Positions 1 to 64,000 of a DNA stretch of 64,000 bases are shown here, one piece after another (within the stretch, counting starts at the first letter, position 1; each line of letters opens with the position of its first letter). A program made the position numbers and the translations under genes. The notes beneath the pieces were generated by a model. That model did not search any database and was not told the DNA's origin. It saw nothing but the letters and a program-made list of their open reading frames with translations. This DNA is from Winogradskyella sp. Its GTDB lineage: Bacteria; Bacteroidota; Bacteroidia; Flavobacteriales; Flavobacteriaceae. The DNA lies in assembly GCF_013213975.1 (NCBI RefSeq), contig NZ_JABSST010000003.1, positions 1-64,000 on the forward strand, written 5' to 3'.

Positions 1-480
1 TTCCTCTACTCCAAAATCAATTAATTCTAATTCTAGTTCTTCCATATCTAAATCATCACCTTTAATTTTAAAATTACAAGTGTGATCAAACATAAAAACA
101 ACAGAACCGGAAGTACCTAAACTACCATCGCATTTATTAAAGTAAGACCTCACATTAGCCACAGTACGTGTATTATTATCCGTAGCAGTTTCTACTAAGA
201 TTGCAATACCATGTTGCGCATAGCCTTCAAAAACAACTTCTTTATAATCGCCTTGATTCTTGTCGCTGGCGCGTTTTATGGCACGCTCTATATTATCTTT
301 AGGCATATTTACTGCCTTGGCATTTTGGATAACAGCTCTTAGACGTGCATTACTATCTGGATCTGGACCTCCTTCCTTTACTGCCATTACAATATCTTTA
401 CCGATGCGTGTAAAGGCTTTACTCATCGCGGCCCAGCGCTTCATTTTTCTGGCTTTTCTAAACTCAAAAGCTCTTCCCAT
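1..480 (-). CDS. yebC: YebC/PmpR family DNA-binding regulator (partial, C-terminus outside window)
   Basis: The minus-strand reading frame starts at the ATG ending at 480 and is still open at base 1, so about 160 N-terminal residues are seen and the C-terminus is missing. It is absent from the ORF track because it runs off the edge. The protein begins MGRAFEFRKARKMKRWA and contains the family-typical stretches GGPDPDSNARLR, NMPKDNIERAIKRA and FEGYAQHGIAILVE. YebC/TACO1 proteins are cytoplasmic; members act as transcription regulators or help ribosomes through difficult sequences. The family's usual length is about 240 residues. Family assignment is secure; which of the two roles applies cannot be read from sequence. 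Confidence 0.95.
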   Translation of the reverse strand, partial: MGRAFEFRKARKMKRWAAMSKAFTRIGKDIVMAVKEGGPDPDSNARLRAVIQNAKAVNMPKDNIERAIKRASDKNQGDYKEVVFEGYAQHGIAILVETATDNNTRTVANVRSYFNKCDGSLGTSGSVVFMFDHTCNFKIKGDDLDMEELELELIDFGVEE

Positions 481-551
481 AGTAGTGTGTTAAAATTAGT
501 TTATTTAATAATGCGCCTTTTTTTGAAGGCAAACAAATTTAAAAAAATCAA

Positions 552-926
552 TTAATCATTTGGGATATGCTTGCCCAAAAAATTCTGATTGGTATTGTTT
601 AGCGTATTGATAACCTTTTGGCGTTTGGTATTAAGATCAGAGTTCGTCCTATTGTATCCTTTATTAAAGTAGTTATTTAAATAAAACTCATCATTTTTAA
701 AAACCTCGATATCCTTATCTAGAAAAAAGCGCTTGTCTTCATCTAATTGCTCTAGAAATAGCCAAAAAACGCCTCTAGATAAACTATCATTTTCAGTTTT
801 TGGTTGGTAATGTGAAGTTGCAACGATTTCACGGATAGATTTCAACTCGCTACAAAAGGAAGCGTCTTGAGCCCTAATCGCAATAGTAATAAGTGATAGC
901 GTAAAAAGTAGTCGTAATTTAAACAT
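552..926 (-). CDS. Short secreted protein resembling the N-terminal domain of tail-specific (Prc/S41) proteases
   Basis: This 124-residue protein has an N-terminal hydrophobic signal-like stretch (MFKLRLLFTLSLITIAIRAQ) and then a segment (HYQPKTENDSLSRGVFWLFL, LDEDKRFFLDKDIEVF) like the N-terminal helical domain that precedes PDZ and protease domains in Prc-type C-terminal processing peptidases. Neither a PDZ domain nor a Ser/Lys protease core follows: the frame stops at 552 and yebC begins 70 bases further on. It is either a standalone domain protein or the surviving 5' end of a larger gene. The similarity is judged by eye from motif pattern. The gene lies just downstream of the pterin dehydratase on the same strand. 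Confidence 0.6.
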   Translation of the reverse strand: MFKLRLLFTLSLITIAIRAQDASFCSELKSIREIVATSHYQPKTENDSLSRGVFWLFLEQLDEDKRFFLDKDIEVFKNDEFYLNNYFNKGYNRTNSDLNTKRQKVINTLNNTNQNFLGKHIPND

Positions 927-943
927 GAAAAAAATTACATAAC

Positions 944-1231
944 TTACTCTTCAACTTCAACTATAGCTTCAATTGCTTCTGCAAGTTTAAAGTCTTTATT
1001 AGTAACTCCATCCGCATCATGCGTAGAAAGAGAAATCTTAAGCACATTATAAATATTAGACCAATTTGGGTGATGATTCTGTGCTTCACATTCAAAGGCA
1101 ATGCGGCTCATTGCACTAAAACAATCTTTGAAATTATCAAATTCAAATTCAGCGTGAATGGCATTATCATAATATTCCCAATCCGGAAAGTGGAGTAATT
1201 TTTTTTCTATAGTAGCGGCATCTAACTTCAT
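944..1231 (-). CDS. 4a-hydroxytetrahydrobiopterin dehydratase (pterin carbinolamine dehydratase)
   Basis: The 95-residue protein matches the pterin-4a-carbinolamine dehydratase family in length and in the signature ECEAQNHHPNWSNIYNVLKI followed by STHDADGVTNKDFKLAEAI. The paired histidines of the HHP motif and the later H of STHDA are the usual catalytic residues. The enzyme dehydrates 4a-hydroxytetrahydropterin, recycling the cofactor after aromatic amino-acid hydroxylation; it is cytoplasmic. No phenylalanine hydroxylase is present in this window. The downstream neighbour on the same strand is only 17 bases away, so co-transcription is possible. Confidence 0.93.
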   Translation of the reverse strand: MKLDAATIEKKLLHFPDWEYYDNAIHAEFEFDNFKDCFSAMSRIAFECEAQNHHPNWSNIYNVLKISLSTHDADGVTNKDFKLAEAIEAIVEVEE

Positions 1232-1326
1232 AAGTTCATTTTAATATTTGAAGTTATGAAATTACGGTTAGTACTACAAGTATTAGGACATCAATAAACT
1301 ATAAAATCGTCAAAGCCCCTATAAAT

Positions 1327-2157
1327 CTATTTTAAAAGGTCTTCTAAGACCTTATCACTTGTAATTTGAAGATGCTTAGGTAGCTTATTGAATTTAGGTA
1401 ATACTGCTAGATAGCGATCTTCATTAGTTGTATAAACATGCTTGAATAGTACCTTTTTGTCTGTTAGTGAAGAAAGGATATTTTTGACAAATTCATCATG
1501 ATGCACTAAATCTGTACTTCCGAGATGAAACACCCCATACTTGTTTCTGTTGATAATATAATGTATTTGCTGTGTTACTTTCTTATCGAGAGTAACATTC
1601 ATTATAAGATTTGGGAAAATTTCTACTGATTCATTTTCAGTAATTAAACTTTTCATTTCTTGAATTCTTGGGCAATTATTCCCAAAAACCATGGGTAATC
1701 TCAACACTGCCACTTGCTTTTTTGGCAAGCGTAAAAGCATATTTTCAATTTTAATCTTGAAATGTCCGTAAATACTATGACTGAGTGTTTTGTCTAATTC
1801 GTAGCTAGGATATTTACTGTAAGCATCAAAAGCATTGGCAGAAGATAAGAAAATGATTTTACTACCGAATTCTAGAGCATACTCAGCAATGTGTTGATGT
1901 GCAATTGTTTGCGCATTAAAGTCACCACGAACGGCAGAAATGATTACAGTAGGTCTAGCAGCTTCTAAAATTTCATAAACATCGTCTTCCTCAACATTGT
2001 ATTGAAAGAAGTGTTTATTGGTTTCAAATTCCTTTTTCGGAGTTCGATAGGTTCCAAAAGTTTTAAAGTAAGGGCCTAATTCTTTATAAATGGCATTGCC
2101 TAAATAGCCACTAGCTCCAAGAATTAATATGCGATGCTTGTTTACAGTATTCTTCAT
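1327..2157 (-). CDS. NAD(P)-dependent sugar-nucleotide epimerase/reductase family protein (RmlD-like SDR)
   Basis: The 276-residue protein has an N-terminal Rossmann signature (ILILGASGYLGNAIY, GxxGxxG) and an extended-SDR YxxxK motif (YELDK) near residue 120, preceded by the FLSSANAFDA strand that supplies the catalytic Ser/Thr region. It resembles dTDP-4-dehydrorhamnose reductase-like proteins, but substrate cannot be inferred and no other nucleotide-sugar genes are nearby. It lies 25 bases downstream of gcvT on the same strand. The downstream gene starts about 95 bases after its stop. Confidence 0.8.
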   Translation of the reverse strand: MKNTVNKHRILILGASGYLGNAIYKELGPYFKTFGTYRTPKKEFETNKHFFQYNVEEDDVYEILEAARPTVIISAVRGDFNAQTIAHQHIAEYALEFGSKIIFLSSANAFDAYSKYPSYELDKTLSHSIYGHFKIKIENMLLRLPKKQVAVLRLPMVFGNNCPRIQEMKSLITENESVEIFPNLIMNVTLDKKVTQQIHYIINRNKYGVFHLGSTDLVHHDEFVKNILSSLTDKKVLFKHVYTTNEDRYLAVLPKFNKLPKHLQITSDKVLEDLLK

Positions 2158-2182
2158 TAATCAAACAACATTCGAACAAAAT

Positions 2183-3265
2183 TTATACTTTATAGAATGG
2201 TAGTTTAACAACGGTTGCAGGAATGGCTTTCTTTCTTACCTGAATATTAATCTTACTGTCAACCGACGAAAAAACTTTAGGCACATAGCCTAAACCAATA
2301 CCAACACCTAAGCTTGGACTCATAGTCCCTGAAGTAACGTTTCCTATTGTATTTCCATTGCCATCAACAATAGCATAACCATGACGTGGAATTCCACGAT
2401 CATCTAATTTGAAGGCTACTAACTTGCGCTCAGGAGTATGTTCTTTTTCAGCTTGAAGGGCTTCACTATTTATGAATGATTTGTTAAACTTGCATATCCA
2501 GCTTAGGCCAGCTTCGATAGGAGACGTGCTATCATCAATGTCATTACCGTATAAACAGTAACCCATTTCTAATCTAAGCGTATCTCTTGCCGCTAAACCA
2601 ATTGGTTTAATACCAAAATCTGCACCCGCTTCTAATACTTTATCCCAAATTTGTTTGACTTCTGCGTTTTTACAATAAATCTCAAAACCACCACTTCCAG
2701 TATATCCTGTAGCAGATATAATCACATGCTCTATTCCTGCAAAATCTCCAACCACAAAATTGTAGAATTTTATGGCTGATAAATCATAATTAGATAAGGA
2801 TTGCATGGCTTCAATGGCTTTTGGCCCTTGTATAGCTAATAAGGAATAGTCCTCACTTAAATCGCGCATTTCTGCTCCAACTTCATTTTTAGAAGTTATC
2901 CAGTTCCAATCTTTTTCTATATTACTTGCGTTTACTACAAGTAAATAGGTCTCTTCTTTTAGCTTATATATGATTAAATCATCAACAATGCCACCTTCAT
3001 CATTAGGTAAGCAGCTATATTGCGCTTTGCCAATTTCTAGTTTTGAGGCATCGTTGCTTGATACTTTTTGTATTAATTCAAGCGCATTAGGGCCTTGAAT
3101 TAGAAATTCTCCCATATGTGAGACATCAAAAACACCAACAGCTTTACGAACAGTTTCGTGTTCGAGATTAACACCTTCGTATTGAACTGGCATATTGTAG
3201 CCTGCAAAAGGCACCATTTTAGCGCCAAGGGCTTTATGTGTTTCTGTTAATGCTGTATTTTTCAT
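2183..3265 (-). CDS. gcvT: Aminomethyltransferase, glycine cleavage system T protein
   Basis: GcvT transfers the aminomethyl carbon from lipoyl-H protein to tetrahydrofolate, giving methylene-THF and ammonia. The sequence is full length (360 residues) with characteristic segments [56 protein letters not shown] and [15 protein letters not shown]. The ORF track starts ten codons upstream, but the internal methionine beginning [14 protein letters not shown] is the start that fits the family. No gcvH or gcvP lies in the window, so the system is split across the chromosome, as is common in flavobacteria. Confidence 0.97.
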
Positions 3266-3382
3266 ATGGAATTGATTTCTAAAATTTGAAAGCAAAATTA
3301 AATAAATTTTATACGATTACTTTCAAAACAAATCATAAAAAACCACCTCGCTAAATGCAGTTGATTTTAACACCAAATTCAC

Positions 3383-3859
3383 CTAGAATTGGTATCGAAC
3401 ACCTAATGCTATATCAAAGTCTAGATCGTCTCTAAAGGCACCAAATCCTAGTTCTGGTCTAAAGTCTAAAGAGATTAACAACGGTATATCAAAGTTATAT
3501 TCAATGCCGATATCTCCAGCTAAGAAGAGGAAGGTTTCATCATCTAGTGCATTATCATCAAAACTATAAGAGCCTAGACCACCACCAGCACCAGCATACC
3601 AGTTAAAATTACCATCTAATTCCCATATCCATTGATAAAGTCCAGTGAGCTTAAAGCCATCATAACCATTTCCGGTTCTCCATCCAAAGTTTGCTTCTAA
3701 GCGATTATTACCGCCCAAGGCACGTTGATACGAAATTTCAGCACCGAAACCATCACTATCTCCTAATCTTAATCCAATAGTATTGTCTGCTATCTCTTGT
3801 GCATTCATAAATGCAAATCCTGCTAAAATTGTAAAGCTTGTCAAAATTAATTTCTTCAT
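3383..3859 (-). CDS. Small outer-membrane beta-barrel protein
   Basis: The protein has 158 residues with a signal peptide (MKKLILTSFTILAGFAFMNAQ) followed by alternating hydrophobic and polar strands rich in Gly, Phe, Asp and Tyr. It ends in aromatic Phe (DIALGVRYQF), the usual barrel-assembly signal. This pattern (ISYQRALGGNNRLEANFGWR, YAGAGGGLGSY, LLISLDFRPELGFGAF) is typical of small outer-membrane barrel proteins in Bacteroidota. No specific function can be assigned. It stands alone, with divergent spacing to the oxidoreductase on the plus strand. Confidence 0.8.
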   Translation of the reverse strand: MKKLILTSFTILAGFAFMNAQEIADNTIGLRLGDSDGFGAEISYQRALGGNNRLEANFGWRTGNGYDGFKLTGLYQWIWELDGNFNWYAGAGGGLGSYSFDDNALDDETFLFLAGDIGIEYNFDIPLLISLDFRPELGFGAFRDDLDFDIALGVRYQF

Positions 3860-3918
3860 AAAATTACGTTTTTAATTGAAAGGTCTATTTGAAACAAAAA
3901 TAACGTCAATACTGACAT

Positions 3919-3926
3919 TATATTTG
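3919..3926 (+). promoter_or_regulatory. Candidate Bacteroidota -7 promoter element (TATATTTG)
   Basis: The octamer TATATTTG fits the Bacteroidota -7 consensus TAnnTTTG and lies about 39 bases before the ATG of the FAD/Fe-S oxidoreductase. The best upstream TTTG is 27 bases away, longer than the usual spacing of about 19-21, so only the -7 half is supported. Confidence 0.4.
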
Positions 3927-3964
3927 GATTTCTTTATAGTTTTATGAAAATATTTATTTCATAA

Positions 3965-6892
3965 ATGATAAAAGATAAAGCCTTAAAAGAATTAAAATCA
4001 AAGCTTAATGGTGAACTTTGTTATGATGATTTAATGCTTAAACTGTATGCTACAGATGCTTCAGTATATAGAATGATACCCGCTGCTGTTGCACTTCCTA
4101 GAGATGTGAATGATTTAAAACGTCTTATACATTTTGCAAAAACAAATACTACTTCTCTGATTCTAAGAACTGCTGGCACCTCTTTAGCAGGACAAGTTGT
4201 CGGTAAAGGTATCGTTGTAGATTTTTCAAAGTATTTCAATAAGATTTTAAACATTAATGAAACTGAGCAAACAGTTACAGTGCAACCTGGGGTTATTAGG
4301 GATGAATTAAATAACTATCTCAAACCCTTTGGATTATTTTTTGGCCCAAACACATCGACATCCAACCGCTGTATGATTGGCGGAATGGTTGGCAACAATT
4401 CATCTGGAACAACTTCAATACAGTATGGTGTAACCAGAGACAAAATAATAGCACTCAAAACCTTATTGTCTGATGGGAGTGAAGTTGTGTTTTCAGACCT
4501 TTCTAATGATGCTTTTAATGGCAAAATGGAATTAAAGACTTTGGAAGGTAAGTTGTATAGAACACTGTATAAGAAACTAAAGTCCAAAGCGGTTCAAAAT
4601 CAAATAAAAACCAGTTATCCAAAGCCAGGAATTCACAGAAGAAATACGGGCTATGCGATAGACGAACTAATAAACACGAATATATTTTCTCCATCTAATA
4701 AGGATTTCAATATGTCTTTATTATTAGCTGGGAGTGAAGGAACATTAGCATTAACAACTGAAATCACTTTAAAATTAGATGTGTTACCACCAGAAAAAAG
4801 TGCATTAATTGCCTTTCATTTTAACAGTATATCTGATTGTATGAAAGCTGTAAAATCTGTGATGCACCACCAATTACATACTTGCGAAATGATGGATGAT
4901 ACCATTCTAAATTTAACGAAGCATAATAAGACACAACAAGCTAATAGAGCTTTTGTTATTGGTGACCCAAAAGCGATACTAATGTGCGAGGTAAAAGCGG
5001 ATACAGATAAATCTCTAAATACTCAAATTGATGCATTATTATCAGAAGGAAGAACAAATGCTTTAAGTTATGCCGCAGCCATTTTAAAAGGTAATGACAT
5101 TAACAAAGCTATGGAATTGCGAAAGGCAGGTCTAGGTTTATTAGGCAATATGATTGGTGATAATAAAACCGTGGCTTGCATAGAAGATACAGCTGTGGCT
5201 TTAGATGATTTGGATAGCTATATAGCCGAGTTTACTCAACTAATGGATTCTTATGATCAAAATGCTGTGTATTACGCTCACGCTGGTGCTGGAGAACTTC
5301 ATTTACGTCCTATACTAAATCTAAAATCTTCGAAAGATGTTAAGCTTTTTAGAGCAATTACTACTGATATTGCCAAACTGGTAAAGCGTTATAACGGATC
5401 TATGTCAGGTGAGCATGGCGATGGTATTGTAAGGGCAGAATTTATCCCTATGATGATTGGAGAGGTTAATTATGACATCTTAAGGCAAATAAAATTCACT
5501 TTTGATCCCGAGAACATTTTTAATCCAGGTAAAATAGTGGATGCGTTTCCAATGGATAAGAATTTACGATATGAAACGGGACGCAAAGAACCTGAAATTG
5601 ATACTGTTTTAGATTTTTCCAGTTCACAAGGAATCCTAAGAGAAACAGAAAAATGCAATGGTTCAGGCGATTGTAGAAAGTTACCTGAGTTTGGAGGGAC
5701 TATGTGCCCTAGTTACAGAGCTACCAGAAATGAGAAAGATACGACTAGAGCTCGTGCTAATGCTTTACGTGAGTACCTCACCAACTCTGAGAAGCCAAAT
5801 CGTTTTAATCATAAAGAATTAAAGGATGTTTTTGATTTATGTCTAAGTTGTAAAGCTTGTTCTAGTGAATGCCCAAGTAGTGTTGACGTAGCAAGTTTAA
5901 AAGCAGAATTCCTATATCATTATCAAGAGGCAAATGGTTATAAATTTAAAGATCGATTTTTTGCAAACTCCACTAGGTATAACAAAATAGCATCCAGAGC
6001 TCCGAGATTTTACAACGCATTATTTAATTCTAAATTTGTATCGAGATTTATAAAATTAGCTTTAGGCATTCATCGAAAGCGTAGTTTTCCAATGATATCA
6101 AAATCATATACAAGTATACAGGCAAGAACGGACAGTACTCATTCTAACTTAACCATAGATAATCCTATTAAAACGGTAATACTTTTTGTTGATGAGTTTA
6201 CCAATTATTTGGAATCTTCAATAGCTATTGATGCTAAATTACTACTTAACTCATTAGGGTATAATGTGCTGCAAATATGTCATTTAGAAAGCGGTAGAAG
6301 TTATTTATCTAAGGGGCTTTTAAAAGAAGCTAAAGCCATTGCTAATGAAAATGTCAATTTCTTTACTGACGGTATAAACGAGGATTTTTATTTAGTAGGT
6401 ATCGAGCCTTCCGCTATACTTACGTTTAAAGATGAATACCCAAGGTTAGCAGATGATAAAGTCGCATCCAAATCAATAGCGGAACGTACATTCTTAATTG
6501 AAGAATTTATTCAAAATGAAATTCAATTAGATCATATAAAATCGGATCAGTTTACTAAAGACACTAAGACTATTAAATTTCATGGTCATTGCTATCAGAA
6601 GGCTTTAACCAATCAAAGATCAAGTTTTGATGTTTTAAATCTACCTTTAAACTATTCGGTATCTATAATACCAAGTGGCTGCTGTGGAATGGCAGGGAGT
6701 TTTGGTTATGAAAAAGATCATTATGACATAAGCATGATTGTAGGAGAGCAAACCTTATTTCCAGCAATACGAAAAGCTGATGCAGACACGATTATCTCTG
6801 CAAATGGCACAAGCTGTAGACATCAGATTAAAGATGGTACTGGGCGAATAGCAAAACACCCAATCACAATACTTAAAGAAGCATTAGTTTAA
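3965..6892 (+). CDS. FAD-binding and Fe-S-cluster-containing oxidoreductase (D-lactate/glycolate dehydrogenase-like, YdiJ type)
   Basis: This 975-residue cytoplasmic or membrane-peripheral flavoprotein combines three modules. A PCMH-type FAD-binding domain (roughly residues 35-270) shows RTAGTSLAGQVVGKGIVVD and MIGGMVGNNSSGTTSIQYG. An FAD-oxidase C-terminal domain (about 280-535) shows YAHAGAGELHLRPI and SGEHGDGIVRAEF. An iron-sulfur/CCG part (about 560-975) has CLSCKACSSECPSSVDV, HGHCYQKAL and SGCCGMAGSFGYE. Family members oxidise 2-hydroxyacids such as D-lactate, D-2-hydroxyglutarate or glycolate, passing electrons to the quinone pool or another acceptor. The exact substrate is not decidable here. 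Its 3' end overlaps the convergent phosphoesterase gene by nine bases. Confidence 0.93.
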   Translation: MIKDKALKELKSKLNGELCYDDLMLKLYATDASVYRMIPAAVALPRDVNDLKRLIHFAKTNTTSLILRTAGTSLAGQVVGKGIVVDFSKYFNKILNINETEQTVTVQPGVIRDELNNYLKPFGLFFGPNTSTSNRCMIGGMVGNNSSGTTSIQYGVTRDKIIALKTLLSDGSEVVFSDLSNDAFNGKMELKTLEGKLYRTLYKKLKSKAVQNQIKTSYPKPGIHRRNTGYAIDELINTNIFSPSNKDFNMSLLLAGSEGTLALTTEITLKLDVLPPEKSALIAFHFNSISDCMKAVKSVMHHQLHTCEMMDDTILNLTKHNKTQQANRAFVIGDPKAILMCEVKADTDKSLNTQIDALLSEGRTNALSYAAAILKGNDINKAMELRKAGLGLLGNMIGDNKTVACIEDTAVALDDLDSYIAEFTQLMDSYDQNAVYYAHAGAGELHLRPILNLKSSKDVKLFRAITTDIAKLVKRYNGSMSGEHGDGIVRAEFIPMMIGEVNYDILRQIKFTFDPENIFNPGKIVDAFPMDKNLRYETGRKEPEIDTVLDFSSSQGILRETEKCNGSGDCRKLPEFGGTMCPSYRATRNEKDTTRARANALREYLTNSEKPNRFNHKELKDVFDLCLSCKACSSECPSSVDVASLKAEFLYHYQEANGYKFKDRFFANSTRYNKIASRAPRFYNALFNSKFVSRFIKLALGIHRKRSFPMISKSYTSIQARTDSTHSNLTIDNPIKTVILFVDEFTNYLESSIAIDAKLLLNSLGYNVLQICHLESGRSYLSKGLLKEAKAIANENVNFFTDGINEDFYLVGIEPSAILTFKDEYPRLADDKVASKSIAERTFLIEEFIQNEIQLDHIKSDQFTKDTKTIKFHGHCYQKALTNQRSSFDVLNLPLNYSVSIIPSGCCGMAGSFGYEKDHYDISMIVGEQTLFPAIRKADADTIISANGTSCRHQIKDGTGRIAKHPITILKEALV

Positions 6893-7741
6893 TTTCTTTT
6901 GTTTCTTTTTAGGCTGCTCCACGATGGTAATTGCAGCGATAAGTTCATTAGTATCCATTTCCTTTAAATCTTCATCAGCAAAGAACGGTGAAAGCTTATC
7001 ATTATTGTAGTTATAGATTTTCCAACGTTTAAATTGGTATTCGAGTGCCGTAAAGTTTTCCACCCAATCACCAGAATTTAGATACGTAGTCTTACCATAC
7101 TTATTTTCTTTAATCAATATTTTAGGCTGATGAATATGACCACATACCACATAATCATAACCATTTTCTATCGCTAACTCTGTAGCTACATTTTCAAAAT
7201 TACTTATGTATTTTACCGCGCCTTTTACACTGTTTTTAATTCTTTTAGACAAGGAGTAACGTTCTTTTCCCACTTGCTCAAGGCACCAATTAACAAAACG
7301 ATTAATAAGAATTAGAATATCATAACCCCAACCACCAAGTTTAGCCAACCATTTTGCATTTTGAATAGACATGTCAAAAACATCACCATGAAAGAACCAC
7401 GCTTTTTTTCCATCTAAATCTAATACGGCTTTATTTACAATAGAAATATTACCAATTTCTGTATCACTAAACTTGCGTAACATTTCATCATGATTACCAG
7501 TAATATAAATTACTTCTGTACTATTAGCAGCAAAATCCATGATTTTCTTGATAACGCTTAAATGAGATTTTGGGAAATACCGTTTTTTAAACTGCCAAAC
7601 ATCCACAATGTCGCCGTTAAGGATTAACGTCTTGGGTTCAATACTGTTGAGATAAGTCAATAGCTGTTTTGCATGACACCCAAAGGTGCCAAGGTGAACA
7701 TCTGAGATGACTACTATTTCAACTTTTCGTTTTAGATTCAA
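6884..7741 (-). CDS. UDP-2,3-diacylglucosamine diphosphatase family metallophosphoesterase (LpxH-like)
   Basis: The protein has 285 residues and the full calcineurin-like metallophosphoesterase motif set: SDVHLG (Asp/His metal ligands), GDIVDVW, TGNHDE, a later FFHGDVFD and CGHIHQP. The overall arrangement resembles LpxH, which removes UMP from UDP-2,3-diacylglucosamine to give lipid X at the inner face of the membrane during lipid A synthesis. It is longer than the roughly 240-residue E. coli enzyme, with a Lys-rich C-terminal tail (PKKKQKKLN). Its 3' end overlaps the convergent oxidoreductase gene. LpxH-like activity is inferred; other phosphoesterase substrates are possible. Confidence 0.87.
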   Translation of the reverse strand: MNLKRKVEIVVISDVHLGTFGCHAKQLLTYLNSIEPKTLILNGDIVDVWQFKKRYFPKSHLSVIKKIMDFAANSTEVIYITGNHDEMLRKFSDTEIGNISIVNKAVLDLDGKKAWFFHGDVFDMSIQNAKWLAKLGGWGYDILILINRFVNWCLEQVGKERYSLSKRIKNSVKGAVKYISNFENVATELAIENGYDYVVCGHIHQPKILIKENKYGKTTYLNSGDWVENFTALEYQFKRWKIYNYNNDKLSPFFADEDLKEMDTNELIAAITIVEQPKKKQKKLN

Positions 7742-7947
7742 TTTTCAACTTTACGGATACAAAGAACTAAACCAACTATTAACTTAGTGTAACAGAATAA
7801 TTAACTATTTATGAGTAAAATGTTACCAATATGTTACTAGAATTCAAATAATTACTTCAGGCTTAACCTTAATCTAACAACGCAAAAAATTGGGATGCAT
7901 TTTTGTTTCTCTGATAATAGATTTACATTAGCGTAAAATATGATTTA

Positions 7948-9018
7948 ATGGCAGGAAATTCCTTTGGAAAAGTATTTAAACTAACTACATTCGGTGAATC
8001 ACATGGTATTGCAATAGGTGGTATAATTGATGGATGCCCGTCAGGCTTGAAGTTAAATTTAGACGCAATACAATATGAACTTGATCGTCGTAAACCAGGA
8101 CAATCTAAAATTGTAACACAGCGTAAAGAACCAGATTCAGTTGAGTTTCTATCAGGTGTTTTTGAAGGAGTAACTACCGGAACACCTATAGGTTTTGTAA
8201 TTAAAAACACCAACCAAAAATCAAAAGACTATTCACATATTAAGAATGTTTACCGTCCGAGTCATGCCGATTACACCTACGATAAAAAGTATGGCATAAG
8301 AGATTATCGTGGTGGTGGTCGTAGTTCTGCAAGAGAAACTGCTTCAAGGGTAGTTGCGGGCGCTATAGCCAAGCAATTGATTTCATCTATTAAAATTAAT
8401 GCATTTACCTCTTCAGTAGGTGATATTTTTATTGACAAACCTTATCAAGACTTAAATTTTTCAAAAATAGAATCTAATGCCATTCGTTGCCCAGATGAAG
8501 CAATTGCAGAACGAATGATTAATAAAGTTAAAGAGATCAAAAAGAAAGGTGATACTATAGGCGGTACTATAACCTGCGTACTGCAGAATATACCTGTTGG
8601 TTTAGGTGAACCTGTCTTTGATAAACTGCATGCCGAATTAGGTAAAGCTATGCTTTCAATAAATGCTGTTAAAGGTTTTGAATATGGCAGTGGGTTTTGC
8701 GGTGCTAAAATGAAAGGTAGCGAGCACAATGATAAATTTAACGAAGACGGCAGTACACAAACCAATTTATCAGGTGGAGTACAAGGAGGAATAAGTAATG
8801 GGATGGATATATATTTTAGAGTTGCTTTTAAACCTGTAGCGACAACGTTGCAAAAGCAAGAGACGATAAACAGTGCTGGTGAGACTGTCGAAATGCAGGG
8901 AAAAGGACGTCATGACCCGTGTGTAGTGCCAAGAGCAGTGCCAATTGTGGAAGCTATGGCAGCATTAGTTCTGGCCGATTATACCTTATTACGCAGACAA
9001 GAAACTAAAGACTGGTAA
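7948..9018 (+). CDS. aroC: Chorismate synthase
   Basis: AroC catalyses the last shikimate-pathway step, FMN-dependent elimination of phosphate from EPSP to give chorismate. The 356-residue sequence is full length and shows the family signatures [17 protein letters not shown] at the N-terminus, [20 protein letters not shown] near residue 120 and [18 protein letters not shown] near the C-terminus. It is cytoplasmic and tetrameric in known members. It stands first in a plus-strand run; the symporter gene follows after 48 bases. No other aromatic-pathway genes are nearby. Confidence 0.98.
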
Positions 9019-9066
9019 TAATTAAATAAATAGATTTCTATATCTAGGAAATCAAACACTATTTTC

Positions 9067-10392
9067 ATGAAAAAATTAGCATTACATTGGAAGATCATCA
9101 TCGGAATGGTATTAGGTATCATTTTTGGTTTTATAATGAATTCTTTCAACGGTCAACAATTTGTTACTGATTGGATAGCACCATTCGGTAAAATCTTTAT
9201 TAATCTTCTAAAGTTAATTGCAGTTCCCTTAATTCTTGCCTCGTTAATAAAAGGGATTTCAGACTTAAAGGACATCTCTAAAATTAGAGATATGGGTTTA
9301 AAAACTATTGCCATTTATATTGGAACTACTTTGGTGGCTATTGTTATTGGTTTATCGATTGTCAATTTCGTAAAACCTGGAACAGGGATGCCACAAGAGA
9401 CACTAAAAAAAATTAAGTTAAAGTATGAAAATGATGCTGGTGTAACTGATAAATTGGTTAAGGCGAGTGCACAACAAGATGCTGGACCTTTACAAGCGTT
9501 AGTTGATATTTTTCCAAGTAATATATTTCAATCTATGGCAGATGCCAAAATGCTGCAGGTGATCTTTTTTGCTCTTTTTGTTGGTATTTGTTTGCTTTTA
9601 ATTGGCGAAAAGAAGGCCAAGCCTATGGTAGATATTTTCGATGCTTTAAATGAGGTTGTGATGAAGATGGTAGATGTTATTATGCTCTTTGCACCTTATG
9701 CAGTATTTGCTTTAATGGCTAACGTTATTATTGCTTTTGATGATACTGAAATATTAGTAAAACTCTTGCAATATGCATTATGTGTTGTTGGTGGTTTAGT
9801 TCTAATGATTGGATTCTATCTGATTCTTATAAAGGTATTCACCAAAAAATCACCACTTTGGTTCTTGAGTAAAATAAGTCCTGCACAGCTATTAGCATTT
9901 TCAACAAGTAGTAGTGCTGCCACATTACCTGTAACCATGGAACGTGTTGAAGAGCATATTGGTGTTGATAAAGAAGTCTCAGGATTTGTTTTACCTGTAG
10001 GTGCTACAGTTAACATGGATGGCACAAGTCTTTATCAAGGGATTGCAGCTGTATTTATTATGCAGGTAATTTGGCCTGAAGGTTTAACCTTAACCAACCA
10101 ATTAGTTATTGTAGCTACGGCACTTTTAGCGTCTATTGGCAGTGCTGCAGTACCAAGTGCTGGTATGGTTATGTTGGTAATTGTACTCGAATCTATTGGG
10201 TTTCCCCCAGAATTATTGCCTATTGGTTTAGCTTTAATTTTCGCGGTAGATCGACCACTAGACATGTGTAGAACTGTAGTTAATGTTACGGGTGATGCTA
10301 CGGTTTCTATGATAGTAGCAAAATCATTAGGGAAGCTGCATGACAAACCCAAGGCAAAAAACTGGGATGATCATTTTCAGGAGGTGAAATAA
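9067..10392 (+). CDS. Dicarboxylate/amino acid:cation (Na+ or H+) symporter, DAACS family
   Basis: The protein has 441 residues with about eight hydrophobic segments and the diagnostic DAACS motifs: the serine-rich re-entrant loop STSSSAATLPVTMERVEE, the GFVLPVGATVNMDGTSLY segment, and the later ARG-like region FAVDRPLDMCRTVVNVTGD. Family members (GltP, GltT, DctA) import glutamate, aspartate or C4-dicarboxylates across the inner membrane with Na+ or protons. Serine/threonine or neutral amino-acid relatives also exist, so the substrate is left open. It lies between aroC and the ATP-grasp operon on the same strand, with short intergenic gaps. Confidence 0.93.
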   Translation: MKKLALHWKIIIGMVLGIIFGFIMNSFNGQQFVTDWIAPFGKIFINLLKLIAVPLILASLIKGISDLKDISKIRDMGLKTIAIYIGTTLVAIVIGLSIVNFVKPGTGMPQETLKKIKLKYENDAGVTDKLVKASAQQDAGPLQALVDIFPSNIFQSMADAKMLQVIFFALFVGICLLLIGEKKAKPMVDIFDALNEVVMKMVDVIMLFAPYAVFALMANVIIAFDDTEILVKLLQYALCVVGGLVLMIGFYLILIKVFTKKSPLWFLSKISPAQLLAFSTSSSAATLPVTMERVEEHIGVDKEVSGFVLPVGATVNMDGTSLYQGIAAVFIMQVIWPEGLTLTNQLVIVATALLASIGSAAVPSAGMVMLVIVLESIGFPPELLPIGLALIFAVDRPLDMCRTVVNVTGDATVSMIVAKSLGKLHDKPKAKNWDDHFQEVK

Positions 10393-10457
10393 TTTTTTCA
10401 ACTTCAATAAAAGTTATTAAATTTAAATAACACTTTACTAACCAAAAATTTCTCTAG

Positions 10458-11495
10458 ATGAATATTTGCTTTATAATGTATCCTTGGGAAAAGATAGACC
10501 CGGAAAATGATACCAGTTTAGCATTAATTAAAGAATGTGTAAAACGTGGTCATGGCGTTGCCATGTGTACACCTGCTAATCTTACCATACGAGATAGCGT
10601 TACTAATGCGTTTTGTACGGTTGTTGGACGTATGGATAAAGTTCCGTCGACACTCAAATCTTTCTACAATAAGGCAAAACTTAGAGAAGAAATGTTACCT
10701 CTTGCAGGTTTTGATGCCATATTTTTTAGAGCAAATCCACCGCTAGATCCAATAATGCTTAATTTTTTAGATTCTGTGAAGGACGATGTATTCATTGTAA
10801 ATTCATTGCAAGGCATGCGTGAAGCTAATAATAAGCTATATACAGCGGCTTTTGGTGATGCGCATAGTAATATTATTCCAAACACACACGTGTCAAAAAA
10901 TAAAAACTACTTAATCAAACAGATTAAAGAATCAAAAGCTGATAAAATGATATTAAAGCCATTGAATGGTTTTGGTGGTTCTGGTGTTATTCTTATCGAA
11001 AAGTCAGCTATGAACAATATTAACTCACTACTTGATTTTTATATTTCCACTGGAGATGGTGAGTCTAACTATGTCATTCTTCAAGATTATATAGAAGGAG
11101 CTGATCAAGGCGATGTTAGAATTCTGTTATTAAATGGTGAGCCTGTGGGTGCCATGAAACGTGTTCCTTGTTCTGATGACCACCGGTCTAATGTTTCTGC
11201 TGGAGGCAGCGTTCAAAGGCATTCACTAACCAAGGCAGAAAAGGCGTTGTGTAAGCAAATTGGACCAAAGCTAGTTAAAGACGGTTTGTATTTTGTAGGC
11301 ATTGATGTTATAGGGGGAAAGCTTGTTGAAGTTAATGTAATGTCACCAGGTGGTATTACTTATATCAACAAGGTTTATAAAAATAAACATAAAGTCGAAG
11401 AGAAGGTAATTGACTTTTTGGAGAGTAAGGTTTTGGATAAATTACAAGCCTTTGATAGACGTACAAGACTTCGTAAAGCTGTGGATGAGGCTTAA
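10458..11495 (+). CDS. GshB-like ATP-grasp ligase (annotatable as glutathione synthetase)
   Basis: This 345-residue protein has the prokaryotic glutathione-synthetase layout. An N-terminal pre-ATP-grasp domain (MNICFIMYPWEKIDPENDTS, FFRANPPLDPIMLNFLD) precedes an ATP-grasp fold with a glycine-rich loop (LKPLNGFGGSGVILIE), EGADQGDVRILLLNGEPVGA and the metal-binding VEVNVMSPGGIT. GshB joins gamma-glutamylcysteine and glycine. However, no gshA is visible here. The gene heads a tight operon with a TerB-like protein, an N-formylglutamate amidohydrolase-like protein and a DUF1704 protein. A role in a different peptide-bond-forming reaction is therefore as plausible as glutathione synthesis. The fold call is firm; the substrate is not. 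Confidence 0.9.
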   Translation: MNICFIMYPWEKIDPENDTSLALIKECVKRGHGVAMCTPANLTIRDSVTNAFCTVVGRMDKVPSTLKSFYNKAKLREEMLPLAGFDAIFFRANPPLDPIMLNFLDSVKDDVFIVNSLQGMREANNKLYTAAFGDAHSNIIPNTHVSKNKNYLIKQIKESKADKMILKPLNGFGGSGVILIEKSAMNNINSLLDFYISTGDGESNYVILQDYIEGADQGDVRILLLNGEPVGAMKRVPCSDDHRSNVSAGGSVQRHSLTKAEKALCKQIGPKLVKDGLYFVGIDVIGGKLVEVNVMSPGGITYINKVYKNKHKVEEKVIDFLESKVLDKLQAFDRRTRLRKAVDEA

Positions 11496-11531
11496 TCAAT
11501 ACTTTTTAAACAATCTCAGATTTATATTTAA

Positions 11532-11864
11532 ATGAAAATACCAGATTGGACAAGAGATGAGCTTGTTGCATACATATTATTGTTTGCTGCGCATTCTGAC
11601 TTTAAAGAAGATAATAACGAACGTAACGCCATAATATCTAATGTTGATATGCAGACGTTCCAAGATATTCATAGCGAATTTGATTGTGATAACGATTATC
11701 AAAGTATCAAGAAAATCATAATGAGTTTGGAGCAGCACAATTACGATAAAGATGATATTGATATGTTACTCTCTGATGTAAAAGTATTATTCTTTTCTGA
11801 TGGTGAATTCAACGTCTTAGAACAAAATATGATGCGTTTCTTAGAAAAACTTTTAAAGAATTAG
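11532..11864 (+). CDS. TerB-like small cytoplasmic protein
   Basis: This 110-residue soluble, acidic, helical protein has two TerB-like halves: an N-terminal helix followed by an acidic turn (LLFAAHSDFKEDNNERNAI) and a C-terminal equivalent (LFFSDGEFNVLEQNMMRFLEKLL). TerB-family domains often bind metal through such acidic turns. The assignment is by pattern only. It sits 36 bases after the ATP-grasp gene and two bases before the amidohydrolase gene, so it is almost certainly translated from the same mRNA. Its function in the cassette is unknown. Confidence 0.75.
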   Translation: MKIPDWTRDELVAYILLFAAHSDFKEDNNERNAIISNVDMQTFQDIHSEFDCDNDYQSIKKIIMSLEQHNYDKDDIDMLLSDVKVLFFSDGEFNVLEQNMMRFLEKLLKN

Positions 11865-11866
11865 CC

Positions 11867-12697
11867 ATGCAAAAATTGTCTTTACGTGCAATTATTTCTA
11901 AAATAAAATCTGAAGAGACATTTCATGCCGTGGTAGAGGATTATTCATTTACTATAAAGATTAATGAATATGTACCATATGTCTGCGGTGCTGTACATGA
12001 CGGACATCAATTTAGAAAAAGCCTTTGGGATAATTGTTTACACTCTGAATATGACCGTTGGTACGAAGAGGATCCTGAAACTAAAAATATGGTTATATCA
12101 CACCCTATTCTTATAGCAGGATGTGATTCTAGATTTGAATATGATCTTAATCGAGATCCAAAAAACGCTGTTTTTGATACAGCTTGGGGAAAACAACTCT
12201 GGAAAACCCCTTTAAAAGAAACCGAAAAGGTCAAAAGCTTAGAGAAACATGCAAATTTCTATAAAGTTGTTCATGCTTTAATTGAAACCATAGAGTCCAA
12301 GTTTGGAACTTGTATTGTTTATGATATGCATAGTTATAATTGGAAACGATGGGATAGGGAAGTGCCCTTATGGAACCTAGGAACCTCTAATATTGATAAT
12401 GACCGTTATGGTGATCTTGCAGAGACTTGGAGACAGGCTTTAGCAAGCATTATTTTACCTCACGACATAAAGCCAACAGCAAAGATTAACGACACCTTCC
12501 AAGGTAACGGATATTTCTTGAAATATATTACCAAAAACTTTAAGAATACCTTAGTTTTGGCAACTGAAATTGCTAAGGTGTATTGTGATGAATATGCTCA
12601 AGTTAACTATCCTGAAGTGGTAGCTTCAGTTGAGCGTCAATTGAGAAATTTAATTCCACAACATGCTAGCGAATTTTACCAAAGGTTTAAACCATAA
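11867..12697 (+). CDS. N-formylglutamate amidohydrolase family protein
   Basis: The 276-residue protein resembles the N-formylglutamate amidohydrolase (HutG) family, a zinc-hydrolase fold related to M14-like carboxypeptidases. Visible features are VCGAVHDGHQFR (first metal-ligand region), YEEDPETKNMV, CDSRFEYDLNRDP and VYDMHSYNW (second histidine region), as well as TFQGNGYFLKYIT. Classical HutG acts in histidine degradation, but no hut genes are present. The surrounding operon suggests hydrolysis of an amide or peptide related to the product of the upstream ligase. The stop codon overlaps the start of the next gene (TAATG), indicating translational coupling. Confidence 0.87.
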   Translation: MQKLSLRAIISKIKSEETFHAVVEDYSFTIKINEYVPYVCGAVHDGHQFRKSLWDNCLHSEYDRWYEEDPETKNMVISHPILIAGCDSRFEYDLNRDPKNAVFDTAWGKQLWKTPLKETEKVKSLEKHANFYKVVHALIETIESKFGTCIVYDMHSYNWKRWDREVPLWNLGTSNIDNDRYGDLAETWRQALASIILPHDIKPTAKINDTFQGNGYFLKYITKNFKNTLVLATEIAKVYCDEYAQVNYPEVVASVERQLRNLIPQHASEFYQRFKP

Positions 12698-13857
12698 TGT
12701 CCCAGATAAAGACCACAGAAGAATTTCAAGATTTATTTGATATTGATGCTAATCTTAATCGATTGGTTAAAAATATCGAACTTCTCAATTATATTAATCC
12801 ACAAAATATAGCAGCTGAAAAGAAAACGTTTTTTTCTTCTAAATACAATTATGAGCCTGTTTTTAAGTATCCAAAGATGCGGTTCAATGGCTATAAACTT
12901 CATCGCTTGTTCTTTTCGCAGCGTTTAGAGCGTATTGAAGATGTTGATATTAGACAACTTTATGAAGATATTATTTATGAATATTCTGGATTAATTGAGT
13001 GTATAGAAACAATTGGGCAAGGACGTAAATTTTATTTCAATAGCCTCAAAAGCTTTGGAACACCTACTGAAAAGGATATTGAAAATGCCAAATTTATTCT
13101 GCGATTTGATGATTCGGATTTTGATGAGAAAATGCTCCCTGTGTTTAATGTTAATGAGGCCAAAGATTATTTTGATGATTTCTCTAAACGTTACGACTTT
13201 AAATACAACATAAAGATTTCAAACAATCTTTCTGCTGCTGCAATGGTTCTTAACAATACGCAAACCTTGGTACTTCGAAAAAGTCATAAATACAGTTTGA
13301 GTCAATTAAAAGTTTTAACCAATCATGAAATAGGTGTACACATGGTCACAACGTTTAATGGCTTAGATCAGCCTTTAAAGGTGTTTTCAAATGGATTCCC
13401 TAATAATGTTGAAACTCAAGAAGGATTAGCTGTTTATTCAGAATATATGAGCGGGTGTTTGACTATTATGCGATTAAAAGAGCTCGCATTTCGTGTTATT
13501 GCAGTAGACAGCCTTAATAAAGGCTATTCGTTTTCAGACACATTTCATTTACTTCATAATCAACATAAATTAAATAGAGACAAGGCTTTTGCAATTACAC
13601 TTCGCGTTCATAGAGGTGGAGGATTTACAAAAGACCATTTATACTTACGTGGATTGCGCAATGTATATCAATATGCCAAGGCAAATAAAGATCTTTCAAT
13701 TCTTTTAATTGGGAAAGTAAGTCAAGAGTACATTCCTACCATGGAAAAATTGCTTAACTATGGTCTAGCCATAAAACCAAAGTATTATACAGATGCTTAT
13801 GTGTCTAACAATAATACTAACCCAAACTTAGATTTTATCCTTGGAGGCTTAAAGTAA
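12697..13857 (+). CDS. DUF1704 / QEGLA-motif metallopeptidase-like protein
   Basis: The 386-residue protein carries the motif that names the family (TQEGLAVYSEY) and the zinc-site-like NHEIGVHMVT about 30 residues earlier; together these form an HExxxH-plus-Glu arrangement. The bacterial family is often labelled 'flavohemoglobin expression-modulating QEGLA motif protein'; eukaryotic relatives are tubulin tyrosine carboxypeptidases (MATCAP). A C-terminal-residue-removing peptidase activity is therefore plausible by homology, which is knowledge of the family rather than something shown here. It is the last gene of the four-gene operon and overlaps the preceding stop codon by one base. Confidence 0.88.
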   Translation: MSQIKTTEEFQDLFDIDANLNRLVKNIELLNYINPQNIAAEKKTFFSSKYNYEPVFKYPKMRFNGYKLHRLFFSQRLERIEDVDIRQLYEDIIYEYSGLIECIETIGQGRKFYFNSLKSFGTPTEKDIENAKFILRFDDSDFDEKMLPVFNVNEAKDYFDDFSKRYDFKYNIKISNNLSAAAMVLNNTQTLVLRKSHKYSLSQLKVLTNHEIGVHMVTTFNGLDQPLKVFSNGFPNNVETQEGLAVYSEYMSGCLTIMRLKELAFRVIAVDSLNKGYSFSDTFHLLHNQHKLNRDKAFAITLRVHRGGGFTKDHLYLRGLRNVYQYAKANKDLSILLIGKVSQEYIPTMEKLLNYGLAIKPKYYTDAYVSNNNTNPNLDFILGGLK

Positions 13858-13900
13858 AGCCCCAAAACTAAATGTTTCCGTCTATCACTTTGTAATACTT

Positions 13901-13974
13901 TCAAGGAGCTAAACTTCATCCTTGACAGAATTTAACTCATTCCTAGCTAACTAAAGCTAGGGTTAAATTAACCC
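13901..13974. repeat. Three consecutive inverted repeats downstream of the ATP-grasp operon
   Basis: Three short perfect inverted repeats follow one another. TCAAGGA/TCCTTGA has an 11-base loop (13901-13925). CCTAGCT/AGCTAGG has a six-base loop (13942-13961). GGGTTAA/TTAACCC has a one-base centre (13960-13974) and shares two bases with the second repeat. No strong T-run follows, so this is at best a weak terminator or mRNA 3'-end structure; the last palindrome could also be a protein-binding site. The 13858-14356 stretch holds no ORF that I can support. Confidence 0.45.
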
Positions 13975-14253
13975 ATTTTGCTTTGAGGCTCGTAACATAC
14001 TAAGCTTAAAAACCATTAACTTAAAAAAGCTTATATCTAATTTAGTGAGCATGTATTAAATAAGAAACCAAACGTGAGTATAGTGATAGTTTCATTGAGT
14101 AACTAGTATATATTGATGAGTAAGATTATAACCAGTTATAGATGTTTTTGGCTTTCTAGAGATTTATAACAATAATAATGGGCATATATCGATTTTTTTA
14201 TCCGTAGCAGAAAATCACATGTATTTTTGAGTAAACAAAATGTGCTATTAATC

Positions 14254-14288
14254 ATTTCGTTATTCCCTCATAAACGAAATTAATTTTG
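14254..14288 (+). promoter_or_regulatory. Inverted repeat abutting a -7-like element
   Basis: ATTTCGTT and AACGAAAT form a perfect 8-base inverted repeat with an 11-base loop (14254-14280). It is directly followed by TAATTTTG (14281-14288), which fits the Bacteroidota -7 consensus. The arrangement looks like an operator beside a promoter, but no plus-strand gene follows before the hairpin at 14323, so any transcript would be very short. The call is weak. Confidence 0.3.
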
Positions 14289-14322
14289 TTTAAATTAGTT
14301 TTAAGTAAGTTGTTAATTTAAG

Positions 14323-14358
14323 AAAGCCCTTTAGAATCAGTTCTGAATGGCTTTTTTT
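14323..14358. terminator. Hairpin terminator at the end of the DCC-family gene
   Basis: AAAGCC...GGCTTT forms the base of an imperfect 14-bp stem with inner AGAA/TTCT pairs and a TCAG loop. It is followed on the plus strand by seven T residues. The hairpin starts immediately after the stop codon of the minus-strand DCC-family gene, for which it probably ends transcription. On the plus strand it could also stop readthrough from the upstream operon. Confidence 0.65.
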
Positions 14359-14779
14359 AATCTAGAAACTTTTCTCTAAGTTCTGGTGTTGGAATCATAC
14401 AGGCATCCTTTTTCCCATACCACTTATATCTATTTTTTGCTACATAATTATAAAACCAGTCCCGTATAAAATTCGGAACAATTAAAAATATAGCCAATAA
14501 ATTTGTGGGAAACCCTAATTTTTTAGCAATACGTAATGCGGCATTTGATTTTTGATAAACCCTTTCTTCTTGGGGCTGGTACAACAAAATTGAATCTGTT
14601 TTGCGGGTATCTATATTAAATTTATTAATAATGACCTGCCCAATTTCGCCTTGTAGAGGTGCGAATAAAAACGTATTGTGCTTATCTCTTTTGATGACAT
14701 ATAACACACTACTATTACAGAGATTACAAACACCATCGAATAGAATTAATGCCTTGTCTTTTGGTATCTTATGGATCAT
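14357..14779 (-). CDS. Thiol-disulfide oxidoreductase DCC family protein (DUF393)
   Basis: The protein has 140 residues with the name-giving motif FDGVCNLCN (DxxCxxC) at the N-terminus and the later segments FAPLQGEIG, SALRIAKKLGFP-like SNAALRIAKKLGFPTN and NRYKWYGKKDACMIPT. The family has a thioredoxin-related CxxC site and is presumed to carry out dithiol-disulfide exchange, although substrates are not known. A hydrophobic stretch around residues 95-110 (LLAIFLIVPNFI) may contact the membrane. It is monocistronic, flanked by long gaps. Confidence 0.92.
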   Translation of the reverse strand: MIHKIPKDKALILFDGVCNLCNSSVLYVIKRDKHNTFLFAPLQGEIGQVIINKFNIDTRKTDSILLYQPQEERVYQKSNAALRIAKKLGFPTNLLAIFLIVPNFIRDWFYNYVAKNRYKWYGKKDACMIPTPELREKFLD

Positions 14780-15041
14780 AATACAAAAATAGGTCTTAGG
14801 TGCAATAGAGTGTTAAAAAATTAAGTTAAATCATGATCTGTACCTAGGTCTAACTTAATATTAATTCTAAATTTGGATTTCTTAACACTACCTAGATACC
14901 TATTAAATACAAAGGACTTTTTAAACAGATAAATTCATATTTATCCAAAACTTATACTTAAAGCACTTTAAAGTATTTATTTGTATTGTAAATAGTTTGC
15001 TAACTCTAAAATAATTACAATCAGGTGTTTAAATAATTAAA

Positions 15042-17207
15042 TTACCTTTTTGCATCGACCAACTCTAGTAAATCCAAGTTAACACTGGTAGTAAACATAC
15101 CATAATTTACTATGGCTTTTCCCTTTTCTATATCATCTATACTACCAATAGCTTTACCGTCATGCATACGCACTCGATCACCAATCTTAAGTATAGGCTT
15201 GGGTTTTTCAACGGGAACTTCTTTTCTCTTTTGCTCCTTTTTCTTTTTTCGAATTATTGCAACTTTTTGCTCAGCCTCTTGTTGAACCTGTTTTTCTTTT
15301 GCCTTTTCAATACGTTTTTGCTTGGCAGAAGTTTTTTTTCGTTTTGCATTTTCAATTTGCACAAGTCGAAACAGTTCGGACATTAACTCGCGTTTGCGTT
15401 TATTTTCAAAATATTTCTCAGATAAGTCATTTACTTTTTGACCTAGGTAAATAAGCCTTTGATTACTATCGTATAATTCCTGGAAACTTTCTAACTTCTT
15501 TTGAATTTTTGCATTAGTCTCTTCTAATTTTTCTGCTTCCGAAAGTTTCTTTTTTTCGTGGTCTTTTAATTTACGTTCCGTACGCTCCAGTTTACTACGT
15601 TCTTTTTGAAGTTTCGCTATCGTAGCATCAAATCTTATTTTTCCACGCTCTATCTTCTTTTTAGATCTATTGATTAAACTGTAAGGAATACCATTTTTCT
15701 GAGCTACCTCAAAGGTAAAAGAGCTTCCTGCTTGGCCTGTAACTAATTTGTACATTGGTTCTAGGCTTCTCTCATTAAAAAGCATATTAGCATTTTTCAT
15801 ATGTGGCAATTCATTTGCTAATAACTTTAGATTAGAATAGTGGGTCGTAATAATTCCAAACGCTTCTCTTTCATAAAATACTTCAAGAAAGGTTTCAGCG
15901 AGGGACCCACCAAGTTCTGGATCACTTCCAGTCCCAAACTCATCAATTAAAAACAAGGTTTTAGAATTTACCTTTTTTAGAAAGTAATTCATTTGTTTTA
16001 ACCTATAACTATATGTACTCAAATGATTTTCAATGGATTGATTATCGCCAATATCACTTAAAATGCGATCAAATAAACAAACCGAACTGCGTTCATGGAC
16101 TGGGATTAACATCGCACTTTGCAACATTACTTGCAGCAAACCAACAGTTTTTAAAGTGATACTCTTACCACCAGCATTAGGTCCCGAGATAACCATTATT
16201 CGGTTATCATTACTCAAGGCAATTGTTTGAGGAAACGTCTTTTTACCTTCTTCCTTATTAGTTAAATAGAGTAGCGGGTGGTATGCGTCTCTATAGCATA
16301 AGGTTCTTTCATTAGTTATTTTTGGCAAAATTGCGTTTATGCTTTTTGCATATTTAGCTTTTGATGCAATGACATCAATCTTCGTCAAGAAGGTTTGATA
16401 ATCATTAAGAAGCGGTAGGAATAAACGAATATAATCTGTTAAGGCTCTTAGAATCTTTATAACCTCTTCCTTTTCCTCATATTCTAAATTATTGAGTTCT
16501 CTTGTGTACTGAAGGGTTGTTTCCGGTTCTATGTATACAATACTTCCAGTTTTGCTACCACCCATTATAGCACCTTTGACTTTACGACGATACATGGCTT
16601 TAACAGCTAATACACGTCTGTTCTCAACAACTGACTCTCTAATGTCGTCCAGATAATCTAAGCCATGGTAACGGCTTAGAGCAGATGAAAAACTACTGTT
16701 TATTTTACCTTTTAGTTTCCCAATCTCTTGTCGTATATGAGACAGCTCTGGTGATGCATCGTGTTTTATGTCCCCAAAGCGATCTACCACTTGATCAACT
16801 TGTTCTATAATTCCGGTGGTTATTTCAATATGCTCACTATACTGCAAAAGCTTTGGGTAGTATTCATGGAACTTTTGAAGAAACTTAAGGATACCGTTTA
16901 CAGTTAAAGATGTACTCACCAATTTTTGAAGACTTTGGACTTCTAAAAACGTGTTTTCAATCTTCAGTAATTTAAGTTCTTTATGTATTGGTTCAAAACC
17001 ATGATTGGGTATTCTATTGTCATTATCAAAGGAAGATAGATATTCATTTACATACCCTAATTCACGTAACAACTGAGCCTCTACTTCTATAGGCTTTATT
17101 TCCAAAACAGCCTCTCTACCTAAGGCTGTTATAGTATGCTCAGATATCTGCTCTAAAACTGAATAGAATTCGAGATCTTTCAGTGTTTTTTCATGAATTT
17201 TAACCAC
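15042..17207 (-). CDS. mutS2: MutS2-type ATPase (endonuclease MutS2 family), lacking the C-terminal Smr domain
   Basis: The 721-residue protein has the MutS2 layout. An N-terminal clamp/lever region is followed by the MutS ATPase with Walker A (ISGPNAGGKSITLKTVG), Walker B (TLFLIDEFGTGSDPELGGSL) and the FGIITTHYSNLK switch histidine region. A long Lys/Glu-rich coiled coil (about 520-640) and a short C-terminal beta-domain (KIGDRVRMHDGKAIGSIDDI) follow. MutS2 proteins suppress homologous recombination or act on collided ribosomes. The Smr nuclease domain at the C-terminus of longer relatives (about 780 residues) is absent, and the sequence downstream is full of stops, so it is not merely frameshifted away. 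The first codon is GTG. Confidence 0.93.
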   Translation of the reverse strand: MVKIHEKTLKDLEFYSVLEQISEHTITALGREAVLEIKPIEVEAQLLRELGYVNEYLSSFDNDNRIPNHGFEPIHKELKLLKIENTFLEVQSLQKLVSTSLTVNGILKFLQKFHEYYPKLLQYSEHIEITTGIIEQVDQVVDRFGDIKHDASPELSHIRQEIGKLKGKINSSFSSALSRYHGLDYLDDIRESVVENRRVLAVKAMYRRKVKGAIMGGSKTGSIVYIEPETTLQYTRELNNLEYEEKEEVIKILRALTDYIRLFLPLLNDYQTFLTKIDVIASKAKYAKSINAILPKITNERTLCYRDAYHPLLYLTNKEEGKKTFPQTIALSNDNRIMVISGPNAGGKSITLKTVGLLQVMLQSAMLIPVHERSSVCLFDRILSDIGDNQSIENHLSTYSYRLKQMNYFLKKVNSKTLFLIDEFGTGSDPELGGSLAETFLEVFYEREAFGIITTHYSNLKLLANELPHMKNANMLFNERSLEPMYKLVTGQAGSSFTFEVAQKNGIPYSLINRSKKKIERGKIRFDATIAKLQKERSKLERTERKLKDHEKKKLSEAEKLEETNAKIQKKLESFQELYDSNQRLIYLGQKVNDLSEKYFENKRKRELMSELFRLVQIENAKRKKTSAKQKRIEKAKEKQVQQEAEQKVAIIRKKKKEQKRKEVPVEKPKPILKIGDRVRMHDGKAIGSIDDIEKGKAIVNYGMFTTSVNLDLLELVDAKR

Positions 17208-17308
17208 GTTTTTTCAAATTATAGAAATGCAAATTTAATGTAATTGAAGTGATATGCCTAACCACATTTTTTATCCCATCATTTGTTATTTTTGATAAAA
17301 GATTAAGT

Positions 17309-17983
17309 ATGATCATAGATATTCATGAAAGTTGGAAAAATCATCTGCAATCAGAGTTTGATAGGCCTTATTTTAAAAGTTTAGTTGACTTTGTTAAAAC
17401 TGAATATCAAAACCACCAATGTTATCCTAAAAGTTCTGAAATATTTAATGCTTTTAATCATTGTTCTCTTGACGATGTTAAAGTAGTTATTATTGGTCAA
17501 GATCCTTATCATGGAGAAGGTCAGGCCAATGGTTTGTGCTTCTCTGTAAATGATGGTGTAACGCATCCACCTTCACTAATAAATATATTTAAGGAAATTG
17601 AATCTGATATAAATATTCCATACCCGAAAACTGGCAATCTCTTGCCTTGGGCAAAACAAGGTATTTTACTGCTAAATGCAACATTAACTGTTAGGGCTCA
17701 CGAAGCCAGAAGTCACCAAGGAAAAGGTTGGGAGGAATTTACAGATGCTGTCATTGAGTTAATTGGTCAAAGAAAAAATAAAGTCATCTTTTTACTCTGG
17801 GGTGGTTATGCAAGAAAAAAGAAAAAACTTATCGATACGTCCCTCAATTATGTGTTAGAGACAGGTCATCCATCACCTCTTAGTGCTAACCGCGGCAATT
17901 GGTATGGCAATAAACACTTTAGTTCAACTAACTCCCTGTTGGAGCAAGCGGGTTTACCGGCAATTGATTGGTCACTAAAGTAG
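17309..17983 (+). CDS. ung: Uracil-DNA glycosylase, family 1
   Basis: Ung removes uracil from DNA to start base-excision repair. The protein contains the catalytic-water motif GQDPYHGEGQANGLCFSV, the uracil-binding FLLWGGYARKKK and the DNA-intercalation loop HPSPLSANRG, all hallmarks of family 1. The track begins 20 codons earlier, but the ATG at 17309 (MIIDIHESWKNHL) gives the usual length of about 224 residues. A TATTTTTG element at 17287-17294 resembles the -7 promoter consensus, and would imply a very short leader. Divergent to mutS2. Confidence 0.97.
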   Translation: MIIDIHESWKNHLQSEFDRPYFKSLVDFVKTEYQNHQCYPKSSEIFNAFNHCSLDDVKVVIIGQDPYHGEGQANGLCFSVNDGVTHPPSLINIFKEIESDINIPYPKTGNLLPWAKQGILLLNATLTVRAHEARSHQGKGWEEFTDAVIELIGQRKNKVIFLLWGGYARKKKKLIDTSLNYVLETGHPSPLSANRGNWYGNKHFSSTNSLLEQAGLPAIDWSLK

Positions 17984-18119
17984 GTTCAGATTTTTCGGTA
18001 ATCATAGTTTCTGGTTCTTTGCTCTCAACTTTCTTAGAAGATTTGTTACAACTAAATTTAAGCAATACAAAATTCAAAGCAACTAAAAAAGATAGAATTA
18101 GAATAATCGTTAATGTCAT
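17928..18119 (-). CDS. Small single-pass membrane protein of unknown function
   Basis: This 63-residue protein has one N-terminal transmembrane helix (TLTIILILSFLVALNFVLL), a cysteine just after it, and a hydrophilic Lys/Glu-rich tail. The composition is that of a real small membrane protein rather than a random frame. Its 3' end overlaps the convergent ung gene by 56 bases, which lowers confidence. I do not recognise a family. Confidence 0.5.
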   Translation of the reverse strand: MTLTIILILSFLVALNFVLLKFSCNKSSKKVESKEPETMITEKSEPTLVTNQLPVNPLAPTGS

Positions 18120-18331
18120 ATTAATCTTGTTCTAATGTAAATAGCATTGTTTGGGCTTAAACAAATGTAACTAAAAAAATGAAATTCTGAAAGTTATCAA
18201 CTACAACTGTAAGATGTAGCTGAAATACAATTAGCACATAATAAAGATATACAACGAAGTATAAGAGTATTACAGGATTTTTCAGATACTATTACATCAA
18301 GCAAACAATAAATATCCAGAGCTTAAAGATG

Positions 18332-19186
18332 TTATAATACGTGAATTAACTCTGAATATTTTGCCCTCCTAGGAATGATATCAAGGCTTAAAAGTTCTTC
18401 TTGAACCATATTGATTGTCTTAACATCTATGAGTTCCTGAGACCATTCTGTTAGACTAAGCCATTCTTGTACGTCTTCTAATTCTTGTTCATAACGATTA
18501 GCAATTGTTCTATCAATACTTGGTATAGACTTAAACTCAGAGCTTGTTTGATTTATAATGTCAAGTATTATCCTAAGGTCGTCTTCATGATGTCTTATAA
18601 ATTGGTCTCGAACAGCTATTACAAAGCAAGGCCATGGTGAAGGACAAACACCAATTCTTCTGAAGATGCCATCATCAACAAGTGGTTTAGTGGTAAACTT
18701 TTCCCACATAAAATAATCTGCTTTATTATTTTTTAAACCTTCAACAGCTCCATCTAAATTTTTAATTACCTCAAAATTGAGATCTTGTTCAAGATTCCAA
18801 TTGCTATTTTTTGCATTTATATAGGCCATTAAATGAGAACCTGATCCATATCGACTAATTGCTGCGCGTGAACCTTTAAGGTCTTCAATAGTTTTAAAAT
18901 CTGATCCAGAAGCTACATGAATACCCCAAATTAGAGGTGATTCAACAAATGTTTGCACAATTTTAGACGGATTACCAGCAATAATATCTTTTATAATACC
19001 TTCTGTTAGAATTACAGCAATATCTATATCGTCATCGCGAAGGGCCTTACACATGGCACCTGTTCCGCCATAGTAATTGTGCCATCTTAAATTTATGCCC
19101 TCCTGCTTGTATTCCCCATTTTTTAAAGTGAGATACCAAGCTAGATTAAAATGCTCTGGAACACCACCAATGTTTACTTTTTTCAT
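18332..19186 (-). CDS. Periplasmic-binding-fold protein (NMT1/ThiY-like) without signal peptide
   Basis: The 284-residue protein begins directly with the mature fold of type 2 substrate-binding proteins (MKKVNIGGVPEHFNLAWYL) and continues with IDIAVILTEGIIKDIIAG, LKGSRAAISRYGSGSHLM and DGAVEGLKNNKADYFMWE. These resemble SsuA/ThiY/NMT1-like binding proteins. No signal peptide or lipobox precedes it and no ABC permease or ATPase is nearby, so it is probably cytoplasmic and may be an enzyme or sensor with this fold. It is the last gene of a five-gene minus-strand operon, 25 bases after the phosphorylase. Confidence 0.8.
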   Translation of the reverse strand: MKKVNIGGVPEHFNLAWYLTLKNGEYKQEGINLRWHNYYGGTGAMCKALRDDDIDIAVILTEGIIKDIIAGNPSKIVQTFVESPLIWGIHVASGSDFKTIEDLKGSRAAISRYGSGSHLMAYINAKNSNWNLEQDLNFEVIKNLDGAVEGLKNNKADYFMWEKFTTKPLVDDGIFRRIGVCPSPWPCFVIAVRDQFIRHHEDDLRIILDIINQTSSEFKSIPSIDRTIANRYEQELEDVQEWLSLTEWSQELIDVKTINMVQEELLSLDIIPRRAKYSELIHVL

Positions 19187-19211
19187 TTAGGTTATTCTAA
19201 TTCTTAGGAAG

Positions 19212-20084
19212 TTAAATATTTACAATACGTTCTAAAGCATATAAAATAAGCCGCTCAACTGTTTTCTTGGGCTCCTTGCTAAAATTACCCGTAGCTCTAT
19301 TTGCTATAATGGCATTAAGTGAAAGTGCTTCATGACCCAACAATTTTGAAAGCCCGTAGATTACAGAGGTTTCCATTTCAAAATTGGTAATTCTAAAATC
19401 TTTGTAACTAAAGCTGTCCAATTTAGAATTTAAATTGGCATCATACAAGGGCAATCGTAATACGCGTCCTTGAGGACCATAAAAACCACCTGCTGTTCCA
19501 GTCATTCCTTTAAAAATAACGTCACTCTCAAAATATCGTTCTAGATATTTACTATTATTTATAATAATTGGTCGCGCTTTATTTGTATCCCAATTTGTGT
19601 GGGCAATAAAAGCATCCTCAATTTCAGGATTACTAATACCATGTATTTGATAAAAGTGAAGCATCCCATTAACATCAAGGCCATGTGTGCTCATTAGGAA
19701 CGCATCAACTGGAATATCTGATTGTAATGACCCAGACGTTCCAATCCTAATGATATTAAGACTGGTTAATTCAGTTTTGGGCTTTCGTGTATTTAAATCA
19801 ATATTGACAAGAGCATCTAACTCGTTTAAAACAATATCAATATTATCTGGACCAATTCCAGTTGAAATTACGGTAATTCTACGGTCTTTATAATAACCTG
19901 TTTGCGTTTTAAATTCACGTTTCTGAGTGCTAAACTCGATACTGTCAAAATGCATTGTAATTTTTTCCACACGATCTTGATCACCAACAAAAATTATGGT
20001 ATCTGATATGTTCTCAGGTTTCAAATTTAAATGGTAAACACTACCATCAGAGTTAAGAATTAATTCGGAATCCTTAATTGACAT
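19212..20084 (-). CDS. Nucleoside phosphorylase (uridine/purine phosphorylase superfamily)
   Basis: The sequence shows the NP-I phosphorylase pattern: FVGDQDRVEKITMHFD (phosphate-site Gly-Asp), TGIGPDNIDIVLNEL, IRIGTSGSLQ, and the ribose-binding FEMETSVIYGLSKLLGHEALS. Such enzymes cleave nucleosides by phosphorolysis to base and ribose-1-phosphate; base specificity is unresolved. The internal ATG at 20084 (MSIKDSELIL) is preferred over the track start and overlaps the end of the upstream DUF1835 gene by 11 bases, suggesting coupled translation. Confidence 0.9.
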   Translation of the reverse strand: MSIKDSELILNSDGSVYHLNLKPENISDTIIFVGDQDRVEKITMHFDSIEFSTQKREFKTQTGYYKDRRITVISTGIGPDNIDIVLNELDALVNIDLNTRKPKTELTSLNIIRIGTSGSLQSDIPVDAFLMSTHGLDVNGMLHFYQIHGISNPEIEDAFIAHTNWDTNKARPIIINNSKYLERYFESDVIFKGMTGTAGGFYGPQGRVLRLPLYDANLNSKLDSFSYKDFRITNFEMETSVIYGLSKLLGHEALSLNAIIANRATGNFSKEPKKTVERLILYALERIVNI

Positions 20085-21015
20085 GCATAATAGTTTTAAC
20101 AAGTTTATTCTGTTCTACGCTAAACTGAAATTCTAAGCGTTCAATACCGCCGTAAGTCATGTCGTTATTGACTTCGGCAGCAAAGTTATGTTGCCTTAAA
20201 AGCGCTTCATGACCTTTCCTGTTCAACACAACACCTGTTTCAGAAATATCATAAAACACAGAGAGCTTGCTAATTATTCGACGTAGCTGTGTGTCACCAA
20301 AACCGTAATAACCCTGATAATTTAAACTATAACCTAATAAATGATGTAATGATTTAACATCATTATCTCTTATAATTCTTAAAATATTATCTTCAATAAC
20401 GCTCAATCCACTCTTTTGATGAGGAAAGCGCTTTAAATGCGCCTTAAGGCAATTAGTCATATACTTAAAGCTTGATTTTGTAACAATATATGGTTTGAGA
20501 ATATTATGATCTTTTCCACAATATGTTCTCCATAGGGCGATACACAAATCCTTATCTGTAGTGGTAAGCAATGTTCGTTTATGATAATGATCCAAAAGTT
20601 GTTCTGCAGAGAGTTCTGCCAAGCCTTTTAAATTTTTTTCACCTGCCACACGACCACTACAAATAAAGTACAAAGGTCTATTAATGTTTTTTTGATGTAA
20701 AAGATTTATGACCCCTAGTAAATTGATATGACAAAATAAATCATACTCAAACCATAGGTAAATTTCATCGTATTTATTAGGATCATCTAATTTAGATAAC
20801 TCAGCTTTTAATTCTTCAATATCTACTTCAATATCATAGTAATCTTGAAGAAACTTATGTCTAATGTTGAAAAATTCATCAGATGCTATTTCAGGTATTG
20901 TAGGCCCTTCACAAAGCATTTCTTGCCATGTTAAAATATCATCTTCAAAATCCAATTCTCTTAAGTAATCCGTTAAAATACTTCCATTGGTAATGTGTAA
21001 AATTTGTTTGCTCAT
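20074..21015 (-). CDS. DUF1835 domain-containing protein
   Basis: The protein has 313 residues. The N-terminal part (ILHITNGSILTDYLRELDF, ILTWQEMLCEGP) is the DUF1835 signature, followed by a charged mid-region (YDEIYLWFEYDLFCHINLL) and a helical C-terminal part. The family has no established biochemical activity. It lies two bases after the SUI1 gene and overlaps the phosphorylase, so it is part of the same transcript; this arrangement says little about function. Confidence 0.85.
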   Translation of the reverse strand: MSKQILHITNGSILTDYLRELDFEDDILTWQEMLCEGPTIPEIASDEFFNIRHKFLQDYYDIEVDIEELKAELSKLDDPNKYDEIYLWFEYDLFCHINLLGVINLLHQKNINRPLYFICSGRVAGEKNLKGLAELSAEQLLDHYHKRTLLTTTDKDLCIALWRTYCGKDHNILKPYIVTKSSFKYMTNCLKAHLKRFPHQKSGLSVIEDNILRIIRDNDVKSLHHLLGYSLNYQGYYGFGDTQLRRIISKLSVFYDISETGVVLNRKGHEALLRQHNFAAEVNNDMTYGGIERLEFQFSVEQNKLVKTIMHVN

Positions 21016-21017
21016 AT

Positions 21018-21350
21018 TTAGCCTCCAACTCGTTTAACATTAAACCCTTTTTCTTCAAGAATAGCCATGATTTTATCGCGATAATCGCCTTGGATTATTA
21101 TTTTATCGCCTTTAAAACTACCACCTACGCTTAGTTTGGTTTTAAGTTCTTTTGTTAGCATTTTAAAGTCCTTGTCAGCACCATGATAACCTTCTAAAAT
21201 AGTAATTGGCTTTCCTTTTCGCTTTTCATATTTACAGATAATCGGGTCATCTTGAAGCCATATATTATTATCTGAATGCACAGATTTACCCTTTGAATCA
21301 GACAGTTCATGATCTGGAAATAATTTTTTAAGCTGATCTTGTAAATCCAT
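21018..21350 (-). CDS. Translation initiation factor SUI1/YciH family protein
   Basis: The 110-residue protein shows the SUI1 fold signatures ITILEGYHGADKDFKMLTK, KLSVGGSFKGDKIIIQGDYR and a C-terminal EKGFNVKRVGG. Eukaryotic SUI1/eIF1 acts in start-codon selection; bacterial YciH proteins influence initiation fidelity but are not essential. Its start codon follows directly on the stop codon of the upstream oxygenase (TAAATG), and its stop is two bases from the next gene, so it sits inside an operon. Confidence 0.93.
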   Translation of the reverse strand: MDLQDQLKKLFPDHELSDSKGKSVHSDNNIWLQDDPIICKYEKRKGKPITILEGYHGADKDFKMLTKELKTKLSVGGSFKGDKIIIQGDYRDKIMAILEEKGFNVKRVGG

Positions 21351-22301
21351 TTATTTCTTAATCAATCCTAGTTCTACTAATCGTTCATTTAAAAATGCAC
21401 CTGCAGTAATGTCATCGTATTGTTTTGGGTTTTCGTTATCAATACAACTATCTAATACATCTAATTTCATTTCACTAATTGGATGCATAAAAAATGGAAT
21501 GGAATATCTTGAAGTACCCCAAAGTTCACGCGGTGGATTAACAACACGATGAATTGTAGATTTTAATTTGTTATTAGAATGTCTGGATAACATATCTCCA
21601 ACATTAATCATAAGTTCATCTGGTTCTGCAATGGCATCCAACCATTCGCCATCATGTCTCTGTACTTGTAATCCACGACCTTGAGCACCCATTAATAATG
21701 TAATAAGATTAATATCCCCGTGCGCAGCCGCTCTTACCGCATTTTTTGGTTCTTGAACAATAGGTGGGTAATGAATTGGTCTTAATATGGAATTACCGTT
21801 GTGAATGTAATTATCAAAATAAGTCTCTTCAAGATTAAGATGAAGGGCAAGCGCGCGAAGGACGTATTTTGCTGTTTTTTCGAGCATTCTGTAGGTTTCC
21901 TTTCCAACCTTATTAAATGCTGGCAGTTCTTTTACTTCAACATTGTCTGGGTACTCTTTTTTCCTTTCCTCATCATCTTCAACATATTGTCCGAAATGCC
22001 AAAACTCTTTTAAGTCGCCTTCTTTTTTACCCTTTGCACTTTCTTTGCCAAAAGACACATAACCGCGTTGCCCTCCAATACCAGGAATTTCATAACTTTC
22101 TTTTACCTCTAAAGGCAAATTAAAAAAGTTTCTCACTTCGGTATAAAGTCGGTCTACCAAATCATCGTCTAAGAAATGTCCTTTCAATGCAACAAAGCCA
22201 ATATCTTGATAAGCTTTGCCTATTTCGTCAATAAACTTTTGTTTTCTATTAGAATCCTCAGAAAGGAAGTCTTTTAAATCTACGCTAGGTATTCTATCCA
22301 T
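21351..22301 (-). CDS. Isopenicillin N synthase-like 2-oxoglutarate/Fe(II)-dependent oxygenase
   Basis: The 316-residue protein has the DIOX N-terminal region (IPSVDLKDFLSED) and the catalytic double-stranded beta helix with HGDINLITLL (His-x-Asp), distal HRVVNPP histidine and the co-substrate-binding RxS in SRYSIPFFM. All metal ligands are present, so it should be active as a non-haem iron oxygenase. The substrate is unknown; such family members act on small molecules as diverse as tripeptides and hormones. It is the first gene of the five-gene operon ending at 18332. Confidence 0.92.
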   Translation of the reverse strand: MDRIPSVDLKDFLSEDSNRKQKFIDEIGKAYQDIGFVALKGHFLDDDLVDRLYTEVRNFFNLPLEVKESYEIPGIGGQRGYVSFGKESAKGKKEGDLKEFWHFGQYVEDDEERKKEYPDNVEVKELPAFNKVGKETYRMLEKTAKYVLRALALHLNLEETYFDNYIHNGNSILRPIHYPPIVQEPKNAVRAAAHGDINLITLLMGAQGRGLQVQRHDGEWLDAIAEPDELMINVGDMLSRHSNNKLKSTIHRVVNPPRELWGTSRYSIPFFMHPISEMKLDVLDSCIDNENPKQYDDITAGAFLNERLVELGLIKK

Positions 22302-22447
22302 TTGAAGTTAGCTTTAAATTTTTATCAATATACAAATCTAATGAAAATAGACTAAAATATTCGTGTTGTAGTTACTGACAATTCTACGTCTTACTCTGCA
22401 TTATTGAAGCATTTTATTTACATTTGAAGCATTACAATAAAGAACTT

Positions 22448-24448
22448 ATGCCTACCATAACAAAAAGCAATATTGAATACGATAAGCGCAGTCTCAGCGA
22501 TAAAGTTTTACTTAAACTTTATTATAACATGCTTAAGCCTCGCTTAATTGAAGAAAAAATGCTTATCCTTTTACGTCAAGGAAAAATTTCAAAATGGTTT
22601 TCTGGAATTGGTCAAGAGGCGATTTCGGTTGGTGTTACGATGGCTTGAAAGCGTAGTGAGTATATTCTACCAATGCACCGTAATCTCGGTGTTTTCACAA
22701 CAAGAGAAATTTCACTACATCGCTTGTTTTGCCAATGGCAGGGAAAGGCTAGTGGTTTTACTAATGGCAGAGACCGTTCTTTTCATTTTGGAACACAAGA
22801 ATACAATATTGTAGGTATGATTTCACATCTAGGACCTCAACTAGGCGTTGCAGATGGTATTGCTTTGGCTAATCTACTAAAGAAAAACAATCAGGTCACT
22901 GCAGTATTTACAGGAGAGGGTGGTACAAGTGAGGGTGATTTTCATGAAGCTTTAAATGTAGCTTCAGTATGGCAATTACCTGTTATATTTTGCATTGAAA
23001 ACAACGGATACGGTTTATCTACACCAACGAATGAGCAATATCGATGCAAGCATTTAGCGGATAGAGGCAAAGGTTATGGAATAGAATCCTTCATTTTAGA
23101 CGGAAATAATATTATTGAAACCTATTCTAAAGTTAAAAAATTGGCAGAAAGCGTTAGAAAACGCCCACGACCAATATTAATAGAATTCAAGACATTTAGA
23201 CGACGTGGCCATGAGGAAGCGAGTGGTACCAAATATGTCCCTAAAGAATTAATGGCTGAATGGGAAGCTAAAGATCCAATTGAAAACTTTAGAAGTTATT
23301 TATTCAGTAAACAAATTCTTTCGGCAGAGACTGATCAAAAGTATACGGCTGATATTAAAGAAGAAATTGATAAAGGACTAGATACTGCTTATGCTGAAGA
23401 AGCAATTGTTCCCAATTTAACTAACGAATTAAGTGATGTCTATAAGTCGTTTGATTACAATGAAATAGCACCATCTAAAGAGACCAAAGTTTTACGATTT
23501 GTAGATGCAATTTCTGAGGGTTTAAAGCAATCAATGGAGGCACATAAAGATTTGGTTATAATGGGACAAGATATTGCGGAATATGGTGGTGTTTTTAAAA
23601 TAACTGAAGGCTTTGTTGAACAATTTGGAAAAGAAAGAGTTCGTAATACCCCTATTTGCGAATCTGCTATTGTAGAAACAAGCATGGGCCTATCTATTGC
23701 AGGAATGAAAGCTGTTGTAGAGATGCAGTTTTCTGATTTTGTAACATCAGGATTTAATCCCATTGTAAATTATCTAGCCAAATCTCATTATCGCTGGGAA
23801 CAAAATGCTGATGTAGTTGTTAGAATGCCTTGTGGTGCTGGTGTAGCTGCAGGACCGTTTCACTCACAGACCAATGAAGCATGGTTTACCAAAACACCCG
23901 GATTGAAGGTGATTTACCCTGCTTTTCCTTATGACGCGAAAGGCCTGTTATGTACCGCTATAAATGATCCTAATCCAATATTATTTTTTGAACATAAAGC
24001 GCTCTACAGGAGTGTAAGACAAGATGTTCCTACAAGTTACTATACATTACCTTTAGGAAAGGCTATTAAATTAAAAGAAGGTGATTCTATTTCCATTATC
24101 ACCTATGGAGCGGGTGTGCATTGGGCTATAGAATTATTAGATTCTAATCCAGAAATATCAGCCGATCTTATAGATTTACGAACCTTGCAGCCTTTAGATA
24201 AAACAGCAGTCATTGAATCCGTTAAGAAAACTGGAAAAGCCATCATTTTACAGGAAGATTCTATGTTTGGTGGAATTGCTAGTGATATTTCTTCAATGCT
24301 TATGGAAGAGTGTTTTGAATATTTAGATGCGCCTGTGAAAAGAGTGGCAAGTTTAGAAACTCCAATACCATTTGCTGCGCAATTAGAGAATCAATATTTA
24401 CCAAAAAAACGCTTTGATACTGCTCTTAAAGCGCTACTTAAGTATTAA
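22448..24448 (+). pseudogene. Fused E1 alpha/beta subunit of 2-oxo acid dehydrogenase, interrupted by an in-frame TGA
   Basis: This frame encodes a fused alpha-plus-beta thiamine-diphosphate E1 component of the branched-chain 2-oxo acid/pyruvate dehydrogenase type. The alpha half has the ThDP motif (FTGEGGTSEGDFHEA ending in FCIENNGYG). The beta half has MGQDIAEYGGVFKIT and the VKRVASLETPIPFA end. A TGA at 22646-22648 lies in the same frame after GQEAISVGVTMA, and reading continues as KRSEYILPMHRNLGV with no frame change. The ORF track therefore splits it into two pieces. A single substitution (probably from a Leu codon) explains it. Restart at the ATG at 22673 would lose the alpha N-terminus. 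Upstream start 22424 is a TTG; ATG 22448 is preferred. Confidence 0.85.
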
Positions 24449-24476
24449 ACATAAATTTTAGTAAAAGAACAAATTT

Positions 24477-24525
24477 TAAAATAAAAATGTTATTGCAACT
24501 TTGTTGCAATAACATTTTTATTTTA
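24477..24525. terminator. Perfect 23-bp inverted repeat: terminator and/or operator
   Basis: Bases 24477-24499 and 24503-24525 are exactly complementary around a TTT loop, with core TTGCAAC-TTT-GTTGCAA flanked by A/T runs. Placed 29 bases after the E1 stop, it can act as a bidirectional terminator, since a T-rich arm follows the GC core on both strands. It also overlaps the promoter of the downstream protease and matches the operator-like motif at 58824, so a repressor-binding role is equally possible. Confidence 0.8.
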
Positions 24526-24531
24526 CATTTA
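24500..24531 (+). promoter_or_regulatory. Promoter of the T9SS protease gene (TTTG-N20-TACATTTA)
   Basis: TTTG at 24500-24503 and TACATTTA at 24524-24531 are separated by 20 bases. This fits the Bacteroidota -33/-7 promoter layout with one mismatch in the -7 element. The start codon at 24551 is about 20 bases downstream. The TTTG lies at the exact centre of the TTGCAAC palindrome, so a bound regulator would cover the -33 element. Confidence 0.5.
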
Positions 24532-24550
24532 GACGTCTTAATAACTAACT

Positions 24551-26878
24551 ATGAAAAATAAATTCCTATTCAGCTTTTTATTAGCTTCGTTTTTGTCTTT
24601 TGCACAAGTAATCCCTAATCAACAACAACCACCGAGCTGGACCGTTGAGAACTTAAGTTCTGTAAAACCTTATAAACTTCCTAGTTTTAATCTGAAAGCG
24701 TTACAAGATGAAGATCTTATAAATGATAAGGATAAGTCAAAACCTTGGCGATTTGGCCACGATATTTACGTAGATCATGATTTTAATGATGTAGGTAAAT
24801 GGACAACATTACCTAATGGTGATAAAATATGGCGTATGTCCTATCAATCCGAAGGTGCTGTAACTCTAAATTTTATGTTTGATATCTTCTACTTGCCAGA
24901 AGGATCTAAGCTTTATGTTTATAATGATGAAAAAAACGACGTCTTGAGACCTTTTACGCATTACAATAATACTCCTGAAGAAATTTTGGGTACTTGGATG
25001 GTATATGGAGATCAAGCATGGATTGAATATTATCAGCCTGCAAGTGTTACAGAAGAAGCAAAACTAACTTTAGGATCTGTTGTTCACGGCTACAGAACAA
25101 TAGACCATTCTGGTAATAGCCCCCAAAAAGCACTTAACGATTCAGGTCCTTGTAATGTAGATGTAAATTGTGATATTACTTCTTTTAACACTTCAGCACA
25201 CGATATCAAGGAAAACGTTAAAAGTTCCGTGGGAATGATTGTTGTAGGAGGTGGAACAGGTATATGTTCAGGAGCATTGGTAAATAATACTAATAACGAT
25301 GGCACACCATATTTTTTAACTGCAAATCACTGTTTAGGTGGTTCTGTAGCAGGTTGGGCATACAGATTTAATTGGGCAAGTGACGCATCAGTTGCTGATT
25401 GCGCAACATTTGCACCAAGTGTTGATAATTCATTTAATCAAACAACAAGTGGTGGAATTTTGAGGGCTTCAAGTTCAGAATCTGACATGGCATTAATTGA
25501 AATAACAGACACTTCATTTTTTACTACTAATGCATCCAATTTAGTTTGGGCTGGTTGGAATAGATCTACTTCTGCAACTCCTTCCTTAACTGTAGGAATT
25601 CATCATCCTAGTGGAGACATACAAAAGGTCTGTGTGGATGTTAATGCCCCAACGAGACAAGCAATCAATTTTAATGGAAACCCTTCAACAGAAATATGGC
25701 GTGTTGCAGACTGGGACTTAGGTGTTACTGAGCCAGGCTCTTCTGGCTCTCCTTTATTTGATCAAAATGGACTAGTGATTGGTAAACTTTCAGGTGGTTT
25801 TGCTGCTTGTAGTGGTGTTAATGATAATAATACAGAAGATTGGTACGGGCGTTTTGGTGTGGCATGGGATTTTGGTAGCAATGCTTCATCAAGATTAAGA
25901 GATTGGTTAGATCCAGGGAATTCTGGTGTCACTACACTTGAGCAATTTCCCCCGCTTACTACATTTGATAACGATGCTTCTGTTTCAGCAGGATCGAATG
26001 ATGTGTTAATTTGTAATGAGGATTTTACACCCGAGGTAACTTTAATTAATAGAGGAAATTTACCACTAACGTCTGCGTCTATCACATATAGTTTTGATTC
26101 AGAACCTGATACTACAATTAACTGGACAGGAAATTTGGCACAAGATGCAAGTACCGTTATTGCAAGTCCTACTTATTCTAATTTAGGTACTGGTGGTCAT
26201 GTTTTTTCAATAAGTGTCTCTAATCCTAATGGTGTTGTAGACGAGAATACGTCAGACGACAATTTCACCTTTAATTTTGACGTTTCTCCAGATTATTCTA
26301 CTAACAGTGTAGTTTTTAATATATCTACAGATGATTACGCCGGAGAAACATCTTGGGAATTAAGGGATAGTTCAGGGACTCTTGTAGAGAGTGGACCTGT
26401 AACAGACTACATGGACAACACAACTTATCAAGAGACTATATCAATCGCTTCTTTCAATGAGTGCTATACATTTACAATTTTAGATTCTTATGGCGATGGA
26501 ATTTGTTGTGGTTTTGGATTTGGTGCATATGATCTGCAAGATGGGGACGGAAACATCATAATTTCAGGTGGAGATTTTGGTGCTTCAGAATCTGTGCGAT
26601 TTAGAGCGTTGAATCCTTTAAGCATAAATGAATTCGATTTGGCTAGTTCAGTTAATCTATATCCTAATCCTGTGAAGGATAATTTGAATGTAGAATTAAA
26701 GACTAGTATTGATGCTAGCTACGAAATTATAAATATGCTAGGTCAAACCATTTCTAAAGGGAAGCTAAATGCAAGCACAATTAATTCTATAGATTTTTCG
26801 CAACGAGAATCTGGAGTATATTTCATAAAAATAAATAACGAGAATCAACAGATTGCAAAAAAAATAATCAAAAAATAA
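24551..26878 (+). CDS. Secreted trypsin-like serine endopeptidase (lysyl endopeptidase-like) with T9SS type A sorting domain
   Basis: The 775-residue protein has a signal peptide (MKNKFLFSFLLASFLSFAQ), a propeptide-like N-terminal region (about 20-190) and an S1 protease domain. The catalytic triad is visible in FLTANHCLG (His), SESDMALIEI (Asp) and EPGSSGSPLFD (Ser), as in Achromobacter/Lysobacter lysyl endopeptidases. Next come CARDB-like and jelly-roll-like modules (to about 690). The C-terminal type A sorting signal has LYPNPVKDNLNVEL, YEIINMLGQ and GVYFIKINNENQQIAKKII. It is exported by Sec, then by T9SS to the surface or medium, where it digests protein. A palindrome overlaps its promoter. 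Confidence 0.95.
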   Translation: MKNKFLFSFLLASFLSFAQVIPNQQQPPSWTVENLSSVKPYKLPSFNLKALQDEDLINDKDKSKPWRFGHDIYVDHDFNDVGKWTTLPNGDKIWRMSYQSEGAVTLNFMFDIFYLPEGSKLYVYNDEKNDVLRPFTHYNNTPEEILGTWMVYGDQAWIEYYQPASVTEEAKLTLGSVVHGYRTIDHSGNSPQKALNDSGPCNVDVNCDITSFNTSAHDIKENVKSSVGMIVVGGGTGICSGALVNNTNNDGTPYFLTANHCLGGSVAGWAYRFNWASDASVADCATFAPSVDNSFNQTTSGGILRASSSESDMALIEITDTSFFTTNASNLVWAGWNRSTSATPSLTVGIHHPSGDIQKVCVDVNAPTRQAINFNGNPSTEIWRVADWDLGVTEPGSSGSPLFDQNGLVIGKLSGGFAACSGVNDNNTEDWYGRFGVAWDFGSNASSRLRDWLDPGNSGVTTLEQFPPLTTFDNDASVSAGSNDVLICNEDFTPEVTLINRGNLPLTSASITYSFDSEPDTTINWTGNLAQDASTVIASPTYSNLGTGGHVFSISVSNPNGVVDENTSDDNFTFNFDVSPDYSTNSVVFNISTDDYAGETSWELRDSSGTLVESGPVTDYMDNTTYQETISIASFNECYTFTILDSYGDGICCGFGFGAYDLQDGDGNIIISGGDFGASESVRFRALNPLSINEFDLASSVNLYPNPVKDNLNVELKTSIDASYEIINMLGQTISKGKLNASTINSIDFSQRESGVYFIKINNENQQIAKKIIKK

Positions 26879-26901
26879 GTGTGCTAAATTAATCTTTTAA
26901 G

Positions 26902-26941
26902 AGCTGGTCATAATATAAAATATATGTGGCCAGTTTTTTTT
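26902..26941 (+). terminator. Rho-independent terminator after the protease gene
   Basis: CTGGTCA (26904-26910) pairs with TGGCCAG (26927-26933) with one G-T wobble and flanking A-T pairs. The stem is followed by eight T residues. It lies 25 bases after the protease stop codon and closes that transcript. Confidence 0.8.
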
Positions 26942-27007
26942 ATGAAAAAAACCAACACTTACGCAGTACTGGTTTCTATTCTAACTTAATTGGGTGATTA
27001 TTCCAAC

Positions 27008-27079
27008 TCATATTCTAATTGTTTCTAAGTCATCATCTAAACTATTAGATGTATTGACAATTTTTGATAAAGTTCTCAT
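27008..27079 (-). CDS. Very small ORF B (23 residues), second of a tandem pair
   Basis: The minus strand reads MRTLSKIVNTSNSLDDDLET... and stops after 23 residues. It starts with the same MRTL codons (ATGAGAACnTTA) as ORF A immediately upstream, and a shared AATCAATTA-like sequence precedes both. It is too short for the ORF track. The matching starts suggest a duplicated small-peptide gene, but protein-level evidence is minimal. Confidence 0.3.
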   Translation of the reverse strand: MRTLSKIVNTSNSLDDDLETIRI

Positions 27080-27091
27080 AATTGATTTGAT

Positions 27092-27206
27092 TTAATGATT
27101 GATCATAAATGATGTGGTACTACCTGTAACGTCGTTTTCTGTTCCAAGTATGACTTTTGGTTTCAATTGTTGTACCTAATAATTGATTGTTGTTTAATGT
27201 TCTCAT
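27092..27206 (-). pseudogene. Very small ORF A (37 residues if one base is removed), frameshifted
   Basis: As written, the minus strand encodes MRTLNNNQLLGTTIETK and then an Arg-rich 11-residue tail ending in TAG at 27120. If one A is removed from an AAAA run, the frame continues as VILGTENDVTGSTTSFMINH and stops at 27092, a far more protein-like ending. It is therefore probably a small gene carrying a +1 base, or a sequencing indel. No family is recognised. Confidence 0.3.
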
Positions 27207-27262
27207 GATGTTCGTTTTTAATTGATTATACTATATAGACGAGTGAAAAAAACATTTGTTAC

Positions 27263-27285
27263 AGTACTTTGTAATACAAAGTACT
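27263..27285. promoter_or_regulatory. Perfect 10-3-10 palindrome between divergent genes
   Basis: AGTACTTTGT and ACAAAGTACT form perfect 10-base inverted half-sites around AAT. The site lies 57 bases upstream of small ORF A (minus strand) and 38 bases upstream of the 3D-domain gene (plus strand). This is the position and symmetry of a dimeric-repressor operator controlling a divergent promoter region. No T-run follows in either direction, so it is not a classical terminator. Confidence 0.55.
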
Positions 27286-27322
27286 TATTTAACATATTTT
27301 AACTTATTTGTACATTTATATT

Positions 27323-27736
27323 ATGATAAAAGGGGAAGTGGTCTTACTACTAGTAGTTTCGTTTATTTTTTCTTGCCAAAAAGAATCTGATTCTAATTGT
27401 TTGCAAAAGACTTTTGAGGTTACAGCAACAGCTTATAATTCTTTGGCGTATCAAACTAGTTCAAACCCAAATATTACAGCTTTTGGTGATAGCTTAATTC
27501 CCGGAAAACGCTATATCGCAGTTTCTCGAGATTTACTTGATTCTGGACTTATACACAATACTGAAGTCAAAATAGAAGGTTTTGACAGTACCTTTCTTGT
27601 TAAAGATAAAATGAATCGGCGATGGAAAAAGCGTATCGATCTTTATATGGGTATTGATGTAGAAAAAGCAAAAATATGGGGCAAAAAAAAGGTAAACATA
27701 TCCTATTGTATTTCTGTTAAGGATACGATTAATTAA
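27323..27736 (+). CDS. 3D-domain lipoprotein (MltA C-terminal-like double-psi barrel)
   Basis: Starting at the ATG at 27323 the protein has 137 residues; the track's start at 27308 is a TTG. A hydrophobic leader ends in a lipobox (VSFIFSC), predicting a lipoprotein. The rest is a 3D domain: ATAYNSLAYQT, TAFGDSLIPGKRYIAVSRD, FLVKDKMNRRWKKRIDLYMG, with the aspartates that give the domain its name. 3D domains occur in lytic transglycosylase MltA and in cell-wall-associated proteins, so a peptidoglycan-related role is likely. It overlaps the convergent ExbD gene by four bases. Confidence 0.85.
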   Translation: MIKGEVVLLLVVSFIFSCQKESDSNCLQKTFEVTATAYNSLAYQTSSNPNITAFGDSLIPGKRYIAVSRDLLDSGLIHNTEVKIEGFDSTFLVKDKMNRRWKKRIDLYMGIDVEKAKIWGKKKVNISYCISVKDTIN

Positions 27737-28299
27737 TCACGTTTAACTGGAACTTCTGAAACAATAAAAGGATAGGCCTTTCTTACAACTTTTAATTCTT
27801 CGTCTGTAATTTGCTCTGGCGTTTTGTTAAAATACGTTCTAATGTATTCTGAGCGCAAATCATAAAATGCCTTTGTTATTTCATCTTGGACACTAATAAA
27901 GAGACTATACTTAGTTAATGCATCATGACTTAAGGAAATTACAGCCTTTTTGGGATGATCTGAAGATTCGACTAATTTATTACCGTGGCAATAGTTACAT
28001 TGCAATGAGCCATTATTATCTACAAATGCTTTTACAATGTCCTTGACCTCTTCAATTTGAACAATTTTGTCTTCAATTAAGATTTCCTGATTCTGATTTA
28101 AGCTTACACTTAACAAATTACGCTCGTGTAAGTCAATAATACATTTAGTTATATCCGGACAATCACTAGGTAGTTGTCTTAAAATACCTTTATCAGCCGA
28201 TATGGTCGTGGTTACTAAAAAGAAAATGAGTAACAGAAAGGCAATGTCTGCCATAGATCCTGCGTTGACCGTCGCAGGATGTCTTCGAAATGATTTCAT
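27733..28299 (-). CDS. ExbD/TolR family biopolymer transport protein with a periplasmic CxxCH motif
   Basis: The 188-residue protein has an N-terminal cytoplasmic start, one transmembrane helix with the conserved Asp (SMADIAFLLLIFFLVTTTI) that carries protons in ExbD/TolR, and a periplasmic domain. It includes an unusual CNYCHG segment near residue 100, giving a formal CxxCH sequence. No ExbB/TolQ or second ExbD gene is adjacent, so it must work with partners encoded elsewhere. The motif could bind haem or metal or form a disulfide; none of this can be shown here. Confidence 0.9.
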   Translation of the reverse strand: MKSFRRHPATVNAGSMADIAFLLLIFFLVTTTISADKGILRQLPSDCPDITKCIIDLHERNLLSVSLNQNQEILIEDKIVQIEEVKDIVKAFVDNNGSLQCNYCHGNKLVESSDHPKKAVISLSHDALTKYSLFISVQDEITKAFYDLRSEYIRTYFNKTPEQITDEELKVVRKAYPFIVSEVPVKRD

Positions 28300-28401
28300 A
28301 ATGTTTTTATTTAAAAATGTTAATATTTTCTAAAGCACAAGAACAGTACCAATATTGTTAAAGGTTATTAACAATACCGCTAAAAAACACTCACAATATG
28401 T

Positions 28402-28409
28402 TATTTTTG
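28402..28409 (+). promoter_or_regulatory. Candidate -7 promoter element (TATTTTTG) of the helicase gene
   Basis: TATTTTTG matches TAnnTTTG and lies 30 bases before the helicase ATG. No convincing TTTG is found at the -33 position, so only the -7 element is supported. Confidence 0.45.
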
Positions 28410-28438
28410 CGAAATTAACATTGGGTGAAAATTAAGAT

Positions 28439-29947
28439 ATGCCAATAAACGCTATTAAAGAAACTGTCTCTGAGAAAAGGCTCTATGATTATCAAATTAA
28501 AGATTTGAATCGCATTTTCGATGTTATGGCAGAAGAGTCTTTTAATTTTAATTTATTGTATCAATTACCTACTGGTGGAGGTAAAACCGTCATATTTTCT
28601 GAAATTGTAAGACGTTATATAGAGCGACACAACAAAAAAGTTGTGATTCTTACACATAGAATTGAACTGTGTAAACAAACATCTAATGTGTTATCAGGTT
28701 TCAATGTTAAGAATAAAGTGATTAACAGCAAGGTAAAGACCTTACCAGATCAAGATGAATACCAGTGCTTTGTAGCTATGGTAGAAACCTTAAACAATCG
28801 TTTATCCGATCAAGATTTTGAGCTTAAAAATGTTGGTCTTGTTATAATAGATGAAGCCCATTACAACTCTTTTAGAAAACTTTTTAAGTTTTTTAATCAC
28901 TGTTTCATACTTGGAGTTACTGCCACACCCTTAAGCAGTAATATAAAGTTACCAATGAAAGATAATTATGATAAATTAATTGTTGGTGATGATATTTCAA
29001 CACTAATTAAAAATGGGTTCTTAGCAGACGCGGATATTTATCATTATGACGTCGGCTTAACTACCTTAAAAATTGGTATTAACGGTGATTATACAGTAAA
29101 ATCTTCAGAGGCGCTTTACTCGAATAGTTTGATGCAGACAAAATTATTGAGTGCTTATGAAGAATTGGCAAAAGGGAAAAAGACGTTAATATTTAATAAC
29201 GGCATATACACCTCTAAAGAAGTGTTCTATACATTTAAAAAGGCTGGTTATAATGTACAGCATCTAGATAATACAGCAAGTAAGCAAGAGCGTAAAGACA
29301 TTTTAAAATGGTTTAAGCATACACCAGATGCGGTATTAACTTCAGTAAGTATACTTACTACAGGTTTTGATGAACCTTCTGTGGAATCAATTATTCTAAA
29401 TCGCGCTACGCGCTCATTAACTTTATATTTTCAAATGATTGGTCGTGGAAGTCGTATTTTTAAAGATAGAACCACATTTCAAGTTATAGATTTAGGAAAT
29501 AATGTAGCCCGTTTTGGACCTTGGAGTCAACTAGTAGATTGGCAACACATCTTTAAATATCCAGATTTATATTTAGAAAATATAGTTGATGATGAATCTA
29601 TTGAACGTGATTTTGTCTATGTAATGCCAGATTCGATAAAAGAAAAGTTTAGTAATTCTGAATCTTTGGATTTTGACATTAGAGCTGCCTATAAGGAAGC
29701 TTTAAATACTGGTAAAAAATCTTTTACAGTTATAGAGCAATCCATTGCTCAGCATTCTAAGATTTGTATTGAAAATAGTGAAGATGTATTTGACGCAAGA
29801 GACTTAACCAAACTTTTACAAGATGAAATTTCTTATCGAATAAAACAATATTGTTATTGTATCATGAACAGTACTCAAAATTATAAGGACTGGTTATTCG
29901 ATGAATATAATCGCAAATTACGGATTAGCTTCAATGGTAAGTTTTAA
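28439..29947 (+). CDS. DEAD/DEAH-box superfamily 2 helicase
   Basis: The 502-residue protein has two RecA-like domains with standard SF2 motifs: LLYQLPTGGGKTV (Walker A), VIIDEAHYNSF (DEAH), LGVTATPLSS (motif III) and FQMIGRGSRIF (motif VI). The last three are arranged as in UvrB/type I restriction-like and RadD-like helicases. A C-terminal extension of about 120 residues lacks a recognised domain. It is an ATP-dependent nucleic-acid motor; the substrate is unknown. No nuclease or defence genes are adjacent, so a housekeeping repair role is more likely than restriction. Confidence 0.92.
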   Translation: MPINAIKETVSEKRLYDYQIKDLNRIFDVMAEESFNFNLLYQLPTGGGKTVIFSEIVRRYIERHNKKVVILTHRIELCKQTSNVLSGFNVKNKVINSKVKTLPDQDEYQCFVAMVETLNNRLSDQDFELKNVGLVIIDEAHYNSFRKLFKFFNHCFILGVTATPLSSNIKLPMKDNYDKLIVGDDISTLIKNGFLADADIYHYDVGLTTLKIGINGDYTVKSSEALYSNSLMQTKLLSAYEELAKGKKTLIFNNGIYTSKEVFYTFKKAGYNVQHLDNTASKQERKDILKWFKHTPDAVLTSVSILTTGFDEPSVESIILNRATRSLTLYFQMIGRGSRIFKDRTTFQVIDLGNNVARFGPWSQLVDWQHIFKYPDLYLENIVDDESIERDFVYVMPDSIKEKFSNSESLDFDIRAAYKEALNTGKKSFTVIEQSIAQHSKICIENSEDVFDARDLTKLLQDEISYRIKQYCYCIMNSTQNYKDWLFDEYNRKLRISFNGKF

Positions 29948-30046
29948 CGTTTTTTTGTAAGGAATTACATTTATATACGTTTAATTTGATTAAGGGTATG
30001 GTTTTTGTACCACAAGTAGAAACACAAAAATACATCTACAATATTA

Positions 30047-30787
30047 GTGAGTCCTTTCAAAGTCATATTAATAATTTTAAGCTTATTTTTTTCTAAAGCT
30101 CATTTTGCACAAGTAAAAGATAAAGAGAATAAGTCTATCCGCATTCCTGCGGAACCCTCCAAAATAAAAAAAGACTCATCACCAGTAAAAATAAAGGTTG
30201 CCCCAAAACTAGATAAAAAAGACAATAAGGCAGGAGTTAACAAACCTGAAGATAAGAAGAAGTTTAGTATTAAGGAGTCTGAAAAACCATTTTCTATGAC
30301 AGATGAAGATGGATTAAAAAGTCCTAGCGAAATTTATGAAAAGCGTTGGAGTAAAGATTTAGAAAAGGGTGGTGTCATTAAAACCATGTCAGATCAATTT
30401 CTAGGCGAGCACCGTGTGGATACTAAATTTGTAAATATTGTATGTAGGGATCACGAATATCCAGATGGTGACCGTGTTAGAATTTACATAAATGGATACA
30501 TTGTAAAATCAAGTTTAGTTTTGCAAAGTAGTTATAGACGCGTAGAAGTAAATCTTGCTGAAGGTAAAAATACCATAGAAATCGAAGCACTTAATCAAGG
30601 AGAATCTGGGCCTAATACCGCAGAGTTTGTTGTTTATGACGATAAAGGAAAGCTTATTTCATCAAAAGAATGGAACCTACTCACAGGTGTTAAAGCTATT
30701 ATAGTTTTTCATAATGAAAAAGTTGTCATTCAAGAACAAACTGAAGAAAATTCAAGATCGGAACAAGATACAACCTCTAATAATTAA
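30047..30787 (+). CDS. Conserved secreted protein of unknown function
   Basis: The protein has 246 residues, starts with GTG and has a signal peptide (PFKVILIILSLFFSKAHFAQ). A Lys/Pro-rich linker (about 25-90) precedes a folded region with FVNIVCRDHEYPDGDRVRIY, NGYIVKSSLVL and EGKNTIEIEALNQGESGPNT, which reads like a single beta-sandwich domain. I do not recognise a named family. Its 3' end overlaps the convergent pseudouridine synthase gene by 11 bases. Confidence 0.75.
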   Translation: MSPFKVILIILSLFFSKAHFAQVKDKENKSIRIPAEPSKIKKDSSPVKIKVAPKLDKKDNKAGVNKPEDKKKFSIKESEKPFSMTDEDGLKSPSEIYEKRWSKDLEKGGVIKTMSDQFLGEHRVDTKFVNIVCRDHEYPDGDRVRIYINGYIVKSSLVLQSSYRRVEVNLAEGKNTIEIEALNQGESGPNTAEFVVYDDKGKLISSKEWNLLTGVKAIIVFHNEKVVIQEQTEENSRSEQDTTSNN

Positions 30788-31337
30788 TTACATCTATTTC
30801 ACCAGGTGTCATTTTTCCTAAATGGTATTTTCCAATTCTTACTCTAACCAGACGCAATGTCGGATAACCAACTTTTGCCGTCATTTTCCTTACTTGTCTA
30901 AACTTTCCTTCGCGAATTGTAATGCTTAACCAAGACGTTTTCCCGTGCTTAGGGTCTCTTACAAATCTTTCAATAATATGATCTGTTCGTTCTAATACTT
31001 TGACAACACAAGGTTTCGTAAGATACGATTGTCGGTTTACTGTTATTTCAACACCATGACGTAATTCACAAATTGCACTTGCAGTTATAATACCATGAAC
31101 CATAACATGATACTCTTTTTCAATATTAGAGCTTGTAATATGATTACTAAATTTACCGTCACTAGTTAAGAGCAACAGACCTTCCGACTTTTCATCTAAA
31201 CGACCAACAGCCATTATTCGATGCTCTAAATGAAATAATTCACTTAGTAATTTTTTATTTCTTCGTCTATTTTGATTGTTAACGAATTGACTTAAGTAGC
31301 CATAAGGTTTGTAAATTTTGAAATAGGAATGTGCCAC
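30777..31337 (-). CDS. rluE: rRNA pseudouridine synthase, RsuA/RluE family
   Basis: The 186-residue protein lacks an S4 domain and has the RluE-type layout: FKIYKPYGYLSQF at the N-terminus, the catalytic aspartate in AVGRLDEKSEGLLLLTSDG, LEKEYHVMV-like NIEKEYHVMVHG and REGKFRQVRKMTAKVGYPTLRLVR. RluE isomerises U2457 of 23S rRNA in E. coli; the same target is likely but not shown. It begins with GTG. It stands alone with convergent overlap to the upstream plus-strand gene. Confidence 0.9.
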   Translation of the reverse strand: MAHSYFKIYKPYGYLSQFVNNQNRRRNKKLLSELFHLEHRIMAVGRLDEKSEGLLLLTSDGKFSNHITSSNIEKEYHVMVHGIITASAICELRHGVEITVNRQSYLTKPCVVKVLERTDHIIERFVRDPKHGKTSWLSITIREGKFRQVRKMTAKVGYPTLRLVRVRIGKYHLGKMTPGEIDVINY

Positions 31338-31389
31338 ATTACCAAGGGTTAAATTTATCTTTTCTTATTCTGATTAATAACTATTAAAT

Positions 31390-32202
31390 CTAGTTTGGAG
31401 ACCACCATGTTATAAAACATTTTTTGAGTTCACCCATTTTATTTTTAACCCAAATCATTGGCGAACGCTCACTTAAAATGGATTTGCTGATTAATTCTTT
31501 TGCCATTTCAAAATCCAACCATTGTACATTATTGTTGGGCTCAATTAACCACTCCAACTTTTGAGGTATGCAAAACAACGCATTTTGTAACAAATCAAAT
31601 CGTGCAAAATCTAAATAATACCCACTAATACATGACGTGTTCAAAGGTTCAATATCCTGCCTCTCATGCCGTCCATAGGGTAGAAATAATTGTGCTTTAA
31701 ACAATACATGTTGCTTTACAGAATTTATATCAAATTTATAATTTTCAAGAATTTGTTCTGTCTTTGTATGATAGAGTAGCGGTAATTGCTTGTGTTTAAG
31801 CTTTTCTAATTTATAGTTTAGATTATCCCTTCTATTTGGACCAACCCAATTTGACATTAAATCTTTGCCTTTAGATTTAATGTCAAATAGGTAGAATTTA
31901 TATACTATTTCTAAATGAATAGGGATATTTTGATGAATGAGCAAAACATCTAACTCACCCAATGTTTTTTGGTCATCTACAATTTGTAAACTATCAGCTA
32001 TAATTTGACAATTAGGCATTTGTTGCAGTTGAAACAACACAAATTTCTCAACCCATTTACCCAATCTAAGTGATTTTTGTTCTTGAACAATAAATGGTTG
32101 ACATGTGTTTGTGGGCATAAACTGCCCCATACCTTGAATCGCATCATTTTCCCATAGTATTTTGGTATTCTGATAACCAAGAAACATTTTGTTAAGATTC
32201 AT
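31390..32202 (-). CDS. DUF1853 family protein
   Basis: The 270-residue protein shows the DUF1853 pattern: GELDVLLIHQNIPIHLEIVYKFYLFD, SNWVGPNRRDNLNYKLEKLKHKQLPLL and a C-terminal WLDFEMAKEL. The E-L-D...H-L-E-x-x-x-K-F arrangement looks like a PD-(D/E)xK nuclease-type core, but this is inference; the family has no established activity. It is cytoplasmic, with no signal peptide. It lies 52 bases upstream of the pseudouridine synthase on the same strand. Confidence 0.87.
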   Translation of the reverse strand: MNLNKMFLGYQNTKILWENDAIQGMGQFMPTNTCQPFIVQEQKSLRLGKWVEKFVLFQLQQMPNCQIIADSLQIVDDQKTLGELDVLLIHQNIPIHLEIVYKFYLFDIKSKGKDLMSNWVGPNRRDNLNYKLEKLKHKQLPLLYHTKTEQILENYKFDINSVKQHVLFKAQLFLPYGRHERQDIEPLNTSCISGYYLDFARFDLLQNALFCIPQKLEWLIEPNNNVQWLDFEMAKELISKSILSERSPMIWVKNKMGELKKCFITWWSPN

Positions 32203-32279
32203 TATGCTAAACTAATCAAAGTATATTAATAAAGGCCATACTTAGCAGTACGACCTAAAGAAAACCTGCTCTAATAAGT

Positions 32280-35200
32280 TTATTTAATAATTAGTTTTTC
32301 AAAACGTCTTGAGCCAGATTGAGACATAAGTTCTATGATATATACACCTGCACTTAACCGGTCTACTGCAATTACTTGCCTATTTTTAAAAATATCAAGT
32401 TGGTCTTTCATCGAATTTTTTCCATTTAATTCATATAAGACAAAACTCGTTTCCTCCTCTAAATCACCTTCAATAACAATGGAATTTGTAGAAAAATCAG
32501 AATAAATAATCAACTTATTTATAGGTAATTCTGTAACAGTTAGTGCATTCCCTTCAAATCTTAAATAAAATCTACCTGTTTCTGATAAATCTTCATCTGC
32601 CGTGAAAGCATATTCACCATCATTCAAAAGTGTAAATGTGTTATAAACAGCATCCTCTAAATAAACATCTATATCAGACGGCAAATCACTTTCATTAATG
32701 CTAATTGTAATTTGCTGTCCTTGGTCGGCATTAATACCTAATGGTATAACAACATTTTCCATAGCACTGCTAGATAATGCTTGAATTGAAAAAGGCACGC
32801 CGCCAGTGATATCGTCAACTAAAAGCGAATAGATAGCAAAATCTGGTGCATTACCACCATAAAGTGCAGCATCATACCCTGGATCTAAGCCATGACTTGC
32901 ATTCTCATTAAAATAAAAATCAGTGGTGAATTCTGATGCATTTGAAATAGCTTTTAGTTCTAAATGCCCATGATGAGGAGAGGTACCAGATCTGCCTAAA
33001 ATAAAATCATCCGAATCACCTGTAACACGCATACTTGGCGTGAATGTAACGATACCTCCGTCCGTTTTACTTTTCACAAAAAATCCTTGTCCTGGAGCAA
33101 TTAATCTACCAGTAGTAGCACTATTTAATACTTCCCATCCATTTGAAGCATCACCATCATAACCATATATTGCTTGAAAAGAAGTAACGTCTAGTTGAGA
33201 TTGATTCATTGAAAAGAATGCGTCAAAATCAAGATATGATGAATATGGATTGCCTATTAAATTCCATCCTTCAAATGATGAACCATTAGAGGATATAGAA
33301 ACCTCAACATTACCAGATTCGATTTCTCCTGTAAAAGTAAAGGTTGTTCCTGAAACACCATCTTCAGAGCTATCTCTTGCAGTTCGATATCCTACTCCAG
33401 AATTTATTGGGGTTAAATCATTTGCAGTGGTATCATATATCTGATAGCTTCCTAAAGCTTCATTAAAAGGACCAAAAAGTTTCTGTATTGTATTAGCTGG
33501 ATTTTCAAATATATTAGAATTATCACCCGCTAAACTTCCAAAATTTTGATTTTTTACAGGCGAAGAAATTAAATCATTCCCAGTAATACCGTTAAAGGCA
33601 TTAATATGTCGTTTGTATTTTATTACACCAGTTGTACTTCCAGAAACTATTAAACTCGAATATTTATTAGAAACGGAATTTAATAGGATTTCACCATTGT
33701 TTACTAAGTTTCCGTTTATGGTCAAGCTGCCACCCTCCATAATTTCAATACTTCCAGTTGCACCAACTGTGTAATCACCGTTTATAGTCACATCTTCATC
33801 GACACCAATCATTAAATCCTCACACGCATTAGGTGCTGTAAAAACTGCTGAATTGCTTAAATATGTCGATTTATAGCCATCGGTAAAATCTGCAGTGACT
33901 TCAACATCCAATCCATCAGAATTAAGTCCTACCAATGTTATAGTCTGTGGACTAGTTGTAATAGGAAAACTTTGATCATTAACAACTAATGAACCTGTAG
34001 CTGGTGGATTAGTATAAGTTACTGTTAATTCTTGAGTGTATGAATTATCTGAAGAATTACATGTAGTCTGGATACCTGCTGTGACATTATCAATAGTTGT
34101 TGGATTAGAATAAGGTTTAAATTGTACCATTGACGCTTTTGGTTCCGTTTGAGAATCGTCAGCACCTTGTTGTGTATCACCACCGCGACCTCTTAAATGA
34201 ATACTCACCAAATCCTGAACACCATCAGTATATAATTGCACTCTTACAGCTTCTGCGTAAATTGGGGGTTGATTAGTATTATCCCACTGATAGATGCCGC
34301 TATCAATCCAACCACCAATACCTTCTTCGATAGTAAACCAAAGACCTTGTCTTAAATAACTAACTCGCCAATGTGTATTAGGTTGAGGCTGGTTTGGATA
34401 TGTACCACCCAAAGTAATATAATTTACAAATTTTGGACTGGACCAATCTGTTCTCCAATAAAAACCATTGTCCGCATCGACAGGCCCTAAATTTTGATTA
34501 TAACTCTCACCATACTCTGCAAAACTCGTGGTTACCTTGTAATCACCTGATGCTGGATCATAAAGAATGTCTAATGGCGCCCCTCTTCCTGAACCTTGTG
34601 AAACAGAACCACTCAATGTAGCTGAAGGCAATAGTGCCAAATTAATCAATGGATTTGGGTTATTTATTGTATCTGAAGAGACACCACTAAGCTGATTTAT
34701 CCATTGTTCAACTAAATCTACTGCAGGTTGGTCAATAATGGTTTTCGAAATAGGTGGCATCATTACAGAAGCATCTACACTATTCATTCTATGAAATAGA
34801 ATTGACTTAGATGCATCGCCAGGGTGCACAATTTCTTCGTCTATATCAATACCTAATGGTGTAAGTATACCACTGTTTAATAATTCTGTCGCCTCTAAAT
34901 TATTATAAACTCTTAAATCAAAATTCGTTCTAATACTATTATCACGTCTGTGACAGTACGCACAATTAAGGTCAAGATATGATCGTGCCTTTTCATCTAA
35001 ACTGGCACTAGAATCATCTAATCGTTTGTTTGTGTAGATGTCTCCTGTTTCGGCATCGGTAATAGATGTGTCTAAAATTCCTAAATGACTAAGTGTTACT
35101 AATTGATTCGCAGTAACCCCTGTTTCGGCATACGTATAATCCGTGTTTAAATAACGAGATTTTAAACCTAATCCACCTTTATTGGCATTATTATGACAGT

Positions 35201-37175
35201 TAATACAATCTGAGTTCGATGGGAAATGCCATGTTTGGGTTCTTATGCCACCGCCTACCGTAGTAATATCTATTGGTTCATCTAAACTCGATGCTTGAAG
35301 TACTGCATCCGTTTGAGCCTCATTCCAATTGTAAGTCAAGAAATACATTTCCCCAACTTCATCAACAACTGAAATTCGTGTTTCTATCTTTTTAGTAATG
35401 GACGGATTATTATCATCGACTTGTAAATCAAAATGCTTAACTATAACTGTGCCTGGCGGAAAATCCCAATCCCCGTGTTCAGAATATGCAACTTGCTCTT
35501 CACTGCCACTATGAACACCATCATTATTAGGGACAGCTATCCAGCGCTTTTTAAGGGCACCATCAGACCAAAATGATTCGTACAATTCGTAAGGCACATA
35601 ACCATCAATGACATCTAAGGTGCTTAAATCTGAAAATATGCCAGTCTGAGATAGTAACTGAGGCGCAGGACCGTAATCAGCATCATCGTCTATTAATTTA
35701 TAAATGTTAGTGGCAAATCCTAAATTTAGAATATACAGTTCACCTTGAGCATCTTCACCAAAAGAGATAATGTCTTCTGGCAAAAATGTACTAATTTGTT
35801 CGTACTCTCCGGTACTAATATCAACAGAAAATATTTCATCGCCACCGCCATAATCAGCACAGATATATTTACCAAATAACTCAGGTATACCAGATCCTCT
35901 ATAAACATATCCACCAGTTATTGAATTGACAATGTCATGACTAAAATCTACAAAAGGTTCCTCATGGGCCATATTATTAAATAAATCAGAATAGCAACCA
36001 GGTCCAGCCAACGTACCTTCGTATAATGGCCAACCAAAATTGGAATTTGTGCTCAAAACATTGATCTCTTCACGATTATTAAGGCCTACATCACCAATAT
36101 AAAACGTACCTGTCTGGCTATCCTTAGTCATTCTAAATGGATTTCTTAACCCTACAGCATAATATTCCTCAAAGAAATCACCTGCAGAGTAAACATCATT
36201 TGGATCATTTGTTGTTAAATTAGGTTGACCATATAAAGTTGTTGTTGAGCCTGGTGTTGTGTCAGAAAAAGGATTATCATTTGGAATCCAATATTCTACT
36301 CCAGTTATCTCACCTGCAAAACCAGTATCTGCTGGTTTGGTTCTAACTGGAGCGTGACTTTTTGTTGGATCTTTATCTACGTCTAATCGTAAAACACCAC
36401 CTGCAAGATCTTCTGTAATTTCTTGAGATCTTCTCCAAGATGCCATATCACCTGTAGTTAGGTAGAGAAAACCATCATCACCAAATTCTAAACCACCACC
36501 ATAATGTGTTGTACCATACATTCTGTTCTTTAGGAGTATGGTTCTAGAATTAGCAACAAATGTCATTGTTGTAGGATCTACTTCAAATCGTTCTAATACA
36601 AGGTAGTTTCCTTGGTATTCACTATCGCCATACGAACATCCTTGACTTGTATATCCACCAAATGGAGGCGAATCTTGACCTTGAGCATTTTTGGTAGCAT
36701 AGTAGACATAAAAATAATTTTGAGGATTAGATACAGCATCAAAATCAGGATGAATGGTCATACCCAAAAATCCACCATCTGAAACGAGGCCAACTTCCGC
36801 TGATAGATCAATTAATAAATTCTTATCAGTTGTTGCTTCATCATCTTCGAACCAATAGATTATGCCATTTAATTGTCCTATAACAAATGTACTTTGACTA
36901 GGCACTTGCTTAAAGGCAATCGGATAGAAAAATGTGAGATTTGGAAATGCTATTCTGTAGGTAGCATCTAAATCTGTATCTAAGGCCTGTGGAAAAACTC
37001 CATTTGAATATGGAGAAATAGTTCCTACACTTGTTAAACCAGGTCCTGAAAAATACGGAAACGACCCAAATAATAATACTGAAGCAATTAAAACTATGAA
37101 AGTTCTAAGTGATTTAAATTTAGGATTAAAACGTGTTAATAGGGTTCCAATAAGTTTTTTGGAATAATGTTTCAT
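32280..37175 (-). CDS. Secreted PQQ-dependent sugar dehydrogenase/diheme cytochrome fusion with T9SS type A sorting domain
   Basis: This 1631-residue protein is built from several parts. After a signal anchor (FIVLIASVLLFGSFPYF), a glucose/sorbosone-dehydrogenase beta-propeller runs to about residue 480 (GGGLEFGDDGFLYLTTGD, YYAVGLRNPFRM, ICADYGGGDEIF). A region to about 830 carries two c-type haem motifs, CINCH near 654 and CAYCH near 736, like the SO2930-type diheme family. A discoidin-like region and beta domains follow. The C-terminal sorting signal (SFVLYELNGK, AGVYIIELMSQSG) directs T9SS export. It should oxidise a sugar or alcohol outside the cell and pass electrons to its own haems. 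Confidence 0.88.
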   Translation of the reverse strand: MKHYSKKLIGTLLTRFNPKFKSLRTFIVLIASVLLFGSFPYFSGPGLTSVGTISPYSNGVFPQALDTDLDATYRIAFPNLTFFYPIAFKQVPSQSTFVIGQLNGIIYWFEDDEATTDKNLLIDLSAEVGLVSDGGFLGMTIHPDFDAVSNPQNYFYVYYATKNAQGQDSPPFGGYTSQGCSYGDSEYQGNYLVLERFEVDPTTMTFVANSRTILLKNRMYGTTHYGGGLEFGDDGFLYLTTGDMASWRRSQEITEDLAGGVLRLDVDKDPTKSHAPVRTKPADTGFAGEITGVEYWIPNDNPFSDTTPGSTTTLYGQPNLTTNDPNDVYSAGDFFEEYYAVGLRNPFRMTKDSQTGTFYIGDVGLNNREEINVLSTNSNFGWPLYEGTLAGPGCYSDLFNNMAHEEPFVDFSHDIVNSITGGYVYRGSGIPELFGKYICADYGGGDEIFSVDISTGEYEQISTFLPEDIISFGEDAQGELYILNLGFATNIYKLIDDDADYGPAPQLLSQTGIFSDLSTLDVIDGYVPYELYESFWSDGALKKRWIAVPNNDGVHSGSEEQVAYSEHGDWDFPPGTVIVKHFDLQVDDNNPSITKKIETRISVVDEVGEMYFLTYNWNEAQTDAVLQASSLDEPIDITTVGGGIRTQTWHFPSNSDCINCHNNANKGGLGLKSRYLNTDYTYAETGVTANQLVTLSHLGILDTSITDAETGDIYTNKRLDDSSASLDEKARSYLDLNCAYCHRRDNSIRTNFDLRVYNNLEATELLNSGILTPLGIDIDEEIVHPGDASKSILFHRMNSVDASVMMPPISKTIIDQPAVDLVEQWINQLSGVSSDTINNPNPLINLALLPSATLSGSVSQGSGRGAPLDILYDPASGDYKVTTSFAEYGESYNQNLGPVDADNGFYWRTDWSSPKFVNYITLGGTYPNQPQPNTHWRVSYLRQGLWFTIEEGIGGWIDSGIYQWDNTNQPPIYAEAVRVQLYTDGVQDLVSIHLRGRGGDTQQGADDSQTEPKASMVQFKPYSNPTTIDNVTAGIQTTCNSSDNSYTQELTVTYTNPPATGSLVVNDQSFPITTSPQTITLVGLNSDGLDVEVTADFTDGYKSTYLSNSAVFTAPNACEDLMIGVDEDVTINGDYTVGATGSIEIMEGGSLTINGNLVNNGEILLNSVSNKYSSLIVSGSTTGVIKYKRHINAFNGITGNDLISSPVKNQNFGSLAGDNSNIFENPANTIQKLFGPFNEALGSYQIYDTTANDLTPINSGVGYRTARDSSEDGVSGTTFTFTGEIESGNVEVSISSNGSSFEGWNLIGNPYSSYLDFDAFFSMNQSQLDVTSFQAIYGYDGDASNGWEVLNSATTGRLIAPGQGFFVKSKTDGGIVTFTPSMRVTGDSDDFILGRSGTSPHHGHLELKAISNASEFTTDFYFNENASHGLDPGYDAALYGGNAPDFAIYSLLVDDITGGVPFSIQALSSSAMENVVIPLGINADQGQQITISINESDLPSDIDVYLEDAVYNTFTLLNDGEYAFTADEDLSETGRFYLRFEGNALTVTELPINKLIIYSDFSTNSIVIEGDLEEETSFVLYELNGKNSMKDQLDIFKNRQVIAVDRLSAGVYIIELMSQSGSRRFEKLIIK

Positions 37176-37487
37176 TTGAATGTTAATTAATAGCTAATTA
37201 AATGTAATACTATTACTTAGATTCAATCAAACATTTCGACTAATGTTCATTAAAAACGATAACAGTAATCAATTGATAATCTTTAAAGTATTTTTCAAAC
37301 TCTAGAAGTCATTTTGTTATGTATGCATAATAAATTAATCTACTGATATTAAATGTTTTAAACATCCATTTTGTTTAATTTTTTCTTAAAAATCATCAAC
37401 TATAAATTCATTTTATTTTACACCCTTATAAGTAATTAATTATCAAATATTTGATGCATTTATAGATAAAAGAACTATATTTAAGGT
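37176..37487. other. AT-rich intergenic region
   Basis: This is the divergent gap between the large secreted dehydrogenase (minus) and the DUF4251 lipoprotein (plus). I see no ORF, hairpin or repeat. A TATATTTA sequence about 20 bases before the DUF4251 start resembles the -7 element with its final G changed, and is the likely promoter. Confidence 0.4.
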
Positions 37488-38051
37488 ATGAAAATAAGGA
37501 GCCTATTAATATCAGTATTAATTATATTGTTGGGATGTAAAACTATTCCAAATGAAGAAGATTTAGCATCGGAATCAAGCGAGTTCAAAGCTTTAAAGAC
37601 TTTAGTTGATTCCCGAAATTTAGTTTTTGAAGCTCAGGTTGCTTATCCCTTTCAAACCAATGATATTATTGATGTTTCTAATGAATTAATGAGCCAAACA
37701 GAAAATGCTAACGGTAGATTTAGTCTAAGTGCGAATGAAGATTATTTAAAGTTAAAACATGATTCTACAAGTGCTCGTTTGTCCTATTTTGGTGAGCTTA
37801 GAACCTCAGGGTATTCAGACGCTAGAGACACCAACATTGAGTTTAATAATACAGTAAGTGATTATAAAGTCAAGATTAATGAGAAGAAGAGACATATTTC
37901 TATTTCGTTCAAAGTTAAAAATGAAACAGAACAATTCAATATTAAATTGCTTTTGTTTTCATCCCAAAAAGGCAACTTAACGGTTTACGGATCTAACAGA
38001 ACAACGATAAGATATGATGGCGAATTTAGACCTTCAAAAAAACATAATTAA
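37488..38051 (+). CDS. DUF4251 domain lipoprotein
   Basis: The 187-residue protein has a lipoprotein signal (LLISVLIILLGC) and a DUF4251 domain with SRNLVFEAQVAYPFQTNDI, GRFSLSANEDYLKLK and GELRTSGYSDARDTNIEFN. These secreted Bacteroidota proteins are common and of unknown function, with a fold of beta strands. It is monocistronic and divergent from the large dehydrogenase gene. Confidence 0.88.
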   Translation: MKIRSLLISVLIILLGCKTIPNEEDLASESSEFKALKTLVDSRNLVFEAQVAYPFQTNDIIDVSNELMSQTENANGRFSLSANEDYLKLKHDSTSARLSYFGELRTSGYSDARDTNIEFNNTVSDYKVKINEKKRHISISFKVKNETEQFNIKLLLFSSQKGNLTVYGSNRTTIRYDGEFRPSKKHN

Positions 38052-38157
38052 TTTTTGCAGTAGCCTTCTTTTATTTTAACAGATTGTAAATCTCTCTAAA
38101 CTTTATTTTCGTAGTTCTGCTTTGAAATACTAAAGAGCAGCATGTGCTCATTAGATT

Positions 38158-38644
38158 TTAGTAAAATGCGGGTTCTGTTTTAGCATGCAATGTTATAGGT
38201 TTTCTAGTAACAAAGGCTTCATATACGGTAATCATGCCAAGACACTTAGACGAATCTTTATCGTTTTTTACTTTTTGAAATTTTGCTTTTGTGGAGAGAT
38301 AAATAAACGCTTTATTTTTATTAACTAATATCATGAGTCCATCATAATCAATAGTCGTTTAACGCAAGTTCCTTAGAAGATGGCTTATCTTTTCAATTCA
38401 TATTCCATAAAAAGGCATAAGTGAAAAATTCAATCCCAACAGGATTACGCCAATCCTTTGTAAACCTTAAATCTTCATATCCTTCGCAATTGATTTCAGG
38501 GGCAAAACCAAATGGAAATTTAATAACTCCTTTTAAATAAGTAGAATCAGCTTCTAGTATATATAAGTCATTATCTTTTTGGCCAAAACTCATTAATGTA
38601 TAATATGTGCAATCAGATAAAAATATTATTTTTTTCATAAGCAT
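38158..38644 (-). pseudogene. Decayed gene for a small secreted protein (nonsense plus frameshift)
   Basis: The minus strand encodes an 83-residue beginning (ADSTYLKGVIKFPFGFAPEI, DWRNPVGIEFFTYAFLWNMN) and meets TGA at 38393-38395. Reading on in the same frame gives KDKPSSKELALNDY, and after a one-base shift near 38345 it continues DGLMILVNKNKAFIYLSTKA, CLGMITVYEAFVTRKPITLH, then stops at 38158. The pieces join into one plausible protein. The gene thus carries at least one nonsense and one frameshift change. Its 5' end overlaps the 3' end of the YceI gene by ten bases. The family is not named with certainty. Confidence 0.75.
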
Positions 38645-39195
38645 AAGCTTACTTCAAAACCAATACCGTCTGCGATAGCGCCATCTCGTAAAGTACTATT
38701 GTAATCAATACCCCAACGTTGTCTATCGATCTTGAATCTTGCTGTTAACTGTTGCTTTTCATAATTTACTTTGGCTTGAAAATTTATCGGTAAGGTAATC
38801 CCTTTAATTGTGAGATCTGCAAAAATCTGTATATTGTGATTATCGTGATATTTAACTTTTAAAATTGTCAAAATGGAAGTAGGATAATCTGAAGTATTAA
38901 AAAAATCTTGATTCTTAAGATGATCTACAAGTCCAATGTTAGCTTCTTCATCTTTAATATCTAGACAAATTATCGAATTCATATCAATTATAAATGTTCC
39001 ACCTGTGATTACATCATTATTCTTTGTAAAGTAGCCTTCTTTAAAATTTATGGTGCCATAATGGCCACCAAAATAAAATGAATATTCGCCTGACCATTTA
39101 ATTTCGCTTTTTGATCTATTGATGTCTAATTTTTCTTGTGCAAAGTGGTAAGTCCAAACAAACAGGCACAGAACGATACATAGGATTTTTTTCAT
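38635..39195 (-). CDS. YceI family secreted protein
   Basis: The 186-residue protein has a signal peptide (ILCIVLCLFVWTYHFAQ) and the YceI lipocalin-like fold: SKSEIKWSGEYSFYFGGHYG, GGTFIIDMNSI, LVDHLKNQDFFNTSDYPTSI and DLTIKGITLPINFQAKV. YceI proteins bind long isoprenoid or lipid chains in the periplasm. It is divergent, 128 bases apart, from a membrane-tethered winged-helix regulator, which may control it. The decayed gene follows directly downstream in the same direction. Confidence 0.92.
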   Translation of the reverse strand: MKKILCIVLCLFVWTYHFAQEKLDINRSKSEIKWSGEYSFYFGGHYGTINFKEGYFTKNNDVITGGTFIIDMNSIICLDIKDEEANIGLVDHLKNQDFFNTSDYPTSILTILKVKYHDNHNIQIFADLTIKGITLPINFQAKVNYEKQQLTARFKIDRQRWGIDYNSTLRDGAIADGIGFEVSLCL

Positions 39196-39323
39196 GACTA
39201 AATTTTTTAATTGAATAATGAGATAAAACTAAAATGTTTAATCCTGAAGAGTGTCAAAAAAATGTAAAAGAAGTGTCAATGACTTGTAAAATTTAAAAGA
39301 AATACTTGTTCTTTGTCAATACT

Positions 39324-40166
39324 ATGATGAACAATTATCTAAATATACTCGTCTTATTTCTTATTCTATTTACGTCTTGTGATGATTCTAAACCATTGGG
39401 GCTTGAGAAAAAAACAAAGATTGCTCTTAGAGATGTTGGTCATAAACTATTACTAAATCAAAATGATTCTACATCGTTGATTTTACCGGTTAAAAAACTT
39501 AATTCTAGGTCATATCGGTTAGAGATAGACACAACCTTGACTATTGAACCACTACTATTAGTTGAAATTATCTCTGATAGTTTCAAGTCAGCTAGTTTAC
39601 CTGAAAATTATATCATTGAAGTTATTCAATGTAGGAACAATGAAGTGGCTTACAGCTTTCAAAAAAGTACAACAATTGATAAAACTGTTATTCCTTGTGG
39701 TGGTCGTTATCTGCCAGTAGGGTTCTATGTAATTGAAGTTAATTATGCAGTAATAAATTCTAATTCATCTCAGTGGTTATATTTTCTTATTCCTTTAGGT
39801 ATTGTTATTGTAGTGATAATGTTAATTTTTAAACAAAAATCAAGAAAAACACCTAATACAGTTAAAGTTCAATATGAAGTTATTGGTAGTTTTCGATTTT
39901 ATCCCGAACAGAACAAACTTGTTAAGGAAGCAGAAGAAATAGCTCTATCTAAAAAAGAATGTGAGCTATTAACCTTATTTATACAAAAGCCAAACGTGTT
40001 GATTAAACGCGAAGAACTTACTAAGCGTGTTTGGGAAGACAATGGTGTTATTGTGGGTAGAAGTCTAGACACCTACATTTCTAAACTTCGTAAAAAATTA
40101 CAAAGCGATACAAGTATTAAACTTGTAAATGTTCACGGAGTAGGGTATAAACTCAGAATTTTATAG
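39324..40166 (+). CDS. Membrane-tethered transcription regulator with C-terminal OmpR-type winged helix
   Basis: Using the ATG at 39324 (the track's 39306 is TTG) the protein has 280 residues. An N-terminal hydrophobic leader ends in a lipobox-like LFTSC. An extracytoplasmic region of about 130 residues follows, then a transmembrane helix (WLYFLIPLGIVIVVIMLIF). The C-terminal domain (about 195-280) is a Trans_reg_C winged helix: FYPEQNKLVKEAEEIALSKK, LIKREELTKRVWED and YISKLRKKLQ...VHGVGYKL. The topology is the reverse of ToxR/CadC, where the winged helix is N-terminal. It probably senses an envelope signal and controls the divergent YceI gene. Confidence 0.87.
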   Translation: MMNNYLNILVLFLILFTSCDDSKPLGLEKKTKIALRDVGHKLLLNQNDSTSLILPVKKLNSRSYRLEIDTTLTIEPLLLVEIISDSFKSASLPENYIIEVIQCRNNEVAYSFQKSTTIDKTVIPCGGRYLPVGFYVIEVNYAVINSNSSQWLYFLIPLGIVIVVIMLIFKQKSRKTPNTVKVQYEVIGSFRFYPEQNKLVKEAEEIALSKKECELLTLFIQKPNVLIKREELTKRVWEDNGVIVGRSLDTYISKLRKKLQSDTSIKLVNVHGVGYKLRIL

Positions 40167-41150
40167 CCTATAATAACTTTGGCTTGATCCTTTTGTACAA
40201 GGACAATTACTTGCACTCTGTAATAAATTCAATCCTATAGTCACTACATGAGTTCCCGAATTAAATCCCGATAAATCATTAAGAGTTAACTGATAGGAAT
40301 ACGCAAAGTAAAGCTTGTTGTGCAAAATCCCAGCCATAGGTCCAACATTTAAAGGGCTGAAAAATTGATCGTTTAAAAAACGATATGATGCACCTAGCCA
40401 ATAATAGTCACCGTCTTTATTGAATTTTCGGTACTTAAAATTGATGTCTGTTGCAGATCGATTATCACTATCAAAAAACTGAAAGAACATTGAAGGTTCA
40501 AATTCGACATATTTATTATGCTTAGGTGTAAAAACATAACCTGTGTAAAATTGATAGTTTAATAAGAGTCTGGGTTCTAAACCACCAGTAAAATCATCAG
40601 TATCTTTTGATATTAAGTTATTAGCATTTGCACTGAAATAAAACTTATTCCATCGGTAAAGGAAACCTGCATCAAAATTGTTATTACTGATTGCTCTGTC
40701 TCCATTAATAGCAGGGTCTAAAATCGGAATTTCATATGTTGTATTAAAATTTTCGATATCAATTCTAAAATTATTGATATTATAAGAAAGACCAAAAGAC
40801 AAATATTGCTTCGATTTCCAATCTAAGATTAAATGATGGGCAAATGAGAGCTTTAGTCCCTTCTGCCTAGTATTTCCATTTTTATCGTTATAAGCAGAAA
40901 TGCCTATACCTGATCGATTCGAAATTCTAAAATCTGCATAAATAGATTGATTGTCTGGAGCGTTTTTAATGCCTACCCATTGGGTTAATCCATTTGCTCG
41001 TATCTTTAAATTATCACCAATTCCAGCGTAAGTAGGTGAAATTACAAAGTCGTTATCAGCTAAATACTGGGTCCATACAGGTAAATTTAATTCCTGACTA
41101 TAGCTAAATGTTGTGAATATAAAAATTATAAAAATTAAAATTCGTTTCAT
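40161..41150 (-). CDS. PorP/SprF family T9SS membrane protein
   Basis: The 329-residue outer-membrane barrel protein has a signal peptide (ILIFIIFIFTTFSYSQ) and PorP/SprF hallmarks: LPVWTQYLADNDFVISPTYA, NGLTQWVGIKNAPDNQS and AYSYQLTLNDLSGFNSGTHV. In Flavobacterium johnsoniae SprF is needed for export of the SprB adhesin, and such genes usually sit next to a type B sorting-domain protein. Here it lies 27 bases downstream of the giant SprB-repeat gene on the same strand, the expected partner arrangement. Its 3' end overlaps the winged-helix regulator gene by six bases. Confidence 0.93.
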   Translation of the reverse strand: MKRILIFIIFIFTTFSYSQELNLPVWTQYLADNDFVISPTYAGIGDNLKIRANGLTQWVGIKNAPDNQSIYADFRISNRSGIGISAYNDKNGNTRQKGLKLSFAHHLILDWKSKQYLSFGLSYNINNFRIDIENFNTTYEIPILDPAINGDRAISNNNFDAGFLYRWNKFYFSANANNLISKDTDDFTGGLEPRLLLNYQFYTGYVFTPKHNKYVEFEPSMFFQFFDSDNRSATDINFKYRKFNKDGDYYWLGASYRFLNDQFFSPLNVGPMAGILHNKLYFAYSYQLTLNDLSGFNSGTHVVTIGLNLLQSASNCPCTKGSSQSYYRL

Positions 41151-41177
41151 TTCAGTAGGTTTAGTTCAATGTTAGGG

Positions 41178-44100
41178 TTATCTATAAAGGGTAAAATGTC
41201 CCACTAATTCTTTATTTACATTTGGATCATTGGTTTTTACAACGAACCAATAATCGCCAGTTGGTAGTTCATTGCCATTGTAGCGGCCATCCCAAACCTC
41301 GCCTACACGATAGGCTGCTACCTTACGACCATAGCGATCGAAAATATCAAACGTCAGGTTTGGATAATTTTCTGCACATCCTGGTGCCCAAGTATCATAT
41401 TGACCATCTCCATTTGGTGTAAACCAATTAGGAATGCATATGTCTACAAACTCTAACTCTATTTGGGCCTCAGCTCTACATCCATTACTATCGGTAACGA
41501 TAATAGTGTAAATACCAGATTCTGTAATAATAAAAGTGCTTTGTGTACCATAGTCTTCACCATTCATAGAGAAAGTATAGTCACCTGATCCACCAGAGGG
41601 TGATGCAATGATTTCATTAATTTCTCCTTCCGATAGGGTAAGGGCAATATCATCTAAGTCTTCAATATCAAAGAATTCAGTTGTTTGAATACAACCATTG
41701 CTATGCCTCACATTGATGTATTGATTTGTTCCTGCTGGCACATTTGTAAATACGTTACTCAATTGATAAGGTCCACCATTTAATGAATAATCTAAATCTG
41801 AAGGATCTGTTAAAGAATCATCAACTGTAACAGTGACCCTATTAACCTGAGTATTATTTTCACATGTAAATTCAACGGTAACTTCAGGATCAATAGTAAC
41901 CGATTCAGGGAAGGTAATATTCCATTGTGATTCACACCCCTGGGCATCCCTAATGTATACGATATGATCTCCACCAGCTAAATCCGTAAAATCAAATTCC
42001 GTTTGTGTTGGCCCGCCTGTAGTATAAGGACCATCGTAATTATCCAGACTTACACTGTAAGGCATGTTTCCGCCAGAAATATCAATACTAAACTCACCAT
42101 TTTCATCACCATCACATAATTCTGGGAATAAGGAATCCGGCACTATTGTTATTAATACGGGATCTGGATTAGTTATTGTAAAATTAAAAGTTAAATAACA
42201 ACCTAACTGATCCTGTACAATCACTGTATAATCACCTGCTGCTAGATTAGTAAACGTATTAGTTTCAAAGAATTGATTCAATTGCGGTGAAATAGCATAT
42301 TGAATCGTTCCTGTGCCCCCTGATGCTGTGATTTCAACAAAACCATTATCATCCCCAGAACAGGTTACATCATTAATTGCTATTGTGGCTTCTAGTTGTG
42401 CATTAGGTTCTGTAATTGTTATTATTGCAGTGGTCTCATTACAATCACCACTTTCTACATAAACAATATAATCACCAGCAACAAGATCTGTGAAATACCC
42501 TGGTGAACTCTGTGTCGCATTTAGAGGATTACCTAAACTATCTTGTAAGGTATAACTATAATCTCCTAATCCACCTTGTGCTGTGGCTAAAATTGATCCA
42601 GTATTGTCGCCGGCACAATTAATGAATGAATTAGAAGATTCTAGATTTATAACTAACTCAGGAAGTGGATCAATTGTAATTTCATTTGATGCATTTGATA
42701 TACAACCATTAGCATCTCGCACATAAAACGCATATGTACCTTCAAGTGCCGAGAATGTTGTGCTTGTATTAAAACTTCCTAACACAGTTGTAAAGTTTTC
42801 TGTATTACTATATTCATAAGGACCAGTACCGCCATTTACACTTAGAGTCAGGGTCGATGCTGTTAAACAAGTCTGTGTACTTGCTCTTACTAAATCTACA
42901 TCTAAAGGCGTAGGATTTGCTATAACAATATCTAAGGAGGTCATTTCACAGCCAAAACCATCTGTAATAGTCACATTATAAGTGCCTGCACCTAAATCAT
43001 TAAATACATTAGATGTTTGTGGACCTGATGAACTTACAACAGGTAAAATTGTATTTAGGGTATAAACATAATTAGCACCTTCTCCACCAGAAACAGCAGT
43101 AATTGTAATACTGGCATCCTGATTACCAAAACATGACAACACACTTGTGCTTGGTGTAAAAGTCGCTGCAATTGGATTAGGCGTATTAAGAGTAATCACT
43201 TCAGAAGCAATACAACCTTCTGCATCTCTTACATTAACAGTATACGTACCTGCAGAAAGATTTTCAAAAACATTATTACTAGAATAGGCCACCGTAACAC
43301 CACCTGTTAATTCAAATTCATAATCTCCCCAGCCGCCATTAGCAATAGCCGTAATAGTACCTTGATTATTATTACAAGTTACATTTGAAGTCTCAGTTAC
43401 AACAATTGATAAGGCCTCTTGTGGAGAGCTAATTACAATATTTGCAGTGTTTGAACAAAATGGAATATCGGTTTCAGTAATAACAACTGAGAATGACCCA
43501 GCATTCATACCATTAACCGTTAATGGATTTGTAGATGTATTAGCATTAACAACTCCAGTAACAGATACACCCAAGTCATCAAATACTTCATAAGTGTATG
43601 CCCCTGAATAATTTGTAACATTAATGTCGAAGCTTCCTGTGTTATCGCCAAAACATGTAACACTAGTTGAGCTTAAGGTAAACATCGGAATAATTGCTTC
43701 AGGTACTGAAACTGACACTTCAGACGTACAAGACGTAATACTATCCGTAATAGTTATTGCATAAATTCCTGAAGGCACACCTGTAAATGTGTTACCACTT
43801 AGACTAATTGTCGCTGGATTTGGTGCAATACTATACGTATAACTACCTGAACCACCTGAACCAGTCAGTGTAATAACACCATCATCATTATTACATGATG
43901 GCAATGTTGTTGCTTCTGCTAAAACATCTATTGGTGCATTGATGTCAATGGAAATTAAATTACTACATCCGTTGGCGTCTTGCACTTCAATGGTATGTGT
44001 ACCTACAAACAGATTAGAAATTGTAAATGGGGCTGTTTGATTTTGAAATGCACCACCATCAATACTATAACTGTAAGGTGCTATACTTGGAGTATCTAAG

Positions 44101-47100
44101 CTTACTTCTATTTCGAAGTTACCATCGATTAATTCACAGGTGTTGTTAAGTGTTGCAGAGATCACTGGTGTAGGATCTGCATCTACAATAACAGCTGGAC
44201 TAGAAACAATACACCCAAAAGCGTCTAAAACGTGAATGTAATACGTACCTGCATCTACGTTAAAAACACTATTGGTGTTCCATCCCGCATCGGTTAAAGG
44301 TGGGGTAGTAGCAGTAATTGTTATTTGATATTCGTAAGGAGCTGTGCCATTTTGACCAATTGCACTGATAACTCCTGAGTTAGGATTACAATTTGCATTC
44401 TGATCTACAGATACACTTAAATCTAAAGCTACAGGTGATTCTAAAATCTCAAAAATCTGAGATGCCGATTCACAACCATTAAAAGATCCTGTTCCATTTT
44501 CCGTAAAAACAATATAGTATTGACCTGCTGTAAGGGTTCCTGGATCTGGAGTTGTTACTGTTTCAGGCACACCAAATGTTACAGCTACGGAGTTAGGCCC
44601 ATCTACTAATTGGTTATCAAACGCCGAATAAATTGAATAATCTACAGAAGTGGTTGTGCTATCAAAATCGTTTATGGTAAACGTTACACTACCATCGGCA
44701 GCACCTAAACAACTGACATTAGTCGGAACTACGCTTGATGTCAATGCTGATACAGGATCTATCGCTGCATCTGCAGGCTTCACATAATAACAGTCCGTCA
44801 CCAAATCGTGAACTACAAATGTATACACTACACCTGGAATTAAATTTGTAAATGTTCTCACATTACCTCCTGGTGTATCTGGTGAAAAATAGGCTGATGT
44901 GTAAGGAATCGTATTAAATTCTATAATACCAAACTCATAACTTCCACTTCCTATGGCAGATATGGCAGTAACTTCGGCTGTACCACCTACGGTACAATCC
45001 GGAACTGCAACATTGACATTAATATCCAAATCTGACGGAGGTGAAGCTATTGTAATTTGTTGAGACAGACTACACCCATTAGCATCTACAACATTAATTG
45101 TGTAAATACCGAAATTGATAATATTAAAGGTGTGATCTTCATTCGTTGTTGCATTATATGGATTCCCTGCAATAACATCTCCAAAATTGTTAGTAATAAA
45201 ATACGTCATTGGTGTCGTACCACCTGTAACGTTTTCTACAGTGATGGATCCTAGCGAAGAACCACCTGGATTGTTACATGTGATGTCCACTTTACTTAAA
45301 TCAAAGTTAATAGCATCAGGTTCTGATAGTGATATGGTTTCAGTCGAAGCACATGAATTCGCATCTGTGATGGTAATCGTGTAATTACCAGCAGTTAATC
45401 CTGAGGTCTGTGTTCCATAATCTGTTCCAGTAGAATTATTAAATACATTAATCGTAAATGGTGGTGTACCAACAGTGTTATCAATAGTTATATCTATAGC
45501 ACCATTTGCATCACCATTACATAGAATTGGTTGGCTTTCAACCACAGCACTAAATGCTGGTGGTGTAATAGGGTTTATAGTGATAATAGATGACTGTGCT
45601 GAACAACCATTAGCATCCGTAATTTCAAATTGATAGGTTGCTGGTGTTGCTGTGCTATAAGAAAATGTACCAGCAGTAGAACCTACATTGGCAAATGGCC
45701 CTCCATTGATGGAAACTGCATAGTCAAAAGGTGCTGTACCCGATGCTGTACCGGTAAGCACGCCATCAGGAGTTGCTGTACAATCTAAATCTTCAGTTAA
45801 AATAACTGTAACTGTTGGCGTTGGGATTGGATCTATAGTATATGATTCAAAATAAATACAATCGTTTTCATCTCTTACCTGAAATGTATAAGTGTCTGGT
45901 GACAAACCCAAAAACACATTAGAGGCTTGATAAGCTGTTGTTGCAGTTGCTGGGGCTATAATTTGATATTCTAAAATTCCTGAGCCTCCAGATACGCTGG
46001 TGATAGTGACATCACTAGTTAAGGCTGGACATACAACAGGTGTACTGGTGATGTCCATATCTGTTGGTGGATTAAGTGCATCAATTACAATGTCATTAGT
46101 AATCGCAGTACAACTATTTGTATCGCTAATCGTAATTGTATAGGTGCCTTGAGTTAATCCATTAAATATATTACTAGACTGAAAATTAACACCATCGATA
46201 CTATATTCATAAGGAGGTGCTCCTCCAGTAACTCCTGTCACCGTAATTGATCCTTCTCCAATACATGTATAATCTGCTGTTAAATCTGCAGTGCCAGATA
46301 TCGCAATATTCTCATTAATGGTAACTGTCTGTGGATCCGATGTACAAATGGAACTGCCTATTGTATATTGAACAACAACATCATAATCACCAGCTGTAAG
46401 TCCAGTAAATACATTTGAATTTGAAAAGGATGCACCACCATTAGTACTGTAAGCTATAGTATTTCCGTTGGCATTAGTAATATCAATAGTTATCGACCCT
46501 GTATTACCAATTCCACCACACAATATATCTGTAGGTGTTATCGTAAATTCTGGCGGTAAAAAAGCATCAACCATTATTGATGTGCTTGCTGAACAGTTAT
46601 TAGAATCTACAACTAAGATATCATATGTTCCAGCAGCGTTTACAACGATTGTAGGAACTGTTTGAAAATCTGTAGCTCCATTTATAAAGTAAAAATATGG
46701 CGGAGTACCACCTTCTGGATAAATCGTAATCTCACCATCGGTGCAATCTAATGGAGCGGTTAATGCAGCAGTTACTGTTAATAAAGGCGGCTCAATGATT
46801 GTAATAGTTTCAGTATGCAAACATCCATCTTCAGTTTCTACAGTGGCTGTGTAGGTTCCTGGATTTAAATTATCAAAACTATAGGTATTTTCTGTTATAG
46901 GACCTACAGTATTAACCAAAGTTCCTCCTTGTTCTAGGGTAAATGTATACTGAGGATCTACATCATTAGCAGCCAATTGAATACTTCCTAATTCCCCATG
47001 ACATAAAGGTTGAGAAACTGTTGATGTTACTGTAAAATCTCGTTCTCTTATAAGTACATCTGGGACAGAGAAAATACATGGATTTGTAGGCACACCTATT

Positions 47101-49400
47101 TGTCTTACAAAAACAGAATATGTTCCAGGTGTATTTATTGTAAACACATTACTCGTTTGATAGTTTGCGCCATCGATACTATACTCGTATCCAGAAGGCA
47201 CATCATTAACCATAATACTTCCTGAAGTCGTACAAATTATATCTGTCGCCACTACTGTTGGCACTAATAGATTTTGAAATACATTAAAGTAGAATCTATT
47301 AAAACAACCACCTGGATAGTTAATAGTTAATCGGAATTGACCCGCTGAATCTACCAAAAAATCAGGTCCTACAGCAACTTGGTTCCAAATACAAGCAGAA
47401 TCTTCATTTGCACAATCGGCATCAGCAACTGCAGTACAGCTAGACGCGTCTAATTGTTCCCAAATTATAGAAGTAGAATCAGAAATATTAGTTTCTATAA
47501 ATCGTGTATCATCTGCACCGCATAAGAAAATAAGCGGTAATAACTTTCCATCATTTGGACAAGTCACAATTTCGTCAGCATATGGAATAACAGGGTTCTC
47601 CACGTCACCACCAAAAAGTGCAACCTCATAAATCTGTTCTATTGATTGACAAGGGGCAACGGCATTATTAAATGAATAATACGTTCCTGTAGACGTCACT
47701 GTAATCGTCTGTGTATCACCTATTACAGGAGTTCCTGTTGGACTTGTTGACCAAATGTAAGAATCATAGCCTCCCGCAGCGGTTAATTCGACACTGTCAC
47801 CACATAGAATAACCTCCTCTAAAAATTCACAATCCAGATCAGCCAAGAAGTTCGTAGCTTCAGGAGATACTAAACATCCTGTATTTGTATTAATACTTGG
47901 ATCATCTGTTATTTGAAAAGATGGATTAAAGAAGCCATTATAAGTCGCAAAGGCCTGGTTATTTATTATATTAGAACAGGCGTCGGCTAAATCTCCGCAC
48001 GAATTCACAACTTCAACTTCTATTCTTATCTCATAGCGTGGATCATTTTCTTCAACAAGTGAATTATCAATATCCAAAACTAATTCTCTTGTTACTGGGT
48101 TATAACTTGCTACTGTAACACCTGGTGGTAATATGAGATCTGTTGAATGATCATAAACAATGTTTATTGGAAGAATATCACGTATTTGAAAATTAGTTGC
48201 ATTATCGTTACCAATGTTTTGAAATCCAATCACATAATTTAATGGAGATCCAAGTCCGACTAATGCCCCACCGATATCATTACCTGTTTCATCTTCAACC
48301 GTTTTGGTAAGAACAATATCTGGCTCAATAATCTCAACTGCAAAAGCAAAGAAATATGGGAAATATGTGTCACCACTTGTTTCTAACCGAATTGTACCTG
48401 ATGTAGCACCATTGGCAATTACAGAATTGCCAGGATTTGGAATTGCAATCATCCCCGTATCAAAACCCAAAGTGTTTGTACTATTTGGAATACGATTATT
48501 AACGGGAGTAGCATCTAAACTGGTCACGGAACTATTAAAGAAATTAGACACAGGACGATCTACTGTTGACAAGCTAACTCCATTAAGTCTTAATCGATCA
48601 CCTAAAATTGGACGATCACCTTCTAAGGAAGCGAAGGCAAAATTAGCCCTAACGGGTGCTGGAGCAGGGACAGTTCTAAAACCATCAACAGGAACATCTA
48701 AATTTGGATTTCCACCAGCTACACTTATGGCACTAAAGCCATCAAAACTTGTAATTGATTTACCAGGTAGAGTAGGATCTTCGTAAACAATAAAAAGTGA
48801 CCATCCTGCTGATTGTCCAGTTCCATTATAAGGATTAAATGTAGACGTTTCTCCAAGACCTGAAGAAACATTTGCTACGGTATAAGTTCCTAAATCACCA
48901 CCTTGACCATAGCTAGTCACAATATTTGTAACATCAGCAAAACAGGCGTATGAAAAACTATTTCCTCCATCAACGGAAGATCCACCAGCTTCAAAAATAA
49001 CTGTTCCAGAGATATCATTATAGCCACCTGTTGGACCTTTAAGTTTTACTTCAGTAATAGGTTCATCTCCTGGATTAACAGCACCCCAATACAATCCTGC
49101 ATATATAATCCTATAGCAGTCAGGATTTGGAATTTCTAAATCCGCACTTGATGAACTAAATGTTGTTGGATCACCATCAATATCTATGTATTGCATATCT
49201 ACATTGTGATTGTAGACAGATCCATTATTAAATGGATTATTATCAGGTCCGAGAATGTTGTTTCCGATTAAAACAATATCGCCTTTTAAATCTTCGTTGA
49301 ACCTTGGTGTGAAAGGCACATAATTCTGCGCAAATGATGTGATCCCGAAACACAATATTAACACTAGTGCTAACGTATTTGAAAATGTAGGTCTTTTCAT
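41178..49400 (-). CDS. Giant SprB-repeat adhesin with T9SS type B (gliding-motility C-terminal) sorting domain
   Basis: The protein starts best at the ATG at 49400 (MKRPTFSNTLALVLILCFG); the track adds 13 codons. It has about 2740 residues. A signal peptide is followed by an N-terminal adhesin region with a DUF11 domain (about 360-480: LTKTVEDETGNDIGGALVGL). After several Cys-containing modules, about 20 tandem SprB-type repeats of roughly 75-95 residues each run from about 730 to 2600 (PYEYSIDG, CNGDANGAIDI, AGNYTITITDANSC). It ends with the type B sorting domain (IPNWFTPNGDGQYDTW, IFDRYGRKVA, DGRYNGNELPTGDYWFVVK). SprB-like proteins are cell-surface filaments for gliding or attachment. It is flanked by two PorP/SprF genes. 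Confidence 0.95.
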   Translation of the reverse strand: MKRPTFSNTLALVLILCFGITSFAQNYVPFTPRFNEDLKGDIVLIGNNILGPDNNPFNNGSVYNHNVDMQYIDIDGDPTTFSSSSADLEIPNPDCYRIIYAGLYWGAVNPGDEPITEVKLKGPTGGYNDISGTVIFEAGGSSVDGGNSFSYACFADVTNIVTSYGQGGDLGTYTVANVSSGLGETSTFNPYNGTGQSAGWSLFIVYEDPTLPGKSITSFDGFSAISVAGGNPNLDVPVDGFRTVPAPAPVRANFAFASLEGDRPILGDRLRLNGVSLSTVDRPVSNFFNSSVTSLDATPVNNRIPNSTNTLGFDTGMIAIPNPGNSVIANGATSGTIRLETSGDTYFPYFFAFAVEIIEPDIVLTKTVEDETGNDIGGALVGLGSPLNYVIGFQNIGNDNATNFQIRDILPINIVYDHSTDLILPPGVTVASYNPVTRELVLDIDNSLVEENDPRYEIRIEVEVVNSCGDLADACSNIINNQAFATYNGFFNPSFQITDDPSINTNTGCLVSPEATNFLADLDCEFLEEVILCGDSVELTAAGGYDSYIWSTSPTGTPVIGDTQTITVTSTGTYYSFNNAVAPCQSIEQIYEVALFGGDVENPVIPYADEIVTCPNDGKLLPLIFLCGADDTRFIETNISDSTSIIWEQLDASSCTAVADADCANEDSACIWNQVAVGPDFLVDSAGQFRLTINYPGGCFNRFYFNVFQNLLVPTVVATDIICTTSGSIMVNDVPSGYEYSIDGANYQTSNVFTINTPGTYSVFVRQIGVPTNPCIFSVPDVLIRERDFTVTSTVSQPLCHGELGSIQLAANDVDPQYTFTLEQGGTLVNTVGPITENTYSFDNLNPGTYTATVETEDGCLHTETITIIEPPLLTVTAALTAPLDCTDGEITIYPEGGTPPYFYFINGATDFQTVPTIVVNAAGTYDILVVDSNNCSASTSIMVDAFLPPEFTITPTDILCGGIGNTGSITIDITNANGNTIAYSTNGGASFSNSNVFTGLTAGDYDVVVQYTIGSSICTSDPQTVTINENIAISGTADLTADYTCIGEGSITVTGVTGGAPPYEYSIDGVNFQSSNIFNGLTQGTYTITISDTNSCTAITNDIVIDALNPPTDMDITSTPVVCPALTSDVTITSVSGGSGILEYQIIAPATATTAYQASNVFLGLSPDTYTFQVRDENDCIYFESYTIDPIPTPTVTVILTEDLDCTATPDGVLTGTASGTAPFDYAVSINGGPFANVGSTAGTFSYSTATPATYQFEITDANGCSAQSSIITINPITPPAFSAVVESQPILCNGDANGAIDITIDNTVGTPPFTINVFNNSTGTDYGTQTSGLTAGNYTITITDANSCASTETISLSEPDAINFDLSKVDITCNNPGGSSLGSITVENVTGGTTPMTYFITNNFGDVIAGNPYNATTNEDHTFNIINFGIYTINVVDANGCSLSQQITIASPPSDLDINVNVAVPDCTVGGTAEVTAISAIGSGSYEFGIIEFNTIPYTSAYFSPDTPGGNVRTFTNLIPGVVYTFVVHDLVTDCYYVKPADAAIDPVSALTSSVVPTNVSCLGAADGSVTFTINDFDSTTTSVDYSIYSAFDNQLVDGPNSVAVTFGVPETVTTPDPGTLTAGQYYIVFTENGTGSFNGCESASQIFEILESPVALDLSVSVDQNANCNPNSGVISAIGQNGTAPYEYQITITATTPPLTDAGWNTNSVFNVDAGTYYIHVLDAFGCIVSSPAVIVDADPTPVISATLNNTCELIDGNFEIEVSLDTPSIAPYSYSIDGGAFQNQTAPFTISNLFVGTHTIEVQDANGCSNLISIDINAPIDVLAEATTLPSCNNDDGVITLTGSGGSGSYTYSIAPNPATISLSGNTFTGVPSGIYAITITDSITSCTSEVSVSVPEAIIPMFTLSSTSVTCFGDNTGSFDINVTNYSGAYTYEVFDDLGVSVTGVVNANTSTNPLTVNGMNAGSFSVVITETDIPFCSNTANIVISSPQEALSIVVTETSNVTCNNNQGTITAIANGGWGDYEFELTGGVTVAYSSNNVFENLSAGTYTVNVRDAEGCIASEVITLNTPNPIAATFTPSTSVLSCFGNQDASITITAVSGGEGANYVYTLNTILPVVSSSGPQTSNVFNDLGAGTYNVTITDGFGCEMTSLDIVIANPTPLDVDLVRASTQTCLTASTLTLSVNGGTGPYEYSNTENFTTVLGSFNTSTTFSALEGTYAFYVRDANGCISNASNEITIDPLPELVINLESSNSFINCAGDNTGSILATAQGGLGDYSYTLQDSLGNPLNATQSSPGYFTDLVAGDYIVYVESGDCNETTAIITITEPNAQLEATIAINDVTCSGDDNGFVEITASGGTGTIQYAISPQLNQFFETNTFTNLAAGDYTVIVQDQLGCYLTFNFTITNPDPVLITIVPDSLFPELCDGDENGEFSIDISGGNMPYSVSLDNYDGPYTTGGPTQTEFDFTDLAGGDHIVYIRDAQGCESQWNITFPESVTIDPEVTVEFTCENNTQVNRVTVTVDDSLTDPSDLDYSLNGGPYQLSNVFTNVPAGTNQYINVRHSNGCIQTTEFFDIEDLDDIALTLSEGEINEIIASPSGGSGDYTFSMNGEDYGTQSTFIITESGIYTIIVTDSNGCRAEAQIELEFVDICIPNWFTPNGDGQYDTWAPGCAENYPNLTFDIFDRYGRKVAAYRVGEVWDGRYNGNELPTGDYWFVVKTNDPNVNKELVGHFTLYR

Positions 49401-49467
49401 GATACTTGATTTTATTTCCTCATCAATCTCATAGGGCAATGAAATCGAGAAGAACTGCTTAACTTAT

Positions 49468-51798
49468 TTAATTTTCTATTTTTATGAGTGACATTTTAAT
49501 ATTATAAGGTCGATCTCCTTTATTCTCCATAGCTTTATTAGCAGCACTAATACTATCAAATTTATTATAGTATATATAGTATTTACTCGAACTGATATCG
49601 TAGAAGAAATCTACATTAGCGCGACCAGAAGCTACAACTTTAGTTAAAAATTCATTTCGTTTATTTATATCACTGTGTACCGCAATGACTAAATAATATC
49701 CACTTTCAGTATTCTTTACATTCTTTAAAATCTTAATGTTATCACTTTGCTCTTCCCCAAAATCAAAATCATCTGATGTGTATGGACTTACGGGTGGCTT
49801 TGTTGTTCGTTTAATATTCGCTAACATTGCTCGGTCTTGCGCATATCTATCCTCTTCATTATCATAGGCCGCACGCTTAATACGTCTTCTTTTTTCGAAC
49901 TCTGTAGCTATTCTAATTTCTTCAAGACGAACTTCTAACTGCTGTTTGATTTCTTTAGCCTTTAGTTGATCCTCCTGTATATCTTGGATCTTCTTTTTGT
50001 AGAATAAATTAACTTCATCTAATTCAGTGGTTTTAAACCTTAACTCGTAAAGAGCATTTAATGAATCAATCTTTTCACCTTGTAATTTTATAACCGCTTC
50101 CAAATCTGCATTGATAGCATTAAGTCTATTATTTTCTTCAGTTACACTTTTGAATGGTTTTGGTTGTACAGCAATACCTTGTTCACTTAAATCATTTTCT
50201 TCTTTTAGATCTTTAAGATCTTCATCCTTTATTTCGATTATATTTTTGAACTCATCCAGCAGTCTATTCTGTTCAGTCTTTGAACTTTCAGCATCTTTCG
50301 TCAAGGTTGCGATGGATTTACCTATTTCATCCTTAGGATTTTCAATGAGCTCTTGTCGTTGTCTTTCTGCTTCTAAAGCTTGTGCTTCAGCTAATAATTT
50401 AGCTTGTTCTGCAGCTGCTTCTTTTGCTCGTTGCGCTTCAGCTTCTTCCTTCGCGTTTTGTTCTGCAAGTAATTTTTCTTGGGCTTCTTTAGCTTTTTGT
50501 TCTTCAAGGAGTTTAGCCTGTCTCGCAGCTTCCTCTCGTTCTTTCTTCTCGGCATCCTGGATAGCTTGTTGCTCTGCAAGTAATTTTGCTTCTGCTTCAA
50601 TTTTTGCATTCGTTTCAGCAACCTCTCTAGCTTTTTCTGCTGCTTCTTTTGGTTCTTGAGGTTCTATTTCACGCTTAGCTTTCTTTTCAGCTTCTGGTTT
50701 TGCATTTTTCTCAGTGACTTTAAGAGCATTTGCATCTGACTCACGATCTAATTTTGCTTGTTCTCTTCGTTCTGCAGCTCGTGCTCTAATGCCAGCTAAT
50801 TCTTCTTCTGATGCCTTAACAATAGGACGTTTTCGCTTTTTGGAGAATAGTCCACTAACTTTTTCATCACCAGTATAGTCATACTTTTTTCTTGGAATAA
50901 ATCTGTAGGCTAAAGAGACTTCATGAGAAGAACCAAATTCAACCAACTCACCAATGGCCTTTTCAATATTATATTCTAATGCAATATTTTTAGTGATATT
51001 AAGTCCAAGTCCTCCAGACACACCAAATCGGCTATTATAGCCAACTTGAAACCAGATGCCTTTAGGTACACTAAGAGCGGCTAGTCCTGAAATGATAGTT
51101 TCGTCTTTTCTAAATTCTGACATTATCAATCCTGAAAATTTTGTGTCCTTAAAAAATCCACGCCCCTTAAAAAAACCGGTATGCATAACATGAGCCTGAA
51201 TGCCTTGTCTAGGATCGTCTTGAATCATTTCTGATGTCTCAAAATTGTAAAGAACAAGATTATTAATAGCAACACCAAAATCTAAAAATGTTGTACCGAA
51301 GTTTACACCAGGGTTAAGCGTAAATAAAAAGTTCTCTGGAACATTTTGTAATGAAGGATCATCAAAATTGGTAATGACATTCGAAGTATTAATTCCGCTT
51401 TTATAAGCAGCAACATTAAGCCCAAAAGTCAAATTTTTATCCGTATTTAATTTAACGTTATATGCAAAGTTTAAAAGACCTCCGAAAGTGGTTAGGACAC
51501 CATAATTCTGTTGAAAGGCGGATATGCCAGCGCCAATATTCTCTGCGAACCTTCCAGAAAAACTCCCAACAAATGTTTCTGGAGCATTATTAAACTGAAT
51601 GTTTTCGCGCTTATTATTAAAACTTATATATTTATGTTGTTCTCTAACAAAAGTGAAGGGAGGGCTCATAGCTTAACGGATAAAAACCAAAGAATTTCGA
51701 ATTGGCAAATCAAAAGAAACAACACCATCATCTTGCTGAGACCAGCTTAGCTGGGCAGCTAAAAATAACACTAATAGGATTGATAAACTTCGTTTCAT
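49468..51798 (-). pseudogene. PorP/SprF-type T9SS protein with coiled coil and SPOR-like C-terminus, interrupted by in-frame TAA
   Basis: The natural start is the ATG at 51798 giving a signal peptide (SLSILLVLFLAAQLSWSQQ) and the start of a PorP/SprF barrel (SFDLPIRNSLVFIR). It is cut by TAA at 51673-51675 and resumes in the same frame as MSPPFTFVREQHKYISF, normal for the family. A tyrosine codon is expected at the stop. Downstream parts are a barrel to about residue 310, a Lys/Glu/Ala coiled coil (about 330-480), a second coiled region, and a C-terminal SPOR-like domain (GYYLVIAVHSDINKRNEFL). The gene is otherwise intact over 775 codons. It follows directly on the upstream type B gene (TAAATG). 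Confidence 0.85.
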
Positions 51799-53268
51799 TT
51801 ATTTGATTACTGTTATAGTCCCTTTTTTTACGTCACCATCAGTCTTAGTAATGACGTAATAATATAGTTGATTAATACTGGTAAGATTTAAATCAGCAAT
51901 AGGCCAATTATTTTGATAGTCCATTGTTTGAAATACGACTTTACCTTGTTCATTATAAATAATTACCTCTGTATTTGTTCCAGTTGTATATTGCAATGGT
52001 AAAATCCAAGTGTCATTATTTAAATCGCCATTAGGACTAATCATATTTGGAATATTGTCAACATCTGGAAATGGATCAAAACCTTCTTCGATGGTGAATT
52101 CATAAATAACAGAAGCTTCACATCCTGTAGTTTCTGTAATCACAACAGTATAATCGCCAAATTCTGTAGCGTTATACGTATTACCTGTTGCGCCAGCAAT
52201 AACTTGACTATTTAAAAACCAGGTAAATTCTGGAGTAACGGCATTATTAATGACTTCGATACTTAAGGTTTCGCCTTCTATCAAATAATTAAGTTCTTCA
52301 ACATTTATATCGCTATTAAACAGCTCACTCACTAAATCGATAGAACCAAAAGCTGAACATACTCCTAGATTTACTTGCACTGAAAACGTACCAGACTCAT
52401 CGGTTTGGATACTTTGGCCTGTTGCATCAGGAATGGCTACACCATCTTTAAACCATTGGTAACTATTACCGCCTAAAGTAGTTAATGTAGTTAGTCCCTG
52501 TTCTGGGCAATATGGATTCCCTAAACTTGAGACGATAGTAGCGTCTGCTTCACCACTTGCACTTGCTTCACTAATAGTAACTCTATTTGAAAATGAATTA
52601 GAAGTACAAGTTCCATAATTCGTTTCAACAAAGAATGTTCCTTCTTCACTAACTGAAAGAGAAGGACCAGAGGCCACAAAAACTGCAGTTGTTTCGCTAA
52701 TTTCTTTGTACCAATTGAACGTTAAAGAGGGGTAGTTTAAAGGCGAATCATTGTTGCCTGTTCCCGGATTATCAATCGTTAACAAATAACTGCCACCTGT
52801 ACAATAGGCACCTGTTGAAACAAGATTATTAATCGTAAAAGGGGAGTCCTGCAATTTATAGTAAGCCGCAAAGGACGTTGAAGGAGTACTTGTTGCTACA
52901 GGAGAGGTACTTTTAATTCTTATTCTATAATTCTCGCCAGAAGTTTCTTCAGGTATTGAAAAATCTAAAGACGCAGGAGACGTAGTTACAGAACCAGAAG
53001 GTGAAGTATAAAGTATTGTTGCTCCGGAGAAATCACCATCTGCATTAGACATTTCCACAATAAATTGATTAGAGGCATCTAATGCAGATTCTGGTGAAAA
53101 AGCAAACGTAACACTATAAGAGTTAAAACTTTCACTAGCACAAGCTTGACTAAAGCCCAAATTAGGTTGTCCAATTGCCAATTGTGCATTAAGTAGCTGT
53201 ATTGACAATAATGTCAAGACGAGACATAGTGTTATAAACAGTGTTTTTAGGTTAACGGATTGGATCAT
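51799..53268 (-). CDS. Secreted protein with T9SS type B sorting domain (gliding-motility-associated C-terminal domain)
   Basis: The 489-residue protein has a signal peptide (TLFITLCLVLTLLSIQLLNA) and Ig/PKD-like modules containing paired cysteines (SYLLTIDNPGTG, YCPEQGLTTLTT, EFTWFLNSQVIAGATG). The C-terminal CHU_C/type B domain shows NMISPNGDLNNDTWILP, VIIYNEQGKVVFQ and INQLYYYVITKTDGDVKKG. It is likely displayed on the surface or released by T9SS with the help of the adjacent PorP/SprF protein, whose start codon directly follows its stop. Binding partner unknown. Confidence 0.92.
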   Translation of the reverse strand: MIQSVNLKTLFITLCLVLTLLSIQLLNAQLAIGQPNLGFSQACASESFNSYSVTFAFSPESALDASNQFIVEMSNADGDFSGATILYTSPSGSVTTSPASLDFSIPEETSGENYRIRIKSTSPVATSTPSTSFAAYYKLQDSPFTINNLVSTGAYCTGGSYLLTIDNPGTGNNDSPLNYPSLTFNWYKEISETTAVFVASGPSLSVSEEGTFFVETNYGTCTSNSFSNRVTISEASASGEADATIVSSLGNPYCPEQGLTTLTTLGGNSYQWFKDGVAIPDATGQSIQTDESGTFSVQVNLGVCSAFGSIDLVSELFNSDINVEELNYLIEGETLSIEVINNAVTPEFTWFLNSQVIAGATGNTYNATEFGDYTVVITETTGCEASVIYEFTIEEGFDPFPDVDNIPNMISPNGDLNNDTWILPLQYTTGTNTEVIIYNEQGKVVFQTMDYQNNWPIADLNLTSINQLYYYVITKTDGDVKKGTITVIK

Positions 53269-53322
53269 TGTGTGTTAGGGCTGTAGTTGTCTTATCTATA
53301 AGCTAGAGATCGTTAGAAATTT

Positions 53323-54642
53323 TTAATCTTCATTATCATCGTCAATGAAATCGTTAGAGGCGATAATTCTATTTACCTGCAATCTATAATCAGGTTCTCT
53401 AGTGCTAGTGGCATCAATAAACGTTTCCTTATCAGAGCCTTTAGCATATAGATTATTGAAGGCTCTACTACCATACCAGCTTTCTAAATCGTCATTATTA
53501 GTATAGCCTTTACGGTATATGTTTCCTTTACAGTTATTAAAATAGGTTCTTGTAAATTGAATCTTTTCAAGATTTTTATTATTTAATACGATTTGATCAT
53601 CTAAAACAACAGCTGGATAAAAACCAGAAATAACACTTTTATTAATTGCAAAAGACGCATCAGAACCTATAAAAATAGCCTCTTGAACTAGACCAATTTC
53701 CATGTCTGACTTAATATCGTTGGATACATTTACAATCGTTAAATTCTCAGCACTTACATAGGTTTCACGTTTTGAAGTATCAGATTCTTCCTTATTGTCA
53801 TAGGACTTTATAAGTATAGCTCTAGAACCATTGGCACTTGAAACATAAGGTGATCTTACAGCTAGAGAATTTATTAATTGACATTGTGTGCCAAAGTTGA
53901 ACTCGTAATCGTTACTTCTTGCCCTGTAAGACACTAATTTTTCGAGAATAGCAGAACCACCAAGAATACTGTATGAATTACCTGCACTGTAGCTTACCAT
54001 TACATGTTCTAATATGGTTTTATTGCCAATACCAGCAAGAGTTAAAGCATTGTAATACCCATGAGATTTAGTACGTTTACCTGCATATTCTATTCTTACA
54101 TATTTTAAAATACCAGAACTATCCTCAGCATTGAAACCACCATAAGCAATATCCTTTGTTGAAGACGGATTTAATCCATAATTTAAAGAGGCTAATTTTC
54201 CGTAAGTATTAAGAGGTGCATCTCCTAAAAGAAAAATACCTCCCCAATCTCCAGCTTTTTTATCACTTCTACTTGACGTAAAAACAATAGGATCAGTTTG
54301 AGTTCCGCTTGCTATAATTTTAGAACCACCTGTAATAATCAAGGATGCCTTAGAATCAAAATCACCAATAATAACAGTTCCAGGTTCTATTGTTAACGTA
54401 GCACTATCTTTTACAAAAACGTCACCGAGTAACAAATACACATCTCTCTTCAGTAATTTGGTATCCTTGGTTATATTACCACTCAGGATTTGAGTTGGTT
54501 CGCCATAATCTGCATTGCTTGGTTTAAATTCTGTCCAATAACTTAGCCAATTATCATAACCAATAATTCCTTTTTCTTGTTGTGCAAAACTGTTGCTTAA
54601 CACCAATAGAAAAATAAGTGCGGTTTGAATAAAATTTTTCAT
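53323..54642 (-). CDS. Secreted beta-helix-like surface protein
   Basis: The 439-residue protein has a signal peptide (FIQTALIFLLVLSNSFAQ). Repetitive beta-strand segments resemble a right-handed parallel beta helix: VKDSATLTIEPGTVIIGD, SKIIASGTQTDPIVFTSSR and LTLAGIGNKTILEHVMVSYS. Such proteins are common surface or secreted proteins; no sorting domain is obvious at its acidic C-terminus (NDFIDDDNED). It is the first gene of the minus-strand run that continues into the two type B proteins, so it may be part of the same surface system. A TGCA-rich motif lies about 90 bases upstream of its start. Confidence 0.8.
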   Translation of the reverse strand: MKNFIQTALIFLLVLSNSFAQQEKGIIGYDNWLSYWTEFKPSNADYGEPTQILSGNITKDTKLLKRDVYLLLGDVFVKDSATLTIEPGTVIIGDFDSKASLIITGGSKIIASGTQTDPIVFTSSRSDKKAGDWGGIFLLGDAPLNTYGKLASLNYGLNPSSTKDIAYGGFNAEDSSGILKYVRIEYAGKRTKSHGYYNALTLAGIGNKTILEHVMVSYSAGNSYSILGGSAILEKLVSYRARSNDYEFNFGTQCQLINSLAVRSPYVSSANGSRAILIKSYDNKEESDTSKRETYVSAENLTIVNVSNDIKSDMEIGLVQEAIFIGSDASFAINKSVISGFYPAVVLDDQIVLNNKNLEKIQFTRTYFNNCKGNIYRKGYTNNDDLESWYGSRAFNNLYAKGSDKETFIDATSTREPDYRLQVNRIIASNDFIDDDNED

Positions 54643-54730
54643 AGTTGTTAAATTCGTTTGTTAGATTTTGGGGTTTTTTATAATATCATCAAATATAGTA
54701 ATAAAACCTATGAAATACAATAATTTATCG

Positions 54731-54749
54731 ATAAAATGCACATTTTTAT
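54731..54749. repeat. Copy of a TAAAATGCA-type motif upstream of the beta-helix gene
   Basis: ATAAAATGCACATTTTTAT is a near-palindrome centred on TGCA. Related copies occur at 54779-54792 and three times at 55479-55536. It lies 89 bases upstream of the start at 54642. Motif similarity is by eye; its function as a regulatory site is not shown. Confidence 0.35.
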
Positions 54750-54843
54750 TCTATAATGTAATATTTATCTTACATTATATGCATATTTTATTTAGTCAAA
54801 ACACAAAATAGAAGACCTACTGTTTAAACTATAATCAATAACC

Positions 54844-54880
54844 ATTCAAAAAAAAACCTCGACATATTTGCCGAGGTTTT
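54844..54880 (-). terminator. Rho-independent terminator of the 54911 gene
   Basis: AAAACCTCG (54853-54861) and CGAGGTTTT (54872-54880) form a 9-bp stem with a ten-base loop. On the minus strand it is followed by a long T-run (the A-run at 54848-54856 on the plus strand). It lies 30 bases after the stop codon at 54911. Confidence 0.85.
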
Positions 54881-54910
54881 AAAAATGAAAATTTAAAGTT
54901 TGGTTATTGG

Positions 54911-55381
54911 TTATTCTTTAAACTCGTTGTATGTATGCAAGGCTTTTAAAGTGGATTCGTAAAAAAGAATCGCAGCAATCAAATCATTAGTGTCTGAATA
55001 TGGTAGAATCTTGGTTTGAAATTCTACTGTACTTTCAAAATAACTATCTGAAGCTTCTTTATTTTCCTTTAAAGCCTTTTTATTGTCTTTTGTTTCAGGA
55101 ATTCCTAAGGATGCCATTGTTACTCCTGGTTTAGTGGCAAATGCAATATTTGGTAAAATATTAACTATAACTTCAATGCGCTCTATGTATAAGGTTAGTA
55201 ATTGTCCTTTAGACATTTCATCAAGTTGTTCACGACTGTGGTACTTAGCGATATTTACTTTACCGCTAATTATACTTAATGACTGATCTTTTTTACTTTT
55301 TGATGAGTCACTTTTTTGAGCATGTCCTAAACCCATCATCAGGAAAAAGATTGCAGTAAATAAAATAAATTTTGTTTTCAT
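54911..55381 (-). CDS. Small secreted protein of unknown function
   Basis: From the preferred ATG at 55381 (MKTKFILFTAIFFLMMGLGHA; the track adds 11 codons) the product has 156 residues. A signal peptide precedes a Ser/Lys-rich segment and a mostly helical mature part (SREQLDEMSKGQLLTLYIER, NDLIAAILFYESTLKAL). No cysteine, sorting domain or known motif is seen. I do not recognise the family. A strong terminator follows it, so it is a one-gene unit. Confidence 0.7.
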   Translation of the reverse strand: MKTKFILFTAIFFLMMGLGHAQKSDSSKSKKDQSLSIISGKVNIAKYHSREQLDEMSKGQLLTLYIERIEVIVNILPNIAFATKPGVTMASLGIPETKDNKKALKENKEASDSYFESTVEFQTKILPYSDTNDLIAAILFYESTLKALHTYNEFKE

Positions 55382-55478
55382 GTTTATAGTTTTGATTTGG
55401 ACCAACGGTGACAAATCTATAGAATTTTACACTAAAAACAACAACTTTTAGTGTTTTTCTTTGATTTTTTTTAACATT

Positions 55479-55536
55479 TTAAATGCAAATTTCTTGGATA
55501 AAGTGCATATTTACTAGGTAAAATGCATTTTTTACC
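55479..55536. repeat. Cluster of TGCA-centred near-palindromes
   Basis: Three related sites are crowded here: TAAATGCAAATTT (about 55480), ATAAAGTGCATATTTACT (55498) and GGTAAAATGCATTTTTTACC (55517-55536, with exact GGTAAAA/TTTTACC arms). They lie about 100-155 bases upstream of the minus-strand start at 55381 and 250 bases before the plus-strand gene at 55786. The remaining bases of the 55382-55785 gap are AT-rich, and I see no ORF in them. Confidence 0.35.
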
Positions 55537-55785
55537 GACGAAATACTTATTTACATTTTATCAAATTTTCACTGACTTTTGAGTGATATTTTAGCAAATT
55601 TTAATGCTTTTTTAAATTTAAAATGTTAAAATTCCAGTCATTTCTTCTAGAAAATTGCTCGTAGTTCATCGTCAAATTTTGTAATTTATTTCTGTTTATC
55701 GCAAAAAAATGACCTTGATGTAATATTTAAGGTCTCTTGAGATTTTTAGCAGAAATTTGATCTAGAACTCAAATCTTAAAATCTC

Positions 55786-56370
55786 ATGAAAAGTCTTTTT
55801 ACAGCGTTTTGTTTGTTAATTGTATTAAGTTATAACAACCATATATGGGCTCAAGAAAGTCCAATCTATGATAGAGCAGAGGATCAACTTAGTAATACTG
55901 ATACTATACCAGATTTTAGATCTATGGTCAACAAATTAAAACTCACAGGCACGGTTTACCAAAGTGATGGAGTAACACCTGCTAAGGATGTGATTATCTT
56001 CATCGAACAACCAGACGAAAATGGTGACTTTGACTTAAGAAAATCTGGAGACGAGCGTTATGTGTTCCACAGAAGTTGGGTCAAGACAGGTGCAGATGGT
56101 AAGTATACCTTCTACACATTTGTCCCAGGTAACGACAGACGTTACAATCAAATGTCTCAAATATTTCCAATTATTAAAGAAACATCTAAAGAAGAAGTAC
56201 AGTTAGCCTCTTTACTATTTGACAGTGATCCTTTACTAACAAAACGTTGCCGTAAGCGTTTAGTTAAAAAAGGAGGTGAGGGCAGAATCTTAAACACAAC
56301 GGCAAAAGACGGGCTACTCATTGCTGAAAAAGATATTGTATTGTCAAACCATAGTGAACCGATAAAGTGA
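55786..56370 (+). CDS. Secreted intradiol-dioxygenase-fold protein lacking the HxH ligand motif
   Basis: The 194-residue protein has a signal peptide (FTAFCLLIVLSYNNHIWAQ) and a beta-sandwich domain like the C-terminal domain of intradiol ring-cleavage dioxygenases: KLTGTVYQSDGVTPAKDVII, RSWVKTGADGKYTFYTFVPG and SLLFDSDPLLTKRCRKRL. Active intradiol enzymes bind Fe(III) with two Tyr and two His, the latter in a PxHIH-type motif. At the equivalent place this protein has RYNQMSQIFPIIKE, with no histidine. It is therefore probably non-catalytic or uses other ligands. Two structurally relevant elements are retained: the TYTFYTF strand region and the DPLLT element. Confidence 0.8.
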   Translation: MKSLFTAFCLLIVLSYNNHIWAQESPIYDRAEDQLSNTDTIPDFRSMVNKLKLTGTVYQSDGVTPAKDVIIFIEQPDENGDFDLRKSGDERYVFHRSWVKTGADGKYTFYTFVPGNDRRYNQMSQIFPIIKETSKEEVQLASLLFDSDPLLTKRCRKRLVKKGGEGRILNTTAKDGLLIAEKDIVLSNHSEPIK

Positions 56371-56391
56371 TCTAAATACAGTAATAACCGC

Positions 56392-56422
56392 AAAGCTCTG
56401 AATTTATATTCGGGGCTTTTTT
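56392..56422 (+). terminator. Rho-independent terminator after the intradiol-like gene
   Basis: AAAGCTCTGAAT pairs with ATTCGGGGCTTT (two G-T wobbles) around a four-base TTAT loop, followed by TTT. It lies 22 bases after the stop at 56370 and ends that transcript. Confidence 0.8.
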
Positions 56423-57224
56423 GTACTTTAAAAAATCGACACATGGGATACATTACCAAACCAAAACCTGTAACATCTTAATTATTATTAAAGTAATCAA
56501 TAGGTTCAGTAATGATTTTATCATCGGTATCAATAGATCTATAATTAAAATCTCTGCGGATTGGAATTTACTCTTATTATGCAATTACTAGAATCCTTAT
56601 AGATCTTAACTTTGGAAACTTACAAGAATTTAGTCCAAAGTTTGATTGTGATAAGAATATTGCACGACCATTAGATGATAATAGTGTCCTTATGAGAGCC
56701 TTACTCAGAGAAGGATTGGATTATAACTCATATAATTCATGATTACACAAATTTCAGGGCGATTTAATTAATAATAATCTATTCACATTTGGACAGAGTT
56801 TTGTTTCTTTTAGATTATTTCATCACATTATTTCGTATCTTTATAGACCTTCAAATCGGATATTATAAATTACAGATATTGAAGAAAATAGTTTAGGAAA
56901 TTATGCAAAAAATGAAGCCTATTTAAAAGGCTACTGTAGTTTAGCTACTAATCCGTGATAAAGCCATTGGTTAGCAGTAACTGGCTATTAGGGACTATTG
57001 TTTGGCTCGTGTTTCATATGTAAGTTTACCATGCACTTTGCTAAAAGCTTTTTATTTCCAAAAATACTGATCTCATTTATGCCTTTAGTAGCTACACTTG
57101 ATGTGACGTTTCAAAACTGTAATATTTTATAACCAGCGTTAGATGAACAACATATTTTAAGACACCTTATGATTATTACTAGCACTTTCATTCTATGTGG
57201 AATCATTTACAAACGTTCTAAATG
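56423..57224. other. Gene-poor, decayed stretch with coding remnants on both strands
   Basis: No intact gene is present. On the minus strand 56478-56562 reads like the end of a protein (RRDFNYRSIDTDDK then EPIDYFNNN stop). On the plus strand 56563-56742 is a 59-codon open segment without a start (LIDLNFGNLQEFSP, ARPLDDNSVLMRALLREG). Further fragments (ENSLGNYAKNEAYLKGYCSL near 56885-56960, and hydrophobic pieces from 57060 to 57224) are in shifting frames. These look like remains of two or more inactivated genes. No family is recognised. Confidence 0.5.
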
Positions 57225-57380
57225 ATGTGGACTAAGCATGCTCTAATAATAACGCAAGATACAGTTTTCTATATCCTATGCTTAATAAGCATTGCTTTTG
57301 TAGTCTTTGTTTATGTTAGCAGATATCTCACAAGACATCAGGTTCATGATCATGACGACGATTCTTTAGATGACAGCTAA
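57225..57380 (+). CDS. Small single-pass membrane protein with acidic His/Asp-rich tail
   Basis: A 51-codon ORF not in the track reads MWTKHALIITQDTVFYILCL, continues through a transmembrane helix (LISIAFVVFVYVSRYL) and ends in an acidic tail (HQVHDHDDDSLDD). The clean hydrophobic helix and tail suggest a real peptide or the conserved end of a lost gene, since it directly follows decayed sequence. A His/Asp tail could bind divalent metal, which would fit the neighbouring metal-type operon, but this is inference. Its stop is eight bases from the convergent HupE gene. Confidence 0.4.
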   Translation: MWTKHALIITQDTVFYILCLISIAFVVFVYVSRYLTRHQVHDHDDDSLDDS

Positions 57381-57387
57381 AAAGTGT

Positions 57388-57969
57388 CTAGCTATTTAAA
57401 GCGTTTAAGAAAATTGTTGCAGCAATACCAAAGCCAGCCCCAGAAATAAAGATATTCCATTTCATATGTTCGCCCTTAATAACTTTAGTATAAAACCATA
57501 ATGCGATCATAAAAAGAAGTACAATAAACAGCTGCCCAACTTCAATACCTAGATTAAATAAGAAAAGAGGCATTAGGATACTATCCTCAAAAAGCATGAA
57601 TTTAAAATTACTTGCAAAAGCCAGACCATGAATTAAACCAAATACTAATGCAATAGCATATTTAACTTGAGTACTTGAAAATTTTCCTTCCTTTCTATAA
57701 TTGACAATATTGGCTACTGCTGTCAGCATAATGGTAAATGGAATTAACAAATCTATGAGCTCTGGATTGGTTGGAATTATATCCAAAGAACTTAATATCA
57801 AAGTACCACTATGACCAATTGTAAATGCTGTAATAATAATTAATACTTGTTTCCATTGCTTCAGGGTAAAGGCAGCGCATAAAGTCATAACAAACAGCAA
57901 ATGGTCATATGCATTTATATCTACAATATGTTCCCATCCACTTGCAAAAAAGTTTCCGTAGTTACTCAT
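57388..57969 (-). CDS. HupE/UreJ family membrane protein
   Basis: From the ATG at 57969 (MSNYGNFFASGWEHIVD; the track start is TTG) the protein has 193 residues and about six hydrophobic helices. Family hallmarks are GWEHIVDINAYDHLLFV, FTIGHSGTLILSSL, LVFGLIHGLAFASN and FNLGIEVGQL, with the conserved histidines that are thought to bind nickel or other metals. HupE/UreJ proteins are metal permease-like; in this operon with an HMA lipoprotein and DUF6702 a role in metal uptake or handling is plausible. The upstream site resembles a zinc-type operator. Confidence 0.9.
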   Translation of the reverse strand: MSNYGNFFASGWEHIVDINAYDHLLFVMTLCAAFTLKQWKQVLIIITAFTIGHSGTLILSSLDIIPTNPELIDLLIPFTIMLTAVANIVNYRKEGKFSSTQVKYAIALVFGLIHGLAFASNFKFMLFEDSILMPLFLFNLGIEVGQLFIVLLFMIALWFYTKVIKGEHMKWNIFISGAGFGIAATIFLNALNS

Positions 57970-57981
57970 CAATATATATAA

Positions 57982-58494
57982 TTAAAGGATTTTTGTATAA
58001 GAATACCGTTCTAACTTGCTCTCAAAACTACTATTAGATACGAAAGGTGGCAACCGTAAGGTTACCCAATTGGATTGAACAGGTCCAAATTCTTCAAAAA
58101 GGAGATTATTTTCTATCACCAACTTATCTCCCTTTTTTAGGATTATTGACTGTTTAGCGAATTCAATATTCAACACATTGGATTTTACTGTGTAATCATC
58201 AATTTTTAGCTGAATTAGCTTATCGTTGATATAAATTCTAAAATTAATGGCAAAGTAATTTTCAATAGCTAATTTATCATTCTCAGATAAATTACTATCT
58301 AATATTTTTTTCATGATAGTACTATTAACAGCTGGACCAAAATCATCAACAAAGACTTTACATTCCATACTAATATGATTGTTTTTGTCATTATATCTAA
58401 TTTCCGATGCGGTAAGCTTAAGTGGATGATTAGCCTTGCTAAAACTGACTAAAGAAAGCCAAACAAATAGAACACAAAGGACTTTATACTTCAT
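57982..58494 (-). CDS. DUF6702 family periplasmic protein
   Basis: The 170-residue protein has a signal peptide (VLCVLFVWLSLVSFSKA) and the DUF6702 pattern: HPLKLTASEIRYNDKNNHIS, ECKVFVDDFGPAVN, LAIENYFAINFRIYINDKLI and LVIENNLLFEEFGPVQSNWV. In many Bacteroidota it is paired with HupE/UreJ or M1-type genes. It is 12 bases upstream of HupE and seven bases downstream of the HMA gene, forming a compact operon. Function is unknown. Confidence 0.88.
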   Translation of the reverse strand: MKYKVLCVLFVWLSLVSFSKANHPLKLTASEIRYNDKNNHISMECKVFVDDFGPAVNSTIMKKILDSNLSENDKLAIENYFAINFRIYINDKLIQLKIDDYTVKSNVLNIEFAKQSIILKKGDKLVIENNLLFEEFGPVQSNWVTLRLPPFVSNSSFESKLERYSYTKIL

Positions 58495-58500
58495 AATAGT

Positions 58501-58809
58501 TTATTTACAAGGAATTTCACCCTCAAGTTTTGTCACTTTTTCCTTTATTACACTTTCAGAAATCACCTCAGGTTGATACACAATCGAAACTTCTTTAGTA
58601 TGAAGGTTTAAAATTGTTTGTTTCACACCATTTTGGTTCTTCAGGCCATCTTCAATTACCGTCTGACATTTTTTACATGCAGCTTTCGGTATACTAAACA
58701 CAGCAACTTCATCATGCTGAGAAACATTCAACGTCCGATTTTCTTCCGGAATATGATTACAAGAAACAAAAAATCCCAAAACTGAGAGCACTATGATTTT
58801 TTTAAACAT
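58501..58809 (-). CDS. Heavy-metal-associated (HMA) domain lipoprotein
   Basis: The 102-residue protein has a lipoprotein signal (IIVLSVLGFFVSC) and one HMA-type domain with a CxxC site (AACKKCQTVIEDGLKNQNGV, then TKEVSIVYQPEVISE). The metal-binding motif is CKKC; in copper chaperones it is usually MxCxxC. It is anchored at the outer face of a membrane, or periplasmic, and could bind metal for the HupE-like permease encoded downstream. It is the first gene of a three-gene operon with a palindrome at its promoter. Confidence 0.87.
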   Translation of the reverse strand: MFKKIIVLSVLGFFVSCNHIPEENRTLNVSQHDEVAVFSIPKAACKKCQTVIEDGLKNQNGVKQTILNLHTKEVSIVYQPEVISESVIKEKVTKLEGEIPCK

Positions 58810-58823
58810 TATATTTGAGTTTT

Positions 58824-58854
58824 ATTGCAACTGTGTTGCGAAAATACAAATATA
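58824..58854 (-). promoter_or_regulatory. Promoter and TTGCAAC-type operator of the HMA-DUF6702-HupE operon
   Basis: On the minus strand TATATTTG (58847-58854) fits the -7 consensus. Immediately downstream, TTGCAAC-TGT-GTTGCGA (58825-58841, plus orientation) is an inverted repeat with one mismatch, covering the expected transcription start 15-30 bases before the ATG. The same core occurs perfectly at 24493-24509. The motif looks like a Fur-family (Zur-type) operator, which is knowledge of related systems. The remaining 58855-59149 gap is AT-rich and shows no gene. Confidence 0.55.
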
Positions 58855-59149
58855 TTAGTTCAAAAATAAACAAAGTAAATAAGAGTATTTGAAACGAATG
58901 TTGAAACATATTTTTTAGAATTGTGGTTATGCATGGAAATATTTGAAAAACCAATTACAACCTAAAGAGAAAAATATTATCCTTTATAAATTATTAAACG
59001 AAAAGCAACATTATTAGTATCTTCATCAAGAGAATTAGAACTCACCAAAAATCCTGGCTGATTATACTATAAATGTTCGATTAGAGTATATCGCAATTTA
59101 TAGTTTTTTCAGTATTACGGTTTCAAAACATCATCAAAATCAATTATCT

Positions 59150-61981
59150 ATGAGAATTTTAGCATTTATTGGGTTGTTACTTTTAGCTGGAAATGTATCA
59201 GCGCAAAAAAAAGTTATGGAACATGACGACAAGGGTCTGTGGAATAGAATACGTAATGTTAATATTTCTAATTCTGGAGACCATGTACTCTACAGTATTG
59301 GTCCAGAGGAAAAAGACCAAACACTCACATTACTAAAAACCTCTGGAGAAAAGGTAATGGCTTATCCAAGAAGTAAAGGTGGTCGTTTTACATTCGATTC
59401 TAAATACGTTGTACTTTCAGCTAATGCTTATAAAGACAGTATCCTTGAGATGAAACGTAAAAAGGTTAAGAAAAAGGATATGCCAAAAGATACTTTGATC
59501 ATTTACGACATCACAAATAATACCTATAAAAAGATTCCAAGAATAAAGTCTTACAGAATACCAGAAAAATGGTCTGGTGTGGTGACTTATATGCTAGACA
59601 CACCAAAGCCAGCTAAAAAAGATAAGTCCAAATCTAAAAAGGATACTGCTCAAACTAAGAAGAAAGACACCATTAAAAAGGCTAAAAAGAAAGTTAAGAA
59701 GGTTTCAAAAGACAATGGTTATCATTTGGTCATTCAAAATTTAGAAAGTGGAGTAGAAGACACTCTAAAATATGTACACAACTATGCTATAGCAAAAGAA
59801 GGACGTCATTTAGTTTATGCGACCTCAGGTGAAGTAGATAGTCTTGGTGGTGGTGTTTACCATTATAATGTAGATAAAGCTACTAAAACCCCTCTATTAT
59901 CTAGCCATCACAAAACAAAGTATCCACAGCTTGGTATTTCAGATTCTGGAACGCGTGTTGGTTTTGTGGTCGATGCAGACTCTACTAAAAGTCTAATTAA
60001 AATGCCTAAACTATATGCTTGGAATTTGGGCGATGACAGCGCTAAAATGATTGTAGATTCTGAAACTAATGGCACTGATATGTTAGTTTCTAAAGATGCC
60101 AGATTACGCTTTTCAGAAAATGAGAATCGCCTATTCTTTGGATTACGCACGCAACCCATAGTGCAAGATACAACCCTTCTCAAAGAAGAAATTGTGAATG
60201 TAGAAGTATGGACTTATGATGAACCACGATTGTACACAGTGCAAGAATTGGATGTAAATGACGATAAGAAGAAGTCTTATTTAAGTTTGTACGATTTCTC
60301 AAAAAATAAAATGATTCAGGTTGCAGATACGTCATATGATTTGTCTCGTACTGGAGATGAAGGAAATAGTGACTATGCCGTTGTTGGTAACCAAACACCC
60401 TATTTATTACAAAGCCAATGGACCGCTCAGCGGCCAATGGACATGCAACGTGTAAATTTAAATACTGGTGAGCGTAGTGCTATTGCAACTAAAGTGTATG
60501 GTGGCAGTTCTATAAGTCCAAAAGGCAATTATATGTATGGCTACAGTAGAAAAGATAGCACATGGTTCACCTATAACTTAAAGACCTTAAAGTATACCGC
60601 TTTAACCAAAGGACGTCAATTCTACAACGAGTTACATGACTATCCAGATGATCCGTACAGTTATGGTTCAGCAGGATGGACCGAAGATGATGCCAAATTC
60701 TTAATCTATGACCGTTATGATATTTGGGCTTTTGATCCTGATACAGGTACTTCAGAAAATCTTACAAATGGAAGAGCCTCACAAACACGTTATCGTTATA
60801 TAAGATTAGATAGAGAAGAGCGCAGTATTTCTAATAGTGAAGCTTGGATGCTGAGCACCTTTAATGAAAATAATAAGTATGGTGGTGCAGCGAGTTACGA
60901 TCCAAAAAGAAAAACCAAAAAGGAACTTATTGAAGGACCATTTTCTTATGAAATTTTTTGGATGGCCCAGGATGATAAAAAGAACCGTTTATTGTTTACA
61001 AGACAATCGTTTACAGATTTCCCTAATCTTTGGTCTACAACAACAAGCTTTAAATCACCAAAGCAAATCACAGATGCAAATCCACAGCAAAGTGATTACA
61101 ATTGGGGAACGGCAGAAATGGTAGAGTGGACGTCTCTTGATGGTAAGCCACTGCGTGGCATGCTTATTAAACCAGAGAATTTTGATCCTAACAAAAAATA
61201 CCCGATGATCGTGAACTTCTACGAAAAAAGTTCAGATGGTTTGTATCGTCATCGTGCCCCAAGTTATGGACGCAGTACCATTAACTATCCATTTTATGCG
61301 AGTAGAGGCTATGTGATCTTTAATCCAGATGTTTACTACAGAGATGGATATCCTGGTGAAAGTGCTTTTAATTGTGTAATTCCAGGTATTACAATGCTTA
61401 TTGAACAAGGGTTTATAGACAAGGATAATATTGGAGTACAAGGCCATAGTTGGGGAGGCTATCAGATAGCATATTTAGTCACCAAAACCGATATCTTTAA
61501 AGCTGCTGAATCAGGAGCACCTGTGGCTAATATGATAAGTGCTTATGGCGGTATTAGATGGTGGACAGGATTGAGTCGTCAGTTCCAATACGAACACACA
61601 CAGAGTAGAATAGGAGGGACTCCTTGGGAATACCCTCAGCGTTATATTGAGAATTCACCAATATTTAATATCGATAAGATCAATACACCATTACTGATAA
61701 TGCATAATGACGCCGATGGTCATGTGCCATGGTATCAAGGTATTGAGTTTTTTGTGAGTTTAAGACGTTTAGGTAAGCCATCATGGTTCTTAAACTACAA
61801 TGATGAGCCACACTGGCCATTAAAATGGCAAAACCGCATAGATTTTAATATTCGTATGGCGCAATTCTTTGATCATTATTTAAAAGGAGATCCTAAACCG
61901 GTTTGGATGGATGGTGGAGTACCAGCCTTAGAAAAAGGAATCCATCAAGGTTTGGAATATGTTGAAGGAGATGAGGATTAA
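59150..61981 (+). CDS. S9 family prolyl-oligopeptidase-like peptidase
   Basis: The 943-residue secreted protein has a signal peptide (RILAFIGLLLLAGNVSAQ), a beta-propeller-like N-terminal half and a C-terminal alpha/beta hydrolase domain. Catalytic residues are visible as GVQGHSWGGYQIAYL (Ser), HNDADGHVPWYQ (Asp) and YNDEPHWPLK (His). A Lys-rich insertion (about residues 152-188: PAKKDKSKSKKD, KKAKKKVKKVSK) is unusual for the family. It probably degrades peptides in the periplasm, together with the gamma-glutamyltransferase whose gene starts 23 bases downstream. Confidence 0.93.
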   Translation: MRILAFIGLLLLAGNVSAQKKVMEHDDKGLWNRIRNVNISNSGDHVLYSIGPEEKDQTLTLLKTSGEKVMAYPRSKGGRFTFDSKYVVLSANAYKDSILEMKRKKVKKKDMPKDTLIIYDITNNTYKKIPRIKSYRIPEKWSGVVTYMLDTPKPAKKDKSKSKKDTAQTKKKDTIKKAKKKVKKVSKDNGYHLVIQNLESGVEDTLKYVHNYAIAKEGRHLVYATSGEVDSLGGGVYHYNVDKATKTPLLSSHHKTKYPQLGISDSGTRVGFVVDADSTKSLIKMPKLYAWNLGDDSAKMIVDSETNGTDMLVSKDARLRFSENENRLFFGLRTQPIVQDTTLLKEEIVNVEVWTYDEPRLYTVQELDVNDDKKKSYLSLYDFSKNKMIQVADTSYDLSRTGDEGNSDYAVVGNQTPYLLQSQWTAQRPMDMQRVNLNTGERSAIATKVYGGSSISPKGNYMYGYSRKDSTWFTYNLKTLKYTALTKGRQFYNELHDYPDDPYSYGSAGWTEDDAKFLIYDRYDIWAFDPDTGTSENLTNGRASQTRYRYIRLDREERSISNSEAWMLSTFNENNKYGGAASYDPKRKTKKELIEGPFSYEIFWMAQDDKKNRLLFTRQSFTDFPNLWSTTTSFKSPKQITDANPQQSDYNWGTAEMVEWTSLDGKPLRGMLIKPENFDPNKKYPMIVNFYEKSSDGLYRHRAPSYGRSTINYPFYASRGYVIFNPDVYYRDGYPGESAFNCVIPGITMLIEQGFIDKDNIGVQGHSWGGYQIAYLVTKTDIFKAAESGAPVANMISAYGGIRWWTGLSRQFQYEHTQSRIGGTPWEYPQRYIENSPIFNIDKINTPLLIMHNDADGHVPWYQGIEFFVSLRRLGKPSWFLNYNDEPHWPLKWQNRIDFNIRMAQFFDHYLKGDPKPVWMDGGVPALEKGIHQGLEYVEGDED

Positions 61982-62004
61982 AAAAGAGATTTAAAAAATT
62001 GATC

Positions 62005-63717
62005 ATGAAAATCAACAAATTATTCGTTTCTACTATTGTTTTAATCGCAGCAATTGTCGTTTCTTTAAACCTACAAGCACAGGACAGAATTACAGGTAAA
62101 TCTTTTGCAACAAGATCAGAGGTACTAGGACAAAATGGAATGGTCGCAACCAGTCATCCTTTAGCAACCCAAATTGGACTTGATATATTAAAAAGTGGCG
62201 GAAATGCTATTGATGCTGCTATTGCAGCTAATGCAGCACTTGGTCTAATGGAACCAACAGGATGTGGTATTGGAGGCGATTTATTTGCTATTGTTTGGGA
62301 CTCTAAAACTCAGAAATTATATGGATTAAATGCAAGCGGTCGTTCTCCAAAAAGCTTAACTTTAGAGTATTTCGAAGAAAAGGGAATTACTAAAATACCG
62401 TCATTAGGACCGCTACCCGTGAGTGTTCCTGGAGCGGTAGATGGGTGGTTCGAATTGCACAAAAAATTTGGATCCAAACCAATGACTGAAATTCTTGAGC
62501 CAGCAATAGATTATGCTGAAAAAGGCTTTCCATTAACTGAGCTTATTGCTTGGTATTTACAACGAAGCGTGCCTTATTACAAGGATCAAGGTTATCCAAA
62601 CATCGAGGATACTTATATTAATCAAAACAATGGAAAGCTTCCAAATGAAGGTGAAATCTACAAAAATCCCTATTTGGCAAATACCTACAAATTGATTGCT
62701 CAAGATGGACGTGATGCCTTTTACAAGGGTAAAATAGCTAAAATAATTAGTGACTTTATAAAAGAACAAGGGGGTTTTCTTTCTGCTAAAGATCTCGCAA
62801 ATCATAAATCGGAATGGGTAGAACCAGTATCCATTAATTATCGGGGTTATGATGTATGGGAATTACCACCAAATGGCCAAGGTATAGCTGCTTTACAAAT
62901 GTTACAGATATTAAAAGGTTATGATTTTTCTAATATCGAATTTGGTAGTACTGAACACTTACACTTGTTCACCGAGGCTAAAAAGCTGGCGTTTGAAGAT
63001 AGAGCAAAATATTACGCCGATATGGATTTCTTTGACGTACCAGTAGAAGAACTACTGTCAGAAGAATATGCCATTAATAGACGTAAGCTAATAGGTAAAC
63101 GTGCGGGCAGGTATTCTGCAGGTGAGATTTCAGCAGGCGAAACTATTTATATGACTGTCGCTGATAAAGAAGGAAACATGATTTCGTTAATACAAAGCAA
63201 TTACAGAGGAATGGGTTCTGCAATGGTACCACCAAAACTCGGGTTCATGTTACAAGATAGAGGTGAGTTGTTTAGTCTAAAGCGAGGTCAAGCAAATACT
63301 TATGAACCTGGCAAGCGTCCCTTCCATACTATAATACCTGCATTCATTACTAAGGATGGACAACCATTTGTAAGTTTTGGTGTTATGGGTGGCGACTTTC
63401 AACCTATGGGACACACTCAAATTGTCATGAATTTAATAGATTTTGGTATGAATTTACAAGAAGCAGGCGATGCGCCACGATGGGATCATACCGGTGAAGC
63501 TAGCCCGTTGGGAGCAATTACGACATCAACTGGAACTTTAAGAACTGAATCTGGAATTTCGTATGAGACTATTAGAGGCCTTATGGGTCTAGGACATCGT
63601 GTAGGAACCGCAAGGGGAGTATATGGAGGTTACCAAGCCATACTCTGGAATGCTAAAAACAAAGTATACCATGGAGCCTCTGAAAGTCGTAAAGATGGTC
63701 AGGCAGCTGGTTATTGA
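62005..63717 (+). CDS. ggt: Gamma-glutamyltransferase
   Basis: The protein starts best at the ATG at 62005 (the track's 61999 is TTG) and has 570 residues with a signal peptide (FVSTIVLIAAIVVSLNLQA). Family hallmarks are GMVATSHPLATQIGLDILKS, GCGIGGDLFAIVWD and LNASGRSPKSLT. The self-cleavage site with the nucleophilic Thr is GETIYMTVADKEGNM; it lacks the TTH sequence of the E. coli enzyme but matches a common variant clade. GGT transfers or hydrolyses gamma-glutamyl groups, for example from glutathione, in the periplasm. It lies between the S9 peptidase and a YfcC transporter, suggesting a peptide/amino-acid uptake operon. Confidence 0.92.
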   Translation: MKINKLFVSTIVLIAAIVVSLNLQAQDRITGKSFATRSEVLGQNGMVATSHPLATQIGLDILKSGGNAIDAAIAANAALGLMEPTGCGIGGDLFAIVWDSKTQKLYGLNASGRSPKSLTLEYFEEKGITKIPSLGPLPVSVPGAVDGWFELHKKFGSKPMTEILEPAIDYAEKGFPLTELIAWYLQRSVPYYKDQGYPNIEDTYINQNNGKLPNEGEIYKNPYLANTYKLIAQDGRDAFYKGKIAKIISDFIKEQGGFLSAKDLANHKSEWVEPVSINYRGYDVWELPPNGQGIAALQMLQILKGYDFSNIEFGSTEHLHLFTEAKKLAFEDRAKYYADMDFFDVPVEELLSEEYAINRRKLIGKRAGRYSAGEISAGETIYMTVADKEGNMISLIQSNYRGMGSAMVPPKLGFMLQDRGELFSLKRGQANTYEPGKRPFHTIIPAFITKDGQPFVSFGVMGGDFQPMGHTQIVMNLIDFGMNLQEAGDAPRWDHTGEASPLGAITTSTGTLRTESGISYETIRGLMGLGHRVGTARGVYGGYQAILWNAKNKVYHGASESRKDGQAAGY

Positions 63718-63735
63718 TTTATATGACTGAATTTA

Positions 63736-64000
63736 ATGATAAAATCCAACCATAAAAGAAGCTTCCTTGATCATATACCGCATGCAATAACTTTATTGTT
63801 TGTAATTATCCTTGTTGTTACAGGATTAACGTACATCATTCCTGCTGGCACTTACGAACGTGTGTTACTTGAAGGGAGAAATGCAGTGGTTCCTGGATCT
63901 TACAAAACCATAACATCCACACCGATTAGTTTCTTAGACATGTTTAGAGCCATTCCACTTGGATTTAAGACAGCAGCAGAAGTTATTTTTATTGTTTTCG
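63736..64000 (+). CDS. YfcC family transporter (partial, C-terminus outside window)
   Basis: An ATG at 63736, 18 bases after ggt, opens a frame that is still open at the window end (88 codons seen), hence its absence from the track. The sequence begins MIKSNHKRSFLDHIPHAITL and continues through a first membrane helix (LLFVIILVVTGLTYIIPAGT). It then reads YERVLLEGRNAVVPGSYKTI and FLDMFRAIPLGFKTAAEVIF. This is the start of the YfcC/C4-dicarboxylate anaerobic carrier-like family, which includes amino-acid exchangers. It probably imports products made by the two upstream peptidases. Confidence 0.85.
   Translation, partial: MIKSNHKRSFLDHIPHAITLLFVIILVVTGLTYIIPAGTYERVLLEGRNAVVPGSYKTITSTPISFLDMFRAIPLGFKTAAEVIFIVF

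Follow-up and report, generated by a model that had tools for sequence, protein, structure and literature searches.

A conserved gene trio of a GshB-like ATP-grasp ligase, an FGase-fold hydrolase and a MATCAP metallopeptidase in Winogradskyella and other bacteria

A stretch of 64,000 nucleotides from a marine Winogradskyella sp. (the window) carries genes for a GshB-like ATP-grasp ligase, a hydrolase of the N-formylglutamate-amidohydrolase (FGase) fold and a MATCAP (DUF1704) QEGLA metallopeptidase. This trio is conserved and its members co-occur in other genomes, where fusions and replacements are also found; the catalytic motifs are intact and the ligase stands apart from canonical GshB. The functional unit is these three genes, not the four of the operon in which they lie. 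We tentatively propose, at a probability somewhat short of even, that the trio forms a cytosolic cycle in which a peptide-like compound gains an amino acid at its C-terminal carboxylate and then loses it again.

Inspection of the open reading frames in the window shows four intact genes on the same strand, encoding proteins of 345, 110, 276 and 386 aa in this order (Table 1). The tight packing that had been described for them in an earlier note on this DNA is exactly as claimed, with intergenic gaps of 36 and 2 bases and a final TAATG junction of 1-base overlap. A scan for promoters and terminators came out at about chance level.

Table 1. Positions in the window of the trio genes, their neighbours and the zinc site
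Feature	Position	Strand	Basis
GshB-like ATP-grasp ligase, PRK12458 subfamily (core gene 1)	10458..11495	+	PF02951/PF02955, NF009110, PDB 1gsa, tree and motifs
110-aa all-helical "TerB-like" protein, neighbour outside the conserved set	11532..11864	+	Family and fold searches, retention without the core
N-formylglutamate-amidohydrolase-fold (M14-like) hydrolase (core gene 2)	11867..12697	+	PF05013, fold match, invariant residues, fusions
MATCAP/DUF1704 QEGLA metallopeptidase (core gene 3)	12697..13857	+	PF08014, KIAA0895L profile match
HEIGVH zinc-site codons (HExxxH), residues 210-215 of the QEGLA peptidase	13324..13341	+	Alignment A2
Na+:dicarboxylate symporter, 65 bases upstream of the ligase gene	9067..10392	+	PF00375

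To place the three genes in a wider context, we searched for them in an even sample of 248 Bacteroidota genomes. The ligase is present in 15 of the 16 genomes with MATCAP (table 15/1/2/230; P = 5e-21, Fisher's exact test), and it adjoins MATCAP in all 14 such genomes other than that of the window, with 36-2495 bp between the genes. Among 60 relatives, PF08014 and the ligase are found in the same 24, and all three genes are present at each of the 79 named Flavobacteriaceae loci that are not cut by a contig end. MATCAP genes with no ligase nearby occur in one genome, G243, and in Vibrio sp. HDW18. Outside the Bacteroidota, Sinorhizobium and Pararhizobium plasmids carry the trio in the order FGase-QEGLA-"glutathione synthase", pSymB of S. 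meliloti 1021 being one of them, and in Photobacterium the ligase lies beside an FGase-QEGLA fusion. The earlier note had suggested looking for conserved neighbourhoods of DUF1704 with ATP-grasp and HutG-like genes; these exist, the trio being found in two phyla. Moreover, the FGase-like gene is fused to QEGLA in other genera, AstE stands in for it at three loci (L048, L081 and L082), and at three others (L045, L073 and L074) QEGLA has been replaced non-orthologously by another QEGLA together with a second ligase. An apparent fusion of ligase and peptidase at L080 was rejected, as the two lie in different frames. In the Winogradskyella losses, the ligase and FGase-QEGLA are gone together from around a retained rhodanese-TerB pair; because this loss was a single event, co-occurrence within the genus counts as one observation rather than many. 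The block in Flavobacteriaceae often occupies a single ancestral position flanked by aroC/SDF and DCC1/mutS2, as would be expected if the genes were together by descent without any shared function. The set recurs elsewhere, however, in far-removed families and on plasmids of proteobacteria, with altered order, fusions and replacements, and its separated halves were lost jointly in Winogradskyella. The order changes and fusions already contradict coincidental synteny, to which we give almost no credence.

The ligase belongs to the PRK12458 subfamily (NF009110; 461.5 bits, cut-off 408), it has GSH-S_N/GSH-S_ATP (PF02951/PF02955), of which the ATP-grasp part scores 186 bits, and it matches PDB 1gsa (E = 3e-38). 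It fails the TIGR01380 GshB equivalog (236.9 bits vs 299.05) and falls below the RimK-type TIGR00768 cut-off (92.8 vs 143.4), but it narrowly passes the NF003573 (PRK05246) GshB equivalog (282.4 vs 272), a cut-off that its relatives at L043, L045, L048 and L172 miss. With E. coli GshB (1gsa) it has in common the GSH-S_N and GSH-S_ATP domains, the ATP-grasp catalytic Lys/Glu/Asn and several basic substrate residues. It differs in three motifs (RKDPP to RxNPP, RGN to RSN and SPT to SPGG), in the lack of a GshA partner in the genome and in its linkage to two hydrolases, and in a tree its clade is separate from canonical GshB (SH-aLRT 99). Ligase hits in two genomes without MATCAP (G134 and G251) were considered as trio-type ligases and rejected, being canonical GshB. 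These two MATCAP-free hits (L168 and L169) score 407-408 bits to TIGR01380, and one of them lies beside a GCS2 protein.

According to the database label, the trio would synthesize glutathione or another gamma-glutamyl thiol, with the hydrolases serving its turnover. NF009110 is indeed titled glutathione synthetase, NF003573 is narrowly passed, and a mercaptopyruvate-sulfurtransferase-like gene lies within the operon of many relatives. However, no glutamate-cysteine ligase was detected with PF04262 in the 60 relatives, nor with PF04262 or PF04107 in the window genome (97% complete), which extends genome-wide the earlier statement that gshA is missing nearby; the ligase has changed motifs and does not group with canonical GshB, and the rhodanese persists where the ligase is lost. 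Moreover, the trio, including the PRK12458 gene, is carried by Sinorhizobium meliloti 2011, and the gshB mutant of this strain contains no glutathione (PMC7063052). This lack of glutathione despite the trio counts against its synthesis by the trio ligase. It is very unlikely that "glutathione synthetase" is the right label for this enzyme, and glutathione synthesis as the role of the trio has very little probability.

The FGase-like protein is a member of PF05013 (49.9 bits, cut-off 28.9). Because a PDB sequence search with it gave no match, a fold search was applied, and the predicted model (pLDDT 95) matches FGase 2q7s with a TM of 0.71. It has the FGase fold in common with HutG (N-formylglutamate amidohydrolase) and AstE/AspA (2q7s, 2odf). 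Unlike HutG, it is far under the cut-off of the HutG deformylase model TIGR02017 (14.6 vs 278.75), it is linked to a ligase and MATCAP, and, as had been noted earlier, hut genes are missing nearby, none being among the flanking open reading frames read (6-19 kb). The earlier view that neither glutathione synthesis nor histidine degradation explains the grouping is supported. H44, R89, D93/N95/R96, D153/H155 and E234 are invariant, and we read the M14-like DxNR motif as the carboxylate site.

The third protein is a member of PF08014 (MATCAP; 329.8 bits, cut-off 27). NHEIGVH and QEGLA, to which the earlier note had drawn attention, are both present; the metal motif is HExxxH, as in MATCAP, and H210, E211, H215 and Q241-E242-G243 are invariant in an alignment of QEGLA peptidases (A2). 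The window peptidase misses the cut-off of the QEGLA hypothetical equivalog TIGR02421 (314.6 vs 338.65), which the Vibrio, Photobacterium and Pararhizobium proteins pass. The tubulin carboxypeptidases MATCAP/TMCP belong to the same Pfam family, and the family profile matches human KIAA0895L (7z5g; E = 1.5e-16), with HEIGxH, EEGLA and KDxxYLxG aligned. Unlike these human enzymes, to which its identity is only remote, the QEGLA peptidase is bacterial, and its operon also encodes a ligase and another hydrolase. Protein tails are the targets of MATCAP/TMCP enzymes, and C-terminal Tyr/Glu carboxypeptidase activity is known only from the human members (PMC10499314).

The 110-aa protein does not belong to this set. 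It matches no Pfam or NCBIfam model, and profile and fold searches against PDB gave no meaningful match (no fold match below E 3); its AlphaFold model is all-helical (pLDDT 83). The label "TerB-like" is not borne out, since no TerB family model or fold matches. It had been suggested that this protein serves the enzymes as a metal or regulatory partner, which would make a four-gene system. Its gene does lie inside the Winogradskyella operon, and fusions join it to the FGase-like gene at one locus (L027) and to rhodanese in several genera. Against this, it is found at only 28 of the 80 named trio loci and is missing from most other trio genera, it pairs with a rhodanese gene that lies within the operon in most relatives, and both are kept in each of the 13 examined Winogradskyella from which the trio has gone. 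The partnership is therefore abandoned here as highly improbable. The rhodanese was likewise rejected as a fifth part, which would have pointed to a thiol or persulfide product, as it persists in genomes that lost the trio; all that the window genome has is a paralogue of 44%, elsewhere. Both genes are neighbours of the trio, not parts of it. The SDF transporter (Na+:dicarboxylate symporter) is also a conserved neighbour, and was rejected as a part because it occurs with and without the trio, in core-negative genomes too.

We infer the reactions, substrate and physiological role of the trio as follows. GshB couples glycine to gamma-Glu-Cys, and the ligase step is modelled on this coupling, but with a different acceptor: the PRK12458 ligase would activate a peptide-like acceptor at its C-terminal carboxylate, at the expense of ATP, and attach an amino acid there. 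The FGase-fold hydrolase and MATCAP would then both hydrolyse amide bonds at ends that bear a carboxylate, and in this way the conjugate may be trimmed or recycled. The substrate is likely a small peptide or an acyl-amino acid. A dedicated system for attaching an amino acid or small amide and taking it off again was also the proposal of the earlier note, which had seen its refutation in a gshA elsewhere and no conserved linkage; the genome has no gshA and the linkage is conserved. The trio is indeed a conserved dedicated set, and the suggested mechanism fits it while remaining conjectural.

Alternatively, the acceptor may be a specific bacterial protein, with the ligase extending its C-terminus, or an acidic tail, by amino acids that the two hydrolases take off again. 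RimK/RimB act on ribosomal protein S6, and together with the tubulin tail enzymes they provide a precedent for protein tails. The activity of MATCAP/TMCP enzymes on such tails also favors this possibility, as does the pairing of an ATP-grasp protein with a peptidase in the Rim and Rlo systems (PMC12239564). The trio shares this pairing with RimK/RimB and RloC/RloA, but differs from them in its GshB-type rather than RimK-type ligase, which retains its N-terminal domain and stays below the RimK family cut-off (93 vs 143), in its metallohydrolases rather than an aspartic protease, and in lacking a transglutaminase-like membrane protein. In addition, the trio loci showed no conserved fourth gene as a candidate for the target protein, and the substrates of FGase and AstE relatives are small molecules. 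A protein target is rather unlikely, and the cycle on a peptide-like compound is preferred. The eukaryotic tubulin enzymes have the same three folds (ATP-grasp TTL/TTLL, MATCAP and M14 CCP). A bacterial counterpart of the tubulin tail code, in which the ATP-grasp enzyme would be the writer at a bacterial protein C-terminus and the two hydrolases, unrelated to each other, its erasers, is nevertheless improbable. Iyer et al. 2009 (Mol BioSyst 5:1636) reportedly predicted ATP-grasp amidoligase-peptidase neighbourhoods, in which, as here in broad terms, amide ligases are linked to unrelated peptidases. Our literature searches found no description of the trio, and no substrate, product or activity reported for any of its bacterial members.

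The preferred cycle would probably be drawn on in low salinity. In Photobacterium damselae at low salt, RS17020 ("GshB") is up 38.4-fold and RS17025 (QEGLA) 27.5-fold (PMC10308900); its identity with the Photobacterium sp. DA100 operon is judged from consecutive locus tags and gene names. Moreover, rlo, a comparable ATP-grasp/peptidase set, governs hypo-osmotic tolerance (PMC12239564). These suggest a possible link between the trio and life in low salinity.

A gene labelled glutathione synthetase in many genomes thus appears to do something else, and the P. damselae gene induced 38-fold at low salt has been read as glutathione metabolism in published work. In the evidence seen here, the trio provides the first clear functional context for the bacterial MATCAP family. 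If the counterpart of the tubulin tail code were true, the operon would be a possible source of the eukaryotic tail chemistry. The genetically tractable laboratory strain S. meliloti 1021 has an intact copy of the trio, which allows its function to be settled.

Four intact ORFs lie in the window in Winogradskyella (the genus is placed by named relatives), and re-reading of the sequence returned the tight packing described in the earlier note, with gaps of 36 and 2 bases followed by a TAATG junction. None of the ligase, FGase-like and MATCAP N-termini, read by eye, looks like a signal peptide, so these three enzymes are probably cytosolic.

Features of the operon and its upstream neighbor in the window
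Feature	Position	Strand	Assignment
Na+:dicarboxylate symporter	9067-10392	+	SDF family
GshB-like ATP-grasp ligase	ORF 1 of 4 in 10458-13857		NCBIfam subfamily PRK12458
110-aa protein	ORF 2 of 4 (11532-11864)	+	no family match
FGase-family hydrolase	ORF 3 of 4		family match
MATCAP/DUF1704 metallopeptidase	ORF 4 of 4		family match

The functional unit consists of three genes, those for the ligase, the FGase-like protein and MATCAP. The MATCAP family (PF08014) is rare, being found in 16 of 248 genomes of an evenly drawn Bacteroidota sample; the ligase is present in 15 of these 16 (P = 5e-21, Fisher's exact test; P = 3e-16 by genus) and lies 36-2495 bp from MATCAP in 14/14 genomes other than the window's. 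Among 60 relatives, the identical 24 genomes hold both genes. The neighborhood search proposed in the earlier note shows the linkage recurring across Bacteroidota, with the trio in 79/79 assessable loci among the best 80 named matches, a sample tilted toward Flavobacteriaceae because it comprises the closest matches. The FGase-like gene is fused to MATCAP in three loci (L043, L047, L072), such a fusion comes after the ligase in Photobacterium sp. DA100, and the set is also plasmid-borne in Pararhizobium, Aminobacter and S. meliloti. Pairwise distances among the three proteins correlate (r 0.92-0.95, 111 loci), which is consistent with joint inheritance and is no proof of shared function. Vibrio sp. 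HDW18 has a fusion standing alone (L171 5122-7113), with no ligase close by and an FGase-like part lacking the DxH histidine (DMYAYN), and G243 (L068) has a lone 424-aa MATCAP protein, the ligase and FGase-like gene being absent from the 12 kb inspected.

The four-gene operon of the earlier note stands as regards packing and trio linkage; its TerB-like member falls outside the set, as does a mercaptopyruvate-sulfurtransferase-like gene (rhodanese) found between the ligase and TerB-like genes in most Winogradskyella. The TerB-like protein occurs in only 28/80 named loci (closest matches), and in 13/13 core-negative Winogradskyella examined it remains with the rhodanese beside the SDF symporter gene while the trio is missing, which argues against the suggested role as metal or regulatory partner. 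Since these 13 form a single clade (SH-aLRT 94), there was one joint loss, of two blocks flanking the retained pair. The TerB label itself could not be upheld: the 110-aa protein lacks a family match, and its all-helical model (pLDDT 83) retrieved zero PDB entries at a useful E-value. Nearly every symporter adjoining the operon (also in L027, L031, L045, L046, L083) belongs to the SDF family, yet identity to the window's copy is just 49-71%; it looks as though relatives have taken its place several times at a single site. Single strains have lipoprotein-like or membrane ORFs between operon genes (L028 3317-4147, 4524-5558; L044 4694-5311; L038 4395-5048), and Dokdonia-type genomes have two secreted-looking proteins directly upstream of the ligase (L112 2927-4978, L132 331-2424).

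The trio very probably does not serve glutathione synthesis. A search for both glutamate-cysteine ligase families found none genome-wide in the 97% complete genome; the earlier note had reported no gshA nearby. The window's ligase scores 237 against TIGR01380, an equivalog model of canonical GshB, below the cut-off of 299, and exceeds the NF003573 (PRK05246) cut-off by a narrow margin. Two phylum-sample genomes with a ligase-like match and no MATCAP carry canonical GshB (TIGR01380 407-408), in one case adjoined by a GCS2 protein. MATCAP-linked ligases are split from canonical GshB in the tree (SH-aLRT 99) and have RxNPP, RSN and SPGG, whereas canonical GshB has RKDPPFD, RGN and SPT. The pSymB trio is present in both S. 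meliloti 1021 and 2011, with intact ORFs in 1021 (the ABS7 record has a frameshift in the QEGLA gene, L186 2099-4000). Because glutathione is absent by HPLC from a 2011 gshB (SMc00419) mutant (PMC7063052) despite the trio, the PRK12458 gene is no substitute for GshB there. Together these results make the glutathione label very unlikely.

In MATCAP, H210, E211, H215 and QEG are invariant in the alignment and predicted to be catalytic; a profile built from the family hits human KIAA0895L (PDB 7z5g; E 1.5e-16), and the active-site motifs of the two align. H44, R89, D93, N95, R96, D153, H155 and E234 are invariant in the FGase-like protein, whose model (pLDDT 95) best matches FGase 2q7s (TM 0.71), M14 carboxypeptidases being the next, weak matches. 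A second type is a longer MATCAP protein with a degenerate FGase-like N-terminal domain (hhalign 95%) and its own ligase, having RNNP/RNDP at the site of RKDPPFD in canonical GshB; both stand in for ordinary MATCAP in L045, L073 and L074, and an AstE/AspA protein replaces FGase in some second-type loci (L048, L081, L082).

Mechanistically, the likeliest reading is a cycle driven by ATP, in which the ligase would add an amino acid onto a C-terminal carboxylate and the two hydrolases, FGase-like and MATCAP, would take it off again. As substrate, a protein tail is somewhat less likely than a small peptide or acyl-amino acid, given that the ligase is GshB-type and its FGase/AstE partners belong to families of enzymes acting on small molecules; the ligase also scores below the RimK cut-off. 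Tubulin-modifying enzymes likewise pair an ATP-grasp writer with MATCAP and M14-fold erasers, a resemblance of folds and not evidence of function.

Our literature search found no description of the trio; the most pertinent earlier prediction study, by Iyer et al. (2009), may cover it. In Photobacterium damselae at low salt, the consecutive locus tags RS17020 ('glutathione synthase GshB') and RS17025 (a QEGLA protein) are up 38.4-fold and 27.5-fold (PMC10308900); judging from the DA100 arrangement, they are likely the same two-gene operon. Hypo-osmotic tolerance in Pseudomonas is governed by the rlo genes, which pair an ATP-grasp protein with a peptidase; losing the ATP-grasp gene rescues the loss of the peptidases (PMC12239564). 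The pairing of ATP-grasp protein and peptidase is already known in kind, the trio is a further version of it, and in Winogradskyella the trio may be tied to salinity.
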